Shown here piece by piece: positions 1-64,000 of a stretch of DNA of 64,000 bases (the first letter of the stretch is position 1; each line of letters starts with the position of its first letter). A program made the position numbers and the translations under genes. The DNA comes from Natroniella sulfidigena (GTDB lineage: Bacteria > Bacillota > Halanaerobiia > Halobacteroidales > Halobacteroidaceae). The stretch is taken from the NCBI RefSeq assembly GCF_023223645.1, contig NZ_JALKBY010000004.1:1-64000 (forward strand), read 5' to 3'. The notes below the pieces were generated by a model. It saw only the letters and a list, made by a program, of their open reading frames with translations. It had not been told where the DNA came from and ran no database searches.

Positions 1-359
1 TACACACTGGATGGGGACACATAAGCTATATCTTTATTTTGCATTTCATAAGCAAGTTTTCTATGACGTAAATCTGGGTTTTCTAAAGCATAGCTTATTA
101 TTGCTTCTTCCTCTTCTTCTAAAAGTCTATGAGGACAAGAAGCAGGCGTAGAATTATGGTTTTTAAGTCCATCTAAACCATTGGTATTAAAGCGACGCCT
201 CCAGCGATAATAGCGATCAGGGTTAAGCTGTAGCTTATCACAAGTATCTTTAATATCAAGCTCTGATTCTTCTACAATATCCATTAACTTACGTTTTTTA
301 TCAGCAGAAAACCATTTACCTTTAAGGTTACCATGAAGCTCTATACGTCGTTTTTTTTT
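1..359 (-). CDS. IS3-family transposase OrfB, N-terminal part, reached by -1 frameshift
   Basis: I translated the -1 frame by hand from the A9 run to the window edge and found no stop over about 118 codons. It begins KKRRIELHG and contains a winged helix-turn-helix of the HTH_21 type (residues near DTCDKLQLNPDRYYRWRRR) followed by an acidic linker, as at the start of IS3 OrfB before the DDE integrase core. The DDE domain itself lies past position 1. The frame has no good start of its own near the junction, so expression probably depends on frameshifting from OrfA. Confidence 0.75.
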
Positions 360-622
360 AGAATCTGAAGTTCAGTAGAAAGCTCTACAATTGTTTTTTC
401 TAATCTATCTTTTTCTTGCTTGAGCTTTTCTTTTTCAGGATCTCTTTTGCTCTTGTGTTGAAATATATTATCAGCTGAATTAAGCAACTTCTTTCTCCAC
501 TGATAAAACTGATTTTCATAAATACCATATTTACGACAAGTCTCAGAAATATTATCATTTTGTAAAGCTTCTAAAACAATTTGCATCTTCTCTTGTGGTG
601 CTCGTTTTTTATTCTTGCTCAT
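341..622 (-). CDS. IS3-family transposase OrfA
   Basis: This 93-residue protein is the DNA-binding subunit of an IS3-type transposase. Residues about 24-47 (ISETCRKYGIYENQFYQWRK) form the helix-turn-helix that binds the element ends. Residues about 64-90 form a leucine-zipper-like coiled coil used for OrfA and OrfAB multimers. The frame ends just after an A9 run at 351-359, where a -1 slip would fuse it to OrfB. The ATG is preceded by a purine-rich ribosome site. Length and architecture match the family. The IS3 subgroup cannot be assigned from this fragment. Confidence 0.85.
   Translation of the reverse strand: MSKNKKRAPQEKMQIVLEALQNDNISETCRKYGIYENQFYQWRKKLLNSADNIFQHKSKRDPEKEKLKQEKDRLEKTIVELSTELQILKKNDV
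351..359 (-). other. Slippery A9 run for programmed -1 frameshifting
   Basis: On the minus strand OrfA reads CTA AAA AAA AAC and stops four codons later. A one-base backward slip on the A-run puts ribosomes into the open OrfB frame. A9 followed by C is a typical IS3 slip site. Whether a stimulatory hairpin follows was not resolved. Confidence 0.7.
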
Positions 623-723
623 GAATATCTTCCTCCTTCTAGTTATAGTTTGAAGGAAGAAAACGACATTTATTCTAAAAACTGTTTTGAAATATGCTTC
701 ATGGGCTTAGAAACATTATATTT

Positions 724-909
724 ATTGATATAAAGCTTCACTTTATATCAATAGTTTATAGTTGATAATTGATAGTGGATAGTTAAAAAACATAAAACAT
801 TAAAAACACATTACCCCTTAGTTATAAAGGCTTTAAGAAGGTTAGGTTTTGAATTTTAACTATCAATTTTAAACTATCAATTATCAATTGAAGTTACACA
901 TTATTGTAA
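724..909. repeat. Palindromic intergenic element with period-7 arms (copy 1)
   Basis: The left end is a hairpin (TTGATATAAAG paired with CTTTATATCAA). It is followed by heptamers such as ATAGTTT, ATAGTTG and ATAGTGG. After an A/T-rich core the right arm carries complementary units (ACTATCA types), and the element ends in TTACACATTATTGTAA. It has no ORF and occupies most of the gap between the IS and the ATPase gene. A second, one-sided heptamer array (951-981, units like CTATTCA) overlaps the stop codon of the neighbouring gene. Confidence 0.7.
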
Positions 910-950
910 CATAACCATAGTATTGGCCCTTAAATTTTTAAGGTTTTAAA

Positions 951-981
951 CTATTCACTATTCATTATTCACTATTCATTG
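951..981. repeat. Short heptamer array overlapping the stop codon of the ATPase gene
   Basis: Four consecutive 7-base units, CTATTCA, CTATTCA, TTATTCA and CTATTCA, run across the 3' end of the gene ending at 965. Read on the minus strand, the last codons (Met-Asn-Ser-Glu-stop) are written by the repeat itself, so the array supplies the protein's C-terminus and stop. Confidence 0.7.
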
Positions 982-2053
982 CTTTTAAGACCTCTTCCTC
1001 CACTTCCTGTCTCCGCTCCTCTACAGCAGAAAAATCCATCGCTTCTATATAATAATCCTCTTGCTCATCATGAAAAAACTTAGCCTGCTTAATCATATCT
1101 CTCGCCTTATCCATCACAATCTGATATCTTCTCTTCGTATTCGCTATCCGCCGCTTATTGCTTTTTATAACTTCTGAATCAACACATTCCAACATATTGA
1201 CAATTTGATCATTTTGATCAGCAGGGTCAACTACATGAGGGGCTGTTCCATCAAGCAAAGCTACCTTTAATTCATCAATCACAAGTAAATCTACACTTTC
1301 AGGATCAAAAGAACAGTGGCCATAGCAGACATCAAACCCTCTTTCTCTAGCTGCTTTTCCTACTCTTTTAACCAAAGTCGATTTTCCTGTTCCTGCTCTA
1401 CCTTTAATAATATATCTATACTCCATATCATTAGTAATATTATCAAAATAATCAACTGTTCCTTGTGCTGTAAAAGCGCTACCAAATAGATGTCGTTCTG
1501 CTCCTAACTGCTCTGCTAACTTCTGCTCTCCAAAGATCTGCTCGATCAGCTCTTCGGCTTTACGATTGGCTTGTTGGAAATTCATTCCTTCCAGATAATA
1601 ATCTTCCCACTCATCATGAATTAATTTAGCTTCCTTAAGGTAAGCATAAGCCTTCTGAAAAGAATTCCATTTTGCTTTACTCAAACTTACTATCTCATCC
1701 TTATTTTCTTCCAATGGTGATCTATCCCAATATCTACCTAGATTTATTATCTCATCAACTGCCCCTGGATACTTAGGATCAACTAAATGGGGTGCTGTTG
1801 CATCCAAGAATGCAACTTTCAATTGAGGAATTACTACTCCATCAAGTGATTCTTTATCTGATGAACACCAATGTTTTTCAAGGTCATATCCTTCTTCTAC
1901 CATCTTTTCTGCTATCCGTTTCATAAATGTCGACTTCCCTGTCCCTGGCCCTCCTTTAATCATAAAAACCCTATCACATTGATAAGGAAGATATTCAAAG
2001 AACGAATAAAACCCTTTACTTGTATTTCCACTGGAAAAATAATTCTTAATCAT
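965..2053 (-). CDS. Tandem P-loop ATPase of unknown role (PRK06851-like)
   Basis: This 362-residue protein is two copies of one module. Copy 1 has a Walker A motif GPGTGKST at about 35-42. Copy 2 has GRAGTGKST near 218-226. After each P-loop come a C-S-x-D-x-E-S segment, a strand ending DATAPH or DGTAPH with VDP, and then a conserved HDE-x-EDYY block (IHDEWEDYY and FHDEQEDYY). This resembles a family known to me only as a conserved ATPase in Firmicutes. Its substrate is unknown. ATG at 2053 is preferred to the TTG one codon upstream, because it lies 7 nt from AAGGAGG rather than 4. The gene is monocistronic and flanked by repeats on both sides. Confidence 0.7.
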   Translation of the reverse strand: MIKNYFSSGNTSKGFYSFFEYLPYQCDRVFMIKGGPGTGKSTFMKRIAEKMVEEGYDLEKHWCSSDKESLDGVVIPQLKVAFLDATAPHLVDPKYPGAVDEIINLGRYWDRSPLEENKDEIVSLSKAKWNSFQKAYAYLKEAKLIHDEWEDYYLEGMNFQQANRKAEELIEQIFGEQKLAEQLGAERHLFGSAFTAQGTVDYFDNITNDMEYRYIIKGRAGTGKSTLVKRVGKAARERGFDVCYGHCSFDPESVDLLVIDELKVALLDGTAPHVVDPADQNDQIVNMLECVDSEVIKSNKRRIANTKRRYQIVMDKARDMIKQAKFFHDEQEDYYIEAMDFSAVEERRQEVEEEVLKAMNSE

Positions 2054-2191
2054 CAATCTACCTCCTTAATTAATTCACAGACTATTTTTAGCTATTATAA
2101 TCTTTATGTATTGATTTAAACTATTATATCTGAATCATGTATATCAATTTAAGCTAAATCTTGGTAAAGTGATAATCAAATTGTATCTTTA

Positions 2192-2605
2192 TTACAATAA
2201 TGTGTCACTTTCAAAACCAAAGGAACCACGAATAAGCACGAATTAACGCTAATAAAAAATAACAACTGATAAAAAATTTAAATTGCTAAATAATAATATT
2301 TTTGTAGAGGCAGGTCTCTGTGCCTGCCCATGAAATAAATCATTAGGCATATGTTTTAACATATGGCGTTCGTTGTTAAATCAAGGTTTATTAAAGGTAA
2401 GAGCCACAGGTTTCAACCACCCCAAGAGTACTTCCTCAGTCGGTATAAATCGCCTTCTTCAGGGCGCTGTGGTGGGATTTCGCAATAGCGATTGGACTAC
2501 AGGTTAAAACCTGTAGCTTGGATTTAAAAATAAAGGGCGACCACGGAGAGTCGCCCCTACAAAAACACATTATTATACGAACGAAAAGTTACACATTATA
2601 TCAAT
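2192..2605. repeat. Composite of nested repeat elements
   Basis: The stretch begins with ATTACAATAATGTGTCAC, the reverse complement of the end seen in copies at 724 and 13845, and closes near 2605 with the inverted TTGATAT end. Inside is a second element with its own 31-bp inverted termini (2299-2565). This whole gap of about 730 bases between the ATPase gene and hcp holds no convincing ORF. Confidence 0.55.
2299..2565. repeat. 267-bp element with hairpin-bearing terminal inverted repeats
   Basis: The left end 2299-2329 and the inverted right end 2535-2565 are the same length. They share TTTTTGTAG, GGC, TCTC, GTG and GCCC at matching positions. Each folds into its own hairpin: GGCAGG with CCTGCC on the left, GGCGAC with GTCGCC on the right, so differences between the ends are compensated within each stem. 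The interior has hairpins CATATGTT/AACATATG and CTACAGGTT/AACCTGTAG and a GC-richer block (2405-2490) that may be a remnant of an IS605-type 3' end. That last point is a guess. Confidence 0.6.
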
Positions 2606-2672
2606 TAAATTTAATGTTAAATAATCTTCTTTTTGTCACCTTTCACATTTTATTTTAAAATATTTTGTGCTG

Positions 2673-2688
2673 CGTGACTTAACTCACA
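2673..2688 (+). promoter_or_regulatory. CRP/FNR-type operator upstream of hcp
   Basis: CGTGA-N6-TCACA is a near-perfect copy of the CRP/FNR-superfamily half-site pair. A -10-like TATATC lies at 2708-2713, which puts the palindrome centre about 40 bases before the likely transcription start, the class II activator position. HcpR, a CRP/FNR-family regulator of hcp in anaerobes, is the natural candidate. The regulator is not in the window. Confidence 0.55.
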
Positions 2689-2791
2689 GAAGTTATCCAA
2701 GTATTCCTATATCATTTAATTAGAGTTAAGAAAGATGAGGTAAAGATCTTATCTCATCAAATTAAATATAAATCTAAAGGAGGAGATATTG

Positions 2792-4138
2792 ATGTTTGGA
2801 TTTTTTAAAAATGACGACAAAAACGAAGGCAAAAAGGCTCCAAAGTCTGAAATGTTCTGTTACCAATGTGAACAAACACCATCTGGCGGTTGTACAAAAG
2901 TAGGTGTCTGTGGTAAGAATCCTGATATTGCTAGTTTGCAAGATACTATTATCTTTGGTTTGAAAGGTGTTGCTGCTTATGCAACTCACGCTCGAGAGCT
3001 TGGGTATACTGATGATGAAGTAAATGAGATTACTCAAGAAGCTCTTTATGCTACACTGACAAACTCTAACTTTAACTTAAATGAACATATTGGCACTGCA
3101 TTAAAAGTTGGAGAGGCTACAACTAAGGTAATGGATCTATTAGATCAGGCTCATACAGATAGATTAGGTACTCCAGCACCGGTAGAAGTTTCTCAAAACA
3201 AAGTAGAGGGACATTGTATCGTAGTTACAGGTCATAATCTTTATGCTTTAGAAGAATTGCTTAAGCAAACTGAGGGTAAAGGAATTAATATTTATACTCA
3301 CTCTGAAATGTTACCGGCTCATGGTTATCCAGAATTAAATAAGTATGACCACTTAAAAGGGAATGTTGGTAAAGCATGGTATGACCAACGAAAATTATTC
3401 GCTGAATTCCCTGGAGCTATCTTAGGTACTACTAACTGCTTGATGCCAATTAGAGGTGACTATGGTGATAGATTCTTCACTTATGGCACTGCTGGATTAG
3501 AAGATGCTCAAAAGATTGAAGATAACGACTTCAGTCCATTAATTGAAAAAGCATTAGAGTTACCAAAAGCTAATATTGATTCTGATGAAACATTAACTAC
3601 TGGATTCCACCATGAAACAGTATTAGGTATTGCACCAGAAATCATTGAAGCAGTTAAAGAAGGTAAAATTCAACGTTTCTTTGTAATTGCTGGTTGTGAC
3701 GCACCGACTAAAGGTCGAGATTATTATCGAGAATTAGCAACTTCTTTACCAGATGATTGTGTTATTTTAACTACATCTTGTGGTAAGTTCAGATTCAATG
3801 ATGTTGATTACGGTACTGTTCCAGGTACTAATATTCCAAGATATATTGATTTAGGTCAATGTAATAACTCTGGTTCTGCAGTTAAGATTGCTCTAGCTTT
3901 AGCTGAAGCATTTGACTGTGAAGTAAATGAGTTACCACTTAGCATTGTACTATCTTGGTTCGAGCAAAAAGCTGTTGCTATCTTGTTAGGCCTATTTAAC
4001 TTAGGTATCCAAGATATCTATGTTGGCCCGTCTGTACCGGAATTCTTATCAGGAAATGTAGTTGAAGTATTACAAGATAACTTCAACTTACAAGTAGCAA
4101 GTGATCCACAAGAAGACCTTAAAAACATGCTAGGTTAA
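2792..4138 (+). CDS. hcp: Hybrid cluster protein, class III-like
   Basis: Hcp carries a 4Fe-4S cluster and a hybrid 4Fe-2O-2S cluster and is a cytoplasmic nitric oxide or hydroxylamine reductase for nitrosative stress. The N-terminal cluster motif is visible as C23-x2-C26-x7-C34-x5-C40. Hybrid-cluster ligand regions are recognisable as GTTNCLMP, AGCDAP, TTSCGKFRFND, GQCNNSG and a late Glu in LSWFEQKA. At about 448 residues it is roughly 100 shorter than class I and II proteins, which fits class III, where a helical segment after the first cluster is missing. A lysine-rich tail precedes the first Cys. ATG 2792 is 8 nt from AGGAGG and is preferred to TTG 2789. It is monocistronic with its own terminator, and no hcr-like reductase is adjacent. 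Confidence 0.93.
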   Translation: MFGFFKNDDKNEGKKAPKSEMFCYQCEQTPSGGCTKVGVCGKNPDIASLQDTIIFGLKGVAAYATHARELGYTDDEVNEITQEALYATLTNSNFNLNEHIGTALKVGEATTKVMDLLDQAHTDRLGTPAPVEVSQNKVEGHCIVVTGHNLYALEELLKQTEGKGINIYTHSEMLPAHGYPELNKYDHLKGNVGKAWYDQRKLFAEFPGAILGTTNCLMPIRGDYGDRFFTYGTAGLEDAQKIEDNDFSPLIEKALELPKANIDSDETLTTGFHHETVLGIAPEIIEAVKEGKIQRFFVIAGCDAPTKGRDYYRELATSLPDDCVILTTSCGKFRFNDVDYGTVPGTNIPRYIDLGQCNNSGSAVKIALALAEAFDCEVNELPLSIVLSWFEQKAVAILLGLFNLGIQDIYVGPSVPEFLSGNVVEVLQDNFNLQVASDPQEDLKNMLG

Positions 4139-4172
4139 TCCCCTTTTTTAAAAATAAATTTTAGTTCTAGAT

Positions 4173-4204
4173 AAAAAAAGACCTCCAAGTGGAGGTCTTT
4201 TTTT
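4173..4204. terminator. Bidirectional terminator between hcp and the chemoreceptor
   Basis: The stem GACCTCC/GGAGGTC has an A-run before it and a T-run after it, so it can end both converging transcripts. Confidence 0.9.
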
Positions 4205-4217
4205 GACTCTTCTTAAT

Positions 4218-6065
4218 TTATACCTCAAATCTATTAGTAACTCGTTCTAATTCAGCAGCCAATTCAGATAATTTATCTGCCGAAGAGGTAACATCTTGAG
4301 TTACAGCAGTAACTTCTTCAGTTGCCTGCAGTACTTGATCACTACCAGAGGCTAATTGCTGAATTACTGCACTTGCTTCTTGAATCTGTTCTGATGTATC
4401 ATTAATTCCAGCAACTATCTCTTTAAAGATCAATCCGGCTTTATTGATTATCTCTTCACCTTGCCTTACTTCATCCGCTCCTTTTTCTACAGCAGAAATA
4501 GCAACCTTAGACTCTTGTTGAGTTTCAGTTATTAATTGAGCAATCTTATCAGTAGCTTGAGTTGTTTCCTCTGCTAATTGACGAATCTCTTCTGCTACAA
4601 CAGCAAAACCTTGCCCATGCTCTCCCGCTCTTGCTGCTTCTATTGCTGCATTTAAAGCTAATAAATTAGTCTGTTCTGCTATATTAGTTATTAGATCAAT
4701 AATTTCTCCTATTTCATCTGATTTTTGATCTAATTGATCAATACTCTCTACAGCATTTTGAACTTCTCTTTTGATCGTTTTCATTTCAGCAATTGCCTCA
4801 TCAATTTTAAGCTGCCCTTGATCGGCATTAGTTGCTGTTTGCTCAGCAAAGCTATTAATCTGTTGTGTACTAGCAGCTACCTGTTCAATTCCAGCTGACA
4901 TCTCTTGAATATTACTAGCTGTTTTTTCAATATTGTCATTTGTTTCATCAGCAATAGCAGACAACTCTTTACTAGACAAAGTTAAAGAGTTCGTTGTCTC
5001 TAGTACCTTCTGAATAATGCTTGCCTCTTCACTGACCATTTGGTTGAATTGTGCCCCCAAATCGCCTAACTCATCACTGCGATCTATTTCAACTTTCGTC
5101 TTTAAATTTCCTTGACCTACTTCTTTCATTTTAGCATCTAACTCTCGAACCGGCTTAGCAATTCCATTAGCAATTAAGAATGCTACTCCAACTGCAACTC
5201 CAATAGCTATCAATAGAATCACTAAGTTTATAATCAAAATCTGGTTAATATCACTGAAAGCCTGTTCTGTATAATTCTGTACTACAACTACCCAATCCAG
5301 CCCATTTACTGGAGCATAAGCTCCTAACATTTCAACTTCTTGATCATTATAATAACGATCTACCCCAGATTCTCCTTCTAAGGCCCTACTAACAGCAGGA
5401 ATTTCCTGGGCATTGCTCTGTTCTAGTACCCGTTCCTCAAAATCAGGATGAGCAATAACTGCTCCTGTTTGATCAGTAATATAAGCATAACCTTCTATAT
5501 TATCAATATTAGTAACCATTTCTTGCAAAATATGTAGATCAATATCAGCAGCTAAAACCCCTTTAACCTTGCCATTATCCCCCATAATAGGTAATGAAAT
5601 GGTAATGCAAGGCCGATCTGTAGCCACTGAAATATATGATTCAGAGATGTATTCTTCTCCTTCTATTGCAGCTTCAAAATAAGGTCTAAACCCTAAATCT
5701 TCCCCTACAACTACTCCTCCTTCTTCACTATCAGCAATTACTTTTCCATCTTGATCTTGAACAAAGAGCAATTCAAAAATATCATCTTCCTCTTTAACCT
5801 TTCTCAATAGTTCATTTTGTTCTTCAGCATTCATTTCTTTAACCTCTTTAGTCTGGGCCAACACCTTTACTAAATTTTTCTTTTCCATAATAATCTGTTC
5901 TACACTAGTTGATAATTCATTAACCAATAATTGATTCTGCCTTTTGACATGTGTTCTAGTATTATTGGCTTCTCGATTATAAGTAATAACCCCATAAATT
6001 GAGAAAGGTATAGCTACTAATAGAATCATAAATAAAACCAACTTTTGCTTCAAATTGAACTTCAT
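4218..6065 (-). CDS. Methyl-accepting chemotaxis protein with dCache-type sensor
   Basis: This is a 615-residue transmembrane chemoreceptor. It has TM1 at about 8-29 and an extracytoplasmic double-Cache-like sensor at about 35-270 (segments [25 protein letters not shown] and [10 protein letters not shown]). TM2 is at about 276-298, followed by HAMP (about 300-352) and a long methyl-accepting coiled coil. The kinase-control tip is clear ([19 protein letters not shown], then [16 protein letters not shown]). The ligand cannot be told from sequence, though dCache domains often bind amino acids or organic acids. ATG 6065 follows a GGGAG ribosome site. It stands alone between two terminators, and no che genes are nearby. 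Confidence 0.93.
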
Positions 6066-6120
6066 CTAGAAGCACTCCCTTTTATTTGTTATATAAATTT
6101 ATTTTCACAATAATAAAAAA

Positions 6121-6155
6121 TTTTAGCACCTACCCAGATTAGATAGGTGCTAAAA
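6121..6155 (-). terminator. Terminator after the AbgT-family gene
   Basis: The stem TTTTAGCACCTA/TAGGTGCTAAAA with flanking A/T runs lies 15 bases downstream of the transporter stop. Confidence 0.85.
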
Positions 6156-6169
6156 TAAATTTTAACTCT

Positions 6170-7690
6170 TTAGTAAAATAGCCTTCCTGCTGGGCCAATT
6201 GGTAACCCAAAAGTAAACCAAACTATTAACATAATAATCCAGACAAACATAAAAGCAAAGGAATAAGGCATCATAGTTGAAATTAAAGTACCAATTCCCA
6301 TTTTTTCATCATACTTCTTAGCAAAAGCTATAATAATTGCAAAATAAGACATCAACGGACTAATAATGTTAGTCACTGAATCTCCTATTCTATATGCTAA
6401 CTGAGTGAATTCAGGACTATAACCTAATTCCATCAACATCGGAACAAAAACTGGTGCCATAATAGCCCACTTAGCTGATGCACTACCAATAAAGATATTA
6501 ATAAAACCAGCTACTATAATAAATGCAATAATCATTGGTAATCCAGTAAAGTTAACTGCCTGTAAGAATTCAGCTCCATTAATAGCTAAGATTGTCCCAA
6601 TATTTGACCAGCCAAAATAAGCAACAAATTGTCCAGCTGCAAATGCTAGAGCAATATACATTCCTAAATCTGACATAGCTTTAGAAAATGCATCGGCTAC
6701 ATCTGAATCGTCCTTGATCGTACCAGTCTTAAGTCCATAAGCTAACCCTGGTACAAAGAAGAATAAAGCAATCATTGGTACCATACCTTGAACAAAAGGA
6801 GTCGCTCCCATAATAATCTCACCAGCATCACTTCTTAAGATACCATTTTGAGGTACAGTCAATGCTGCTATTCCTGCTACAGCAACCAACAACCAAATAA
6901 GTGCTGATCTCAATCCTTTAGCTTCAAGCTCTGTCAATTCTTCTAATTTTTCTGTATATTCACCTTCATATTCACCAAGTCGCGGTGCTACAATCCTTTC
7001 TGTTACCCAAGTACCTACAAAAGTAACTAAGAAAGTAGATGCAATCATAAAGTACCAGTTAACAGTAGGTGCTACTGTATACGTCGAATCCATTAACTGA
7101 GCTGCCTCTTCAGTAATCCCTGCCAATAATGGATCAAGTGTTGATACTAATAAGTTAGCACTAAAACCACCTGATACCCCTGCAAAAGCTGCTGCTAAAC
7201 CTGCTAGTGGATGTCTCCCCTTAGCTGCAAAAATAATCGCTCCTAAAGGAACTAAGACAACATATCCAGCATCTGAAGCTACATTAGACATGATTCCTGC
7301 AAATACAACCGCTGCAGTAATATAACGGTCAGGAGCTCCTAATACTATCTTCTTCAAAGTTGCTTTGATCAAACCTGAACTATCAGCTACACCAACACCC
7401 AACATAGCTACCAATACAGTTCCTAGTGGAGCAAAACCTGTAAAGTTCTCCACTGCCTCAGAAAAGACCCTTCTAATTCCATATCTAGAAATTAAATTAA
7501 CTGCTTCAATCGTTTCACCTGTTCCTGGATGCTCTACTGATAACCCAAGTTGACTTACCACCCAAGAAAGTACTAACGTCAATCCTGCCAAAATAAAAAA
7601 TAGCGTGATCGGATGCGGTAACTTATTACCTACTTTTTCTACTATGTTTAAGCTCCGATCAATGATTCCTCCTTTTTTTTGTTTACTCAC
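6170..7690 (-). CDS. AbgT-family transporter
   Basis: A 506-residue, highly hydrophobic inner-membrane protein with about a dozen membrane segments. It fits the AbgT family, whose members import p-aminobenzoyl-glutamate or export sulfonamides and antimetabolites. Family features include an N-terminal helix ending PHPITLFF, the re-entrant-like run SDAGYVVLVPLGA, and the polar GSASAKWAIMAPVFVPM segment near the C-terminus. The start is GTG, 7 nt after AGGAGG. The gene is monocistronic between terminators, so context does not show the substrate. Some relatives may move peptides or other anions, and I would not assign abgT strictly. Confidence 0.85.
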   Translation of the reverse strand: MSKQKKGGIIDRSLNIVEKVGNKLPHPITLFFILAGLTLVLSWVVSQLGLSVEHPGTGETIEAVNLISRYGIRRVFSEAVENFTGFAPLGTVLVAMLGVGVADSSGLIKATLKKIVLGAPDRYITAAVVFAGIMSNVASDAGYVVLVPLGAIIFAAKGRHPLAGLAAAFAGVSGGFSANLLVSTLDPLLAGITEEAAQLMDSTYTVAPTVNWYFMIASTFLVTFVGTWVTERIVAPRLGEYEGEYTEKLEELTELEAKGLRSALIWLLVAVAGIAALTVPQNGILRSDAGEIIMGATPFVQGMVPMIALFFFVPGLAYGLKTGTIKDDSDVADAFSKAMSDLGMYIALAFAAGQFVAYFGWSNIGTILAINGAEFLQAVNFTGLPMIIAFIIVAGFINIFIGSASAKWAIMAPVFVPMLMELGYSPEFTQLAYRIGDSVTNIISPLMSYFAIIIAFAKKYDEKMGIGTLISTMMPYSFAFMFVWIIMLIVWFTFGLPIGPAGRLFY

Positions 7691-7853
7691 TTTCTCTCCT
7701 CCTTTTTAATTATTAACTCTTCCCTTTTTAATTGTTATTTAGCTCCTCCAACATTAAATATTCTAGTTTTTTTGCAATTTTCCTGCTTAAAATACAAAAA
7801 AACCTAAAAACCAATTTTTTCTTAGGTGATATTATACAAATTACGACAAAATT

Positions 7854-7876
7854 AAAAGCCGCCTTAGGCGACTTTT
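7854..7876 (-). terminator. Terminator after the histidine kinase
   Basis: Stem AAAAG-CGCC/GGCG-CTTTT, 12 bases past the kinase stop. Its sequence closely resembles the terminator at 9523-9549. Confidence 0.8.
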
Positions 7877-7887
7877 AATAATTACTT

Positions 7888-9285
7888 TCATTTTTTCTTT
7901 TTAGGTAATAAACAAATAAAATTGGTACCTAGCCCTTCCTTACTTTTCACCATAATCCTTCCATTAAAGTCATCTAATAAACTCTTAATAATATATAAAC
8001 CAAAACCTCTATCACCCTGTTTGGTAGAAAAGCCAGGATTAAATATATCATCTATTACTTCATCAGAAATTATTGGCCCGTTATTATGTACGATTAATTT
8101 AATATTATTTTTACTCCTTTCCAATCTAACTGTAATTTTTCGTCTAGCTTCTGATAAGTTACAAACTGCATCAATAGCATTATCAACTAAATTAAATAAT
8201 ATTTTCAGCACTTTATTTTTAGGAATAATAGTATTCTTAATTTGAGTATTAACCTCTACATTAAAATCAATCTTATTCTTCTCAGCCTTCTTCTTTTTAG
8301 GAAGTAATACTGTATCTAAGAAATTATGTTCCTCTCTATCAGAAGTTATATTATCTAAATCAAAATGTAAATTCGGAATATAATCTTGAGCTTCCTTATT
8401 CTTATTTAATTGCAACATTGTATAAATGGTTTGTAATTCATTCTTAAAATCATGGCGTTGGACTCTTAAATCCTTAATCCTTTCAGTCTGTGATTCAACC
8501 TTGACTCTTTCAATCTCTAACTCTTTTTTAGCAATGATTCCATCTGTAACTTCTTCAACAAAGAAGGCTTTAAAGATATAAATAAAAGTAGTCACCTTAT
8601 ATAAATGAGCTACAGCATCTATAATAAGAATTGGAAAGGAGTAACTTACCACTCTTTTAGAAGCAAATAATAAACTAGATAATAAAAAGAATGTAAGACC
8701 ATTACTAGCAAAGGTTGTAACTCTACTTTCATCTTCTCTAATCTTTCTTTGATAAATAATAATAGTTAATGATATAAGTATAGTTATAATTCCTTCAACT
8801 CCTAAAATAAAATTAGGAGAATCAATCCAAAATCCTAAGAAAAGATAGATAATAACTAATGACACTAATCCATTAACAATAACCAACTTATATCTATTCG
8901 TCTTGCCAATAAACCAAATAATATAGAATGATACAGCAATAATTAGATCAACTCCAATAGGTATAACTACATCAACAAAAAAATAGTGATTATAATTGAT
9001 TACCAAAATACCATGAATAAAATTCAGTACCCCTGCAACTAAAAAACTAACACCCAATAATAAATCAGTTAATTTATTAGTATAGCGATAAGTATGAATC
9101 ATCAATAAGAAGATATTCAAGCAAATAAAAGCAATAATAATCTCAAAAATAAATTCAAAATAAAGAAAATTGTCTCTATATAACTCATATGTCTCTTTCG
9201 AAATATAAAATAAGATTAAAGCCACTAAGGTAATAACCCCTAAATTATATCTAGAAGACCTTGACTCTTTCTGACACCTTTTCAT
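7888..9285 (-). CDS. Orphan sensor histidine kinase with multi-span membrane sensor
   Basis: This 465-residue protein has about eight membrane helices in residues 15-245, resembling a MASE-type integral sensor. A coiled coil at about 252-275 leads to a Spo0B-like phosphoacceptor helix (QRHDFKNELQ, the His in RHD) and a C-terminal HATPase_c domain. The N box is NLVDNAIDAV and the G box is DRGFGLYIIKS. This is the DHp type of CitA/DcuS-like and quorum-sensing kinases. No response regulator is next to it, so the partner is unknown. ATG 9285 lies 5 nt after AGGAGG. The input ligand cannot be inferred. Confidence 0.85.
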   Translation of the reverse strand: MKRCQKESRSSRYNLGVITLVALILFYISKETYELYRDNFLYFEFIFEIIIAFICLNIFLLMIHTYRYTNKLTDLLLGVSFLVAGVLNFIHGILVINYNHYFFVDVVIPIGVDLIIAVSFYIIWFIGKTNRYKLVIVNGLVSLVIIYLFLGFWIDSPNFILGVEGIITILISLTIIIYQRKIREDESRVTTFASNGLTFFLLSSLLFASKRVVSYSFPILIIDAVAHLYKVTTFIYIFKAFFVEEVTDGIIAKKELEIERVKVESQTERIKDLRVQRHDFKNELQTIYTMLQLNKNKEAQDYIPNLHFDLDNITSDREEHNFLDTVLLPKKKKAEKNKIDFNVEVNTQIKNTIIPKNKVLKILFNLVDNAIDAVCNLSEARRKITVRLERSKNNIKLIVHNNGPIISDEVIDDIFNPGFSTKQGDRGFGLYIIKSLLDDFNGRIMVKSKEGLGTNFICLLPKKKK

Positions 9286-9522
9286 AAAATCCTCCTGCTA
9301 TGTGTAGTATTAAATCTATAACATGTTTTGTCAACTTAGAACCATCATCAATAAACCATCTACATACATAAATTAATTATTTCCCTCAATATAATCAACC
9401 TAAATCCCTTTATATAGGTGCTAATATTTGCTTTATAGATAACTGATAAAATCCCTCTATTTTAAATAAAAAACTTAAAATTTAGCAAATGATATAAATC
9501 CTTTGGATAATTTATCCAAAAT

Positions 9523-9549
9523 AAAAAAGCCGCCACAGGCGACTTTTTT
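9523..9549 (-). terminator. Terminator after the iron ABC transporter
   Basis: Stem AAAAAAG-CGCC/GGCG-CTTTTTT, 18 bases after the ATPase stop. A perfect 17-bp palindrome, TTGGATAATTTATCCAA, lies next to it at 9503-9519. Confidence 0.85.
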
Positions 9550-9566
9550 ATTTTATTTTGTTTTTA

Positions 9567-10604
9567 TTACCTCTCTATCACAGCTACAAAATCTGGTAAT
9601 ACTTTTACAGAAACTTGATCTCCTCTTTCTGCCTTTATTTCTGGATGAATATGAATTAAAAGGCTATGGGATGTATTATTAACATCAATGATAGCATCAA
9701 TAGTATTACCTTTATAGACAACCTCCTTAATTACACCTTGAATTGATCCTTGAGAATCTAACTCAAAACTCTCAGGTCGAACAGATATGGTGACTTTCTC
9801 TCCTGGTTGTTTGCCATGAGTATGATGACAAGGAATGGTTCCTATCTCTGTTACTACACTTTCAGCATCAGAACCTATAGTACCTTCTAATAGATTTGAT
9901 TGTCCAACAAAGGAAGCTACAAAAGTAGTTTCTGGCAATTCATAAATCTCTCTAGGTGTTCCTTTCTGTTCAACCACACCATGATTCATTAAAATAATCT
10001 TATCAGATATAGATAAAGCTTCTTTTTGATCATGAGTAACAAAGATAGCTGTAGCTTCACTTTCTCGAATAATACGAGTTACATCCCGTCTCATCTGCTC
10101 ACGCAAACTCATATCTAAATTACTGAATGGTTCATCAAGAAGTACCACTACTGGATCTCTTACTAAAGCTCGGGCCAACGCTACCCGCTGTTGTTGGCCC
10201 CCCGATAATTCAGCAGGGTTCTTAGTGGCATGATCAGCCAATCCTACAAGCTCTAATGTCTCCATAATCTTATCTTGATCTCTATCTTCAAGACCAAAAG
10301 CTAAATTATCTTCAACACTCAGGTGAGGAAATAAAGCATAATCCTGAAAGACCATCCCAACACCTCTCTTTTCTGGAGGTATCCAAGAGTTTTCAGCAGC
10401 AACTTCCTGACCTCTGATATTTATTACTCCTGAATCAGGACGTTCAAGCCCTGCAATCAAACGCAGTAAGGTCGTCTTTCCACAGCCACTTGGCCCTAAC
10501 AACGTCACGATCTGACCAGCCTCAACCTCAAAGGATACATCTTTAAGTGCAGGTGATTCAGTTCCTGGATAGGTTTTTGTAATATCGGACAATTCTATAA
10601 TCAT
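9567..10604 (-). CDS. fbpC: Ferric iron ABC transporter, ATP-binding protein
   Basis: The 345-residue ATPase powers import by the membrane protein encoded just upstream. Walker A is GPSGCGKT (about 37-44), the Q-loop region is VFQDYALFPHL, the signature is LSGGQQQR, Walker B is VVLLDEP, and the H-loop is FVTHDQKEA. A C-terminal TOBE-like regulatory domain occupies about 240-345 (ISVRPESF). Length and layout match FbpC/FutC-type iron(III) importers of the CUT1/POPT class. The ATG follows AAAGGAGA. It is probably co-transcribed with the permease (109-nt gap, no terminator). Iron specificity rests on the Fur-like boxes and the binding protein. Confidence 0.88.
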   Translation of the reverse strand: MIIELSDITKTYPGTESPALKDVSFEVEAGQIVTLLGPSGCGKTTLLRLIAGLERPDSGVINIRGQEVAAENSWIPPEKRGVGMVFQDYALFPHLSVEDNLAFGLEDRDQDKIMETLELVGLADHATKNPAELSGGQQQRVALARALVRDPVVVLLDEPFSNLDMSLREQMRRDVTRIIRESEATAIFVTHDQKEALSISDKIILMNHGVVEQKGTPREIYELPETTFVASFVGQSNLLEGTIGSDAESVVTEIGTIPCHHTHGKQPGEKVTISVRPESFELDSQGSIQGVIKEVVYKGNTIDAIIDVNNTSHSLLIHIHPEIKAERGDQVSVKVLPDFVAVIER

Positions 10605-10713
10605 AAATCCATCTCCTTTTCCATTAATAAATCATGTATATAAACTTACTTGTCTAGCTAATTAGATTAAGATTTATAGATGAAAAAATCCGCTCTTAGA
10701 TTTTTTCTATCCC

Positions 10714-12336
10714 CTAATCCTCTTGAGAAAAAAGAATCCATAACGAAAATGATGATATTAAGACCAATAATAATGCCGGAACCGCAGCACGAGTATAAAA
10801 GGCCTCCGTAGTAGCATTCCAGATCTCAGTTGTTAATGAACGAAAACCAATTGGACTTAATAATAAAGTTGCTGGTAACTCCTTCATCGTTGTCAAAAAG
10901 ATAAGAGCTGCCCCTGTAAAGATTCCCGGACGAATCAAAGGTATTGTCACTGTTCGTAATACCTTAAATCTAGAACAGCCCATGATCAGACCAGCATCTT
11001 CAACATTAGGGCCAACTTGCAATAATGAACTACGCAAAGCACCCATTGCTTGTGGAAGAAAGAGTATCACATAGGCAAAGATCAACAATGGTAAGGTCTG
11101 ATAGAAAGATATTGCATAATTTGATCCAAAAAAGACAAGGGCCAATGCCACTACTATACCTGGCAGAGCATAACCTGCATAAGCTATCTTCTCTAATAGT
11201 TTACTGAATCTACTCTTATATCTTACAGATATTATAGCCACTGGCAGTGTTGCCACAACTCCAACTATAGCAGTTATACCGGCAGCATAGAAAGAATTAA
11301 ATGCTGCTTCCCACCGTAAGACAAATGCTTCTCCATGTATCAGACCCCGAATCAACCAAAAAATGGTGACACCTACCGGTAAAACTAATGCAAGTAATAC
11401 TATTGTAGAACAAAAGATCAATGCCGGCCACTTCCATTTACCCAACTTAATCTTCCTTAATTTCCTCTTGGTTCCTCTGCCGAGACTATGATAACGGGCC
11501 TTACCTCTAGTCCACATCTCACAAGTAACGATCAACATAGTTAAACCAACCAATATAAGTGCCAACACAGCAGCATAAGTCCGATCAAAAGAGCCTCGAT
11601 ATTGCAGAAAAATCACTCTGGTAAAAGAATCAAACTGTAATAAAGAAACCGCAGCAAAATCACTCAAAGTATAAAGTGCTACTAAAAGCCCACCTCCTGC
11701 AATAGCAGGACGAAGTTTAGGAAAAGTTACTTTCCAGAATATCTGCCAGGAGTTTTGGCCCATTGTTCGAGCTGCCTCCTCTTGGGAGGGATCCATTCCT
11801 ACCAAGGCACTCCGTATCGATAATAAAAGATAAGGATAGCATAATAAGGTCAGTAATGCCCAAGCCCCAAAAAAACCATAAATTCTTGGAGTATAAGATA
11901 TATTAAAGACATCACTAATAAAATTATGAACTATCCCACCATATCCAAAAGCACTTACAAAAGCAAATCCACCGACTAATGATGGTATCACAAGCGGTAC
12001 CATAGTTAAGATAGACCATATCTTTCGCCCTGGAAGATCAGTCCGTACTGTCAGCCAAGCTAAAGGAAGAGCAATAATAATAGTAGATAACGTTACTGAT
12101 CCAGCTAAAGCTAAAGTATTCAATAAAACAGTTATTGTCTGTTCACGTAATAGTAAAGATAAAAAATCATCAACTCCCCAGACCCGCACAATCAAATATA
12201 ATAAAGGCAAAGCCATAGCAAGTGCTATAATGATTACCGGAATCAATATAAATGGAGGAGCCACAAAAGGCCACTTCAGTTGACCTTGTTTAAATAAATC
12301 GATCTTATTTTTGAATGTTGAAAGTTTAGCTTGCAT
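10714..12336 (-). CDS. fbpB: Ferric iron ABC transporter, fused double permease
   Basis: This 540-residue inner-membrane protein contains two ABC-permease domains in tandem, as in FbpB. Each carries an EAA-like loop that contacts the ATPase: one near SQEEAARTMGQNSWQIFWKV, the other near NVEDAGLIMGCSRFKVLRTV. About twelve membrane helices are visible. A basic linker near the middle (RGTKRKLRKIKLGKWK) separates the halves. The start is ATG 12336 behind a GGTAGGGGA ribosome site. It has its own promoter with a Fur-like box (12475-12503) and is separated by a terminator from the binding-protein gene. Confidence 0.9.
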   Translation of the reverse strand: MQAKLSTFKNKIDLFKQGQLKWPFVAPPFILIPVIIIALAMALPLLYLIVRVWGVDDFLSLLLREQTITVLLNTLALAGSVTLSTIIIALPLAWLTVRTDLPGRKIWSILTMVPLVIPSLVGGFAFVSAFGYGGIVHNFISDVFNISYTPRIYGFFGAWALLTLLCYPYLLLSIRSALVGMDPSQEEAARTMGQNSWQIFWKVTFPKLRPAIAGGGLLVALYTLSDFAAVSLLQFDSFTRVIFLQYRGSFDRTYAAVLALILVGLTMLIVTCEMWTRGKARYHSLGRGTKRKLRKIKLGKWKWPALIFCSTIVLLALVLPVGVTIFWLIRGLIHGEAFVLRWEAAFNSFYAAGITAIVGVVATLPVAIISVRYKSRFSKLLEKIAYAGYALPGIVVALALVFFGSNYAISFYQTLPLLIFAYVILFLPQAMGALRSSLLQVGPNVEDAGLIMGCSRFKVLRTVTIPLIRPGIFTGAALIFLTTMKELPATLLLSPIGFRSLTTEIWNATTEAFYTRAAVPALLLVLISSFSLWILFSQED

Positions 12337-12474
12337 GATAATCCCCTACCTTTAATAATAATCTAATTCTTACTGTCAAATATTCAATATCAGTTAAACT
12401 CTTTTTATTAACCATTCATCCCCCTCCAATTTATGTAAATTAATTTCGAGTTTTTATCACAAAAACTTATCTAC

Positions 12475-12503
12475 ATTATAATGAAAATAATTCTCATTGT
12501 CAA
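12475..12503 (-). promoter_or_regulatory. Consensus promoter with Fur-like box in the spacer, for the permease-ATPase pair
   Basis: On the minus strand, TTGACA (12498-12503) and TATAAT (12475-12480) are separated by exactly 17 bases. The spacer carries a Fur-type inverted repeat, the minus-strand form of AATGAAAATAATTCTCATT at 12480-12498. It closely matches the 7-1-7 consensus TGATAAT-N-ATTATCA. Repressor binding here would block polymerase directly. Confidence 0.85.
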
Positions 12504-12555
12504 GTTAATCCATGAAAGCCATTCTCAAATTATCTCATCAATCAAAAATCAAAAA

Positions 12556-12596
12556 AAAACAGAGAAAACCAATTTGAATTGGCTTTCCCTGTTTTA
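12556..12596 (-). terminator. Terminator after the iron-binding lipoprotein gene
   Basis: An 18-bp imperfect stem (AAAACAGAGAAAACCAAT with ATTGGCTTTCCCTGTTTT) sits between the binding-protein stop and the next promoter, followed by a T-run on the minus strand. It uncouples high binding-protein expression from the permease. Confidence 0.88.
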
Positions 12597-12623
12597 GTTA
12601 ACTAAACATTCCTTTAGATTATA

Positions 12624-13637
12624 TTATAATGCTCCTACTTCTGAAAGTAATTTTAACGTTCCTTCCAAATCTTCAATATTGGTTAAATCTAAGTCAGGAG
12701 TATCAATCTTCTCCAAAGACTTTACTAGAGGATTATCAACATCCATACCTTTAACTACTGGATATTCATTATTTTCTTCAATAAAGTGTTGTTGTATTTC
12801 TGGTGTTAGTAAAAATTCTATAAGTTGATTAACATCCTCATTATCAGCTCCATCCAAAGCTCCTATACCAGCTATATTAATCATAGAACCAGCATCATTT
12901 GTCGTATATAAGTTTCTGACAGGAAAATCTTCACCTTCTTCAGCTATAAATCTGAATAAATAATAGTGATTAGTAAAACCTACGTCTGTTTCTCCTCTAC
13001 CAACACCTTCTACAGTACTCGTATTATTATGATACCTAACTGGATTATTAGCTTGAATTCCACGCAACCACTCTTCTGCTCTCTCTTCTCCTTCTACAAC
13101 ACGTAATGCTGTTACAAATGCTTGAAAGGAACCATTAGCTGGAGACCAACCGATACGCCCCTCCCATTCAGGATCTGTAAAACCCCAAATAGTATCAGGT
13201 AATTCATCTTCATCAACATTATCAGTATTATAAGCTACAACTCTAGCTCGACCAGATACACCCAGCCATTCATCATCTGGAGACCTTAATCTAGAATCAA
13301 CTTGTTCTAAGTACTCTTCAGGTAGAGTTTGTAAACGATCTTCCGTAGCCAATGCTCCTAATGCTCCAGCATCTTGAGCAAAGAAGATATCTGCAGGACT
13401 ATTTTCACCTTCTTCTAAAATAGTAGCCGCCAATTCTGCTGTATCTCCATAACGTACATTTACCTCAATTCCTGTCTCTTGCTCAAACTTTTCAAACACA
13501 GGACCAATCAAATTCTCAGATCTTCCAGAATAGATTGTTAGCTCTTCTGTATCACTTGTACTAGAACAACCAGTAAATACTGCTAAAAGTGTAACTAAAG
13601 CTAATGCTAAAACTATCAAACCTTTTCGCTTAAACAT
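12624..13637 (-). CDS. fbpA: Ferric iron-binding lipoprotein of an ABC importer
   Basis: This 337-residue protein has a lipoprotein signal with lipobox VFTGC, Cys at about 24. It matches the FbpA/FutA family: strand LTIYSGRSENL, the segment GRARVVAYNTD, and the paired tyrosines in FTNHYYLFR that in family members bind ferric iron. It would capture iron outside the cytoplasmic membrane and hand it to the permease. The ATG follows a good ribosome site. Its promoter (13701-13729) also has a Fur-like spacer. Because the cell probably has an outer membrane, this would be a periplasmic lipoprotein. Confidence 0.9.
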   Translation of the reverse strand: MFKRKGLIVLALALVTLLAVFTGCSSTSDTEELTIYSGRSENLIGPVFEKFEQETGIEVNVRYGDTAELAATILEEGENSPADIFFAQDAGALGALATEDRLQTLPEEYLEQVDSRLRSPDDEWLGVSGRARVVAYNTDNVDEDELPDTIWGFTDPEWEGRIGWSPANGSFQAFVTALRVVEGEERAEEWLRGIQANNPVRYHNNTSTVEGVGRGETDVGFTNHYYLFRFIAEEGEDFPVRNLYTTNDAGSMINIAGIGALDGADNEDVNQLIEFLLTPEIQQHFIEENNEYPVVKGMDVDNPLVKSLEKIDTPDLDLTNIEDLEGTLKLLSEVGAL

Positions 13638-13700
13638 TTCTTTGCCTCCTAGAATTTATTAGTGTTATTGAAAATCAATCTCAACTAAATGACACCTTTC

Positions 13701-13729
13701 ATTATAATGAAAGCCATTCTCAATGTCAA
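13701..13729 (-). promoter_or_regulatory. Consensus promoter with Fur-like box in the spacer, for the iron-binding protein
   Basis: TTGACA (13724-13729) and TATAAT (13701-13706) on the minus strand are 17 bases apart. The spacer holds the inverted repeat AATGAAAGCCATTCTCAAT (plus-strand form), a weaker variant of the box at 12480-12498. The two promoters are nearly identical over 29 bases. Confidence 0.83.
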
Positions 13730-13844
13730 GTTTTTTTAATTATTTACTCAGATTTATCTGTTTTAACCTCTCTAGCTAAAAAGTAACAAGAGGTTTTTAC
13801 GTTTTAACTTGGAATTCTAAATGCATAGGTGTCTAAACTCTTAA

Positions 13845-13949
13845 TTGATATTTAGTGTCAGTGTGAGTAGTGTGTGTGAGTAAAAGCAAAACCTTAGCCC
13901 TTATGGTTTTGACCTCACTCACACACACATAACCGACACATTATTGTAA
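13845..13949. repeat. Palindromic intergenic element (copy 2), compact form
   Basis: It begins TTGATATTTAGTGTC and ends GACACATTATTGTAA. The left arm is rich in GTGTG and ends GTGAGT. After a core containing AAAACCTTAGCCCTTAT and GGTTTTGA, the right arm answers with ACTCACACACAC. The whole would fold into one hairpin. It ends 17 bases before the start codon of the outer-membrane-like gene, so it probably forms part of that gene's leader. The rest of this gap (13730-13844) shows only A/T-rich DNA and a weak hairpin (AACCTCT/AGAGGTT). Confidence 0.7.
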
Positions 13950-13966
13950 AAGAAAGGAGCAATAAG

Positions 13967-14656
13967 ATGAAGCAATTATTCATGGTAGTCTTGACTTTAA
14001 TCATCGTAGTAAATTTTCAGTTTTCAGCATTGGCTAGCAATTCATTTTCAGTTGAATTTATGGAGTTAGATACCTCTTATCAAAAATTTAGTACCGAAAT
14101 TGGATTAACAGATAATCTATCATTAGCTGGGGATTATGCTTATAGTAGAATCAACCCCTATAATCTCAGCTTAAAGTTAGATAAGGCAAATCTAATTCTT
14201 AAACGAGAGGTTATTACTACCGATATCTTAAGTTCACAATTAGGAATCGGTTATAACTACAATTCAACCGATCTTTCAACTGATTACTTTCCACAATTAG
14301 ACCTGACAACAAGAGAAACCGGGCCAATCCTGGCAGCCGCAGGTGAAATAGAGTTAGATGAGGAGATTTCTTTATTTGGGCAACTAAATTATGCTCCTTA
14401 TTCATCACTACGTGGAGAACTAGTAACAGAAGATGAAGCTACTACTAGTAAGCAAAGCATTAGAAAGTATTCAGGTAGGATCGGTGGAAGGTTCAAATTA
14501 GCTGAAAATCTAACTGGACAGCTTGGTTATAATTTTATTAACTATCTCAACTCACCAGATGATTTAGAAGAGATAGAAGAAGTTGACGGTGAGCTGCAAG
14601 AACAGTTAGGTAGTAATTCAGGTGGGATCTTTATTGGGGTTAAGGCTAACTTTTAA
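13967..14656 (+). CDS. Secreted beta-strand protein, probably an outer-membrane barrel
   Basis: A 229-residue protein with a signal peptide (hydrophobic 5-18, cleavage near ALA-SN at 24). The remainder is alternating polar and hydrophobic strands (for example LSLAGDYAYSRI, SSQLGIGYNY, ISLFGQLNYAP and LTGQLGYNF). It ends GGIFIGVKANF, with the C-terminal Phe after alternating hydrophobics that marks outer-membrane barrel proteins for the BAM machinery. About eight to ten strands would fit a small barrel. I do not recognise a specific family. The start is supported by GAAAGGAG. This gene is the main evidence for a diderm cell. Confidence 0.65.
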   Translation: MKQLFMVVLTLIIVVNFQFSALASNSFSVEFMELDTSYQKFSTEIGLTDNLSLAGDYAYSRINPYNLSLKLDKANLILKREVITTDILSSQLGIGYNYNSTDLSTDYFPQLDLTTRETGPILAAAGEIELDEEISLFGQLNYAPYSSLRGELVTEDEATTSKQSIRKYSGRIGGRFKLAENLTGQLGYNFINYLNSPDDLEEIEEVDGELQEQLGSNSGGIFIGVKANF

Positions 14657-14662
14657 AATCAA

Positions 14663-14702
14663 TTTAGCAGATAGCTAGTATTTTTACTAGCTATCTGCTA
14701 AA
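14663..14702. terminator. Bidirectional terminator with perfect 18-bp stem
   Basis: TTTAGCAGATAGCTAGTA pairs with TACTAGCTATCTGCTAAA around a four-T loop, between two convergent genes. Confidence 0.85.
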
Positions 14703-14718
14703 TCACTTCTAAATTCAA

Positions 14719-15474
14719 TTAACTCTCCAACTCTACAAAGCTGATGATCTTAATCCCTTCTTTCTTTAACCATTCTACAAGTTCATCACTTGTCAATATC
14801 TTTAGCTCTCGTACCCGATGATCATTGTAGCTACTTGTTTTCTTTAATCTATTATCAGCTAGAGCAGGATGGCACATAATCTCCATCGTTCCTGCTGAAA
14901 AACTTTCAAGCTGGTGCTTTAGATTCTCTAACGTCGCACCAACTCCATAAAAATCATCAGAAAAATAATCGGTCGTCATTACCCCTACCTGCTTAAAATA
15001 CTCCTTAACCTCATCATTAGGATGCCTGACAGGCAGTTCATACTCACGGGCCAACTCTGCCACTACCTCCTTAAATCCTGAGTTTAAATGAATGTGATGG
15101 TGACTATCTAAATGGGTCAACTCAAGATCAGTTTCCATAAATTTCTCAATCTGCCTTCTTAATTCATGCTTTACCTCTGCAACCTTCTTGTTCTCCAATA
15201 ACTCAGCTAGTTGATCATAAAACTCTCCTTCTTCCGTGACTAAAGAAGGAACCTCCTTCGCAGGAGAAATAGATCGACCATAAGTCAAATTCAAATGAAG
15301 TCCCATCTGCTTAATCCCTTTTTGTTGAGCTAGCTTTATAGCCTCCTCAGCTCCTGGCAGATTAATCATCAATGTTGTACTACTAACTACCCCTTCTGTC
15401 AATGCCTTAATAATCCCTTGATTACAACTACTGTGCAACCCAAAATCATCCGCATTTATAATTACTTTTTTCAC
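14719..15474 (-). CDS. YdjC/ChbG-family carbohydrate deacetylase
   Basis: This 251-residue TIM-barrel-like hydrolase has the family metal site: NADDFG near residues 7-12 and HLDSHHHIH near 120. A further His lies in MCHPA near 200. ChbG removes acetyl groups from chitooligosaccharides, and relatives (HpnK) deacetylate hopanoid-linked glucosamine. No chitobiose or hopanoid genes lie nearby, so the substrate is open. The start is GTG 15474 after AAGGTGA. It lies between the outer-membrane-like gene, across a shared terminator, and a chemoreceptor. Confidence 0.85.
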   Translation of the reverse strand: MKKVIINADDFGLHSSCNQGIIKALTEGVVSSTTLMINLPGAEEAIKLAQQKGIKQMGLHLNLTYGRSISPAKEVPSLVTEEGEFYDQLAELLENKKVAEVKHELRRQIEKFMETDLELTHLDSHHHIHLNSGFKEVVAELAREYELPVRHPNDEVKEYFKQVGVMTTDYFSDDFYGVGATLENLKHQLESFSAGTMEIMCHPALADNRLKKTSSYNDHRVRELKILTSDELVEWLKKEGIKIISFVELES

Positions 15475-15504
15475 ACTATCACCTTCCTCAATTCACCTTT
15501 TTTT

Positions 15505-15530
15505 CTAGTGATTAGTACCTAGTTGCTAAC
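15505..15530. repeat. Short period-7 array at the chemoreceptor stop codon
   Basis: On the minus strand the gene end reads through units GCAACTA, GGTACTA and ATCACTA, with the TAG stop inside the first. It is one-sided, with no inverted partner nearby. Confidence 0.5.
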
Positions 15531-17384
15531 CTCAAATTTCTCTATCAACTCCTGTAACTTTTCAGCCATCTCTGCTAACTGTAGAGACGAGTTAGTAACT
15601 TCTTCTGACATGACATTTATCTCCTCTGTAGCATCATTTACCTGATTACTATCTTGAGCCAGTTCATTAGTAGAATTAGCAGTCTGCTCTGTTTGAATTG
15701 ATGTTTCTTCTACTACACCTTTAATTTCTTCAAAGATACCTCCTGTTCTCTCTATGACTTTTTTACCTTCTGTAGCCTTGTGTTCTACTTGCTTTATTTT
15801 CTCTAACCCTTTCTTAGAGTGTTGTTGTATATTATTAACTAACTGTTCAATCTCATCTGTTGCATTTGAAGTTTGCTCAGCCAATTCTCTAATTTCATCG
15901 GCTACTATTGTAAATCCTCTACCATGCTCACCTGCTCTTGCTGCTTCAATTGAAGCATTTAATGCTAATAAATTAGTCTGTTCTGCTATATTTGTGATTA
16001 ATTCAATTATTTTTCCTATTTCAGCTGAATTATTATCTAACTCATTAATTACTCCTACTGTCTCTGTAACTGCTTGATTAATCCCTTTGATACTATTAAT
16101 TGTAGCTTTAATATTTTGAGTACCCATATTAACTTGTGAATTAGCTCCTTCAGAAAAATTTGCTACCTCTTTTGCACTGGCTGAAATCTCTTGAATACCT
16201 ATTGATATATTATCTATTAATTGATTGGTCGTTTCAAGGGTTGCAGTTGTTTCTTCTGCTGATGCTGATAACTCTTGACTATGCTCCGAAAGTACTTGAA
16301 CATTGTCTGTAATATTTACTACTAAATTCTTTATGCTTTTTTGAATTTGATTAAATGCTCGTTCTAAATCACCAAACTCATCTTTTCTATCTAAAGATAA
16401 TTCAGCAGTCAAATCCTTTCCTTCTAATTTATTCATTGCTCCAACTACTTTTGTAATCGGCTCAGTAAATCTATGGGAAACTATGTAAACAATAAGTAAA
16501 GAAATAATTAAAAATATAATAGAAACTATAATACTTGATAATCTAAGTGAATCTAATTCAGCTAATACTTCAGTTTGTGGCAAAGTTACTCCCACTACCC
16601 ATTCTGTTTCTGGCACATCACTATAACCCATATATAACTGATCTCCATCAAAATAATATTCTCCAAACCCAGCTTCAATTTCTATCATTTCTTCAGTTAT
16701 ATTAGCTAAACTTTGAAGACTGTCATCTTCTTGGGCTGCTTCTATTGGATTGAATTGCTCCATAACAAATTCTTCAGTTTGATGAGCAATAGTGTCTCCT
16801 TGATTATTAAACATATAAGCATAACCTGTTTCTCCAAAAGTTATATCAGTAATTATATCTATCAGATCAGATCCTAATATTCTAGCTATCAAAACACCAA
16901 TAACCTCTCCACCATCTATAATCGGTGTAGCAGCCATAACAACCGGTTTATCCACTGCCCTACTGATCAACATATCTGAAGTAGTTGTATTACCTGCTAA
17001 AGCTTGTTGAATATAATCTCGATCACTCAAATCAAGAGTAGTTCCATCAACATAATGAGCAATACCATCAGGTTCTACTATTGCCATCGTTGCATATTCA
17101 GTTCGTTCTATCTCCTCTTCTAAGATAGGTTCTATCTCTTCTTGATCCATTGTTCTAATTACTTCTCTATTAGCAATCGTTTCTAATTCGGTTAATCTAA
17201 TATCAATTTTCGCTTTAATTAAACTTGCTACATCTTCCGCTTTTTCAGCTAGTCTTTCTTCCATCTCACCTATTAAAGTATTTGAACTATTAACATAAGC
17301 AATCCTTCCTAAACCTAAACAAATTATTGTTACTAAAAGCCCTATGTACAACATTAATTTAAATTTAATCGAATTGATTCTCAC
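15519..17384 (-). CDS. Methyl-accepting chemotaxis protein with Cache-type sensor
   Basis: A 621-residue chemoreceptor: TM1 at about 9-30 and a sensor domain at about 35-280 with a Cache signature ([19 protein letters not shown], then [15 protein letters not shown]). TM2 is at about 283-304, then HAMP and the signalling coiled coil with tip [19 protein letters not shown]. The start is GTG 17384 after AAAGGAG. The last residues, Val-Ser-Asn and the stop, fall in a short period-7 array (15505-15530, units such as GCAACTA, GGTACTA and ATCACTA), so the C-terminus may have been remodelled by that repeat. The ligand is unknown. Confidence 0.92.
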
Positions 17385-17552
17385 TTTACTTCGCTCCTTT
17401 CAATTACATTTTAATTTATATACTTCCTAATATTTATAAGTTGAAAAATATTCCAGCTCAATTATATTTTCACCCTCCTTTTTTATAAGTAATAGTTATT
17501 ATTACTATTATATATTATAAGGAAGATTTATACAAGTGGCAATAAAAAAAGA

Positions 17553-17579
17553 AAAGAGTAGGCTCGTGCCCACTCTTTC
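17553..17579 (-). terminator. Terminator of the thiamin operon
   Basis: AAAGAGTGGGC-CGAG-CCTACTCTTT type stem (minus strand) followed by a T-run, 35 bases after the thiE stop. Confidence 0.85.
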
Positions 17580-17613
17580 CCTAATCTTTTAATCTATTCA
17601 GGTTAAATTAAAT

Positions 17614-18243
17614 TTAATTTATCTTCTGCCTAATCCTTTTAATCTTCTCTTGAATATCCTCTGCCCCAACAATTTCAGTAATCATTGCTACACAGCTAGC
17701 TCCCTTTTCAACTACCAACTCTACATTATCCTCTTTAATTCCACCAATCGCTACAAAAGGAAGATCTATATTCTCAACTACATATTCCAAATACTCCAAG
17801 CCAACTGGAGCACAGACATCCTCTTTAGTATCAGTTGAAAAGATCGGGCCAACACCAATATAATCAACATCCTGAGCTACTGCTTCCCTAGCCTGCTGTG
17901 GTGAATGAGTCGATAAACCGATTATCTTATCCTCACCGATTAAATCTCTAACTACATCTACCGGCAAATCATCTTGCCCAACATGAACTCCATCGGCATC
18001 TACAACCAAAGCCAAATCGATATCATCATTAATAATAAATGTTACTCCTGCCTCTTGAGTCAAATGGCGTAGCTTTTCTGCTTCTTGATATTTCTCGAGC
18101 ATATCCTTCTTCTTCTCTCGATACTGAATTATTTCAACACCAGCTGCAATCATCTCTTTAACAACCTCTATATTGCTCCGCCCTTGAGAAAATTTCTCAC
18201 CAGTAAGACAATAAATATCAGTATCCAATACTTTCTGACTCAT
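17614..18243 (-). CDS. thiE: Thiamin phosphate synthase
   Basis: ThiE joins hydroxymethylpyrimidine diphosphate to the thiazole phosphate to give thiamin phosphate. The TIM-barrel motifs are present: QYREKKKD for pyrophosphate binding, FIINDDIDLAL, DGVHVGQDDLP, IGLSTHSPQQA, YIGVGPIFSTDTK and VAIGGI. The protein is about 209 residues from ATG 18243, which is spaced 6 nt from AGGAGG. A TTG further upstream would bury that ribosome site and is rejected. It is the last gene of the operon. Confidence 0.96.
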   Translation of the reverse strand: MSQKVLDTDIYCLTGEKFSQGRSNIEVVKEMIAAGVEIIQYREKKKDMLEKYQEAEKLRHLTQEAGVTFIINDDIDLALVVDADGVHVGQDDLPVDVVRDLIGEDKIIGLSTHSPQQAREAVAQDVDYIGVGPIFSTDTKEDVCAPVGLEYLEYVVENIDLPFVAIGGIKEDNVELVVEKGASCVAMITEIVGAEDIQEKIKRIRQKIN

Positions 18244-18264
18244 ACTTTCCCTCCTCAAGCGATT

Positions 18265-19368
18265 CTAGATTCGATGCCAATTCTTAAATACAGTCTGATA
18301 ACCCTTGTCATCAAGTAACTTAGTAATCTGATCTACATCCCGATCATCAGAAATATCAAATTGATTAATTCCTTCTTGTGGCTCAGCATAGCCACCTACT
18401 TCAGTAGATGATTCAGCAGAAATCTTAGTAATCCCTAACGGCAATAGATTATCTCGCAGTTCTGCTCGCTCCCTAGTAGAAAGATTAAGTCCTGCTCGAG
18501 GCAAAAATAACCGATAAGCCAATAAAATCTGAACCAATTGACTATCATCAACAATAGAATTAGGCTGGAAGCTTCCTAAATGAGGTCTTAAACGAGGTAC
18601 AGACAGATTGATCTCTGTTTCTAAGTATTTATCTTGGAGATACTTAGCATGTAATCCTGTAAAGAATGCCTCTTGCCTCCACTGACCAAGTCCTAATAAG
18701 GCTCCAATATTAACCTGTCTCATTCCTGCTTGGCAACCTCTTTCAGGAGCATCTAAACGATAATGGTAATCACTCTTTGGCCCGTGAGGATGGACTTCTT
18801 CATAAATTTCTTGGTCATAAACTTCTTGATAAATAGTCAGCCCTTCTACTCCCGCTGCAATTAATTCTTGATACTCAGCAACCTCTAATGGATAAACTTC
18901 AATACTCAAACACGAAAAATGTTCTTTAAGTAAAAGTACCGACTCCTTCAAATAAGAGACTGGACTATGCTTACGGGATTCACCAGTCAAGATCAATAAA
19001 TGCTTAACCCCCTTCTCAGCAATTGCCTTAGCCTCCTCTTCTATCTCTGCTAAATCGAGTTTACTTCTTTCAAATTTATTATTGACACTAAAACCACAAT
19101 ACAAACATTGATTGACACAATAATCTGCTAAATAAAGTGGTAAATATAATAGCATCGTCCTACCAAAATGCTGCAAAGTTAATTGTGAAGCCTTTTGAGC
19201 CATCTCTTCTAAATAATTACTGGCTACAGGAGATAATAAGGTCAAAAAATCTTCCTTAGTCAATCGTTCTTTACCTAATACTCGCTCTACATCTGCTGCA
19301 TTTACTCCTTCGAAAAAAGAATTAAAATCTAGTTGATTAAATTGGTTATATTCTTGGTAAAAACTCAT
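18265..19368 (-). CDS. thiH: 2-iminoacetate synthase (tyrosine lyase)
   Basis: ThiH is a radical-SAM enzyme that cleaves tyrosine to dehydroglycine for thiazole formation. The cluster motif C84-x3-C88-x2-C91 sits in [13 protein letters not shown]. The length of 367 matches the family. The C-terminal [11 protein letters not shown]-type segment and the GLRP/LRPHLG strand are typical. Its start overlaps the thiG stop by four bases, which suggests translational coupling. Use of ThiH rather than the oxygen-dependent glycine oxidase ThiO suits an anaerobe. Confidence 0.96.
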
Positions 19369-20144
19369 TCTTGATCTTCCTTTAAAAATCCAGTCAGTGG
19401 TGATGATGCAGAAGCATACTTCTTAACAGCTCCTGTACCAGCAAGGTAAGCCTTTCTTCCTGCTTCCACAGCAGCAGCAAAGGCATCGCCCATTACAACA
19501 GGATCTTTAGCAGTAGCTATTGCCGTATTGACTAAGACTGCATCAGCTCCCATCTCCATTGCCTCTGCAGCTTGAGATGGCTTCCCAATCCCAGCATCAA
19601 CTACTATCGGTAACTCTATCTCCTCAATCAAGATCCTAACCAACTCTTTCGTCTTCAAGCCACGATTAGAACCAATCGGTGCACCTAACGGCATTACTGC
19701 TGCTGCTCCTGCCTCTTCTAACCGTTTAGCTACCATCAAATCAGGACTAACATAAGGTAAGACTACAAATCCTTCCTTAGCTAAAATCTCTGTCGCCTTA
19801 AGCGTCTCTTGATTATCAGGAAGTAGATACTTATTATCTGAAATAACCTCAATCTTGACCCAATTACCACACCCTGCTGCTTCAGCAATTCTAGCAATCC
19901 TGACTGCTTCTTCAGCCGTTCTTGCTCCCGAAGTATTAGGCAACAACACACAGTCATCAGGAATATAATTGATCACATTATGCTGTGGTGAATCAAAATC
20001 AACCCTCCGTAAAGCCATCGTCACTACCTGTGAACGAGCAGCTTTGATCGTCTCAGGAATTAAATCTTGCTTAGCAAACTTACCAGTTCCAGTAAATAAT
20101 CTACTATCAAGTTCTTGATCTCCTATTACTAATTTATCAGCCAT
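19365..20144 (-). CDS. thiG: Thiazole synthase
   Basis: ThiG condenses deoxyxylulose phosphate, dehydroglycine and ThiS thiocarboxylate into the thiazole ring. The Schiff-base lysine lies in NWVKIEV near residue 100. The phosphate-binding loops [15 protein letters not shown]-like ([14 protein letters not shown]) and [12 protein letters not shown] are clear. The length of 259 is normal. Its ribosome site GGAGGAGGA is formed by the final glycine codons of thiS, two bases before the start region. Confidence 0.96.
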
Positions 20145-20146
20145 AA

Positions 20147-20350
20147 TTATTGTCCTCCTCCTACAAAGTTAAGTATCTCTAAATTATCATCTTCTGCTAG
20201 TTCGATCTGCTCCCATTTATCCTGCTTAATAACTTGGCCATTATACTCTATTACAACCCTACCTGCTTCTAAATCTTTGCTCTCCAAATAATCAACTATA
20301 GTCAACCCTGCCTTTACTTCCTCTTCTTTTCCATTAACAGTTATCTTCAT
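20147..20350 (-). CDS. thiS: Sulfur carrier protein ThiS, with a residue after the C-terminal glycines
   Basis: This 67-residue ubiquitin-fold carrier (MKITVNGKE, then LTIVDYL, ending ILNFVGGGQ) brings sulfur to ThiG as a thiocarboxylate on its terminal glycine. Most ThiS proteins end exactly in Gly-Gly. Here a glutamine codon follows Gly-Gly-Gly before the stop, so the terminal Gln would have to be removed, or the ending differs in this lineage. The three Gly codons double as the thiG ribosome site. The adenylating enzyme ThiF is not in this cluster. Confidence 0.93.
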
Positions 20351-20373
20351 TAAATAACACCCCCGGTGAAAAG

Positions 20374-20556
20374 ATCAGTGTACAGTTTACGGTTGACAGT
20401 TGACAGTAAATAGAAAAATCTAAGAAAAAACCATTAAACCTTAAAATCAAAATCAACTTAAATTTGTTATTATAAAGCTTTTCATAGTTCTTAAGTTTTT
20501 TAAGCTCTTGATCTTAACTGTAAACTGTCAACTGTCAACTGTCAACTGTCAACTAT
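20374..20556. repeat. Palindromic element with heptamer arms between thiS and thiC (copy 3)
   Basis: The left arm has five consecutive 7-mers beginning CAGTGTA and CAGTTTA and ending CAGTTGA and CAGTAAA. The right arm has AACTGTA followed by four AACTGTC units, complementary to the left arm. The core has runs like ACCTTAAAATCAAAA and TTTTCATAG. The right arm ends three bases from the thiC stop, so the element fills the intercistronic gap of an operon. Confidence 0.85.
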
Positions 20557-20558
20557 AA

Positions 20559-21842
20559 TTACAGTGCTTCATCAACAACCTTCATCGCACAATAAGAACC
20601 ACACATCGTACAAGCATCTTCATCTTTTAAGATCTGATTATGATCTGTTCTTTCTTGTTTAGCCTTTTCAGGATCGATAGATAATTCAATCTGCTTCTCC
20701 CAATCAAGCTTCTTTCTTGCTTGAGCCATTTCCAAATCTCTTTGCTTAGCTTGAGGTATCCCTTTAGCTATATCGGCAGCATGAGCAGCTATCTTAGTCG
20801 CCACTACACCATCTTTAACATCTTCAACACCTGGTAGTCCAATATGCTCTGCTGGAGTTACATAGCATAAGAAGTCAGCCCCAGCACTAGCTGCAGCAGT
20901 GCCACCGATTGCTGCTGTGATATGATCATAACCTAGTGCAATATCAGTTACGATTGGCCCTAAGACATAAAAAGGTGCTCCCTTACATAACTCTTTTTGT
21001 AATTTAATATTGGTCTCGATCTGATCATATGGTACATGCCCTGGCCCTTCGACCATTACTTGAACATCTGCTTCTCTAGCTCGATCTACTAGCTCTCCTA
21101 AGACTAGTAATTCATGGATCTGGGCCCGATCTGTAGCATCTGCTAGTGAACCTGGACGTAACCCATCACCCAAACTCAATGTTACATCATAATCATAACA
21201 GATCTCTAACAAACGATCATAATACTCATATAACGGATTTTCTTGATTATTATGTAACATCCAACCGGTCATAAATGAGCCACCTCGACTGACTATATCT
21301 GTGACTCTTCCCTCATCTCTTAAATGACGAATCGTCTCTAACGTCAAGCCACAATGAACTGTGATAAAGTCGACCCCATCTTCAGCATGCTCTTCAACCA
21401 CTGCAAAGATATCCTCAACTGTCATATCAACGATTGCTTGCTCTGCTTGTAATGTCTCTACAGTCGCTTGATAGATCGGTACCGTTCCTAGAGGAACTTC
21501 AGCTGCAGCTAAAATCTCCTGTCTTGTTTCAGTAATCTTCTCACCAGTTGATAAATCCATTACCGCATCTGCCCCTGCTTTAACGGCCACTTCTAACTTC
21601 TTTAACTCTTTTTCAATCTCAGGATAGTCCTCTGAGGTTCCAAAGTTAGCATTGACCTTTGTCGTCAAGCCTTCTCCAAAGCCATTAGGGTCTAAGTTGT
21701 CATGATTTTTATTAGCCGGAATTACAATCGTTCCCTCTGCTAACCCTGCCCTAATTACTTCTGGATCGACTCCTTCTTTTTCAGCTACCCTCTTCATTAC
21801 TGGAGTAATCACTCCATTTTTTGCTTCTGTTACTTGTGTCAT
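20559..21842 (-). CDS. thiC: Phosphomethylpyrimidine synthase
   Basis: ThiC is the radical-SAM enzyme that rearranges aminoimidazole ribotide to hydroxymethylpyrimidine phosphate. The C-terminal cluster motif CTMCGSYC (C-x2-C-x4-C) is intact. Family blocks [28 protein letters not shown] and SRGGSF are clear. The protein is about 427 residues, the short form typical of Firmicutes and other anaerobes. ATG 21842 is preferred. The GTG four codons earlier directly abuts the GAGGGAG ribosome site, though the ATG spacing (11 nt) is a little long. It lies between two palindromic repeat elements. Confidence 0.96.
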
Positions 21843-21870
21843 TTTTTTATTCACTCCCTCTTATAAACAT

Positions 21871-22011
21871 CAGTGTACAGTTTACAGTTGACGGTTGACA
21901 GTTAAAAACCTTCTAAAACAATTGCTAATTGATTGTTTAAAATTGATAGTTAAAGTTCAAGTTCTTTAAGCTTTAATTAACTATCAATTATCAATTCTCA
22001 ACTGTCAACTA
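21871..22011. repeat. Palindromic element with heptamer arms between thiC and thiD (copy 4), nested
   Basis: The left arm units are CAGTGTA, CAGTTTA, CAGTTGA, CGGTTGA and CAGTTAA. The right arm ends with ACTGTCAACT, which runs into the thiD stop codon. Inside is a smaller inverted pair (ATTGATAGTTAA with TTAACTATCAAT), as if one copy had inserted in or recombined with another. Confidence 0.8.
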
Positions 22012-22791
22012 TACTTTAACTAAATGATTTACCGGATTATTCCCTGCTCCGACTGGACATCCTTCTCTTATTGCTGTTGTTATAAACTCTTTGCTCCGCT
22101 CAACAGCCTCTACAACCGAATAGCCTACGGCTAAATTACTAGCAATGGCAGCAGATAAAGTACAGCCTGTTCCATGTGTATCTGTAGTATCCACTCTAGC
22201 TGCCGTGAATTCAACAAATTCTTGACCATCATACAATAAATCTCTAGCCACTTCTTCCTTCTGATGCCCTCCTTTGACCAGTACATAATCAGAACCTAAC
22301 TGATATAATCTTTCAGCTAGCTCTTCTAACTCCAATTCACTCTCTAACTCTTCTCCTAATAAGACTTTAGCTTCATTCAAATTAGGCGTAATTACTTTGG
22401 CTAATGGAATTAACTGGTCACGTAAAGTCTCTACAGCTTCTTCAACCAGTAAGAGATCTCCACTAGTAGCTACCATTACTGGATCGACTACCAAATTAGG
22501 TAAGTCATATTCCTTTAGCTTAGTGACTACTGCTGCAATAATCTCGGCATTGGCCAACATCCCTGTTTTTAATGCTTCAAAGTTTAAATCACTACAGACA
22601 GAATCCAACTGCTGTTTGACAAATTGAGCACTTACCTCTTCAACCCCCTGCACTCCTAAAGTATTTTGGGCAGTTACAGCCGTAATTACAGAAGCACCAT
22701 AGACCTTAAAGCTAGTCATCGTCTTTAAATCAGCCTGAATTCCTGCTCCACCCCCTGAGTCAGAACCGGCAATCGTTAATACTTGCTTCAT
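22009..22791 (-). CDS. thiD: Hydroxymethylpyrimidine/phosphomethylpyrimidine kinase
   Basis: ThiD phosphorylates the ThiC product to hydroxymethylpyrimidine diphosphate, the partner for ThiE. It is a 260-residue ribokinase-fold enzyme with AGSDSGGGAGIQAD at the N-terminus, DPVMVATSGD, TPNLNEA, KGGH, and the catalytic DTHGTGCT anion hole. The ATG follows GGGAGG. It is the first gene after the TPP riboswitch. The TAG stop overlaps the repeat element at 21871-22011. Confidence 0.96.
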   Translation of the reverse strand: MKQVLTIAGSDSGGGAGIQADLKTMTSFKVYGASVITAVTAQNTLGVQGVEEVSAQFVKQQLDSVCSDLNFEALKTGMLANAEIIAAVVTKLKEYDLPNLVVDPVMVATSGDLLLVEEAVETLRDQLIPLAKVITPNLNEAKVLLGEELESELELEELAERLYQLGSDYVLVKGGHQKEEVARDLLYDGQEFVEFTAARVDTTDTHGTGCTLSAAIASNLAVGYSVVEAVERSKEFITTAIREGCPVGAGNNPVNHLVKV

Positions 22792-22807
22792 CTCAATCCT
22801 CCCTTCA

Positions 22808-22846
22808 ACTAGTTACTAATCACTAGTCACCAATTACTAATTATAA
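22808..22846. repeat. One-sided period-7 array in the thiD leader
   Basis: Units ACTAGTT, ACTAATC, ACTAGTC, ACCAATT and ACTAATT lie between the riboswitch terminator and the thiD ribosome site. No inverted arm was seen within 200 bases. Confidence 0.6.
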
Positions 22847-22848
22847 CC

Positions 22849-22878
22849 AAAAAAACACACCCAGATAGGATGTGCTTT
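22849..22878 (-). terminator. Riboswitch-controlled terminator ahead of thiD
   Basis: The stem GCACATCC/GGGTGTGT (with wobble pairs) is followed by seven T on the minus strand. The AAGCAC at its base can instead pair with GTGCTT just after the aptamer, forming an antiterminator when TPP is absent. Confidence 0.75.
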
Positions 22879-22899
22879 AATTTATGTATTCTAAACTAA

Positions 22900-22990
22900 G
22901 CACCAATTCCCTACGCTGGTATTATCCAGATCAGGTTTAAGAGACTAGAGTCTTATCTCTTTCTCAGCCCACCTAGAGCGCCCCTATTGG
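22900..22990 (-). promoter_or_regulatory. TPP riboswitch (THI element)
   Basis: The minus strand carries the conserved GGGGCGCTC, GGCTGAGA and CCTGATCTGGATAATACC segments followed by AGCGTAGGGAA. The closing stem P1 is ACCAAT with ATTGGT. The 3' strand of P1 leads directly into the antiterminator sequence, so aptamer folding and antitermination exclude each other. It controls thiD-C-S-G-H-E by transcription attenuation. Confidence 0.96.
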
Positions 22991-23017
22991 TCTTTCCATT
23001 TTTTATTTTCTATTTAA

Positions 23018-23046
23018 ATCATATCAGAATTTCTCTTCTTTTTCAA
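23018..23046 (-). promoter_or_regulatory. Promoter of the thiamin operon
   Basis: TTGAAA and TATGAT are separated by 17 bases on the minus strand, about 30 bases upstream of the riboswitch. Confidence 0.7.
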
Positions 23047-23187
23047 CTAAAGTCTGAACTTTTAAGCAATTAAACATAAAAAAGTCTAATTATGTATTTT
23101 TTATCCTGTAAAAGTTAATTATTTTTAGTATTACACTTAAATTAATTACTAATAATAAATAATAGAAGTCAAAAAGGAGTTGACAAG

Positions 23188-23880
23188 ATGTTTAAACATA
23201 ATAAAGAATTACTACATGAAGTTAAAGTAGATCAACCAAACCCTAACTATGCTACAATGTTACAAGAACAGCTAGGAGGGGCCAACGGTGAATTAAAAGC
23301 TGGCCTCCAATATTTCAGCCAAAGCTTTAGAATCCAAGACCCAGAGATTAAAGATCTCTTCTTAGATATTGCTGCCGAAGAGTTTAGCCATGCTGAAATG
23401 GTAGCCACTACCATCAATCTCTTAAATGGACATGATGTTGCTAATACTGATGATACCGTAGGCCAGATTCAATCACAAGTATTAGGTGGACTATCTCCTA
23501 TGCTAGCCAACGCTTCTGGTTCCCCTTTTACTGGCAACTTTATTAATGTTACTGGAGATATTGCAGCAGATATACTCTCTAATATCGCTGCTGAACAAAG
23601 GGCCAAAGTAGTTTATGAGTACCTTTATCGCCAAATTGATGACGAAGGAGTACGGGAAACGATCGATTTCTTATTAAACCGTGAGGAAGCACACAATGCT
23701 TTATTTAGAGAAGCCTTAAATAAGATTCAAAATGAAGAACGATCATCTAATCAGGACTTTGGAGTTACTGAGGATTCACGATTATACTTTGATCTATCTA
23801 CTCCAGGTAGATACTTTGAAGATCCTAATCCTTCTGCGCCTTCTTTTGATGATCCACATCAAGATCAACCTATCCAGTAA
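23188..23880 (+). CDS. Manganese catalase family protein
   Basis: A 230-residue four-helix-bundle protein that would break down hydrogen peroxide at a di-manganese site. The ligands are visible: E35 in NGELKAG, E65-x2-H68 in EEFSHAE, a third Glu in IAAEQRAK near 146, and a His in REEAHNALF near 179. The length matches short, CotJC-like manganese catalases of spore formers. The C-terminal tail is rich in Asp, Pro and Gln. The ATG is preceded by AAGGAG. It is a single gene with its own terminator, opposite the thi and car operons. It is a plausible oxygen-stress enzyme or spore-coat component. Confidence 0.9.
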   Translation: MFKHNKELLHEVKVDQPNPNYATMLQEQLGGANGELKAGLQYFSQSFRIQDPEIKDLFLDIAAEEFSHAEMVATTINLLNGHDVANTDDTVGQIQSQVLGGLSPMLANASGSPFTGNFINVTGDIAADILSNIAAEQRAKVVYEYLYRQIDDEGVRETIDFLLNREEAHNALFREALNKIQNEERSSNQDFGVTEDSRLYFDLSTPGRYFEDPNPSAPSFDDPHQDQPIQ

Positions 23881-23884
23881 ACAA

Positions 23885-23914
23885 AAACCACTCCTGTTTC
23901 AGGAGTGGTTTTTT
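23885..23914. terminator. Bidirectional terminator between the catalase gene and carB
   Basis: AAAACCACTCCTG/CAGGAGTGGTTTT with a T-run, immediately after the catalase stop and four bases before the carB stop. Confidence 0.88.
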
Positions 23915-23917
23915 GAA

Positions 23918-26900
23918 TTAATTTACTACATCATATTGATCCAAACTCAACGCTTCAAATTGCTCAATATCCTGCCCTAAAATCTGCAACAAAGCTCTGA
24001 CAGTACTCAATGATGTTAGACATGGAATATTATAACCAACAGTCTTTTGACGCAACTTAAAGCCAAATCTATTGGGCAACTTACCTCTTGTTGGAGTATT
24101 GATTACTAAATCAAGTTCACCTTCTGTGATTAAATCAAATACATCTTTTCCTGTTTCATCTTCCTTAACTACTGCTTCTACCTCTAACCCTTCTTGTTGT
24201 AGATACTGAGCTGTATTAGGGGTTCCTACTAATTTAAAATCAAGCTCCAATAACCGCTCAGCAATCTCAACTGCCTGCTCTTTATCCCGATCAGTAATTG
24301 ATAATAAGACCTTGCCTTGCTCTGGAATTTCAAAGCCAGCAGCTAACATTGTCTTATACAATGCTTTAGGGTAAGTTTTATCAGTACCCATTACCTCACC
24401 AGTCGATTTCATCTCTGGCCCTAAGAAGATATCTACATCAGGTAATTTCTCAAATGAGAAGACAGGTGCCTTAACAGTTACATAATCAGATTCAGGTATT
24501 ACTCCCATCTGATATCCTAAATCAACTAATTGCTCCCCTAACATTACCTTAGTTGCTAAATTAACCATCGGTACCCCTGTCACCTTACTTAAGATCGGTA
24601 CAGTTCTGCTGGCCCGAGGATTGACTTCTAAGACATAAGGCTTTCCGTCTTGATCAACTACATATTGAATGTTGACTAACCCTTTAATCCCCAATTCTTT
24701 GATGACCTTGATTGAATACTCCTCAATCTGTTGCTTAACTTCATCCTCTAAAGTCTGAGTCGGATAGACAGCCATACTATCTCCTGAGTGAATACCTGCT
24801 CGTTCTATATGCTCCATGATTCCAGGAATCACAACCGTTTCTCCATCGGCAATAGCATCAACTTCAACCTCTTTACCAGTGATATACTTATCAACCAAGA
24901 TCGGATGTTTAGGTGAAACCTTGACTGCTAAATCCATATATTTTAATAACTCATCTTCCTTATAAACTACTTCCATCGCCTGACCACCTAAGACATAAGA
25001 TGGGCGAACCAAGACTGGATAGCCTAACCTATTAGCAATCTCAACTGCTTCTTCTCTGGTAGTTGCTGTATCTCCAGCAGGAGAAGGAATCTCTAATCTA
25101 TTTAACAACTGTAAGAACTTATCCCGATCTTCAGCTAAATCCATATTCTTGACACTGGTACCTAAAATTTCAACTCCCTGCTTAGCCAAATCATCTGCTA
25201 AATTGATCGATGTCTGACCACCAAACTGTAAAATAACCCCTGCTGGATTCTCATTATTGATAATATGATTGATATATTCTAAATCTATCGGCTCAAAATA
25301 CAACTTATCTGCCGTATCAGAATCGGTGCTGACCGTCTCTGGATTATTATTAACAATAATCGACTCTACTCCAACCTCTTTTAGAGCCTCAACACAATGG
25401 ACACTACAGTAATCAAACTCTATTCCCTGACCAATTCGGATTGGCCCTGAACCTATCACTAAGACCTTTTCTTCATCAGTTGGTTGGCTTTCATTCTCCT
25501 CTTCATAAGTAGAGTAATAATAAGGAGTCTGTGCTGGAAATTCAGCCGCACAAGTATCTACTGTCTTATAAACCGGGGCCAACTCCAACTCCTCTCGCTC
25601 TTTAATAACTTCTTCTTCACTACTTCCAATTAATTGAGCTAAATGCTCATCACTCATTCCCATCTTTTTAGCTGTAATTAACAACTCCGCAGTCAACTGA
25701 CCTTGCTCTGCAATTTTTTCTTGTAACTTAACCAACTTAGCCAATTTATGAACAAAGAAGAGATCAATTCCTGTCAACTCAACGATCTCATCTACTGTGA
25801 CTCCTCGCTCTAATGCCTCAATCAGTAAAAACAATCGCTCATCGGTTGGGTTTACTATCGCTTCTTTCAACTCAGCCGTTGATAAATGGCTGAAATCTGC
25901 TGAGATTAGATCAATATCTGCATCCAACGAATCAATCGCCTTTAGCAATGATTCCTCAAAATTACGACCAATAGCCATCACTTCTCCTGTTGCCTTCATC
26001 TGAGTCGTTAAATCCCGATCAGCAAAGGAAAATTTATCAAACGGCCAACGTGGAATCTTACTGACCACATAATCTAAGGTCGGCTCAAAGCAGGCTGTCG
26101 TCTTGCCGGTGACAGAATTTTTAATCTCATCAAGTTGAAGGCCGATTGCTATCTTAGCTGCTACCCGAGCAATTGGATATCCTGTCGCCTTAGAAGCTAA
26201 AGCACTAGAACGGCTGACTCGTGGATTAACCTCAATTACAGAGTACTCCATACTATTAGGATTTAGAGCAAATTGAATATTACAGCCTCCTTCAATTCCT
26301 AAAGCTCGAATAATCTTTAAGGAAGCAGAACGTAACATCTGATATTCTTTATCACGTAAGGTCTGGCTTGGAGCCACTACAATACTATCCCCAGTATGAA
26401 TCCCCACTGGGTCAAAGTTCTCCATATTACAGACGATAATACAATTATTATTACTATCACGCAATACTTCATACTCAATCTCTTTCCAACCAGCAATACT
26501 CCGCTCTAGTAAGACCTGACTAACCGGACTATTTTTTAGACCTCTACCTACTATATCAAGCAACTCCTGCTTATTGTTAGCAATACCACCACCAGCTCCA
26601 CCCATCGTAAAGGCTGGTCGAATGATTAATGGATAACCAATCTGATCAGCAAACTCAACTGCTTCCTCTATACTCTCAATTATCTCACTTTGAGCAATCG
26701 GCTCATCTATCTCTTCCATCAATCTCTTAAATTGATCTCTATCCTCTGCTTGATCAATCGTCTCTAATGATGTTCCTAACATCTTAATCTCTTTATCCTC
26801 TAAAAAGCCTGATCGGGCCAACTCCATCGCCAAGTTCAATCCTGTTTGACCTCCTAAAGTCGGCAAGATCCCATCTGGCTGCTCTTGCTCAATTACCTTC

Positions 26901-27124
26901 TTAACAAAGTTCAAAGTCAACGGTTCTATATAAACCCGATCCGCAATATCTTGATCGGTCATAATCGTCGCTGGATTACTATTGATCAAAACAACTTCAA
27001 GACCTTCCTCTGCTAAAGCTCGACAGGCCTGACTACCTGAATAATCAAACTCAGCAGCCTGCCCAATTACAATTGGCCCAGAGCCAATCACTAACACTTT
27101 CGATATATCATCATACTTTGGCAT
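23918..27124 (-). CDS. carB: Carbamoyl-phosphate synthase large subunit
   Basis: CarB makes carbamoyl phosphate from bicarbonate, ATP and ammonia channelled from CarA, for pyrimidine and arginine synthesis. It has 1068 residues with two homologous ATP-grasp halves, each beginning [10 protein letters not shown]. The first half has FTMGGAGGG, the second [14 protein letters not shown]-terminal MGS allosteric domain ([10 protein letters not shown]) is also present. Length and blocks are complete. It follows carA across a short repeat element. Confidence 0.97.
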
Positions 27125-27138
27125 AATTAACCCCCCAA

Positions 27139-27240
27139 AAAATCAGTTTACAGTTTATAGTTGATAATTGATAGTTAACTTCAAAAGAGAATTAAAGATT
27201 TTAACTGTCAACTGTCAATTGTCAACTGTCAATTGCTTTT
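27139..27240. repeat. Palindromic element with heptamer arms between carA and carB (copy 5)
   Basis: Left units are CAGTTTA, CAGTTTA, TAGTTGA, TAATTGA and TAGTTAA. Right units are AACTGTC, AACTGTC, AATTGTC, AACTGTC and AATTG. It ends two bases from the carA stop and begins 15 bases from the carB start, filling the gap. Confidence 0.85.
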
Positions 27241-27242
27241 AC

Positions 27243-28322
27243 CTACGCTGCTTTCTCAATCATCATCTTCAAAAACTTATTAAATAAGAACCCAGAGTCC
27301 TCTGGTCCTGGTGCTGCTTCAGGATGATACTGGATTGAAAAGATAGGTAACTGCTTGTGTTTAACTCCCTCTACTGTTCCATCATTTAAGTTGCGATGTG
27401 TTACCTCTACCTCCGCTGGTAAGCTATCTTCATCTAACGCATAGCCGTGATTTTGCGAAGTAATAAAGACCCGACCACTTGATAGATCTTTAACCGGCTG
27501 ATTTCCACCATGATGGCCAAACTTCATTTTATAAGTCTCCCCGCCTAGAGCAAGCCCCAATACATGATGGCCTAAACAGATTCCACTCAATGGTAAGACA
27601 CCAATCAACTCCTTAACCATCTCTACAACTTCAGGAATATCTTTAGGATCACCTGGCCCATTCGATAATAAGACTCCAGTAGGATTTAACTTTTTAATCT
27701 CTTCAGCACTAGTATTAGCAGGAACTACAGTTATCTGACAGCCTAACTGCACTAAAGAATCCAAAATACTACCCTTAACTCCTAAATCGACTACAACTAA
27801 ATTATGTTGAGCAGAATCTGAACCTAGAGTATAAATTTCATCTGTAGTAACCTGCTCAACTACATCACTTGGAAACTGACTTGCTTTAGCCTTCTCAATT
27901 AAGACCTGGGGATTACTCTCTTCAGTAGATATAATCCCTTGCATCATTCCTTCTTGGCGAATATGCTTAGTTAACGCCCTAGTATCTATTCCTTTAATCC
28001 CGATAATGTTATGCTGAGATAAATACTGACTACTTTTCCCTTCCGCCTTCCAATTACTTGGCATATCACAATCTTCTTTAACTATAAAGCCAGAAACTTG
28101 AACCTCAACTGATTCTATATCATCATCATTAACACCATAATTTCCGATCAATGGATAAGTCATTGTCACTAGTTGGCCCTTATAAGAAGGATCGGTTAAA
28201 ACTTCTTGATAACCGGTCATACTAGTATTAAAGACAACTTCACCAGTTACTTCACCTGTTGCTCCAAAGGATTGGCCCTCAAAGTAACGTCCATCCTCTA
28301 AAGCTAAAATAGCTTTTTTCAT
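27243..28322 (-). CDS. carA: Carbamoyl-phosphate synthase small subunit
   Basis: CarA is the glutaminase that feeds ammonia to CarB. The N-terminal domain begins KKAILALEDGRYFEGQSF. The C-terminal class I amidotransferase has the nucleophile in GICLGHHVLG, with His and Glu in QYHPEAAPG. Length is about 359. ATG 28322 is used. A TTG one codon upstream has better spacing to GGGAG (7 versus 10 nt) and cannot be excluded. No PyrR-type attenuator was recognised in the leader, which holds a repeat element instead. Confidence 0.96.
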   Translation of the reverse strand: MKKAILALEDGRYFEGQSFGATGEVTGEVVFNTSMTGYQEVLTDPSYKGQLVTMTYPLIGNYGVNDDDIESVEVQVSGFIVKEDCDMPSNWKAEGKSSQYLSQHNIIGIKGIDTRALTKHIRQEGMMQGIISTEESNPQVLIEKAKASQFPSDVVEQVTTDEIYTLGSDSAQHNLVVVDLGVKGSILDSLVQLGCQITVVPANTSAEEIKKLNPTGVLLSNGPGDPKDIPEVVEMVKELIGVLPLSGICLGHHVLGLALGGETYKMKFGHHGGNQPVKDLSSGRVFITSQNHGYALDEDSLPAEVEVTHRNLNDGTVEGVKHKQLPIFSIQYHPEAAPGPEDSGFLFNKFLKMMIEKAA

Positions 28323-28474
28323 CAATACTCAACTCCCTTACAAGTAGTAATTTATCTTATCTTATTCACCTTCCACTCTTCTTGTTAAGTAATTATACAT
28401 TAAAATGAATTTTTATGCAAGGGGTGATGTATAATTTCTCTTCTCTAATTATATTTCCTCTTAATTATGATATA

Positions 28475-28672
28475 TTGATATTTAGTGGCAAAATGCCACT
28501 AAATATCAGTGTACAGTTTACAATGTATAGTGTACAGTTAAAGAACTTAAGACCTTAAGATCAAAACCACTCTAAATCTTTAGATATAAGGTTTTTCAGA
28601 GATTTTTGCCCTTTATGATTTTGATCTTAACTGTAAACTCAATATTGTGGCACAAAAGTGCCACAATATTAT
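28475..28672. repeat. Hairpin-capped palindromic element (copy 6)
   Basis: Both ends are hairpins. The left pairs GATATTTAGTGGCA with its complement around AAA. The right pairs AATATTGTGGCAC around AAAA. Between them are CAGTGTA, CAGTTTA and related units, a core with AAGATCAAAACCA, and ACTGTAAACT. The gap between carA and the ylzJ-like gene holds this element and a terminator, and no ORF. Confidence 0.8.
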
Positions 28673-28674
28673 AA

Positions 28675-28703
28675 AAACACCGCCCATAACGGGCGGTGTT
28701 TAA
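28675..28703 (-). terminator. Terminator after the ylzJ-like gene
   Basis: AAACACCGCCC/GGGCGGTGTTT stem ending three bases from the gene stop. Confidence 0.88.
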
Positions 28704-28705
28704 AT

Positions 28706-28924
28706 TTATTCAATAACTGGCTTCAATTTAATATTATTACCCGGTTGATAATCACTCAATAAATAATCATTGGGATTTGAACTAATAATTCTAACAACTT
28801 CCCCTGACTCCATTGAGTTCATTTTTACTTCCAACGTAATTCCATCTATCTCAACTTCTAATAATTGATCTTCTGTTATCTCCTCTTCAGCTAAAAACTC
28901 AGGGGCTATCACTGAATAGTTCAT
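28706..28924 (-). CDS. YlzJ-like small protein
   Basis: A 72-residue acidic protein beginning MNYSVIAPE, overlapping the end of tepA by four bases (ATGA). Position and start match YlzJ, a small protein of unknown function that follows tepA in Bacillus. The opening YSV-x-P-E is the part I recognise; the rest is a weak match, so synteny carries most of the assignment. It is predicted to be made with TepA by translational coupling. Confidence 0.6.
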
Positions 28925-29820
28925 TGATTATCCTCCTCTAAAGCTTCAATTACACCTTGACGAGGCTTTACTCCCATCTGTTGCTGTTGTTGATTATTGT
29001 TTTGCATCTGTTGTTGGTTATTCTGCTGACCCTGTTGATTATTCTGTTGATCTTCAGGCATTAAGGAACGTAGCTTGTTGATTGCTTGTGATAATCCTCC
29101 GACTTCATTAATGATTCCTTCATTAACGGCATCATCACCAATTAATACTGTTCCTACATCTCTGACTAATTCTCCAGTCTCAAACATTAACTCCTTAAAC
29201 CTTTCCTCTGTAATAGCAGAATTTTGGGAAACAAATTTAATAATTCTCTCTTGCATCTTATCTAAATAATCATAAGTCTGTGGCACCCCAATTACCTTCC
29301 CTGTCAATCGGATTGGATGAACGATCATTGTTGCTGTTTTAGCTATAAAGGAATAATCGGTTGAGGCCGCAATTGGTACTCCAATACTATGACCACCTCC
29401 TAAGACTAAAGAGACTGTTGGCTTCGATAGACTAGCAAGCATTTCTGAAATAGCTAGTCCTGCTTCTATATCTCCTCCAACTGTATTTAAATTAACTATT
29501 ACTCCCTTGATCTTAGGATTTTGCTCAATTGCAGTCAACTGAGGAATTAAATGTTCATACTTAGTAGTCTTATTTTTAGGAGATAAGACACGATGTCCTT
29601 CAATCTGACCTACAATTGTCAATGAGTGTATATCAGTATTGGGTTGTTGTGGAATATTTGTCTGACCTAATTGTTTTAATGTTTGTAACTGTTGTTGCAT
29701 TTTCTGTTGTTGCTGCTTTTGATCTTGGCCCTGCTCTTGACCCTGATCTTGAGTAGGCTGGTTAGGCTGAGTAGTTGCTGGATTAGGAGAAACATCTTGA
29801 TCTTTTATTTCTTGATCCAT
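28921..29820 (-). CDS. tepA: TepA-like ClpP-fold serine protease of the sporulation locus
   Basis: A 299-residue protein with a ClpP/SppA-type core at about 65-240. The oxyanion loop [14 protein letters not shown], the nucleophile in [12 protein letters not shown] and the catalytic His in MIVHPIR are visible. TepA in Bacillus acts in spore protein turnover or translocation, and the neighbours rnj and ylzJ are the same here. The core is flanked by unusual tails. Residues about 15-55 and 255-285 are mostly Gln and Asn, low-complexity stretches not seen in typical TepA. The ATG has a good ribosome site. Confidence 0.85.
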
Positions 29821-29913
29821 TCTTTATCTCACTCCTTTTTTATCTTACTACTTAGTATAATAAACTACTTATTTAATATTCATTTTAAAACAAAAAAATT
29901 GCCTCCAGCAACT

Positions 29914-29948
29914 TAGCTTAAGTCTCAGATTAAGTTTAAGTAAAACCA
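29914..29948. repeat. Half repeat array with period-6 units
   Basis: Units AGCTTA, AGTCTC, AGATTA, AGTTTA and AGTAAA end in the same AGTAAAACC junction as full elements. No right arm is visible before the terminator at 30007. Confidence 0.5.
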
Positions 29949-30006
29949 ATAAACATAGCTAATAAAAAATTCTATGAAATCTAAAAAACAATAATTTCCC
30001 TAATAA

Positions 30007-30041
30007 CAAAAAAACACCGCAGAAATAACTTCTGCGATGTT
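30007..30041 (-). terminator. Terminator after the RNase J gene
   Basis: ACACCGCAGAA/TTCTGCGATGT stem with a T-run on the minus strand, 36 bases after the stop. Confidence 0.85.
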
Positions 30042-30076
30042 TGTAAATGGTTCAGATTCCAAAAATATTATACTGT

Positions 30077-31744
30077 TTAAACTTCCATAATAATCGGTAA
30101 GATCATTGGCTTTCTTCTGATCTTATTATATAAATAATTATTTAAGGCATCTCTAATTTCAGATTTTAAAACAGACCACTCAGTAACATTATTCTCTTCA
30201 CACTTGCTGAGTGCTTTTTCTACTTTTTTCGTAGCATCTTCAATTAATTGTTCAGATTCTCTAATATAAACAAAACCACGCGAAATAATATCAGGGCCAG
30301 ATAAGACTTTACCTTGACTATTAATAGTAACAACAACCATCAAGATACCATTTTCAGATAAAACCCTTCTATCACGCAGAACAATATTACCTACATCTCC
30401 AACTCCTAAACCATCAATCAATACTCGTCCCGCTTTAACACTACCTTCAATTTGACCTTCTTCAGGTGTCAATCTAATCTTATCCCCCAAATCAGGTATA
30501 AAGATATTTTCCTTAGGAACACCTACAGTTTCAGCTAATTTAGCATGCAAATGTAAGTGTCTGTATTCTCCATGTACCGGGAAAAAGTACTTAGGTTTAG
30601 TTAAATTCAGCATTAACTTAAGTTCTTCTTGGCTTGCATGTCCAGAAACATGAACACCAGAGACAGCTTCATAAACTACATTTGCTCCTTGCTTAAATAA
30701 TTGATTGATTGTCCGACCAACTGCCTTAACATTTCCAGGAATAGCAGTAGCAGAAACAATAACTGTATCTCCATCATCGATACTGATTTGACGATGGTCA
30801 CCTCTAGCTATCCGCGTCAATGCAGCTCGTGGTTCACCTTGACTTCCTGTTGTCAATAATACTACCTTATGATCAGGTAATTTCTTTACCTCATGTAGAT
30901 CAATCAACATACCTTCAGGAATATCTAAATAACCCAAATCTTTAGCAATTTGAACATTATTTAACATACTCCGACCACTTAAAGCAACCTTACGATCATA
31001 CTTCATAGCTGCATCAAAAACCTGCTGAATTCGATTAATATTAGAAGCAAAGCTAGCTACAATAACTTTTCTCTCTGCTTCTTCATAAATTTCATCTATC
31101 GTCTTTTTAACCTCTCTTTCTGACATTGTAAAACCTTCACGTTCCACATTAGTACTATCAGAAAATAAAGCTAACACTCCTTCATCTCCTAGCTCTGCTA
31201 ATTTATGCAGATCAGCCATCTTCCCATCAATTGGTGTCTGATCAAATTTGAAATCACTAGCATAAACAAGTGGCCCAGCTGGAGTATGAACTGCTAATGC
31301 ACAAGCATCCTGAATACTATGGTTAACTCGAATAAATTCAACCTTAAAAGAACCAACTTGAGCTGAATGCCCTGGATAAACATGCTTCAAATAAGAGTTA
31401 GACAATAGATTATGAGATTCTAGTTTACCTCTTAATAACCCTAGAGTTAATTTCGTTCCATAGACGGGAACATTAATCTTCTTCAACAAGTAAGGAATTC
31501 CTCCTATATGATCCTCATGCCCATGAGTTAAAACAACCCCTTGAATCTTATCCCGATTCTCAAATAAATAAGACATATCTGGAATAACTAAATCTATTCC
31601 ATATAGATCATCTTCAGGAAATTTCACCCCGGAGTCTATAATTAGTATCTCATCATTTACTTCAACCGCCATCATATTTTTTCCAATTTCCCCTATTCCT
31701 CCTAGAGGAACAACTGTAACTGACCCTATTTTATTGTTTGACAT
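30077..31744 (-). CDS. rnj: Ribonuclease J
   Basis: A 555-residue metallo-beta-lactamase/beta-CASP nuclease with 5'-exonuclease and endonuclease activity, central to mRNA turnover and rRNA maturation in Firmicutes. Zinc motif HGHEDHIGG is near residue 75, with further His and Asp in NHSIQDA and YASDFKFD. Beta-CASP motifs FASNINRIQQ, TTGSQGEP and SGHASQEE follow, then the C-terminal RNase J domain. It sits between dapA and tepA, the position of rnjB in Bacillus. I keep rnj because only one copy is visible. Ribosome site GGAGG lies 14 nt before the ATG, rather far. Confidence 0.95.
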   Translation of the reverse strand: MSNNKIGSVTVVPLGGIGEIGKNMMAVEVNDEILIIDSGVKFPEDDLYGIDLVIPDMSYLFENRDKIQGVVLTHGHEDHIGGIPYLLKKINVPVYGTKLTLGLLRGKLESHNLLSNSYLKHVYPGHSAQVGSFKVEFIRVNHSIQDACALAVHTPAGPLVYASDFKFDQTPIDGKMADLHKLAELGDEGVLALFSDSTNVEREGFTMSEREVKKTIDEIYEEAERKVIVASFASNINRIQQVFDAAMKYDRKVALSGRSMLNNVQIAKDLGYLDIPEGMLIDLHEVKKLPDHKVVLLTTGSQGEPRAALTRIARGDHRQISIDDGDTVIVSATAIPGNVKAVGRTINQLFKQGANVVYEAVSGVHVSGHASQEELKLMLNLTKPKYFFPVHGEYRHLHLHAKLAETVGVPKENIFIPDLGDKIRLTPEEGQIEGSVKAGRVLIDGLGVGDVGNIVLRDRRVLSENGILMVVVTINSQGKVLSGPDIISRGFVYIRESEQLIEDATKKVEKALSKCEENNVTEWSVLKSEIRDALNNYLYNKIRRKPMILPIIMEV

Positions 31745-31876
31745 CTAATTAACACACACCTCCAAATTAATAAATTATTTCTTTTTTTGACATTTAAAAA
31801 TTTATACGTAATCTTTATTAATAACTATCTTATTTAAAATCTAACCGAAACTCCACAGTATAATACTCTAGTTCAT

Positions 31877-31905
31877 ATTATAAAACATTTTCTACTTAAA
31901 TACAA
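31877..31905 (-). promoter_or_regulatory. Candidate promoter of the RNase J gene
   Basis: TATAAT (31877-31882) and a weak -35 TTGTAT are 17 bases apart on the minus strand, in the A/T-rich gap after the dap operon terminator. Confidence 0.5.
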
Positions 31906-31959
31906 GTAAGATTGCCCTAATTCATCAAATTTAAAAATTATTCCATCTAATCAAAGGAT

Positions 31960-32002
31960 AAATTAAGGAAGGTCACCACGAAAGGTGACCTTCCTTAATT
32001 TA
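31960..32002 (-). terminator. Terminator of the lysine/dipicolinate operon
   Basis: An 18-bp stem AAATTAAGGAAGGTCACC with its exact complement, 15 bases after the dapA stop. Confidence 0.92.
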
Positions 32003-32016
32003 TCATATCTATAAAT

Positions 32017-32895
32017 CTAAATCAAATTATATTCTGCTAGAACATCTTTTAATTCAGCCTCTTGTTGATCATTTAAACCATTTAATGGTGCTCTGAATCC
32101 ACCTACTTGCTGACCTATTAAATTCAATCCAGTCTTTACAGGAATAGGATTAGTTGTAATAAACATAGTCTTAAACAACTTATTAAGCTCTTTATTTTTT
32201 TCAATAGCCTTTTCTACCTTACCAGCTTTAAAAGATGTAATCATCTCTTTAATCTGATCACCTACTAAATGAGATGATACACTGACTACACCAGTTCCAC
32301 CAATCGATAACAATGGTAAAATCAAACTATCTTCCCCACTATAAATTTTAAAATCATCATCAGTCATTCTGTGAACCATAATTGCTTGATCTACATCACC
32401 GCTTGCTTCTTTAAGTGCAACAATATTATCAATTTTAGATAATTTAGCTACTGTTTCAGGTTCAACATTTCTTCCTGTTCTTCCTGGTACATTATAAAGC
32501 ATTACAGGTAGATCAGTTACATCAGCAATCGATTTAAAATGATTATAGAGCCCATCTTGAGGAGGTTTGTTATAGTATGGCGTTACTAACATAACACCAT
32601 CAACACCTATCTCCTCTGCTTTCTTAGTTAATTCAATACCAGCTTGTGTTGAATAAGAACCTGTTCCTGCTATTATAGTAGCTTGCTCACCTACAGCCTC
32701 ATTAATAACTTCCAATAACTTTACCTTTTCTTCTACTGTCAATGTAGGTACTTCTCCTGTCGTTCCTAATACAACTAAACCATCAGACCCATTATTAAGT
32801 AAATATTCTGCTAGTTCTACAGCTCGGTCATAATCAACCTCTAAATCATCATCAAAAGGGGTTACCATTGCTGTTAATACTTCACCAAATTCCAT
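32017..32895 (-). CDS. dapA: 4-Hydroxy-tetrahydrodipicolinate synthase
   Basis: DapA condenses pyruvate and aspartate semialdehyde, the first committed step to lysine, diaminopimelate and dipicolinate. Motifs: GTTGEVPTL, the Tyr in YNVPGRTG, and the Schiff-base Lys in IVALKEASGD. Length is about 292 from ATG 32895, 9 nt after GGAGGTG. A GTG further upstream lies inside that ribosome site and is rejected. It is the last gene of the riboswitch-controlled operon. Confidence 0.96.
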   Translation of the reverse strand: MEFGEVLTAMVTPFDDDLEVDYDRAVELAEYLLNNGSDGLVVLGTTGEVPTLTVEEKVKLLEVINEAVGEQATIIAGTGSYSTQAGIELTKKAEEIGVDGVMLVTPYYNKPPQDGLYNHFKSIADVTDLPVMLYNVPGRTGRNVEPETVAKLSKIDNIVALKEASGDVDQAIMVHRMTDDDFKIYSGEDSLILPLLSIGGTGVVSVSSHLVGDQIKEMITSFKAGKVEKAIEKNKELNKLFKTMFITTNPIPVKTGLNLIGQQVGGFRAPLNGLNDQQEAELKDVLAEYNLI

Positions 32896-32916
32896 ATTTA
32901 CAAACACCTCCGCTTT

Positions 32917-34137
32917 TTAGTCACCTAAGTTAAAATAATCATGTAAGGCACACAGGCTTTTTTCTTCATCTTTCTTCTTAATTAAACAAGAAATTGTAGT
33001 ATGTGAGTCTGTCGTTTGATAAATCGATACATCTGCATCAGTTAAGGCCTCAACGATTCGAGCCATTACTCCAGGTACACCTACCATTCCAGCTCCTACA
33101 ATCGAAACTTTAACAAAATCCTGTAATAATTCATATTGATATCCTTCTTCATCTAACAATTCAGAAGCTAATTCTACAGCCTCAGTATTAATCATAAACG
33201 TAATTAAATCAGGTCTAACATTAATAAAATCTACACTTATTCCTTCATCAGCTAGTATCCTAAAACACCCTAAAGCAGTAGCATCTTCTTGTTCCGCTCT
33301 GGGAAAAATCTTAAGCAGATCTAAGTTAGTTCTACTAGTAATTCCTGTAACTATTTTATCACCTTTAATCTCTATCTCATCTTGCTCGAAAGCATTAGAA
33401 ATTACAGTTCCCTGTGCATCACTAAATGTAGAACGAATAATTACTGGAACCCGCTCCCTTTTAGATATTTCAGCTGCCCGAGGATGAATAACCCTTGCCC
33501 CTTGATAAGCTAATTCACAGGCTTCATTATAGGTAACATGCTTTAAAGTTTTAGCATTAGGAACTATTCTAGGATCTGCTGTCATCACCCCTTCAACATC
33601 CGTATAAATCTCTACCATTTCAGCATGTAAAGCAGCTCCTAAAGCACAAGCAGTTGTATCAGAACCTCCTCGACCTAAGGTTGTAATCTCTCCACTCTCT
33701 GAAATCCCTTGAAATCCAGCTATAATTGGAATCTTTCCTTTATCTAAGACATCTAATATCTTACGAGCCTTAACCTCTTTAATCCGGGTATTACCAAAGT
33801 TATCATCAGTTATAATCCCAGCTTGAGCTCCAGTCAATGGTTCAGCTTCATAACCTCTTGCTTTTAAAGCCTGAGTAATAACTACACTTGAAATCACTTC
33901 ACCACAAGACATTAATAAGTCTTTGGCCCGGGGATCTATAGTATCATATACTTCTTGTGCAAAGTTAATTAACGTATCTGTAGCATATGGGGCTCCTTCT
34001 CTACCGATTGCCGATACAACGACAACAGGCTTATACCCTTGGTTAATACAGTTGATTACTTTATCAATCACCTGTTCTCGTCGTTTAGGCGTAGCAACCG
34101 ACGAACCACCAAACTTTTGAATTACTATCTTATACAT
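32917..34137 (-). CDS. dapG: Aspartate kinase
   Basis: Aspartokinase phosphorylates aspartate at the head of the pathway. It has 406 residues with the N-terminal KFGGSSV, the substrate loop TLGRGGSDTTA, YTDVEGVMTADPR, and two C-terminal ACT domains (VSIVGAGMVGVPGV). Position between asd and dapA matches Bacillus dapG, the diaminopimelate-inhibited isozyme used in sporulation. Feedback specificity cannot be read from sequence. The ribosome site is GTGAGGTG. Confidence 0.95.
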   Translation of the reverse strand: MYKIVIQKFGGSSVATPKRREQVIDKVINCINQGYKPVVVVSAIGREGAPYATDTLINFAQEVYDTIDPRAKDLLMSCGEVISSVVITQALKARGYEAEPLTGAQAGIITDDNFGNTRIKEVKARKILDVLDKGKIPIIAGFQGISESGEITTLGRGGSDTTACALGAALHAEMVEIYTDVEGVMTADPRIVPNAKTLKHVTYNEACELAYQGARVIHPRAAEISKRERVPVIIRSTFSDAQGTVISNAFEQDEIEIKGDKIVTGITSRTNLDLLKIFPRAEQEDATALGCFRILADEGISVDFINVRPDLITFMINTEAVELASELLDEEGYQYELLQDFVKVSIVGAGMVGVPGVMARIVEALTDADVSIYQTTDSHTTISCLIKKKDEEKSLCALHDYFNLGD

Positions 34138-34157
34138 TCAATCACCTCACTTTACAC

Positions 34158-35156
34158 TCAAATTAACTTCTCAGCAATTTGAATCGTATTTAAAGCAGCC
34201 CCCTTCCTTAAATTATTAGCCACTACCCATAAATTCAAACCATGCTCAACAGTATCATCTTTTCTGATTCTTCCGACCAATACATCATCAGTTTTCTCTG
34301 TATCCAACTGTACAGGATAAGCCAATTCAGCTGGATTATCGACGACCTTTACTCCAGAAAAATCATCTAATAATTGCTTAGTTTCTTCTACAGTCAATTG
34401 ATCATCAGTTTCTAAGTTAATAGCTTCAGCATGACCAATCAAAACTGGTATTCTCACAGCAGTTGCTGTTATTTTTATCGCTTCATCATCCATAATCTTC
34501 TTAGTTTCATTGACCATTTTTAGCTCTTCTTTAGTATAACCATCATCAAAGAAGACATCAATATGTGGTAAGGCATTAAAAGCAATCTGTTTAGGATAGA
34601 CCTCTGATTTTACTTCATCACCAGCTGAAATTGCTCTTGTCTGTTCTTTTAATTCATCCATTGCATCTTTACCAGTTCCTGATACAGCCTGATAAGTAGA
34701 AACGACTATTCTTTTAATTCCAACTTGATCATAAATAGGTTTTAAAGCTGCTACCATCTGAATTGTAGAACAATTTGGATTAGCTATAATTCCATTATGT
34801 TTAGCTATATCATCTGGGTTAACTTCAGGTACTACTAATGGTACCTCATCATCCATTCTAAAAGCACTACTATTATCTATTACGACAGTACCTCTTTTTA
34901 CTGCTTCAGGGGCCAACTTCTTACTAGCACTTCCTCCCGCACTAAACAAGGCAATATCAACATCCTCAAAAGAATCAGGAGTTGTCACCTCAACAACATA
35001 CTCTTCCCCTTTACAAGTCATTACCGTACCAGCAGAACGTTCTGTCGCCAACAACTTCAAATCAGTGAATGGAAAATCCCTCTCCTCCAAAATACTTACC
35101 ATCTCACGACCTACTGCTCCTGTTGCACCTACTACCGCTACATTTAACTTTTCCAT
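34158..35156 (-). CDS. asd: Aspartate-semialdehyde dehydrogenase
   Basis: Asd reduces aspartyl phosphate to aspartate semialdehyde. It has 332 residues with the NADP loop VGATGAVGREM, the active Cys in NPNCSTIQ, and the catalytic His in VLIGHAEA. The ribosome site is AAGGAGGAA. It precedes dapG by 20 bases. Confidence 0.96.
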   Translation of the reverse strand: MEKLNVAVVGATGAVGREMVSILEERDFPFTDLKLLATERSAGTVMTCKGEEYVVEVTTPDSFEDVDIALFSAGGSASKKLAPEAVKRGTVVIDNSSAFRMDDEVPLVVPEVNPDDIAKHNGIIANPNCSTIQMVAALKPIYDQVGIKRIVVSTYQAVSGTGKDAMDELKEQTRAISAGDEVKSEVYPKQIAFNALPHIDVFFDDGYTKEELKMVNETKKIMDDEAIKITATAVRIPVLIGHAEAINLETDDQLTVEETKQLLDDFSGVKVVDNPAELAYPVQLDTEKTDDVLVGRIRKDDTVEHGLNLWVVANNLRKGAALNTIQIAEKLI

Positions 35157-35182
35157 ATTTAATTCCTCCTTGATAAGATTAA

Positions 35183-35260
35183 TTTATAATCAACAATTTA
35201 TAATTAATAGTTAAAAGCATTTTAATTATAAATTGTTAACTGCTAATTGTCAATTGATTA
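35183..35260. repeat. Short palindromic element between dpaB and asd (copy 7)
   Basis: Degenerate 7-mers (TATAATC, AACAATT, TATAATT, AATAGTT) face complementary units (TAATTGT, CAATTGA). The right arm runs into the dpaB stop codon, and the left arm starts just upstream of the asd ribosome site. It is the most decayed two-armed copy. Confidence 0.6.
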
Positions 35261-35851
35261 GATTCCTTTATATTCAATAATCACAGGTTGTAACTGTTTA
35301 CCTTCTAACGCATATTGAGTCGTTTCAACAACCAAGTCCATTCTAGCAACCAAAGAATTTGGTTTCTCAGTCGGATTATCCTGCCCTAAAGGAACAAGAT
35401 ACAAATTAGGTATATTTAAAGCTTTACCTATATTGGCAGCATTATTGCCTAAAGCATCATTGGTCGCTACAGCTAATACTGTTGCTCGACTATTACGCAA
35501 ATGGGCCTTTACTGCCATAACTACAGTTGTATCAGTAATTCCATTGACTATTTTAGCTATAGTATTTCCTGTACAGGGAGCAACAATCAATATATCCAAT
35601 AACTCCCTAGGGCCAATCGGCTCAACTTCCGAAATTGATGTCCAAGGCTTGTTCCCTGTAATCTTAGTCACTTCTTCTCTCCACTTTTGGGGTGTTCCAA
35701 ATCTAGTCTTATATGTTTGAACTGCTTCTGATAAGATAGGCTGAACTTCCGCACCTAAATCGACCAACCTCTTCATTTCAGGTAAGACTTGCTCTAAAGT
35801 ACAATGCGAACCAGTTAAAGCAAAACCAATCTTCTTCCCAGCAACATCCAC
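35258..35851 (-). CDS. dpaB: Dipicolinate synthase subunit B
   Basis: A flavoprotein-fold subunit (SpoVFB) that works with DpaA to oxidise dihydrodipicolinate to dipicolinate, the calcium chelator of the spore core. Motifs: KKIGFALTGSHCT, EPIGPRELLD, APCTGNTIAKI, AVATNDALG and KPNSLVARMD. GTG 35851 is chosen, 9 nt after GGAGG; a TTG two codons upstream would be too close. Length is about 197. Its presence indicates endospore formation. Confidence 0.95.
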   Translation of the reverse strand: MDVAGKKIGFALTGSHCTLEQVLPEMKRLVDLGAEVQPILSEAVQTYKTRFGTPQKWREEVTKITGNKPWTSISEVEPIGPRELLDILIVAPCTGNTIAKIVNGITDTTVVMAVKAHLRNSRATVLAVATNDALGNNAANIGKALNIPNLYLVPLGQDNPTEKPNSLVARMDLVVETTQYALEGKQLQPVIIEYKGI

Positions 35852-35936
35852 AGACAAGCACCTCCCTATAAGCTGTGAATTATAAACTTTGAGCCATAAG
35901 TTATGTGATCCATTTTATCTATATATAATTAGTAGC

Positions 35937-36821
35937 TCATTGCTCTTTTAGTATAATTCGAGGGATAATCTCACTTAAAATCTTTCCAGCACTTGTAGGG
36001 GCAACTTTACCAGGCAATCCTAATGCTAATTCAGCCTTGATTCCTAGTTCTTGAGCTGCTTCAAAATCAGTTCCTCCAGGTGCAGAAGCTAAATCAATAA
36101 TGATAGCCTCTGGATTTACCTGTTCTAAAATTTCTCGATCTAAGACCATAACTGGAACTGTATTAAAGATAAAGTCTGCTTCAGCTATCTGGTCAGCTAA
36201 ATCTACAAAATCAACCGGAGTTAATCCTAGCTCAACTGCTCGTGCTAAATCTTTAGGCTTTCTTGCCACACCATAAGTCTTACTACCTAAATCATGTAAC
36301 ATTCTAGCTAGTGTTAGACCAACTCTACCTAATCCTAGTACAAAAGAATTATTATTATGCAATGTAATTGGCATCTCCCTGATAGCAATTTCAATCGCTC
36401 CTTCTGCTGTCGGAATTGCATTTAAGATAGCCACTTCATCAAGGTCAGCCAACTCTACTAATTGAAGTTGATACTTCTGGCACCATTCTTTAATCTTAGG
36501 TTTAGCAAACCCTATAAAAAAGATGGTATTAGGCTCTAAACTAGCAAAAAAGTCCTCTGTTAAATAAATATCCAGATTGTTAAAGGTCTTTTTTATCTTA
36601 TACTCAGTATCAGTTCCAGTCATCGGAGCTATTACTGCTTTTAAATCAGTAGTTTCTAATTCTTCTAATGAATTAACTATATCTATATTTTGCTCATTTA
36701 ATTGACTAGGTCTTCCCACTACTTCTAAAGCAGCTCCCTGGTTTAATAAGTTAGATATCAATTCTAACTCTCGAGCATCTCCCCCCAAAACAGCAACCTC
36801 TAGTCCTGTTAAATCATACAT
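35937..36821 (-). CDS. dpaA: Dipicolinate synthase subunit A
   Basis: A 294-residue NAD(P)-binding subunit (SpoVFA). Motifs are VAVLGGDARELE at the N-terminus, GLGRVGLTLARML for the dinucleotide loop, and IIDLASAPGGTDF and GLPGKVAPTSAG at the C-terminus. The ATG follows AGGGGGG. In Bacillus the pair is switched on in the mother cell. Here it lies between dapB and dpaB inside the lysine-riboswitch operon. A CATAGAAT box at 36867-36874, like sporulation-sigma -10 elements, may give it a separate promoter. Confidence 0.95.
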   Translation of the reverse strand: MYDLTGLEVAVLGGDARELELISNLLNQGAALEVVGRPSQLNEQNIDIVNSLEELETTDLKAVIAPMTGTDTEYKIKKTFNNLDIYLTEDFFASLEPNTIFFIGFAKPKIKEWCQKYQLQLVELADLDEVAILNAIPTAEGAIEIAIREMPITLHNNNSFVLGLGRVGLTLARMLHDLGSKTYGVARKPKDLARAVELGLTPVDFVDLADQIAEADFIFNTVPVMVLDREILEQVNPEAIIIDLASAPGGTDFEAAQELGIKAELALGLPGKVAPTSAGKILSEIIPRIILKEQ

Positions 36822-36915
36822 CTAATTATCCCCCCTTTCTAGTTTGACTTAATCACTATCAATATCATTCTATGTATAACTAAAAGAGATAGTGCTTGTC
36901 TAAAATTAATTAATT

Positions 36916-37719
36916 CTAATTAAATTCAATTAAATTTTCTAACCCATAAATAACTCCATCAATCTCATCTAATTTTCTAATTGCTAATTCAACCCCTGGC
37001 ATGAAGGATTCACGATTGATCGAATCATGTCTAATCTTTAATGTCTGACCTAACCCTCCCAAAATAACCTCTTGATGAGCAACTAGTCCAGGTAATCGTA
37101 AACTATGGATATTAATTCCATCTTGTTCTCCACCCCGAGCTCCTGGTAACTTTTCGATCTCTTCTACTTGCTCTTTTTGCTCCTCTGCTAAATTCTCTTT
37201 AATCAACTCTGCAGTCTTAATTGCAGTCCCTGATGGAGCATCTATCTTTTGATCATGATGTAACTCTATAATTTCCACATCATTCATAAATTTAGCCGCT
37301 TGCTTACTAAATTGCATCATTAAGATAGCTCCAATAGCAAAATTAGGAGCAATAATCACTTTAGTATCTATTCCTTGATTCCACTCTTCAATCTTAGTTA
37401 AATCTGCTTCAGTAATTCCTGTAGCTCCTACTACTATATCAACCTCTTTTTCGATAGCTTCTTTAATATCTCCCATTACAACTTGGGGATTAGTAAAGTC
37501 AACTATCACGTCAGGCTCACTATCACATATTACCTCTGCTAAATCTTCTTTTATCTCAACTGTTGGCCCGTCTAACCCTAGAAGTTGATTGATATCTTCT
37601 CCAACATCAGTTATATCAACTGCTCCTACTAATTCAAAATCATCGACTCTAGCAATCATTCTTACTACTTCTTGGCCCATCTTTCCGTTGGCCCCTGCTA
37701 CTACTATTTTTTTAGTCAT
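36916..37719 (-). CDS. dapB: 4-Hydroxy-tetrahydrodipicolinate reductase
   Basis: DapB reduces the DapA product towards diaminopimelate and lysine. It has 267 residues with the dinucleotide loop VAGANGKMGQEV, VDFTNPQV, GATG, PNFAIGAILM, the catalytic HHDQKIDAPSGTA, and the C-terminal RHDSINRESFMPGV. ATG 37719, 7 nt after GGGAG, is chosen; the ATG six codons earlier contains that site. It is the first gene after the lysine riboswitch. Confidence 0.96.
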   Translation of the reverse strand: MTKKIVVAGANGKMGQEVVRMIARVDDFELVGAVDITDVGEDINQLLGLDGPTVEIKEDLAEVICDSEPDVIVDFTNPQVVMGDIKEAIEKEVDIVVGATGITEADLTKIEEWNQGIDTKVIIAPNFAIGAILMMQFSKQAAKFMNDVEIIELHHDQKIDAPSGTAIKTAELIKENLAEEQKEQVEEIEKLPGARGGEQDGINIHSLRLPGLVAHQEVILGGLGQTLKIRHDSINRESFMPGVELAIRKLDEIDGVIYGLENLIEFN

Positions 37720-37753
37720 TATTTCACTCCCTTTCATAATTCATGAAATTTAA

Positions 37754-37866
37754 TTGATATTAAGTTTAAGGCTAAGTCTAAGTTTAAGTAAAACCTAAGC
37801 CCTTATGCTTTTAACGGTTGGCTTAGACTTAAACTCAACCTTAGACTTAAGCTATTTTGTAATTAA
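37754..37866. repeat. Palindromic element with period-6 arms in the dapB leader (copy 8)
   Basis: It starts TTGATATTAAG, then units AGTTTA, AGGCTA, AGTCTA, AGTTTA and AGTAAA. The core has AACCTAAGCCCTTATGC, followed by complementary units (CTTAGA, CTTAAA). It ends near TTTTGTAATTA. It lies between the riboswitch terminator and dapB, so it is transcribed when the switch is on. Confidence 0.75.
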
Positions 37867-37901
37867 GTTTAACTTTTAATTTAGATAACTATTCTGTTCA
37901 T

Positions 37902-37938
37902 AAAAAGAAAGCGATTGGTAGCACTACCAACCGCTTTT
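37902..37938 (-). terminator. Terminator controlled by the lysine riboswitch
   Basis: AAGCGGTTGGTA pairs with TACCAATCGCTT, followed by TCTTTTT on the minus strand, just after the aptamer. Confidence 0.9.
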
Positions 37939-37950
37939 TGTTCAACTCCT

Positions 37951-38121
37951 GATTAGATAGCACTCCACTAGATCAACTAGTGACAGACCTGAATTTATTA
38001 AATACAGACCCAACCTAGCTGGAAGGCCACTCGCAGCTAGATTTCGGCAATAATCCCTTTCTTTATAAATCTTACAGCCAATTCCTTATAAATACTGATG
38101 ATTATTGCACCTCAATCTTTA
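37951..38121 (-). promoter_or_regulatory. Lysine riboswitch (L-box)
   Basis: The minus strand carries the conserved L-box blocks in order: GATTGAGGTGCAA, CAGTAT, GAAAGGG with ATTGCCGAA, GGTCTGTCACT and GTGGAGTGCTATC. Spacing agrees with the Bacillus lysC leader as I remember it. Together with the terminator downstream it is an OFF switch: lysine binding stops transcription before dapB. It is the leader of the whole dapB-dpaA-dpaB-asd-dapG-dapA operon. Confidence 0.92.
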
Positions 38122-38137
38122 TATATGCATTTATTAT

Positions 38138-38166
38138 ATTGTCTAATATTTAGACTAATTTGTCAA
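38138..38166 (-). promoter_or_regulatory. Candidate promoter of the lysine-riboswitch operon
   Basis: TTGACA (38161-38166) and GACAAT (38138-38143) are 17 bases apart on the minus strand, with the start expected a few bases before the aptamer. Confidence 0.6.
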
Positions 38167-38189
38167 GCTATCTAAGTTAAAAATTTAAC

Positions 38190-38675
38190 TTAATGTTGCT
38201 CGACATCATATGCTCCATTCTCTCTTAATATATTAGCAACTTCACTCACTCGATTTTCATCTGTCTCCTCTGCTGCTACTAAGATTCTACCCTGTTCTAC
38301 CTCTTGAGCATATCTTTCTCCTGTATCTTCATCAACCCCATAATCAACTAAAGCACCAGCAATTCCTCCGGCAGCTACACCACTTAATCCAGCAGCTAAT
38401 GGACCAGCAGCTAAGATTGGTCCTACTCCAGGAACAGCTAATAATCCAGCTCCAGCTAGGATTCCTCCTATTCCTCCTAATGCACCTCCTGTTACAGTAC
38501 CATCAGTTAAATCTTGTTCTTCTCCTCTCATTTCTCCGCCAGCTTCCATATCTTGTCCTTCATTACGCTTAGCTACTAAAGAGATTCTCTCTTCACTAAT
38601 ACCATTTTCTTTCATACGACCAATTGCTTGTTGAGCAGATTCCTCTGAATCAAATACTCCTAAAACTGTTGGCAT
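38190..38675 (-). CDS. YflT/general-stress-like protein with glycine-rich hydrophobic centre
   Basis: A 161-residue protein. Residues 1-40 (TVLGVFDSEESAQQAIGRMKENGISEERISLV) and about 125-161 look like the two halves of a ferredoxin-like fold seen in YflT and general-stress 17M domains. Between them lies a Gly/Ala-rich hydrophobic stretch (about 62-110) that may insert in or associate with the membrane. The function is unknown. Family members respond to heat or salt in Bacillus, which would suit a halophile. The start is ATG 38675 after GGGAG. Confidence 0.65.
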   Translation of the reverse strand: MPTVLGVFDSEESAQQAIGRMKENGISEERISLVAKRNEGQDMEAGGEMRGEEQDLTDGTVTGGALGGIGGILAGAGLLAVPGVGPILAAGPLAAGLSGVAAGGIAGALVDYGVDEDTGERYAQEVEQGRILVAAEETDENRVSEVANILRENGAYDVEQH

Positions 38676-38760
38676 TATATCTAGCTCCCTTCAAATTAGA
38701 TTATTAATTTACTTCAATTTTATTTTATCCAAGTTAAAAATTTATATTCTAAATTGCTAT

Positions 38761-39024
38761 TTATGAGGAATAAGCTTTATAATTTTTCGATTTTAGATTA
38801 ACAATCACAACTTCTGAACCTATCTTTACTATTGCCTCCCAAGGAATTATTAAGTACTGTTCTTGTCCAAAAACACTAAAAAGGCTCTCTCGATTAGGGA
38901 TTACAATCGACTCCAACTTCCCTGTTTGTTCATCGAAAACAAGTTCCGATTGGTTGATCATGCCTAACCTTACTCCATCATGCATATTAATTACCTCTTT
39001 ACCTTCTAATTCACTCAAGTTCAT
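38761..39024 (-). CDS. ymxH: YmxH/YlmC-family PRC-barrel protein
   Basis: An 87-residue single PRC-barrel-like protein beginning MNLSELEGKEVINMHDG and containing RLGMINQSELVFDE. In Bacillus, ymxH lies just upstream of spoVFA, and here it is two genes upstream of dapB-dpaA, which supports the assignment. The function is unknown. Relatives are sporulation-associated (YlmC). The ribosome site is somewhat far (14 nt) from the ATG. Confidence 0.82.
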   Translation of the reverse strand: MNLSELEGKEVINMHDGVRLGMINQSELVFDEQTGKLESIVIPNRESLFSVFGQEQYLIIPWEAIVKIGSEVVIVNLKSKNYKAYSS

Positions 39025-39091
39025 AATTTTATACTAAGCCTCCCCTCAATAAAACAGTTAATAGTTAATAATAAATAGTGAAAATCTATAA

Positions 39092-39355
39092 TTGATATAA
39101 AGTGGCACTTTGCCACTTTATATCAGTTGACAGTGAACAGTTGACAGTTAAAACCATTTAAAACTTAAACCCAAAACCAATCTAAACCTATAATTCTAAA
39201 GCTTTTCATAGGTTTTAAGCTCTTAATATTTTGATCTTAACTGTAAACTGTACCTACGGGTCTTTATCAAGACCCTTCGTGAAACCCATAAAAACCATAT
39301 CCACCGTAAACTGTCAACTCAATAATGTGGCACCAAAGTGCCACATTATTGTAAT
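39092..39355. repeat. Hairpin-capped palindromic element (copy 9)
   Basis: Left cap: GATATAAAGTGGCA with its complement around CTT. Right cap: CAATAATGTGGCAC with its complement around CAAA. Between them are heptamers (CAGTTGA, CAGTGAA, CAGTTGA), a core with TTTTCATAGGTTTTAAG, ACTGTAAACTGT, and an insertion with its own inverted repeat (GGGTCT with AGACCC). Ends and core match copy 6. Confidence 0.8.
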
Positions 39356-39365
39356 TAAGCTCTAT

Positions 39366-39432
39366 TTTCTAATCACTAATTACTAATTACCAGTTACTAG
39401 TTACTAGTTACCAGTTACCAGTTACCAGTCAC
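39366..39432. repeat. Nine-unit heptamer array next to the tnpB element
   Basis: Direct 7-mers ACTAATT, ACCAGTT, ACTAGTT and similar run for about 65 bases with no inverted partner and stop where the tnpB element begins. This is the longest one-sided array in the window. Confidence 0.75.
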
Positions 39433-39562
39433 GTTAATGTCGCAAGGATGCCACCTGATTCATCTGGTGGAGGAATTGCAACGGTTTATCTTTTTATATA
39501 GAATAAAACATTATACATATTAACATAATAATAGGTTATATTATAATTAAGAGGTGATAAGA

Positions 39563-40642
39563 TTGCATTTAACTTTGCACCACTTGAAATTATACAAACC
39601 TACTAAAACTAAATTAAACAAAATTGAATTGCTATCTAAGAATTGGAATAAAGCAATTCGTTCAGCACTTAAAATTGTTAAACATTGGGGATTTACTGCT
39701 TATACTAAATCCCATAAACAGACATATAGAGTTTTAAGAAATAATTATAAGCTTCCTAGTCAAGTAGCCAATGAGGCGAATCGTAAGGCTGTTGAAGTTT
39801 ATAAAGTTAATAAAAACTCTAATTTTAATCGAATAGTACCTGTTAGATTGGTACACAAAAAATCCTTTGAAATTATCAATGATGAAGGCAAATGTTTTGC
39901 TAAGATATTAACCCCTAATAAAGATAAAATTTATTGTCCTTTATCTTTTGGAGAATATCAATTAAACTACCTTGAAGATGATAATTACAAGATTAAAACT
40001 GCACAACTATATAAATCTAATAATGAATGGTATTTAGATTTAACTTTAGAATATGAACAACCTAAAAGAGATACTGATACAACTCTAGGTATTGATTTAG
40101 GTATTATCAACCTTGCTACATTTAGCATTTTAGATGAAGCTCAAACTGTTTTGCATACAGAACATATATCAGGCGAACAATTAAGATTTAAAAGAATGAG
40201 GTATAAGCAAAAACGTAAAGCTAAAGCTAGATCCTCTGGAAGTTTAAAAACTTCTTTAATTAAGGAAAATCAAATCTGTAAACAACTTAATTGGAAGATT
40301 GCCAATAGGATAGTTGATCTAGCTGATAAATATAACTCTAAAATAGTATTTGAAGATTTAAAGAATATCAGAAAAAATATTACAAATGATAACTCTTTAA
40401 ATAACTATGAAAAGAACAACTGGGCTTTCTACCAACTAAAACAATTTATCAAACATAAAGCTAATTTAAAAGGACTTCCAGTTGAAGAAATCAACCCCAA
40501 AAATACCTCTCAAATCTGTTCTGTATGTGATCAAAAAGGATTTAGATCTGACTATAAACAAGACTTCTTTAAATGTGCTAATGGACATATTCTAAATGCT
40601 GATAGTAACGCAAGTATAAATATTGCTAAAAAAGCTATTTAA
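39563..40642 (+). CDS. tnpB: TnpB RNA-guided nuclease
   Basis: A 359-residue IS605-family TnpB. The RuvC residues are visible: Asp in GIDLGIINLA near 195, Glu in IVFEDLKNI near 268, and Asp in NADSNASINIA near the end. A zinc finger lies before the last motif (CSVC then CANGH, with a His where many TnpB have Cys). TnpB uses the RNA from the element's right end to cut DNA at sites next to a short target-adjacent motif, which helps the element persist. TTG 39563 is preferred because it is 6 nt after GAGGTG. It appears intact. Confidence 0.88.
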   Translation: MHLTLHHLKLYKPTKTKLNKIELLSKNWNKAIRSALKIVKHWGFTAYTKSHKQTYRVLRNNYKLPSQVANEANRKAVEVYKVNKNSNFNRIVPVRLVHKKSFEIINDEGKCFAKILTPNKDKIYCPLSFGEYQLNYLEDDNYKIKTAQLYKSNNEWYLDLTLEYEQPKRDTDTTLGIDLGIINLATFSILDEAQTVLHTEHISGEQLRFKRMRYKQKRKAKARSSGSLKTSLIKENQICKQLNWKIANRIVDLADKYNSKIVFEDLKNIRKNITNDNSLNNYEKNNWAFYQLKQFIKHKANLKGLPVEEINPKNTSQICSVCDQKGFRSDYKQDFFKCANGHILNADSNASINIAKKAI

Positions 40643-40845
40643 AAGATAGCATACAGAGTAATCTGTAGCCCCTCTAGTTTTAACTAAAGGGATAGGGTAA
40701 CATTTGTCAACTATCCTTCAACTTTCTTAATCCTGAATTACCAACTTGTAGGTTTAAGAAGGTGTAAATCTTGTTAGTAGACTATACTGAGTATAGTTTT
40801 GAATTTAACAAGCTCCCTACTTCAGTGGGGAGAAGTTGACTAATC
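40643..40845 (+). ncRNA. Candidate omega RNA region at the tnpB 3' end
   Basis: About 200 structured, non-coding bases follow tnpB to the element's right end, including CTTTCTTAATCCTGA opposite AGGTTTAAGAAGG and the terminal hairpin at 40813-40832. Known omega RNAs overlap the tnpB 3' end and finish at the element boundary, with the guide beyond about 40845. This is an assignment by position, not by a recognised fold. Confidence 0.5.
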
Positions 40846-40978
40846 TACTATTTATATTCTATTCACCATTACTAACATAATATGAATTAAATTTCCAACA
40901 TAATAAAAAAACAAATGACCTATAAGCATACTCTATATCCTAGAATATACCCATAGGCCAACACTAAATTATATTTTT

Positions 40979-41009
40979 TACTCAACCTTAACCTCAAACT
41001 CAGACTTAA
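40979..41009. repeat. Period-6 array overlapping the dut stop codon
   Basis: Units ACTCAA, CCTTAA, CCTCAA, ACTCAG and ACTTAA. The TAA stop of dut (41006-41008 on the minus strand) is inside the last unit. Confidence 0.6.
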
Positions 41010-41437
41010 ATTCCTGTATGCCCATATCCTCCACTACCACGTTTTGAATCATCCAACTGTTCTACTTCTTCCCATTCTACCTCTTCATATTGCTGTACAA
41101 TCAACTGAGCAATTCTATCTCCTTTAACAACTTCAAAATCTTCTGTCCCGTGATTGATCAACACCACACCTATCTCCCCCCGATAGCCAGGGTCAATAAC
41201 TCCATCAGCATTTAAAACAGTAACACCATGCTTTAAAGCAAGCCCACTACGAGGATTGACAAAACCTGCATATCCTCTTGGTAAGCTAATAGCAATCCCT
41301 GTTTTAAATAATCGATACTCTCCTGGTTCTAAGACTCCTGTTTCCCTAGAATAAAGATCCAACCCTGCATCTTCTCCTAGATGTTGATAATTAGGTAATG
41401 GGAGTGACTTATCTAATCGTTTAATCTTAATCTTCAT
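41006..41437 (-). CDS. dut: dUTP diphosphatase
   Basis: Dut hydrolyses dUTP to dUMP, keeping uracil out of DNA and feeding thymidylate synthesis. It is a 143-residue trimeric type with all five motifs: AGLDLYS, PRSGLA, NADGVIDPGYRGEIGV, GDRIAQLIV, and the C-terminal RGSGGYGHTG arm. The ATG follows AAAGGAG. It sits alone between the tnpB element and a long repeat-filled gap. Confidence 0.96.
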   Translation of the reverse strand: MKIKIKRLDKSLPLPNYQHLGEDAGLDLYSRETGVLEPGEYRLFKTGIAISLPRGYAGFVNPRSGLALKHGVTVLNADGVIDPGYRGEIGVVLINHGTEDFEVVKGDRIAQLIVQQYEEVEWEEVEQLDDSKRGSGGYGHTGI

Positions 41438-41531
41438 CTAATTGCTCCTTTCCTTAAAAAATTGATTACCGTCATTCCATCTTTCTAGATTATTAATTTC
41501 CTTCCTGCAATTAAATTCAAAATAAATAATA

Positions 41532-42021
41532 TTGATATTAAACTTAGCTTTTAAAATTAAAAAATTACAATTTAAACCTTAAAATCAAAACCATTTTACG
41601 GAAAAGTTAAAAACCAAACTTTCTTCCGTGCTACCTTTTTTCTTGATAAAAAAGTAGCCAAAAAATCAATAAGAATTTGAATTTTTGCAATCACCAAAAT
41701 CAAATCATTCTCATTTGAAGTATTAAAATTACGTATAAACTCCTCCACTTCCACCGCAATCGCATAAATTCTTCGGGTAAATCAAAACATTACAATCTAA
41801 AAATTTAACATGAGGGGTGTTTCGCAGTGACATCTAGATTTTTTCGTCTAGCTTCTTGATAAGTCGAGAAATAAATAAGAGTATGAATTAGCTAATTTTC
41901 CTACTTTTAAATTAGCTTGCTCTTATTTATTCGCAGATGAATCTTAGAAGCTCAGAAAAAATCTTCCTGAACTAGAAATGCCCCTCATGGTTCAAATCAA
42001 AAGTTACACATAATTGTAATT
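41532..42021. repeat. Gene-free repeat-filled stretch between dut and the VanW gene
   Basis: It opens TTGATATTAA and closes GTTACACATAATTGTAA, like the ends of the other elements, but is larger because other repeats lie inside. These are hairpin ACGGAA/TTCCGT at 41598-41628, a GCTAC/GTAGC hairpin with T and A runs at 41630-41658, and the long palindrome 41807-41992. No ORF is supportable. Confidence 0.5.
41807..41992. repeat. Near-perfect 186-bp palindrome
   Basis: The two arms of about 90 bases match as inverted repeats with few gaps. Matching landmarks are AACATGAGGGG with CCCCTCATGGTT at the tips, AGATTTTTTC with GAAAAAATCT, TAGCTTCT with AGAAGCT, AATAAATAAGAG with CTCTTATTTATT, and AGCTAATTT with AAATTAGCT at the centre. 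Such a DNA or RNA would fold end to end. There is no coding potential. It looks like a miniature inverted-repeat element. Confidence 0.8.
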
Positions 42022-42085
42022 AAATTTAAGTAAAAGCTATTTATTTAACGCTTGACTTAGCCTCAACCTCAGCCTTAAACTTAAC
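42018..42085. repeat. Partial element with period-6 arm at the VanW gene stop
   Basis: An AATTTAAGTAAAAGC junction like that of copy 8, then units ACTTAG, CCTCAA, CCTCAG and CCTTAA ending three bases from the VanW stop. Confidence 0.55.
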
Positions 42086-42087
42086 CA

Positions 42088-42960
42088 TCACTCCTGATAC
42101 CCCAAAATTCTTACTGTTACATATCCGCCTCCACTACTAGCTTTAATTATAATTGGTTGTTTAAAATTATTCTTAAATTTAAAATCAAAATAATCCCAAG
42201 CAACCGTTGCATCTTTTCCTTCGGGAACATAACTAACATCTTTAGAGTGGGTATGCCGTTCTATAATCTCTAGCTTATCCTGTTTTAAAGCATTATATAA
42301 TGTACTGGAAACCTGACAAATCCCTCCTCCAACTCCTGGTACCAACCTTCCATTTACAATCTGTGGTGCTTCTTTAAATCCTCGCTCCTTAGTTCGCGGG
42401 CCAACGATTTCATTAAAAGAAAATACCTCACCCGATAGTATTAGTTGATTATTAATTGACTCAGTAGCTAATTTAATATTTTCCCTTCTACTCTCACTTC
42501 CCGTTGCTCGAGTGGTATAAACACCAATTTCTTTAGTTATTTTTTCAAGTTGCTCCTTTCTGATATATGGTTCTATTCTTTCTAAAACTGATTCTAAGTA
42601 CTCACCTTCTTCAGCCTCTACAATCTTTCCTTTAGTAGCTGTAATATCTAAAATCTGCCCAAAAGCTTCAGGTATAATCTCTCCACTTTCTTGATCTAAG
42701 GTAGCATCAACAGGATATAAGATTAACTCTTGAGAATGCTCTAAAAGTAACTCTTCAACTTCATGGGATAAATAACCACTTAGATCATACTGATAATAAC
42801 TCACTCCATCCTCTACTCCCCAAATCACTCTTCTTACTTTATCTAACTCTCCTAATAAACTCAACAGCAAAATAACAACTAAGATAATTATTACTAAAAT
42901 TATTGCTCCTCGCTGGACTACATAAATTATACCTCCTTGATCACTCATCTTTTCTGTCAT
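42088..42960 (-). CDS. VanW-family cell-surface protein
   Basis: A 290-residue protein with one N-terminal membrane helix (about 17-38), a PG_binding_4-like region at about 60-150, and the VanW domain with SFNEIVGPRTKERGF and GVGGGICQVSSTLYNA. VanW proteins occur in vancomycin-resistance clusters and, more generally, among spore and wall genes of Firmicutes. The biochemical role is unknown. No van genes are present, so resistance is not implied. Its start overlaps the preceding gene by four bases, consistent with coupling to the deacetylase-like genes. Confidence 0.85.
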   Translation of the reverse strand: MTEKMSDQGGIIYVVQRGAIILVIIILVVILLLSLLGELDKVRRVIWGVEDGVSYYQYDLSGYLSHEVEELLLEHSQELILYPVDATLDQESGEIIPEAFGQILDITATKGKIVEAEEGEYLESVLERIEPYIRKEQLEKITKEIGVYTTRATGSESRRENIKLATESINNQLILSGEVFSFNEIVGPRTKERGFKEAPQIVNGRLVPGVGGGICQVSSTLYNALKQDKLEIIERHTHSKDVSYVPEGKDATVAWDYFDFKFKNNFKQPIIIKASSGGGYVTVRILGYQE

Positions 42961-43691
42961 TCCAATAACTCAGAAATAGTCACTAACTCATAACCTTGCT
43001 CTTGTAAATTAGCTATCATCTCTGGTAAAGCTGCTGCTGTTGGTTCAGTAGGATGCATCAGTACAATTCCACCATTCTCCGCCTTATCAACAACACGTTT
43101 GATAATTACATCAGAGCTAGGACGTTGCCAATCAATAGTATCAATCGTCCACATAATCGTTCTATAACCAAGCTCCTCAGCAACCTCAACAATCCTTTCA
43201 TCTACTTCACCATATGGCGGAGCAAATAAATCGGTCTGATAACCAGTCTCTGCAGCAATTAATTCCTCATTATCCTTGATTAGACTAGTTAGCTCTTCGT
43301 TTGATAATTGCTTAGGATGCCAATGCCGGAAACCATGGTTTCCTAATTCATGACCTCGCTCCTCAATCTCTGTTATCAACTCGGGAAATTTTTCAACCCA
43401 TCTTCCAATAAAAAAGAAAGTTGCTTTAACCTGATATTGATCTAAAGTATCAAGCATATCTGGTATGTGTTGTTCCCCCCAAGCAACATTGATCGCTAGA
43501 GACATCTTAGCCTCATCTGTTGGCCCTTGATAATAAGCCCCATTTTGAGCTTGAAAAACAGGTCGCTCACCATAATTAGGAGTATTGAATTTAATCATCC
43601 CAAAACTGACTAAAATAACAACAGCAAGCAAACCGACAATAACTTGACGATTCATTGGCAAATAAAAAAATCTTATCTTTCTTTTAGCCAT
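42957..43691 (-). CDS. YlxY-like polysaccharide deacetylase homologue lacking catalytic aspartates
   Basis: A 244-residue protein with one N-terminal membrane anchor and a NodB-fold domain. The metal histidines are present in GHELGNHGFRHWHP, as are FAPPYGE and the late GGIVLMHPT. The usual catalytic T-F-D-D-G is replaced by INVAWGE, as I recall for Bacillus YlxY, which lies between pnpA and the spoVF locus. It may be a non-catalytic or altered enzyme. ATG 43691, 7 nt after a G-run, is preferred over an ATG inside that site. The gene overlaps its neighbours at both ends. Confidence 0.85.
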   Translation of the reverse strand: MAKRKIRFFYLPMNRQVIVGLLAVVILVSFGMIKFNTPNYGERPVFQAQNGAYYQGPTDEAKMSLAINVAWGEQHIPDMLDTLDQYQVKATFFFIGRWVEKFPELITEIEERGHELGNHGFRHWHPKQLSNEELTSLIKDNEELIAAETGYQTDLFAPPYGEVDERIVEVAEELGYRTIMWTIDTIDWQRPSSDVIIKRVVDKAENGGIVLMHPTEPTAAALPEMIANLQEQGYELVTISELLE

Positions 43692-44475
43692 CTTCATGCC
43701 CCCTTTCTATCTTCTTTTGTAGACCTGTATGCTTCTCAATATAATAATCTTCAGTATAAATTAACTCAGACAGCGGTACAATTTCATAACCTTGCTCCTT
43801 TAACTTAGGAATCAACCTACTCAATGACTTTGGAGTTTTCTCTCCATCATTATGCATTAAAATAATATCACCCGGGCCAACATTATCTAAAACACGATTG
43901 ACAATATAATCACTACTGACATCCATCCAATCATGAGAATCAATACTCCATTGAACTGGATAATAACCTAACTCCTCACAGGTCTCAATCAACAAATTAT
44001 TGTATTCTCCAAAGGGAGGTCGAAATAACCTTGAACCTTCTCCAGTCAATTTCTTAATCAACTCTTCTGTTTGATTCAACTCTTGTTTGATCTCTTCTTT
44101 TGTCAAAGAAGCCATATGAGGGTGTGTATAACTATGATTACCTATCTCATGGCCCTTAGCTACCATCTCTTTAATAAGCTGAGGGTTTTCTTCTAACCAA
44201 TTACCACCAAAAAAGAAGGTTATATTTAAATCATGTTTTTCAAAAATCTCTAGTATCTCAGGTGTTCTCTCTGCCCCCCACATTCCATCTAAAGTAATAG
44301 CTATCTTCTTATCTTCTCGATCTACTTTATAGATTGGAACCAACTTATCTTGACTGACCATAACCTCTTCTCTTTGAACAACAAACTCCCTAGTTACTGT
44401 CCCAAATAGAAAGAAAGCAAACCCTAATACTACACAAAGTATCAAGATATCTTTAGCCTTTAACATTAATATCAT
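43684..44475 (-). CDS. PdaB-like sporulation polysaccharide deacetylase
   Basis: A 263-residue protein with an N-terminal membrane helix and a NodB domain. Motif 1 reads ITLDGMWGAE, keeping the first Asp but not the second, as in PdaB-type proteins with an Asp-x-x-Trp-Gly pattern. The metal histidines GHEIGNHSYTHPH, the RPPFGEYN motif and IILMHND are intact. PdaB helps maintain the spore cortex in Bacillus. ATG 44475 is 9 nt after AGGAGG, and an upstream GTG would contain that site. It overlaps the YlxY-like gene by eight bases. Confidence 0.8.
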   Translation of the reverse strand: MILMLKAKDILILCVVLGFAFFLFGTVTREFVVQREEVMVSQDKLVPIYKVDREDKKIAITLDGMWGAERTPEILEIFEKHDLNITFFFGGNWLEENPQLIKEMVAKGHEIGNHSYTHPHMASLTKEEIKQELNQTEELIKKLTGEGSRLFRPPFGEYNNLLIETCEELGYYPVQWSIDSHDWMDVSSDYIVNRVLDNVGPGDIILMHNDGEKTPKSLSRLIPKLKEQGYEIVPLSELIYTEDYYIEKHTGLQKKIERGHEDG

Positions 44476-44628
44476 TCTCTTTATCCTCCTTACCACTCCT
44501 TGCTATCTATTTATTCAAACTAATTATTAATTATCACTTTCAGCAGCAACTGGAATATTTTACTCTGAATATTAAGCCAACTGACTAATATAATTTTATA
44601 ACCTAACCTAGATAAAGGATGTCTGCTA

Positions 44629-45324
44629 ATGAAAATAATTTGGTTCAAAGCTTTTTCAACCTCTACTCTAGCATCATTTTTCTTCATCTTCTTTCTATTT
44701 GGTTCTATATTTAACTTTGCTGTTCAAAATAATCAATCACAATCAAAGTTAGAAAAAAAGATAGTTATTGATGCTGGACATGGAGGTATCGATGCTGGGG
44801 CCAACACAGAAGGAATCTTAGAAAAGGATATTAACTTAGCTATTGCCAAAAATTTAGCTGCTTTTTTAGATAGAGGTAGTTTAGAAATAATAATGACTCG
44901 TAAAGAGGATAAATTATATAATGATGATCGTAATCAAGATATTATTAATCGAACTAAGATAACTAATGAAAGTAATGCAGACCTATTGGTCAGTATCCAT
45001 GTCAACAGCTTCCCTAGTTCTACATCATTTGGGGGCCAAACTTTTTATAAACCTAATTCAGAAGAAAGTAAAGAACTTGCTTCCGCTATTCAAGAAAAAT
45101 TAATAGAAATTCAACCAGAAAATTATCGCAAGATCAAATCAGCTCCCTATTATATTTTACGTAAAAGTGAGATTCCAGCTGTAATTGTAGAGGTTGGCTT
45201 TATAAGTAATCCTCAAGATAGAGAAAGGTTGACCAATCCAGAAGAACAACAAAAGATTGCCCAAGGAATTGGAGAGGGAATTATCAATTACTTTAATCAA
45301 AAATTAAAAGAGACCCCTAATTAG
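44629..45324 (+). CDS. cwlD: N-acetylmuramoyl-L-alanine amidase, CwlD-like
   Basis: A 231-residue Amidase_3 enzyme with a membrane anchor or signal helix at about 11-32. The zinc and catalytic residues are visible: DAGHGG near 50, Glu in LEKDIN, His in SIHVNS, and Glu in IVEVGFISNPQD. CwlD removes peptides from cortex glycan to make muramic-lactam, needed for spore germination. The length fits CwlD. It faces the sleB genes across a shared terminator, which supports a spore-cortex role, although other Amidase_3 enzymes look similar. Confidence 0.85.
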   Translation: MKIIWFKAFSTSTLASFFFIFFLFGSIFNFAVQNNQSQSKLEKKIVIDAGHGGIDAGANTEGILEKDINLAIAKNLAAFLDRGSLEIIMTRKEDKLYNDDRNQDIINRTKITNESNADLLVSIHVNSFPSSTSFGGQTFYKPNSEESKELASAIQEKLIEIQPENYRKIKSAPYYILRKSEIPAVIVEVGFISNPQDRERLTNPEEQQKIAQGIGEGIINYFNQKLKETPN

Positions 45325-45335
45325 GGGTCTCTTAG
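45309..45335. terminator. Bidirectional terminator overlapping the cwlD stop
   Basis: AAGAGACCCC/GGGGTCTCTT. The left arm is coding sequence for the last residues of CwlD, and the hairpin serves sleB from the other side. Confidence 0.85.
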
Positions 45336-45355
45336 CTATCAAATATTTTAAAAAA

Positions 45356-46267
45356 TCAAGTTGAGAAATGGTGTTTTCCAATTATTGTCTCACTACGCAT
45401 ATTATCAAACATCCATTGGGATGTTGCAGTTACAGGATTGTAATAAAATACTGCTCCTCTACTAGGATCCCAACCTTTTAAAGCCTCTTCAACTGCATCT
45501 CTTGATTCTTGATCCGGTTCTAACCAAAACTGTCCATCATGCACCGCAGTGAAAGCCCATGGTTCAAAAATAACATCTTTAATAGAATTAGGAAATTCTT
45601 GATCTTCAACTCGATTCAAAACAACTGCTGCTATTGCCACCTGTCCCTTATAAGGTTCTCCACGTGCTTCTGAATAAACAGCTCTTGCTAGTAATTCAAA
45701 CTCTTCATCTGTAATATCTACTTCATAATTTGAAGAGTCTTGGCTTGTTTCAGTAGCTTGTACTGCTTGTTCTGTTTCAGCAGCTTGTACTGCTTGAGTA
45801 TCTTCTCTTGTCTGAACACTAGCTTCAACACTAGAGTTAGAATGTGGAATAGTTAACATTCTTCCAGTACGAATTGAATCAGAACTTAAATTATTCCAAG
45901 CTCTAAGCTCTCGAACTGTTGTGTCAAAACTTCTAGCAATTCTCGACAAAGTATCTCCTGCTCTAACTTGATACTGCTTTGAAGTCAAGCTATTAATTGT
46001 TCTCCAATCAGAAATTCCATTAATCGCTAAATTATTATCTTGCTGATATCTGATTACTGCTCTTTCCGTCTGTTGACCATACTGCCCACTTATTGGCCCA
46101 GAGTAATAACCAAACCCTGCTAATCTTGCTTGCAATTCTTTTACATCCTCACCATCACTCGTAAATGATAATGGTCTACTCCCCAATGAAGCCGCCTCTG
46201 CTACAGGTACTAATACCATCGCTGTCAAAATCATTACTGCCACTGCTAATATAGTTTTTTGCTTCAT
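45356..46267 (-). CDS. sleB: Spore cortex-lytic enzyme, SleB type
   Basis: A 303-residue exported hydrolase: signal peptide (cleavage near AEA-AS at 26), a PG_binding_1 domain at about 35-95 (GEDVKELQARLAGFGYY), a LysM domain at about 97-141 (YQVRAGDTLSRIARSF), a Gln/Thr-rich linker, then a CwlJ/SleB hydrolase domain at about 183-303. The catalytic Glu is in ARAVYSEARGEPYKGQ. It would cleave cortex glycan containing muramic-lactam during germination. LysM is extra relative to Bacillus SleB. The start has an AAAGGAGGAG ribosome site. No ypeB partner is adjacent. Confidence 0.88.
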   Translation of the reverse strand: MKQKTILAVAVMILTAMVLVPVAEAASLGSRPLSFTSDGEDVKELQARLAGFGYYSGPISGQYGQQTERAVIRYQQDNNLAINGISDWRTINSLTSKQYQVRAGDTLSRIARSFDTTVRELRAWNNLSSDSIRTGRMLTIPHSNSSVEASVQTREDTQAVQAAETEQAVQATETSQDSSNYEVDITDEEFELLARAVYSEARGEPYKGQVAIAAVVLNRVEDQEFPNSIKDVIFEPWAFTAVHDGQFWLEPDQESRDAVEEALKGWDPSRGAVFYYNPVTATSQWMFDNMRSETIIGKHHFST

Positions 46268-46392
46268 CGCTCTCCTCCTTTAAATTCTATCATGATTATC
46301 TAAAATGCTTAACCTGCAGATAATTATATAAAATTGCTTGTAACTTATCAAAGGAAGTTCTTAAGATAACTGGAAATAAAAATTAATAAACA

Positions 46393-46431
46393 AAAAAACT
46401 TTAATCCCCAGCTGGGGATTAAAGTTTTTTA
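46393..46431 (-). terminator. Terminator after the LysM-SleB gene
   Basis: AAAAAAACTTTAATCCCC with its exact complement around AGCT. It overlaps the stop codon of the gene ending at 46429. Confidence 0.88.
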
Positions 46432-47367
46432 TCTGGCAAAGACATGATTTCCAATTTTAACAATTGTATCCCGGGTTTCAAACCAAGAAATATAATTAGC
46501 AGTCCGTGGATTATAAAAATATACAGCCCCACGGGTTGGATCTTCTCCTCGTAAAGCAGCTTCAGCTGCCCGATAAGCTGTTCTATTTGGTGTTAGATTA
46601 ATCTGTCCATCAAAGACCGGTGAAAACTGTCCTGACTGATAAATAACCGCTTCAATATCATCAGGAAAATAAGAATCAATTACTCGATTTAACACTACAG
46701 CTCCTACTGCTACTTGTCCAATATAAGGCTCTCCTCGAGCCTCACCATGTATTATTCTAGCCAGTAATTCAACCTCTTCATCACTTACCGTATGATATAA
46801 AACTTCTTTGTCACTTAAATTATTGATCGGTAATTGAATCGTATCACCTAATCTAATTACATCTGAACTACCAAGATCATTCAACTCTCTAAGCACACTA
46901 ACATTAGTATTGAACTCTCTAGCCAAATCATATAAATTATCTCCACGTTTAATAGGATAATCTAAAGTCTCTAAATCACTAACATCAATTTCTTGACGAG
47001 GACTCTCTTTTCTAACTTTTACTTTATACTCTTGGTTGACATCTAATTGATAATTATCTAATTCATCATCTGGTTGATATAATTTATTAATATCTTCTTG
47101 AATAGCTATTCCATCAACTACTTCATGATGTTCAGGAATTAATAACTTGTCTCCCGCTCTAATAAATTCATCTTCTTCCAAACTATTAAGCTCTCTAATC
47201 TCCCGCACACTGACCTCAAATTGTCGGGCGATATTAATCAACGCCTCACCTTCTCCCACCGTATAAACTAATTTAACTCTAAAGTTTGGAGCAGCCCAAC
47301 TAATTTCAGCTGTAAATAATATAAATAAAATAGCTAATCCAACTATAAGTTTATTCTTTTTAAACAT
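46429..47367 (-). CDS. Second SleB-family cell-wall hydrolase with two LysM domains
   Basis: A 312-residue exported protein: signal peptide (cleavage near SWA-AP at 26), LysM at about 34-78 (YTVGEGEALINIARQF), a second LysM at about 136-180 (YPIKRGDNLYDLAREF), then a SleB/CwlJ hydrolase domain with LARIIHGEARGEPYIGQ. It is a diverged paralogue of the neighbouring SleB, with LysM replacing the PG_binding_1 domain. It may act in germination or in vegetative wall turnover. Each gene has its own terminator, so they are separately transcribed. Confidence 0.83.
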   Translation of the reverse strand: MFKKNKLIVGLAILFILFTAEISWAAPNFRVKLVYTVGEGEALINIARQFEVSVREIRELNSLEEDEFIRAGDKLLIPEHHEVVDGIAIQEDINKLYQPDDELDNYQLDVNQEYKVKVRKESPRQEIDVSDLETLDYPIKRGDNLYDLAREFNTNVSVLRELNDLGSSDVIRLGDTIQLPINNLSDKEVLYHTVSDEEVELLARIIHGEARGEPYIGQVAVGAVVLNRVIDSYFPDDIEAVIYQSGQFSPVFDGQINLTPNRTAYRAAEAALRGEDPTRGAVYFYNPRTANYISWFETRDTIVKIGNHVFAR

Positions 47368-47447
47368 TTCACTACTCCTTTCCTAGACTAACTTCTAATT
47401 TAGATACCTTTTAAAATATTCTAGATAGCTTGTCTAATTCCTGTTAA

Positions 47448-49556
47448 TTAATCAATTAATTTATCTGTTAATTTATTTAATTTATCAATTACAATTTGGC
47501 TCTCTGAAGGAAAAGATTTCAAAAATATATTACCATAACTTTTACTGACCACCCGATTATCCAAAATTATAACCCAGCCTTGATCTTCCTTAGAACGAAT
47601 CAACCTACCAATTCCTTGCCGAAATTTAATTACTGCTTTAGGTAACATATAGTTGAAAAAAGAATTCTCTCCATTAGCTTCTAAATCTTCTATCTTAGCT
47701 GCTATAACTGGATCAGTTGGTACTAAAAAAGGTAGTTTGACAATAACTACACAGCTTAATTGCTCACCTGGAATATCTACTCCTTCCCAAAAGCTAGCTG
47801 TTCCTAGTAATAATGATTTTTGATTGGCTTTAAACTCTTCAATCAATTGGTGGCGAGACTTCATACCTTGACAGTAAAGATTATTAATCTTTAATTGATC
47901 AAGTTCTTCTAATAGCTCTTGATAAACCTGATTTAACATCCAGTAAGAAGTAAATAAGACTAAACTGTTTCCTTCTCTAATTTGAACAATATTCTTTACT
48001 GCTCTAACAACTTCTTGAACAAATGATTTCTGGTTTGGATTGGAAAGATCTTTGATTACCCCTATTCGTAATTGATTACGATAATCAAAAGGGCTTCCTA
48101 CTTCTAAATTATCTACTGTAAATTCTTGAAGTCCTAAATTCTTACTAATAAAGTCAAAGGAATTATCAACTGTTAAAGTAGCCGAAGTAAAGATCACAGA
48201 ATCCATCTTTTCTAATAAATTAACCTGTAATTCTTGACTAATATCTAAGGGAGCTGAACAGAGACTACAATTATCAGAACGATGTTCTAACCAATAGACA
48301 TAGTCTTGCTGAGGAGTCTCAATTACTTCTTCGATAGTCTGCTTGACCTTATTACAAAAATCTATCTTTGCTGCTAATTCTACAGCTAAAGCATCAAAAT
48401 TTTCTAGTTCATCTTCTGTTAATGCTAGCTCTTCAAATAACCCTTCTAACCCGTGTCTTAAACTACTTAAGTCTAATAAAAAATTCTCAAATTCCACCTT
48501 AATAACCTGCTGCCATAACTCCTTTTCACGAACTTCCTCTGTTAGCCTGACCTTATATTCTTTAAAATTGCTATCTAGAAATTTAATCAACTGATTAAAT
48601 AAGCTATGTACCTTCTCAGTTAATCTCCTAACTAACGGAACTAAATCATTATCAATTCGCTTTTGAAAGCTTTGTTTTAATTTATCTTTTAGCTTACTGC
48701 TGGCTAATCTCAATTGTAATAAAACTCCAATTCCTTCTTCTGAGTGGTGTAAAGATTGTAGAAACTTAACAATTCCTTCTTTATTAAGCTTCAACCCTAA
48801 ATAATTAGTGGCTACTTCTTCTATATTATGTGCTTCATCAAAAACAATCTTCTTATAAGCAGGTAAGACTGCTGTTTGTTCCTCTAAATCTTCTTCCTTT
48901 CTTAAAGCAAGATCTGCAAATAATAGATGATGATTTACAATCAACAGATCAGCCTCTTCAACTTCCCTTCTAGCAAAGATAAAATGGCACTGCTCATAAT
49001 AAGGGCAGTTGGCCCGTAAACATAATTCACTCTTAGCTGCAATCTGATCCCATAATTCAAACTCAACCTTGAACTTCAAATCAGAGCGACATCCAGTTTC
49101 AGTCTTTAAAACCCATTGATTAATCTTTGATAACTTATCATATTTATCAGCAGTTAATTGAGCATTTTTTTCATATTGAATTAACCTTCTCAAACAGACA
49201 TAGTTTCTTCGTCCCTTAACTAATACAGCTTTGAAATCCAACTCAAAAACTTCCTGCAATAACGGAATATCCTTATTAATCAACTGTTCTTGAAGATTAA
49301 TTGTATTAGTTGAAATAACAACCTTTTCTTCTTCAACTAATGAAGAAAAGATACTAGGAACCAAATAAGCTAAAGACTTTCCAGTTCCTGTTCCAGCCTC
49401 TATTAATAGATGTTTTTTCTCTTTAAAGACATCCGTGATCTTAGTTGCCATTCTTTGCTGCTGGGGTCGATATTCATACTTGGCAAAGGAAGTAGCCAAA
49501 TTTTGACCAGGAGCAAAAAAATCTTCAATTTGATCTAACTCTAACTTTAAACTCAT
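47448..49556 (-). CDS. dinG: DinG/XPD-family ATP-dependent DNA helicase
   Basis: A 702-residue superfamily 2 helicase. Walker A is EAGTGTGKS (about 52-60) and the DEAH box is VFDEAHNIEE. The C-terminal motifs TSATL, GTASFWEGVDIPGE and RQGIGRLIRS are present. Four cysteines in YVCLRR, and CLRANCPYYEQC after a separate TGCRSD, suit the iron-sulfur cluster of XPD-like enzymes. It unwinds 5'-3' and acts on R-loops, forks and damaged DNA. No exonuclease domain is fused, unlike Bacillus DinG. It is followed upstream by nfo, another repair gene, 15 bases away. Confidence 0.9.
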   Translation of the reverse strand: MSLKLELDQIEDFFAPGQNLATSFAKYEYRPQQQRMATKITDVFKEKKHLLIEAGTGTGKSLAYLVPSIFSSLVEEEKVVISTNTINLQEQLINKDIPLLQEVFELDFKAVLVKGRRNYVCLRRLIQYEKNAQLTADKYDKLSKINQWVLKTETGCRSDLKFKVEFELWDQIAAKSELCLRANCPYYEQCHFIFARREVEEADLLIVNHHLLFADLALRKEEDLEEQTAVLPAYKKIVFDEAHNIEEVATNYLGLKLNKEGIVKFLQSLHHSEEGIGVLLQLRLASSKLKDKLKQSFQKRIDNDLVPLVRRLTEKVHSLFNQLIKFLDSNFKEYKVRLTEEVREKELWQQVIKVEFENFLLDLSSLRHGLEGLFEELALTEDELENFDALAVELAAKIDFCNKVKQTIEEVIETPQQDYVYWLEHRSDNCSLCSAPLDISQELQVNLLEKMDSVIFTSATLTVDNSFDFISKNLGLQEFTVDNLEVGSPFDYRNQLRIGVIKDLSNPNQKSFVQEVVRAVKNIVQIREGNSLVLFTSYWMLNQVYQELLEELDQLKINNLYCQGMKSRHQLIEEFKANQKSLLLGTASFWEGVDIPGEQLSCVVIVKLPFLVPTDPVIAAKIEDLEANGENSFFNYMLPKAVIKFRQGIGRLIRSKEDQGWVIILDNRVVSKSYGNIFLKSFPSESQIVIDKLNKLTDKLID

Positions 49557-49570
49557 AATCCCTTATCCTT

Positions 49571-50410
49571 TCACTTTACTAACTCTTTAAGCGTAGCTAA
49601 ATTTTGTTGATCATCACCATTGTCATCAATTGGGGTCTCTAAAATAAATAATTTATTCCGTAATTGAGGATGATTAACTAAATTTTCAAAACCTTCTAGA
49701 CCGATTTCACCCTGTCCAATATGCTGATGACGATCCTTATTAGAAGCAAACTCTGTCTTAGAATCATTAGCATGAATTACTCCTAACTTATCTAACCCAA
49801 ATAACTGGTCAATCTGCCTTACTAACTTATCTAATTCTTCTTCAACACGCAAATCATAACCTGCTGCAAAACCATGACAAGTATCATAACAAAGCCCTAA
49901 TCGGTCATTATTCGTAATTGGCTCTATCATCTGCTTTAACTCTTCTAGACTAGAACCTAAAGCTGTACCAGCTCCAGCGACATTCTCTAATAAAATACGA
50001 ACTTCAGGATCAGTTCGCTCTAAAACCTCTTCTAAAGCCTCCGTTATTCTAGTAATTCCTGCTTCAGCACCCGAACCTGTATGGCTACCTGGATGTAAGA
50101 CTAAATATTCAATCCCCAATCTATCAGCCCGTTTGACCCCTGCTACCAAAGCATCAATTGATTTTTGATATAACTCATCTTTAGGTGAAGCTAAATTGAT
50201 TAAATATGGAGTATGAATTACTGCTGATTCTATTTGATATTGCTTTAAATTATCTTTAAATTTCTCTACTTCTTCATTAGTCAATTCCCTTGCTTTCCAG
50301 CCCCTTGGATTGGTAGAAAAGATCTGAAAAGTATTACAGTCTAACTCAGCTGCTCTAATAACTGCTTGGTCAATCCCTCCAGCAATTGATGTATGGACAC
50401 CAAATTTCAT
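49571..50410 (-). CDS. nfo: Endonuclease IV
   Basis: Nfo cleaves DNA at abasic sites in base-excision repair. It is a 279-residue TIM barrel with three zinc ions. Visible residues are His in LVLHPGSHTG, Glu in ILLENVAGAG, Asp-Thr-Cys-His in LCYDTCHGFAAGY, His in GVIHANDSK, and Glu near the end in FILETPID. The ATG follows GGGAGGTGG. It is probably co-transcribed with dinG. Confidence 0.96.
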   Translation of the reverse strand: MKFGVHTSIAGGIDQAVIRAAELDCNTFQIFSTNPRGWKARELTNEEVEKFKDNLKQYQIESAVIHTPYLINLASPKDELYQKSIDALVAGVKRADRLGIEYLVLHPGSHTGSGAEAGITRITEALEEVLERTDPEVRILLENVAGAGTALGSSLEELKQMIEPITNNDRLGLCYDTCHGFAAGYDLRVEEELDKLVRQIDQLFGLDKLGVIHANDSKTEFASNKDRHQHIGQGEIGLEGFENLVNHPQLRNKLFILETPIDDNGDDQQNLATLKELVK

Positions 50411-50420
50411 ATTTCCACCT

Positions 50421-50462
50421 CCCGTTTCAATTCACAATTTATGATGTACAATTTACAATTAA
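50421..50462. repeat. Degenerate heptamer array in the nfo leader
   Basis: Units CAATTCA, CAATTTA, TGATGTA, CAATTTA and CAATTAA lie just upstream of the nfo ribosome site. One-sided. Confidence 0.5.
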
Positions 50463-50487
50463 ATTCAAAACAAAAAAGAAAAATTAA

Positions 50488-50519
50488 AAAACATAAACCA
50501 GAATAAATCCAGTTTATGC
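50488..50519 (-). terminator. Terminator after pnp
   Basis: CATAAACTGG opposite CTGGTTTATG on the minus strand, followed by a T-run. It is 26 bases past the pnp stop. Confidence 0.75.
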
Positions 50520-50544
50520 CTTGAATAAAATTTATCCTTATTTA

Positions 50545-52668
50545 TTAATTATCTTCTTTATTCTGCTCATCTTTATCCTCTAAAGCAGCTTTACGAGATA
50601 GATTAATCCGATTTCGATCATCGATTCCTATTACTTTAACGAGTACTTCATCTCCTACTTCTAAAATATCTTCTACCTTTTTAACATGATGATCAGCTAA
50701 CTTAGAAATATGCACTAATCCTTCTTTACCTGGCAATACTTCAACAAAGGCACCAAAGTTAGTTGTTCTTTTTACTTTTCCTAAATACATTTCCCCAACT
50801 TCAACATCCTTAGTTAACCGTTCAATCATCCTACGAGCTTCCTTGCCACCTTCTTGATCTTCAGCTGCAATAAAGACTGTTCCATCATCTTCAATATCAA
50901 TCTTTACGCCTGTCTCGTCAACAATCTTCTTAATTGTCTTCCCGCCTCGACCAATAACATCTTTGATCTTGTCAGGATCTATTTGCATTGTCATAATGCT
51001 TGGAGCATGAGCTGACATCTCTTCACGTGGTTCAGAAATTGTCTTTAACATTTCATCTAAAATATGCAATCTACCCACTCTTGCTTGTTCTAATGCTTCT
51101 TTTAGAATCTCTTTAGCAACACCTTTAACCTTCATGTCCATCTGTAAAGCTGTAATTCCTTCTTTCGTTCCTGCTACTTTAAAGTCCATATCTCCATTGA
51201 AGTCTTCTATTCCTTGAATATCTGTTAAGATTGCTACTTGATCATCTTCTTTCATTAATCCCATTGCAATTCCTGCTACTGGTGCTTTAATTGGTACTCC
51301 AGCATCCATTAAAGCTAATGTACTTCCACAGATACTTGCTTGGGAAGTAGAACCATTTGAAGCTAAAACTTCAGAAACCAACCTTAGCGTATAAGGAAAT
51401 TCATCTGCTTCAGGAATCATCGGTCTTAATGCTCGCTCACCTAAAGTACCATGGCCAATCTCTCTTCTACCTGGTCCACGCAATGGACTCGTTTCACCTA
51501 CACTGTATGGTGGGAAGTTATAATGATGCATATATCTTTTAGATTCTTTCTCTTCTAACCCATCTAAGATCTGCTCATCACCTACAGCACCTAATGTTGC
51601 CACTGTCATTGCTTGCGTCTGCCCACGAGTAAATACTCCTGAACCATGTGCTCGTGGCAATAAACCAACCTCACACGAGATTGAGCGAACTTCATCTAAC
51701 TTACGACCATCAATCCTGACTCCTTCATTTAAAACTAAGTTTCTGATCGATTCTTTTGCAACCTTATCTAAAGTACTTTTAACTACTTTAATTATTTTTT
51801 GAAGATCTTCATGCTCTTGATATTTATCCTTAAAATGATCGATAACTTCTTGCTTTACCTGATTAACTTGATCTCCACGCTCAAATTTATCAGCAGTCTG
51901 TAAAGCTTGACTTAGTTGATCTCCTACATAATCTCTAACTTCCTTTTCAATCTCTGCATCCTCAACAACTTTTAATTCAATATCTGCCTTTTCTTTACCT
52001 ACTTCGTCAACTATTTTACTCTGTAATGCTGCAACTTCCTTAACTACCTGATGTCCAAAATCAATAGCTTCTATCATCTCTTCTTCTGATACTTCGTTGG
52101 CCCCTGCTTCAACCATCATTACTGCTTCTTCAGTTCCTGCTACTGTTAAATCTAATCCACTTTCTTTATATTGCTCAATCGTTGGGTTAATAACAAATTC
52201 TCCGTCAACTAATCCTACTTTAACCCCACCGATTGGCCCATCAAATGGAATATCCGAAATAGCAAGTGCAGCTGATGCACCAATCATAGCAGCAATATCA
52301 GGAGTATTGTCAGAATCAACTGATAATACAGTAGCTACTACTTGAACATCATGCCTCATCCCTTTAGGAAATAAAGGACGTAGTGGTCGATCAATTACCC
52401 GTGATGTTAATGTAGCTGCATCACTTGGTCTTCCTTCTCGCTTAATAAATCCACCAGGAATCTTACCCGCTGCATATAACCTTTCTTCATAATTAACCAT
52501 TAATGGAAAAAAGTCAATCCCTGACCTAGGTTCATCCATTGTAGCAGTTACTAGAACAACTGTTTCTCCATACCGAACCAAAACTGAACCATTAGCTAAC
52601 TGGGCCAACTTTCCAGTTTCAATCGTTAACTCTCTTCCTCCTAATTCCATTGACCATTCTTGTGCCAT
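50545..52668 (-). CDS. pnp: Polynucleotide phosphorylase
   Basis: PNPase degrades RNA phosphorolytically from the 3' end. It has 707 residues with two RNase PH domains (first [21 protein letters not shown]-like block, second [16 protein letters not shown]), the catalytic [10 protein letters not shown] segment, a KH domain ([15 protein letters not shown]) and an S1 domain ([18 protein letters not shown]). ATG 52668 is preferred, 9 nt after AAAGGGG. A TTG 16 codons upstream would precede that site. It follows rpsO across a strong hairpin. Confidence 0.97.
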
Positions 52669-52737
52669 AAAATCTAACCCCTTTCTCAATATTGTCTTAT
52701 TTTTAGCTATACCCAATCTCAGAATTTAAATACTAAA

Positions 52738-52767
52738 ATATAAGAGCGGGAATCCCCGCTCTTATAA
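52738..52767 (-). terminator. Hairpin between rpsO and pnp
   Basis: ATAAGAGCGGG with CCCGCTCTTAT, then T-rich on the minus strand. It may attenuate read-through into pnp or be an RNA-processing site, as the rpsO-pnp junction is in other bacteria. Confidence 0.8.
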
Positions 52768-52774
52768 TCCATTA

Positions 52775-53041
52775 TTATCCTCTAAGACCTAAATCACTAA
52801 TTAATTCTCGATAAGCTTCTATATCATTATTTTTAAGATATCTAAGTAATCTTCTTCTTCGACCAACCATCTTTAACAGACCACGTCTAGAGTTGTGATC
52901 TTGCTTATGATCTTTCAAGTGTTCAGTAAGCTCTGTAATTCGCTCTGTTAAGATAGCAATCTGTACTTGTGCAGAACCTGTATCATTATCATGAAGTCCA
53001 TACTCATTTATAATTTCTTGCTTTTTCTCAGCTTCTAACAT
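52775..53041 (-). CDS. rpsO: Ribosomal protein S15
   Basis: An 88-residue primary 16S rRNA-binding protein of the small subunit: [47 protein letters not shown]. Full length. AAGGAGGTGA lies 7 nt before the ATG. Confidence 0.98.
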
Positions 53042-53061
53042 TATTTGTCACCTCCTTATGA

Positions 53062-53135
53062 TTTAAAATCCCCAATCACCAAGTCAATCGCTGGAGCAGC
53101 GAATAACCTAGTCAATGGTTCTAAGATCAATTTCA
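53062..53135 (-). promoter_or_regulatory. Candidate S15 autoregulatory leader
   Basis: The rpsO leader contains hairpin TCGCTG/CAGCGA with a three-base loop, flanked by two similar segments, ATTGACTAGGT and ATTGACTTGGT. Structured rpsO leaders that bind S15 and repress translation occur in several bacterial lineages. The class is not assigned here. Confidence 0.5.
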
Positions 53136-53170
53136 TATAACATTTTAGCATACTACAAGAAAAATGTAAA

Positions 53171-54082
53171 CTAATTTAAGACATTTTTAGCTAGTTCAAT
53201 ATCTTTTTCGATTCTTGCCACTAGTTCATCCTCAGTATTAAATTCACTTTCTCCCCTAATTCTTTCTATAAATTCTAACTCCACTCGTTGTCCATAAATA
53301 TTCTGACTAAAATCAAAAATATGAACTTCAATAGCAAATTGTCCAGTATTGAATGTAGGACGTAACCCTAAATGAACAATTCCATCATAAATTTGCTGCT
53401 TGTGCTTCAATTTACAAGCATAAACACCAAAAGGCGGTAATGCATAATTAGTAACAGGAACTAAATTAGCTGTAGGAAAGCCTAACGTCCTTCCTCGTTG
53501 CTCTCCTGTCACTACTTGGCAATCTATAACAAAGTTTCTTCCTAACTGCTCCCTAACTTGGGCCAACCTTCCTTCTTCAACTAGCTCACGAATATAAGTA
53601 CTACCTGCCTCTTGCTGATTGATCTTTACTGCAGGTATAGCTTGGACATTAACTCCAAATTCTGATCCTAAAAAAGCTAATTGCTCAGGTGTTCCCTTAC
53701 TTTGATACCCACACCTAAAATCTTCTCCTACAATAATCTCTTTAACTGAAAAACGTTTGATTAAATAATCAACTAGAAACTTTTCAAAAGTAATTTGAGC
53801 AAATTCAGGAGTAAACTTCTGTAAAACAATCTGCTTAATGTCTAGGGATTCAATTATCTTTCTTTTTTGTAACCAGCTTGTCAACCTCTTGGGAGCTTTA
53901 GCCGGGGCCAACGTATGCAGTGGATGGGGATGAAAAGTAAATAAGCCACTATCATAACCTAACTCTTTGGCTCTTTCGATCGTTAAATTAATTATCTTTT
54001 GATGACCTAGATGAACTCCATCAAAAGTACCTAAAGTCATTACTACAGGACGATTATGAGCCTTATTATATATAATCTCCAA
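53171..54082 (-). CDS. ribF: Bifunctional riboflavin kinase/FAD synthetase
   Basis: RibF makes FMN and FAD from riboflavin. The 303-residue enzyme has an N-terminal adenylyltransferase (LGTFDGVHLGHQKI, FTFHPHP, GEDFRCGYQSKG) and a C-terminal kinase (GRTLGFPTANL, GVYACKL, GLRPTF). The start is TTG 54082, one base after the nrnA stop and 8 nt from GGGAG. The gene order rbfA-nrnA-ribF-rpsO lacks the usual truB before ribF. Confidence 0.95.
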   Translation of the reverse strand: MEIIYNKAHNRPVVMTLGTFDGVHLGHQKIINLTIERAKELGYDSGLFTFHPHPLHTLAPAKAPKRLTSWLQKRKIIESLDIKQIVLQKFTPEFAQITFEKFLVDYLIKRFSVKEIIVGEDFRCGYQSKGTPEQLAFLGSEFGVNVQAIPAVKINQQEAGSTYIRELVEEGRLAQVREQLGRNFVIDCQVVTGEQRGRTLGFPTANLVPVTNYALPPFGVYACKLKHKQQIYDGIVHLGLRPTFNTGQFAIEVHIFDFSQNIYGQRVELEFIERIRGESEFNTEDELVARIEKDIELAKNVLN

Positions 54083-54083
54083 T

Positions 54084-55082
54084 CTAATCTCTCCCTTCAG
54101 AGGGCTTTGATTTATCTTTAGCTAACTGTTCTTTTACTGCATTAATTAATTGTTCTTCCGCTTCATCTAATTTAAGATTAATTGTACAGCCAGCAGCTCG
54201 AGGATGACCTCCTCCATCAAATAAGTGTGCTACTTGGTTAACTTGCAAGTAATTATTAGATCTAAGACCAACTCTAATCTCCTCTTGCTCAATCTCTTTA
54301 AATAAAATTCCAACCTCTGCTCCTTTTAAAGTGCGAGGATAATTAACTAACCCTGTAGTATCTTCTAAGTCAGCACCAATCTCTTCTAGCATCTCTTGGC
54401 TAACCTTTAACCAGGCTATCTTTCCTGTTGTATCAACTTGTAAGTTTTGTAAAACCTTACCTCGTAAGATTAAATTTTGATAGGAGTTAGTCTCAAGTAC
54501 CTCTTTAGCAATTAAAGATGGATCTACACCATAATTCAATAATTCAGCCATGATCTGATGGGTCATACTGCTAGTATTAGAGTAACGAAAAGAACCCGTA
54601 TCAGTAATCAGACCAGTTGCTAGTGCAGTAGCTATTTCAAAAGTCAGCTCTACTTCTTCCATCTTCTCTTGTAGAGCATAAATTAATTCCACCGTAGCAG
54701 CAACATCAGCTACTAAATTATAATCTCCAAATGAATTATTATCACTATGATGATCAATGTTAATAATTGGTTCTTCTTTAATCAACTCTTCTACTCTAGC
54801 TATTCGCTCTAAATTACTACTATCTACCACTATAGTTAGATCTACATCTACTGTTAAATCAGCTTCATACTCTTTTATTTCATCAATACCAGCTAAGAAT
54901 GAGAAGCAATCAGGAATAGAATCATCTATAACAATAGTAACTTTCTTTCCTAATTGCTCCACCATTAACTTCAGGGCCAACATAGAACCTAAATTATCCC
55001 CATCAGGACTGACATGACCAGTTAATAAGATACTTTTAGCATCCTTAATTGGTCTAACTAATGCAGAAACTTCTTTATTCAT
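54084..55082 (-). CDS. nrnA: DHH-family bifunctional oligoribonuclease/PAP phosphatase
   Basis: NrnA degrades short RNA oligomers and dephosphorylates PAP. It has 332 residues with the DHH motifs GHVSPDGDNLGS, IVVDSS, NIDHHSDNNSFGD and TDTGSFRYSNT, and the C-terminal DHHA1 domain with GGGHPRAAGC. ATG 55082 is chosen, 9 nt after GAGG. Longer starts run into the rbfA coding end without a better ribosome site. It overlaps rbfA by eight bases. Confidence 0.93.
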   Translation of the reverse strand: MNKEVSALVRPIKDAKSILLTGHVSPDGDNLGSMLALKLMVEQLGKKVTIVIDDSIPDCFSFLAGIDEIKEYEADLTVDVDLTIVVDSSNLERIARVEELIKEEPIINIDHHSDNNSFGDYNLVADVAATVELIYALQEKMEEVELTFEIATALATGLITDTGSFRYSNTSSMTHQIMAELLNYGVDPSLIAKEVLETNSYQNLILRGKVLQNLQVDTTGKIAWLKVSQEMLEEIGADLEDTTGLVNYPRTLKGAEVGILFKEIEQEEIRVGLRSNNYLQVNQVAHLFDGGGHPRAAGCTINLKLDEAEEQLINAVKEQLAKDKSKPSEGRD

Positions 55083-55425
55083 CTTTTCCATCCTCATCAA
55101 TATTTTCTAAAATTTCAAAGATGCGTGTTCCTTTCTCAATTGAATCATCATATCTAAAGATGATCTCTGGAGTATGGCGCAATCTAATCCGTTGCCCAAT
55201 CTCTCTTCTAACAAACCCTTCTGTAGCCTGCAGCCCCTCCATAGTTTCTTCTTTATTGCCATCCAAAATACTGACAAATACTTTAGCATGACGCAAATCA
55301 CCAGAAACCTCTACATCAGTTACAGTTACAAAACCGATTCGCGGATCCTTAATCTCCTTTTGTAATAAATCACTTACTTCTTGTTTAATTAATTCTCCAA
55401 CTCTTTGTGATCGATTGCGAGCCAT
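55075..55425 (-). CDS. rbfA: Ribosome-binding factor A
   Basis: RbfA is a 116-residue KH-fold factor that assists 16S rRNA 5' maturation. Visible motifs are RVGELIKQEVSDLL, KDPRIGFVTVTDVEVSGDL, AKVFVS and RLRHTPEIIFRYDDSIEKG. ATG 55425 lies 9 nt after GGAG. The ATG three codons upstream overlaps that site and is rejected. It follows infB by 20 bases. Confidence 0.96.
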   Translation of the reverse strand: MARNRSQRVGELIKQEVSDLLQKEIKDPRIGFVTVTDVEVSGDLRHAKVFVSILDGNKEETMEGLQATEGFVRREIGQRIRLRHTPEIIFRYDDSIEKGTRIFEILENIDEDGKDE

Positions 55426-55445
55426 CCCTATCATCTCCTATCAAT

Positions 55446-57389
55446 TTATAAAGTCCGTTTAACCTCTTTATAACCATAAACTTCCATAATGTCTCCTACT
55501 TTAATATCATTATAATCTTCAATTCCAACTCCACATTCATATCCTTCAGCTACTTCACGCACATCATCTTTGAAACGTTTAAGAGAACTAATGTCCCCTT
55601 CTTTTATAATTTTGCCATCTCTAATCAATCTAATTTTAGCATTCCGAGTAATCTTTCCACTCTTAACATAACTTCCAGCAATTGTACCTACTTTAGGCAC
55701 CTTAAAGGTATCTCTAACTTCTACCTGACCTAAAATAATCTCTTTATAATCTGGATCTAATAAACCTTCCATTGCCTGCCTAATCTCTTCAATTGCTCTA
55801 TAAATAACTCGATAAGTACGAATTTCAACAGTTTCCTTTTCAGCAACTTTTCGAGCATTGGCCCCAGGACGTACATTAAATCCAATAATAATTGCATTTG
55901 AAGCTGCAGCTAACATAACATCTGTTTCAGTAATTCCTCCTACTCCATCATGCACAACTTTAACTTGGACTTCTTCTGTACTTAAATTCAATAAAGATTC
56001 CTTTAATGCCTCAACTGATCCTTGTACATCAGCTTTAACTACAATATTTAAGTTCTTAATTTCTCCTTCTTGGATTTGAGCAAATAAATCATCAAGATTA
56101 ACTGTTGTATTTTGGCCTAATTCATCAGCTCTCCTCTGATCTTCACGTTTATTAGCAATATCTCTTGTAGCTTGATCGTCTTCTAATACCTCCAATAAAT
56201 CTCCAGCTTTTGGTGCTTCAGATAAACCTAATACTTCAACTGGAGTAGAAGGACCTGCTTCTTCAATCCTTTCCCCTCGATCATCAATCATCGCTCTTAC
56301 TCTTCCTGAAGCCAGACCTGCTACAATAGGATCACCCACTTTTAAAGTTCCATTCTTAATCAAAACAGTAGCTACTGGACCTCGACCTCTATCTAATTCA
56401 GCTTCAATGATAACCCCATGTGCTGGTCGATCAGGATTAGCTTTTAACTCTTCCATTTCAGAAGTCAAGATTATCATTTCCAACAATTCATCTAGATTCT
56501 GTTGCTTCAAAGCAGAAACAGAAACACAGATCGTATCTCCACCCCATTCTTCAACTACTAAACCATGCTCTGTTAATTCTTGCTTGACTCTTTCTGGTTG
56601 AGCATTAGGTTTGTCAATCTTATTGACAGCAACTATAATTGGTACTTCAGCTGCCTTAGCATGGTTAATAGCTTCAACAGTCTGTGGCATAATTCCATCA
56701 TCAGCACTAACTACCAAAATAGCAATATCAGTTGCTTGAGCACCACGAGCTCTCATTGAAGTAAACGCTTCATGCCCTGGCGTATCTAAGAAAGTAATTG
56801 GTTGACCATTTACTTCAACTTGATATGCTCCAATATGTTGTGTAATTCCTCCAGCCTCACCAGCAGTTACATTAGTCTTTCGAATTGCATCTAATAAAGT
56901 AGTCTTTCCATGATCAACATGCCCCATTACAGTAATTACCGGTGGCCTAGTCTTTAAATCTTCTGGAGAATCTTCTCGATCTGTTACTAATCCATAAATA
57001 TCATCATCTTCTTCTTCCTCTTCAACCTCTTTAACCTGATAACCATACTCTTCTGCTATTTGTTCAATTATTTCAAAATCAAGTTCTTGATTAATCGTAG
57101 CCATAATTCCTAGATTAATCAATTCAGTCATTAAGCTATTAGGTTCAATCTCTATCTCTTCAGCTAATTCTTTAACAGTTAATCTTCCTTCAACTTCTAT
57201 TATATCTTCCTCTTGATCAACCTCATCCTCATCTGCTCCTAATACCATATCAACCACCATTTCAGCAGTATCTTCCTCTACAGTACTCATATGACTACTA
57301 ATATCTAACCCTAAATCTTGTAATATCTCAATCAACTCTTTGTTTTCTATCTCTAACTCCTTAGCCAACTCATAAACTCTAATCCCCAT
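55446..57389 (-). CDS. infB: Translation initiation factor IF-2
   Basis: IF-2 positions initiator tRNA and promotes subunit joining. It has 647 residues with two IF2_N-type modules (about 3-50 and 68-120), an acidic linker, then the GTPase with G1 GHVDHGKT, G3 DTPGH and G4 NKID, followed by domains II to IV ([12 protein letters not shown]). It is shorter than many homologues because the N-terminal linker is brief. ylxR and ylxQ, usually between nusA and infB, are absent. Confidence 0.97.
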
Positions 57390-57449
57390 TACTTAACACC
57401 CCACTATTAATTTGTAATTTTTACTGTTTATTACTAAAACATCTTTAAT

Positions 57450-58505
57450 TTAAAACAATCCCGAATCATTCTCTTCTAACTGTGATTCACTCTTAATATC
57501 TATCTTCCAACCTGTCAATTTAGCAGCTAATCTAGCATTTTGACCTTCTTTTCCAATAGCTAACGATAATTGATAATCAGGCACAACCACCTTGGCTACA
57601 TTTTCAGATTCATCAACATCTACCTCAACAACTTCAGCAGGACTTAAGGCATTAGAAATAAATGTGCCAATATCTTCATTCCATTGCACAATATCAACCT
57701 TTTCCCCATTTAATTGATCAACGATAATTCGTACCCGTGAACCATTAGGGCCAACACAAGAACCGACTGCATCTACATCTTCCTCAGTAGAATGAACAGC
57801 AATCTTAGAACGTGAACCAGCTTCTCTTGCTACAGCCTTTATCTCTACAACTCCATCATGGATTTCAGGAACCTCTAACTCAAATAACCTTTTTAACAAT
57901 CCTGGATGTGTCCTAGAGACCAAAATATTTGGCCCTTTAGTAGTCTCATTAACCTCAACAATATAAACCTTAATTCGATCTCCCTGCTCATATTCTTCAT
58001 TTTGTATCTGTTCTGGTGGAATTAAGATTGCCTCCGTCTTTCCCAAATCAATAATTATATTCTTTTTATGCTCACGTTGGACAATTCCAGTTACTATATC
58101 CCTTTCTCGGTTAGAAAACTCTTCATAAATAATATCCCGCTCTGCTTCACGAATTCGCTGAATAACAACCTGTTTAGCTGTCTGAGCTGCAATTCGACCG
58201 AAATTACCAGGAGTAACTTCTAACTCTACTTGATCTCCTAATTCATAGTTAGGGTTCTTCTTTTGAGCTTCAACTAATGAGATCTCCTCTTCTTGATCAG
58301 TTACCTGCTCAACAACCTCCTTAGTAGAGTAAACACTTACTTCACCAGTATCTTCCTCTATGTCTATCTCAACATTTCCAGCGGAACCAAAATCACGCTT
58401 GTAAGCCGATTTCAATGCCGCTTTAATAGCATCAAGCAGCATTTCTTTTGGAATCCCTTTCTCTTTCTCAATATCATTTAATGCCTGTATCAACTCAACA
58501 TTCAT
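57450..58505 (-). CDS. nusA: Transcription termination/antitermination factor NusA
   Basis: A 351-residue RNA-polymerase-binding factor with an N-terminal domain (MNVELIQALNDIEKEKGI), an S1 domain (GIVQREHKKNIIIDLGKTEAILI), and two KH domains (GSCVGPNGSRVRIIV and LSLAIGKEGQNARLAAKLTGW). It lacks the acidic C-terminal repeats found in proteobacteria, which is normal for Firmicutes. The ribosome site is GGGAGG. It is second in the rimP-nusA-infB operon. Confidence 0.97.
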   Translation of the reverse strand: MNVELIQALNDIEKEKGIPKEMLLDAIKAALKSAYKRDFGSAGNVEIDIEEDTGEVSVYSTKEVVEQVTDQEEEISLVEAQKKNPNYELGDQVELEVTPGNFGRIAAQTAKQVVIQRIREAERDIIYEEFSNRERDIVTGIVQREHKKNIIIDLGKTEAILIPPEQIQNEEYEQGDRIKVYIVEVNETTKGPNILVSRTHPGLLKRLFELEVPEIHDGVVEIKAVAREAGSRSKIAVHSTEEDVDAVGSCVGPNGSRVRIIVDQLNGEKVDIVQWNEDIGTFISNALSPAEVVEVDVDESENVAKVVVPDYQLSLAIGKEGQNARLAAKLTGWKIDIKSESQLEENDSGLF

Positions 58506-58529
58506 CTTTTTAATTCCTCCCCTTATCCC

Positions 58530-58988
58530 TTAAAATTCAACTGCCAACTTAGTTTTAGCAATTTTGGAAAGTGGTATACTCAATTCTTCACCATCTAAAC
58601 TAATCTTAACATTCTCCTCTTCAAGACCAAGTAATTTACCCGTCAGCTCTTTTTCTCCATTTACCGGTGCATATGTAGAAATTTCAACCAACTCTCCACT
58701 AAACCTTTCAAAATCTTGCTTTGTTTTTAACGGTCGGTCAATCCCTGGTGATGATACTTCTAACAGATAAGATTGTTCTATTGGATCATTTAAGTCCAGT
58801 TGTTCACTTAAATCTCGACTCACCTGTTGACAGTCATCTAAAGACACTCCATCTATATTATCAACGAAGACTCTCAAAATCCAATCCGGCCCTTCTTTAT
58901 TATATTCTACATCAACCAACTCCAAATCATAGCTTGCTACTATCGGTTCTGCCAATTCTGTTACAACACTTTCTACATTCTTTCCCAT
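58530..58988 (-). CDS. rimP: Ribosome maturation factor RimP
   Basis: RimP (152 residues) aids 30S subunit assembly. Blocks visible are LELVDVEYNKEGPDWILRVFVDN, LDDCQQVSRDLSEQLD and YLLEVSSPGIDRPLK. It begins the nusA operon. GAGGGAGGG precedes the ATG. Confidence 0.96.
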   Translation of the reverse strand: MGKNVESVVTELAEPIVASYDLELVDVEYNKEGPDWILRVFVDNIDGVSLDDCQQVSRDLSEQLDLNDPIEQSYLLEVSSPGIDRPLKTKQDFERFSGELVEISTYAPVNGEKELTGKLLGLEEENVKISLDGEELSIPLSKIAKTKLAVEF

Positions 58989-59069
58989 AGTTTTTCCCTC
59001 CCTCGAACTTTATTTTCCCAATTTTTAGTACTATTTATTCTTATTCAGCTAATTAATTTTAATTGCATA

Positions 59070-59098
59070 ATTAAAGAGTGGGTGCTTTACCCACTCCG
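59070..59098 (-). terminator. Terminator after polC
   Basis: GAGTGGGT/ACCCACTC stem followed by T-rich sequence on the minus strand, about 60 bases past the polC stop. Confidence 0.75.
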
Positions 59099-59158
59099 TT
59101 AGTACAGATATCAACAAATATATATTACATTTTAGCATATTATTAACCTTTTTGCAAA

Positions 59159-62100
59159 CTATATTCCAAAGAGAGATAGCTGATTAGTCTCTGGTAAATC
59201 ATCCACAGCACCGATCTCCTTTAAAACTTCAATTACTGTTTTACTCAAACCAGTTCTATTAACCAAATCTTCTATTGACGTGAATTCTTCTCCTTGACGA
59301 GCTTGAACCAAGCTATCTGCTGCACTATCTCCTAAACCTTGCAAACTGATTAGAGGAGGTAATAAACCTTCATCAGTAATCTGAAATTCTTTAGCCTTAG
59401 ATTGATAAATATCGACTGTTTTGAAGGTAATTCCTCTAGCCATTGCCTCAATTACTATCTGTAAGACCTTTAAAGTATTCTTATCTTTTGCTGTGGCATC
59501 ATTACCTTTAGCTTTAATCTCATTGATCTTTTTCTTTATAAATTCTTTCCCTTGTAAGACAATCTGAGCATCAAAATCATCAGCTTTAATAGTAAAGTAA
59601 GTATTATAAAAAGCTTCCGGGTGATGTACCTTAAAATAAGCAATCCGAAAGGCCATCATCACATAAGCAGCAGCATGAGCCTTTGGAAACATATAATTTA
59701 TCGTCTTACAAGATTTAATATACCACTCAGGTACATCATTATCCCTCATCGCTTTCTCTTCTTCTTCTGTCAATCCTTTTCCTTTACGAACATGCTCCAT
59801 AATCCAGAAAGCTGTAGAAGGCTCTACCCCCTTTTGTAATAGATAATTCATGATGTCATCACGAACAGAGATTACTTCTGATAACTCTGCTACTCCTTCT
59901 TTAATTAAATCCTGAGCATTGTTCAACCAAACATCTGCTCCATGGGATAACCCACTAATTCTTACCAATTCAGCAAAAGTAGTCGGTTTAGTCTCCTTTA
60001 ACATCCCTCTAACAAAACTGGTTCCAAACTCTGGAATACCTAAAGTACCCAATTTAACCCCAACTTCTTCTTGACTAACACCTAACGGTTCAATGCTGGA
60101 GAAGATACCCATAGTCTCTTCATCTTCTAAGGAAATTTCTTTAGGATCAACACCGGTCAGATCCTGTAACATCCGAATACTGGTTGGATCATCATGACCT
60201 AAAATATCCAACTTCAGCAGATTATCATGGATCGAATCAAAATCAAAATGGGTCGTTAGTGTATCAGTCTCCATATCATTAGCTGGCTTTTGAATCGGTG
60301 TAAAATCATAAATTTCCTTATCTTGTGGTACAACTATCTGGCCTCCAGGATGTTGACCTGTCGTCCTCTTTACTCCTGTACAACCTGCAACCAAACGATC
60401 GATCTCAGCTTTTCTAAGCGGTAGATCATTATCTTGAGCATGTCCTTTAACAAAACCATAAGCAGTTCGATCAGCAATTGTAGAGATAGTTCCTGCTCGA
60501 TAGACATATTCTGCTCCAAATAACTCTTCTGTATAGTCATGAACTTGAGGTTGATACTCCCCTGAAAAGTTAAGATCTATATCTGGTACTTTATCTCCTT
60601 CAAACCCTAAAAAGACTTCAAAAGGAATATCAAAACCATCTTTAACTAACTGACTAGAACATTCAGGACATTCTTGATCTGGCAAATCAACCCCCACTCC
60701 TACAGAACCATCGGTAAAGAATTGACTATATTTACATTCTGGACATCTATAATGTGGTGCTAAGGGATTTACTTCTGTAATATCGGTCATCGTAGCTACT
60801 AAAGAAGAACCAACCGAACCACGTGATCCAACCAGATAGCCATCATCCAATGATTTCTTAACCAACTTTTGAGAAATTAAATAGATTACCGCATAACCAT
60901 TCCCAATAATCGAATCCAACTCTTTCTCCAACCGCTTTTCTACAATTTCTGGTAGTGGACTCCCATATAACCTTTCAGCTTTATTATAGGTCATCGACCT
61001 AATCTTATCCTCTGCTCCTTCAATAGTTGGAGTAAATAGGCCATCAGGAATCGGTTTAATCTCTTCAATCGATTCTGCTATCTGATTTGGATTATCAATC
61101 ACTAACTGTTGAGCTACCTCTGGTTCAAAGTAATCAAACTCATCTAACATTTCACCAGTCGTTCTAAAGTATAAAGGTGCTTGCTGGTCTGCATCATCAA
61201 ACCCTTGTCCCTCCATTAAAATTTGGCGATAGATACTATCTTTAGGATCTAAAAAGTGAACATCACCAGCAGCAATTACAGGCTTACCTAACTTCTTTCC
61301 TAACTGATAAATTTTCTTATTAATCTCTTGTAATTCCTCTAAAGATTTAACCGTCCCTTGAGCTAATAAAAATTTATTATTACCAATCGGTTGTAATTCA
61401 AGATAATCATAAAATTTAGCTAACTCCATCAATTCCTGTTCAGGTTTCCCATTCAATACTGCTTTATATAGCTTTCCTGCTTCACAAGCAGAACCAATAA
61501 TTAACCCTTCTCTCTTCTCTAATAACTCACTCTTTAAGATCCTCGGTACACGATGAAAATTATTAATATGAGCATTTGAAACCAATTGATAAAGATTTTT
61601 AAGACCTACTTGGTTTTTGACTAAAATAGTAGTATGATAAGGTCTAACTCGCTTATAATCAATCTTACTTGTCAATTGATTGACCTCTGATAAAACAGAA
61701 ATTTCTTGTTCAAGGGTTAATTCGATTAACTCTGTAAATATTTCAGCAGTTACAGTTGCATCATCAATAGCTCGATGATGATTTTCTAAGTCTTTATCAA
61801 ATTTTTTGGCTAATTTATTCAATTTATAGCTTTTTAACTCTGGTAATAAAGCTCGGGATAAATTCAAGGTATCTAAAGCAGTATTAGTTAATTTATTTTT
61901 TCCTAGCCTTCGTAATTTATCTTCAATAAATCCTAAATCAAAACTCAAATTATGAGCTACTAAAGTAGCTTCCCCAATAAAATCTAAAAATTGCTCAATT
62001 GCTACTTCTAACTGAGGGGCCAACTCCACCATCTGATCTGTAATCCCTGTCAATTCAGTAATTTTAGCTGGAATAGATCTTTCTGGATTGATAAAGGTTT

Positions 62101-63457
62101 GATAAGTATCAACTACCTCTCCACCCTCTAGTTTAACTGCCCCTATCTCTATAATTTGATCAGAATGAGGATTGAAGCCTGTCGTTTCCAAATCAAAAAC
62201 TACAAAACTCTCTTCTGCTAGCTCCTTCTCAGTTGGGTTTAAGACTATCGGCTCTCCATCATCGACCAAATATGCTTCTACACCATAAATCACTTTAATA
62301 TCCCTATCTGCAGCAGCACTATGGGCATGTGGAAAGGATTGTACTACTCCATGATCAGTAATTGCAATTGCTGGATGCCCCCACTCATCAGCTCTCTTAA
62401 TTACCTCTCCTACATCAACTACTGAATCCATTGCACTCATCTTTGTATGCAAATGCAATTCACTTCTCTTTTGTGAAGCATCATCTTTCTTTTCTTCATG
62501 AACAATCGGCATGACAGAATTAGCCATCAAGCTCAATTCATGATCATACTTATCATACTTAACTGGCCCTTCTACTTTAACCCAACATCCTTTGGAAATA
62601 TTTTTAGCTAAAGCCCCTCCTTGCTTTTCAAAGACTTTAACTGTAATTGAATCGGTACTATCCGTTAGATAAAATATAACTAAATTTCTACCACTTTTTA
62701 ATTCTCTAATCTCTAAATTAAATACTTCTCCAGCAATGACTATCTTTCTTTCTTCTCCTACAATCTCTTCAATAGCAGTCGGTTGACCAGTTATCTTACT
62801 TCCCAGCCAAACTTGATTTAAACTCCTAGTTCCGGTTGAAGTAGATTTAGCCTCTACTTTTTCTCTTTGAGCAACAGATTTAGCCAACCTCTTCATATAA
62901 TCATCATTTTCTTTAGTTTGTTCATCTTTAATCTGGTCTAATTCAGTTCTGAAATCACCTAAACCAAACTCAACTTTGACTTGCTGATTATACTCTTGTT
63001 CAATTATTTCAGCTAAGATATGATGACAGTTCTTCTTCTCTAATGCTTCAACTGCCATCTTATTTTTGACTTCTACAATCAATAACTGATCCTCTATTCG
63101 CCAACGAGTTAGCGAAAGCCAGCCATTAGTCTGTGGCAACCGTTCTCTGATCTTCTTAATTATCTGCTCCCATTCTTCAGTCAAAATTAAGTCCAAAGGT
63201 AGGTCAGGATCATAATACTCAACTTGATACTTAAACTCCCCCTTAGAAATTAATTCAGCCCCTAATTGCTCCAATTGTTCTGCAATTTCAAAACCTTGGG
63301 GGAGTTTGAATTTAACTTGACAATAATTATTATCAAGATCAACTTCAATCCGCATGATTTTTATCTTATTGACTAGCTCTTGACTGGTAAATTCTTCTCT
63401 TAATCGCTCTTTAAAAATACAATCATTATCTTTGGGCTTAATTACTACTTTAGCCAT
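59159..63457 (-). CDS. polC: DNA polymerase III alpha subunit, Gram-positive type (PolC)
   Basis: PolC is the replicative polymerase of Firmicutes with built-in proofreading. It has 1432 residues: an N-terminal domain (1-200), an OB domain (about 225-325), a PHP domain (ELHLHTKMSAMDSV near 331) split by the inserted DEDDh exonuclease (FDLETTGFNPHSDQIIEIGA near 421), then the polymerase palm (DKVPDIDLNFSGEYQ) with a zinc-like CPEC-x-CPEC pair, fingers, and a C-terminal helix-hairpin-helix segment. Full length. GGGAGA precedes the ATG. It is transcribed from upstream, possibly with the mgtC-like gene 13 bases away. Confidence 0.97.
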   Translation of the reverse strand: MAKVVIKPKDNDCIFKERLREEFTSQELVNKIKIMRIEVDLDNNYCQVKFKLPQGFEIAEQLEQLGAELISKGEFKYQVEYYDPDLPLDLILTEEWEQIIKKIRERLPQTNGWLSLTRWRIEDQLLIVEVKNKMAVEALEKKNCHHILAEIIEQEYNQQVKVEFGLGDFRTELDQIKDEQTKENDDYMKRLAKSVAQREKVEAKSTSTGTRSLNQVWLGSKITGQPTAIEEIVGEERKIVIAGEVFNLEIRELKSGRNLVIFYLTDSTDSITVKVFEKQGGALAKNISKGCWVKVEGPVKYDKYDHELSLMANSVMPIVHEEKKDDASQKRSELHLHTKMSAMDSVVDVGEVIKRADEWGHPAIAITDHGVVQSFPHAHSAAADRDIKVIYGVEAYLVDDGEPIVLNPTEKELAEESFVVFDLETTGFNPHSDQIIEIGAVKLEGGEVVDTYQTFINPERSIPAKITELTGITDQMVELAPQLEVAIEQFLDFIGEATLVAHNLSFDLGFIEDKLRRLGKNKLTNTALDTLNLSRALLPELKSYKLNKLAKKFDKDLENHHRAIDDATVTAEIFTELIELTLEQEISVLSEVNQLTSKIDYKRVRPYHTTILVKNQVGLKNLYQLVSNAHINNFHRVPRILKSELLEKREGLIIGSACEAGKLYKAVLNGKPEQELMELAKFYDYLELQPIGNNKFLLAQGTVKSLEELQEINKKIYQLGKKLGKPVIAAGDVHFLDPKDSIYRQILMEGQGFDDADQQAPLYFRTTGEMLDEFDYFEPEVAQQLVIDNPNQIAESIEEIKPIPDGLFTPTIEGAEDKIRSMTYNKAERLYGSPLPEIVEKRLEKELDSIIGNGYAVIYLISQKLVKKSLDDGYLVGSRGSVGSSLVATMTDITEVNPLAPHYRCPECKYSQFFTDGSVGVGVDLPDQECPECSSQLVKDGFDIPFEVFLGFEGDKVPDIDLNFSGEYQPQVHDYTEELFGAEYVYRAGTISTIADRTAYGFVKGHAQDNDLPLRKAEIDRLVAGCTGVKRTTGQHPGGQIVVPQDKEIYDFTPIQKPANDMETDTLTTHFDFDSIHDNLLKLDILGHDDPTSIRMLQDLTGVDPKEISLEDEETMGIFSSIEPLGVSQEEVGVKLGTLGIPEFGTSFVRGMLKETKPTTFAELVRISGLSHGADVWLNNAQDLIKEGVAELSEVISVRDDIMNYLLQKGVEPSTAFWIMEHVRKGKGLTEEEEKAMRDNDVPEWYIKSCKTINYMFPKAHAAAYVMMAFRIAYFKVHHPEAFYNTYFTIKADDFDAQIVLQGKEFIKKKINEIKAKGNDATAKDKNTLKVLQIVIEAMARGITFKTVDIYQSKAKEFQITDEGLLPPLISLQGLGDSAADSLVQARQGEEFTSIEDLVNRTGLSKTVIEVLKEIGAVDDLPETNQLSLFGI

Positions 63458-63470
63458 TCTTATCTCTCCC

Positions 63471-64000
63471 TTAACCTAAATCATTAATCTTAACATTGAT
63501 CACACCTGATAAGTCGGTCAAAAGTGCAACTAATTGATTCGGTTCAACCTTATTTGTTTTTTGAACCTTTAAATTAATATAGACATTATTCGCTTCCTTA
63601 TAACATTTCTCTATACTAGCATCAGTAATTTGAATTCCATTTTCACCTAACACAGAACCAATCTTACCTAATGAGCCTGGCTGATCAAAAATCTTAATCC
63701 GTAATGAACATAATTTTTTATCATTATACATCCTTAATTCAACTTGATTCAAAATTGTCAAAGTCAACATTACCAAGACAGTAGTGATTACTGCATTCAA
63801 GTAAAAACCTGCTCCTACAGCCAAACCAATCCCAGAAACTGTCCACAATCCAGCAGCAGTCGTCAATCCTGTCACGGAAAAACCTTCCCTAATAATAGTT
63901 CCTGCTCCTAAAAAACCAATACCACTAACAACTTGAGCTGCAATTCGACCAGGATCACCTGGATTAGACAATACCCCTTCATATAATAATGGGAGTTTTA
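63471..64000 (-). CDS. MgtC/SapB-family membrane protein with C-terminal ACT-like domain, 5' end outside the window
   Basis: The frame stays open to the window edge (I read through Lys-Leu-Pro-Leu-Leu-Tyr-Glu-Gly-Val-Leu before Ser-Asn-Pro-Gly-Asp), so the TTG at 63971 is not the real start. The family block PGRIAAQVVSGIGFLGAGTIIREG and the following helices match MgtC/SapB membrane proteins, which act in magnesium-limited growth or regulate ATP synthase in some bacteria. Residues from about SLRIKIFDQPGSLGKIG form an ACT-like ligand-sensing domain. The family function in Firmicutes is unclear. Confidence 0.88.
   Translation of the reverse strand, partial: KLPLLYEGVLSNPGDPGRIAAQVVSGIGFLGAGTIIREGFSVTGLTTAAGLWTVSGIGLAVGAGFYLNAVITTVLVMLTLTILNQVELRMYNDKKLCSLRIKIFDQPGSLGKIGSVLGENGIQITDASIEKCYKEANNVYINLKVQKTNKVEPNQLVALLTDLSGVINVKINDLG

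Follow-up and report, generated by a model that had tools for sequence, protein, structure and literature searches.

Results

Gene organization of the cluster

The window, that is, the whole stretch of 64,000 nucleotides analyzed here, carries on its minus strand a cluster in the order dapB-dpaA-dpaB-asd-dapG-dapA-rnj, which is led by a lysine riboswitch. The components from dapB onward are as follows.

37737..36916, minus strand: dapB (TIGR00036, 270 bits)
36821..35937, minus strand: dpaA (spoVFA), dipicolinate synthase subunit A (NF006162, 366.3 bits; cut-off, 261)
35857..35258, minus strand: dpaB (spoVFB), dipicolinate synthase subunit B (TIGR02852, 261.4 bits; cut-off, 229)
35225..35253, minus strand: sigma-A-type promoter before asd, TTGACA-17-TATAAT (12/12), in a dispersed intergenic repeat
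35156..34158, minus strand: asd, aspartate-semialdehyde dehydrogenase (NF011456, 488 bits)
34137..32917, minus strand: dapG-type aspartokinase (NF006068, 554 bits; cut-off, 474)
32907..32017, minus strand: dapA, 4-hydroxy-tetrahydrodipicolinate synthase (TIGR00674, 343 bits)
31744..30077, minus strand: RNase J, the last gene of the cluster (TIGR00649, 666 bits)

Both subunits of DpaAB exceed a curated cut-off for dipicolinate synthase, with DpaA lying just under that of the stricter model TIGR02853 (311.9 versus 319.65 bits). Translation of dapB probably begins at an internal ATG (37719), which stands behind AAAGGGAGTG. A terminator was looked for in the dapB-dpaA gap of the window, and none was found. 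RNase J holds the same cluster position in relatives.

The promoter before asd, with its 12/12 match, is present in two of the 13 genomes of the order (G000 and G009), and is thus a feature of the genus. It lies in an AT-rich intergenic stretch (35165-35258), which also includes an inverted copy of its own part. Partial copies of this stretch stand at six other places in the genome. The part holding the promoter is matched at four other places with 70-86% identity, so the promoter may be repeat-borne. Elsewhere in the window, a plus-strand ORF at 39554-40642 (362 aa) resembles an OrfB/TnpB-type transposase, with a zinc-ribbon CSVC...C near its end; no partner gene is found in the ORF list. A TPP riboswitch (RF00059, 73.7 bits) lies at 22891-22995 on the minus strand.

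Lysine riboswitch and its expression platform

The leader upstream of dapB contains the following elements.

38138..38166, minus strand: candidate sigma-A promoter of the leader, TTGACA-17-GACAAT (10/12 in a consensus scan)
38123..37950, minus strand: lysine riboswitch aptamer (L-box, RF00168; 117.6 bits)
37920..37964, minus strand: antiterminator of nine pairs, AGTGCTATC (37964..37956) with GGTAGTGCT (37928..37920)
37937..37908, minus strand: intrinsic terminator stem-loop followed by the T-rich tail CTTTTTATGA (terminator scan and folds)

The covariance-model match in the window spans the full model (positions 1-182) with an E-value of 8.9e-31, against a gathering score of 30. The preliminary description of this DNA had placed an L-box at the head of an operon in which dpaA and dpaB lie between dapB and asd, and both this match and the gene order bear it out.

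The antiterminator duplex has an energy of −17.2 kcal/mol. Its upstream strand AGTGCTATC overlaps the 3' strand of the riboswitch P1, and its downstream strand GGTAGTGCT lies in the terminator stem-loop and overlaps the 5' arm of the terminator. In transcripts ending at 37919 or 37917, the antiterminator is at most 0.3 kcal/mol from the best fold, and the complete terminator displaces it, so that the two are mutually exclusive and one of the two states excludes P1. As modeled by these folds, the leader architecture is that of a transcriptional OFF switch. The first gene 3' of the riboswitch is dapB, a gene of the lysine pathway, and the sole other lysine riboswitch of the genome heads lysA; both L-boxes of the genome would thus control lysine genes. 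Lysine binding accompanied by lowered transcription is predicted for the L-box of the window. The interval of about 120 nt between the terminator and dapB holds imperfect AAGTCTAAGTTTAAG-type repeats in facing orientation (37738-37870).

Distribution of the riboswitch-led arrangement

All 13 genomes of the order possess dpaA with a same-strand lysine riboswitch about 1 to 1.5 kb upstream. Of 149 genomes sampled from the phylum, 115 have dpaA, 94 have a lysine riboswitch, and 68 have both. In 34 of the 115 dpaA genomes, a group of 34 that spans 16 families, the riboswitch precedes dpaA at a distance of 868-1138 nt. Pooling the order and the phylum sample gives 44 riboswitch-led dpaA loci. In every one of them dapB lies between the riboswitch and dpaA, dpaB comes next, and asd is found downstream, with a second dapB intervening in four genomes of the window's family. 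The order of riboswitch, dapB, and dpaA is found in Orenia metallireducens and Halanaerobacter jeridensis, which belong to the same family as the window, and in Moorella mulderi and Candidatus Acetocimmeria pyornia.

The second dapB stands after dpaB at loci L069, L071, L072, and L073 (G008, G010, G011, and G012, respectively), three of which also have a second dpaB. The duplicated dapB/dpaB set could have a separate role in growth or in the spore. In another family (f10; G065, G104, and G137), dpaA is much diverged and scores under the cut-off (152-175 bits); the order riboswitch-dapB-dpaA-dpaB is nonetheless retained.

Among the dpaA loci without a nearby riboswitch, 80 of 81 were retrieved (G066 was left out), and dapB directly precedes dpaA in 49 of these 80. 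A cmscan covering 41 of the 49 dapB-adjacent loci, and also L148 despite its longer gap, detected neither a hidden lysine riboswitch nor a T-box at gathering scores. The riboswitch-led arrangement is old. Given its occurrence across many families of the phylum, the layout may be an ancient design of which B. subtilis has lost part.

Conserved promoter in the dapB-dpaA gap

The gap between dapB and dpaA contains the following element.

36900..36867, minus strand: internal sporulation promoter, GACAAGCAC, a 17-nt spacer, and CATAGAAT

The GACAAGCAC part (36900..36892) is the −35 element plus a SpoIIID-like GACAAGC, and the −10 element CATAGAAT (36874..36867) lies 45 nt ahead of the dpaA start codon on the minus strand. 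When gaps are aligned, the common element reads (GA)CAAGCAC ((GA)CAAGCACC) -N16/17-CATATANT. Sigma-K promoters have a CATANNNTA-like −10 and AC as −35 at about 16-17 nt. In the window, the element GCAC-N17-CATAGAATG agrees with the −10 at eight of nine positions, and is sigma-K-like in this respect. Its −10 differs by one base from CATATAAT of the relatives; because the last A of CATANNNTA is missing, this copy may be weaker. The GACAAGC part also fits the SpoIIID consensus.

The 150 nt preceding dpaA include the box CATANNNT in 40 of the 44 riboswitch-led loci (shuffle expectation, 7.4) and in 44 of the 49 riboswitch-free loci (shuffle expectation, 7.6). It is therefore equally kept without a riboswitch, and the total of 84 of 93 dapB-dpaA gaps compares with about 16% by chance, though this conservation partly reflects shared descent. 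In a second collection, from which six of 80 loci were removed as duplicates, all 31 dapB-dpaA gaps have the box, giving 115 of 124 for both sets. At the dpaA-dpaB, dpaB-asd, asd-dapG, dapG-dapA, and dapA-rnj junctions, CATANNNT shows no excess, being at chance level or below. GCAC stands 16-18 nt before the box in 88 of 115 gaps, and the remaining 27 have AC; all 13 genomes of the order have GCAC at a spacing of 16-17. The 149 genomes contain the exact signature ACAAGCACN{15,19}CATATANT 39 times, and 25 of these occurrences are at dpaA. The preliminary description had noted a sporulation-type box before dpaA, and these counts substantiate it.

The factors expected at such a promoter are encoded in the same genome. 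The genome of the window has an intact sigK (TIGR02846, 335 bits; cut-off, 298.65; G000:C15:1060-1716) and spoIIID; intact sigK exceeds the cut-off in nine of the 13 genomes of the order, and spoIIID in all 13.

An extra C-terminal part of sigK with a stop is also present in the genome of the window (G000:C4:6699-7175). Four genomes of the order have a sigK broken near codon 70, with separate N- and C-parts: in G004 the parts are only about 2 kb apart (C35:22893-25543), in G009 they lie at C87:7553-7756 and C44:22010-22489, in G010 at C6:209765-209977 and C7:61136-61609, and for G012 only the N-part is listed (C31:30780-30992). The splits look as if made by skin-type elements.

The −10 sequence could also suit sigma-E, the earlier mother-cell factor, since CATANANT, which is found in 75 of the 93 gaps, is compatible with that factor as well. 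However, what is conserved upstream of the box is GCAC at 16-18 nt, which we take to be a −35 of the sigma-K type, unlike that of sigma-E. Moreover, dpaAB belongs to the sigma-K regulon in the two species studied: spoVFAB of B. subtilis is under sigma-K control (PMC5629000), and in C. difficile a sigma-K promoter drives dpaAB, "as observed in B. subtilis" (PMC3789822). Service of the box by sigma-E or another factor instead of sigma-K is thus improbable. Judged from its sequence, the dpaA-proximal promoter is sigma-K-like and phylum-wide.

Relation of the riboswitch to dpaAB

The dpaAB genes lie 3' of the switch in the same orientation, and no terminator was detected in the dapB-dpaA gap; this would agree with a riboswitch that governs dpaAB, so that external lysine reduces dipicolinate synthesis. 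Three points argue against this. The promoter in the gap is conserved both with and without an upstream riboswitch. DpaAB produced under such control would drain the common precursor precisely when lysine is scarce. When SpoVFAB is expressed vegetatively, DPA is formed and the pools of lysine and mDAP fall (PMC5629000). We consider it very unlikely that the riboswitch governs dpaAB in this way. The conserved internal promoter led us to reject lysine control of spore dipicolinate, and the earlier suggestion that lysine in the medium would lower the dipicolinate genes when they are needed finds no support, as this promoter lies 3' of the switch.

Since the promoter is conserved with or without the riboswitch and both sigK and spoIIID are present, the sporulation start of dpaAB is expected 3' of the switch. 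The sporulation promoter very probably lets dpaAB bypass the lysine switch; the preliminary description had said only that it may. The promoter leaves read-through from dapB possible, and growing cells are therefore expected to contain some dpaAB RNA that is subject to lysine control. The riboswitch plausibly sets mainly dapB and the vegetative read-through toward asd-dapG-dapA. Its control of asd-dapG-dapA may be incomplete in this genus because of the 12/12 sigma-A-type promoter before asd.

Discussion

Proposed two-entry operon

The aptamer, the terminator and antiterminator, the gene order, the conservation of the promoter, and its independence of the riboswitch are read from the sequences. 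Taken together, they make it highly probable that the cluster is one operon with two entry points, a riboswitch-controlled start for growth and a sigma-K start between dapB and dpaA. During growth, transcription would begin ahead of the lysine riboswitch. With lysine bound, P1 would hold and the terminator at 37937..37908 would halt transcription, whereas without lysine the antiterminator would form and RNA polymerase would continue through dapB toward asd-dapG-dapA. In the mother cell, sigma-K RNA polymerase would begin at about 36860, between dapB and dpaA, to give an RNA of dpaA-dpaB-asd-dapG-dapA that has neither the riboswitch nor dapB. Such a spore transcript would serve both precursor supply and dipicolinate synthesis without yielding DapB, and lysine would be unable to shut it off.

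Dipicolinate branches off this precursor (PMC10789242). DapB competes for it, carrying it toward lysine. The placement of the promoter right after dapB would thus give the mother cell a transcript without the competing reductase. From this arrangement we infer that sigma-K uses the promoter, where transcription starts, how the operon responds to lysine, and that omitting dapB brings a metabolic gain. One intermediate feeds lysine, wall diaminopimelate, and spore dipicolinate, and the enzymes of these branches share one cluster. The sequence suggests that two devices keep the branches apart: a nutrient-responsive switch that serves growth, and a developmental promoter just past the sole competing gene.

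Complementarity between the promoter spacer and the dpaA ribosome-binding site

If read-through feeds asd-dapG-dapA, dpaA would be translated in growing cells as well. A further element of the gap bears on this point.

36830..36892, minus strand: candidate hairpin, in which the spacer (36892..36878) is complementary to the Shine-Dalgarno (SD) region of dpaA, AAAGGGGGG (36838..36830)

This complementarity raises an extension of the two-entry operon, in which the promoter spacer, as part of the read-through mRNA, pairs with the ribosome-binding site of dpaA, and only the shorter sigma-K mRNA, without the 5' arm, is translated efficiently. We regard this extension as tentative. That the dapB-dpaA gap is a two-transcript switch, whose −35/−10 spacer, once transcribed, becomes an anti-SD arm silencing dpaA, appears slightly more doubtful still. 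If true, growing cells would reach asd-dapG-dapA through the dipicolinate genes without making dipicolinate, and the hairpin, if real, would explain how they read through without draining a needed precursor.

The spacer-SD pairing was examined in the 76 of 108 loci that have an adjacent dapB, a box no more than 75 nt away, and an SD score of at least 5; the set of 108 leaves out four loci with no start found or with a start overlapping the SD, as well as loci without a box. The 24 nt before the −10 box were used, and the spacer was shuffled with the −35 part fixed. Complementarity at p ≤ 0.05 is found in 28 of the 76 loci, where about four are expected; the same test at control genes gives 3/70 for dapB, 6/76 for dpaB, 5/74 for asd, 4/54 for dapG, 4/73 for dapA, and 4/56 for rnj. 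A locus's own arms pair better than those of other families (36 families with one locus each; Wilcoxon p = 2e-4), with 11 of the 36 families at p ≤ 0.05. Opening the ribosome site costs on average 11.0 kcal/mol for the long RNA, against 6.0 for the short RNA and 8.2 when the spacer is shuffled (n = 76, p = 3e-9), and mean SD accessibility points in the same direction (0.27 versus 0.38 with shuffled upstream sequence). A set of independent loci gives 7 of 26 at p ≤ 0.05, compared with 3 of 31 and 2 of 26 for the controls. The p-values are optimistic because the loci share ancestry, and taken singly about two thirds of them show no significance. In the window's order, none of the 13 reaches p ≤ 0.05 in the opening-energy test, and one reaches p ≤ 0.1.

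For the window, the hairpin was rejected. The spacer-SD duplex of the window has −11.2 kcal/mol and p = 0.01 against spacer shuffles, yet full folds of the window do not favor it; other folds compete, and the SD is 0.73 unpaired in both forms. Masking is therefore claimed for relatives only, among which the candidate hairpin is a lead; it is weak in the window's order.

Comparison with known systems

The lysine riboswitch class, the genes of the cluster, and sigma-K control of dpaAB are already known. We found no paper that puts a lysine riboswitch before dpaAB, nor the joint layout of riboswitch-dapB-[spore promoter]-dpaAB-asd-dapG-dapA, in the open-access literature searched, a scope outside which most subscription papers lie. 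Table 1 of the lysine riboswitch survey of 2785 genomes by Mukherjee et al. (2017) contains no operon with dpaAB (PMC5584792). The lysC-type L-box of B. subtilis (RF00168) likewise has a full aptamer and a terminator/antiterminator upstream of lysine-pathway genes, whereas the operon led by the L-box here includes dpaAB.

The lysozyme gene e of phage T4 has early and late transcripts with a masked start. The likeness to it is in idea only, in that the long transcript hides the ribosome site and the shorter one leaves it free; the genes are unrelated, and here the switch would be a bacterial developmental one, as a candidate only.

The spoVF operon of B. subtilis is dpaA-dpaB-asd-dapG-dapA under sigma-K, and dapB of that species is located elsewhere, apart from spoVF. 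The cluster described here has the same order from dpaA on and a sigma-K-type promoter before dpaA, but dapB and a lysine riboswitch lie directly upstream in one same-strand cluster. The dpaAB genes of C. difficile (CD2968-CD2967) have a sigma-K promoter (PMC3789822), as proposed here, whereas the lysine riboswitches of that species lead lysC-lysA and asd-dapA3-dapB1-dapH, apart from dpaAB (PMC11477304).
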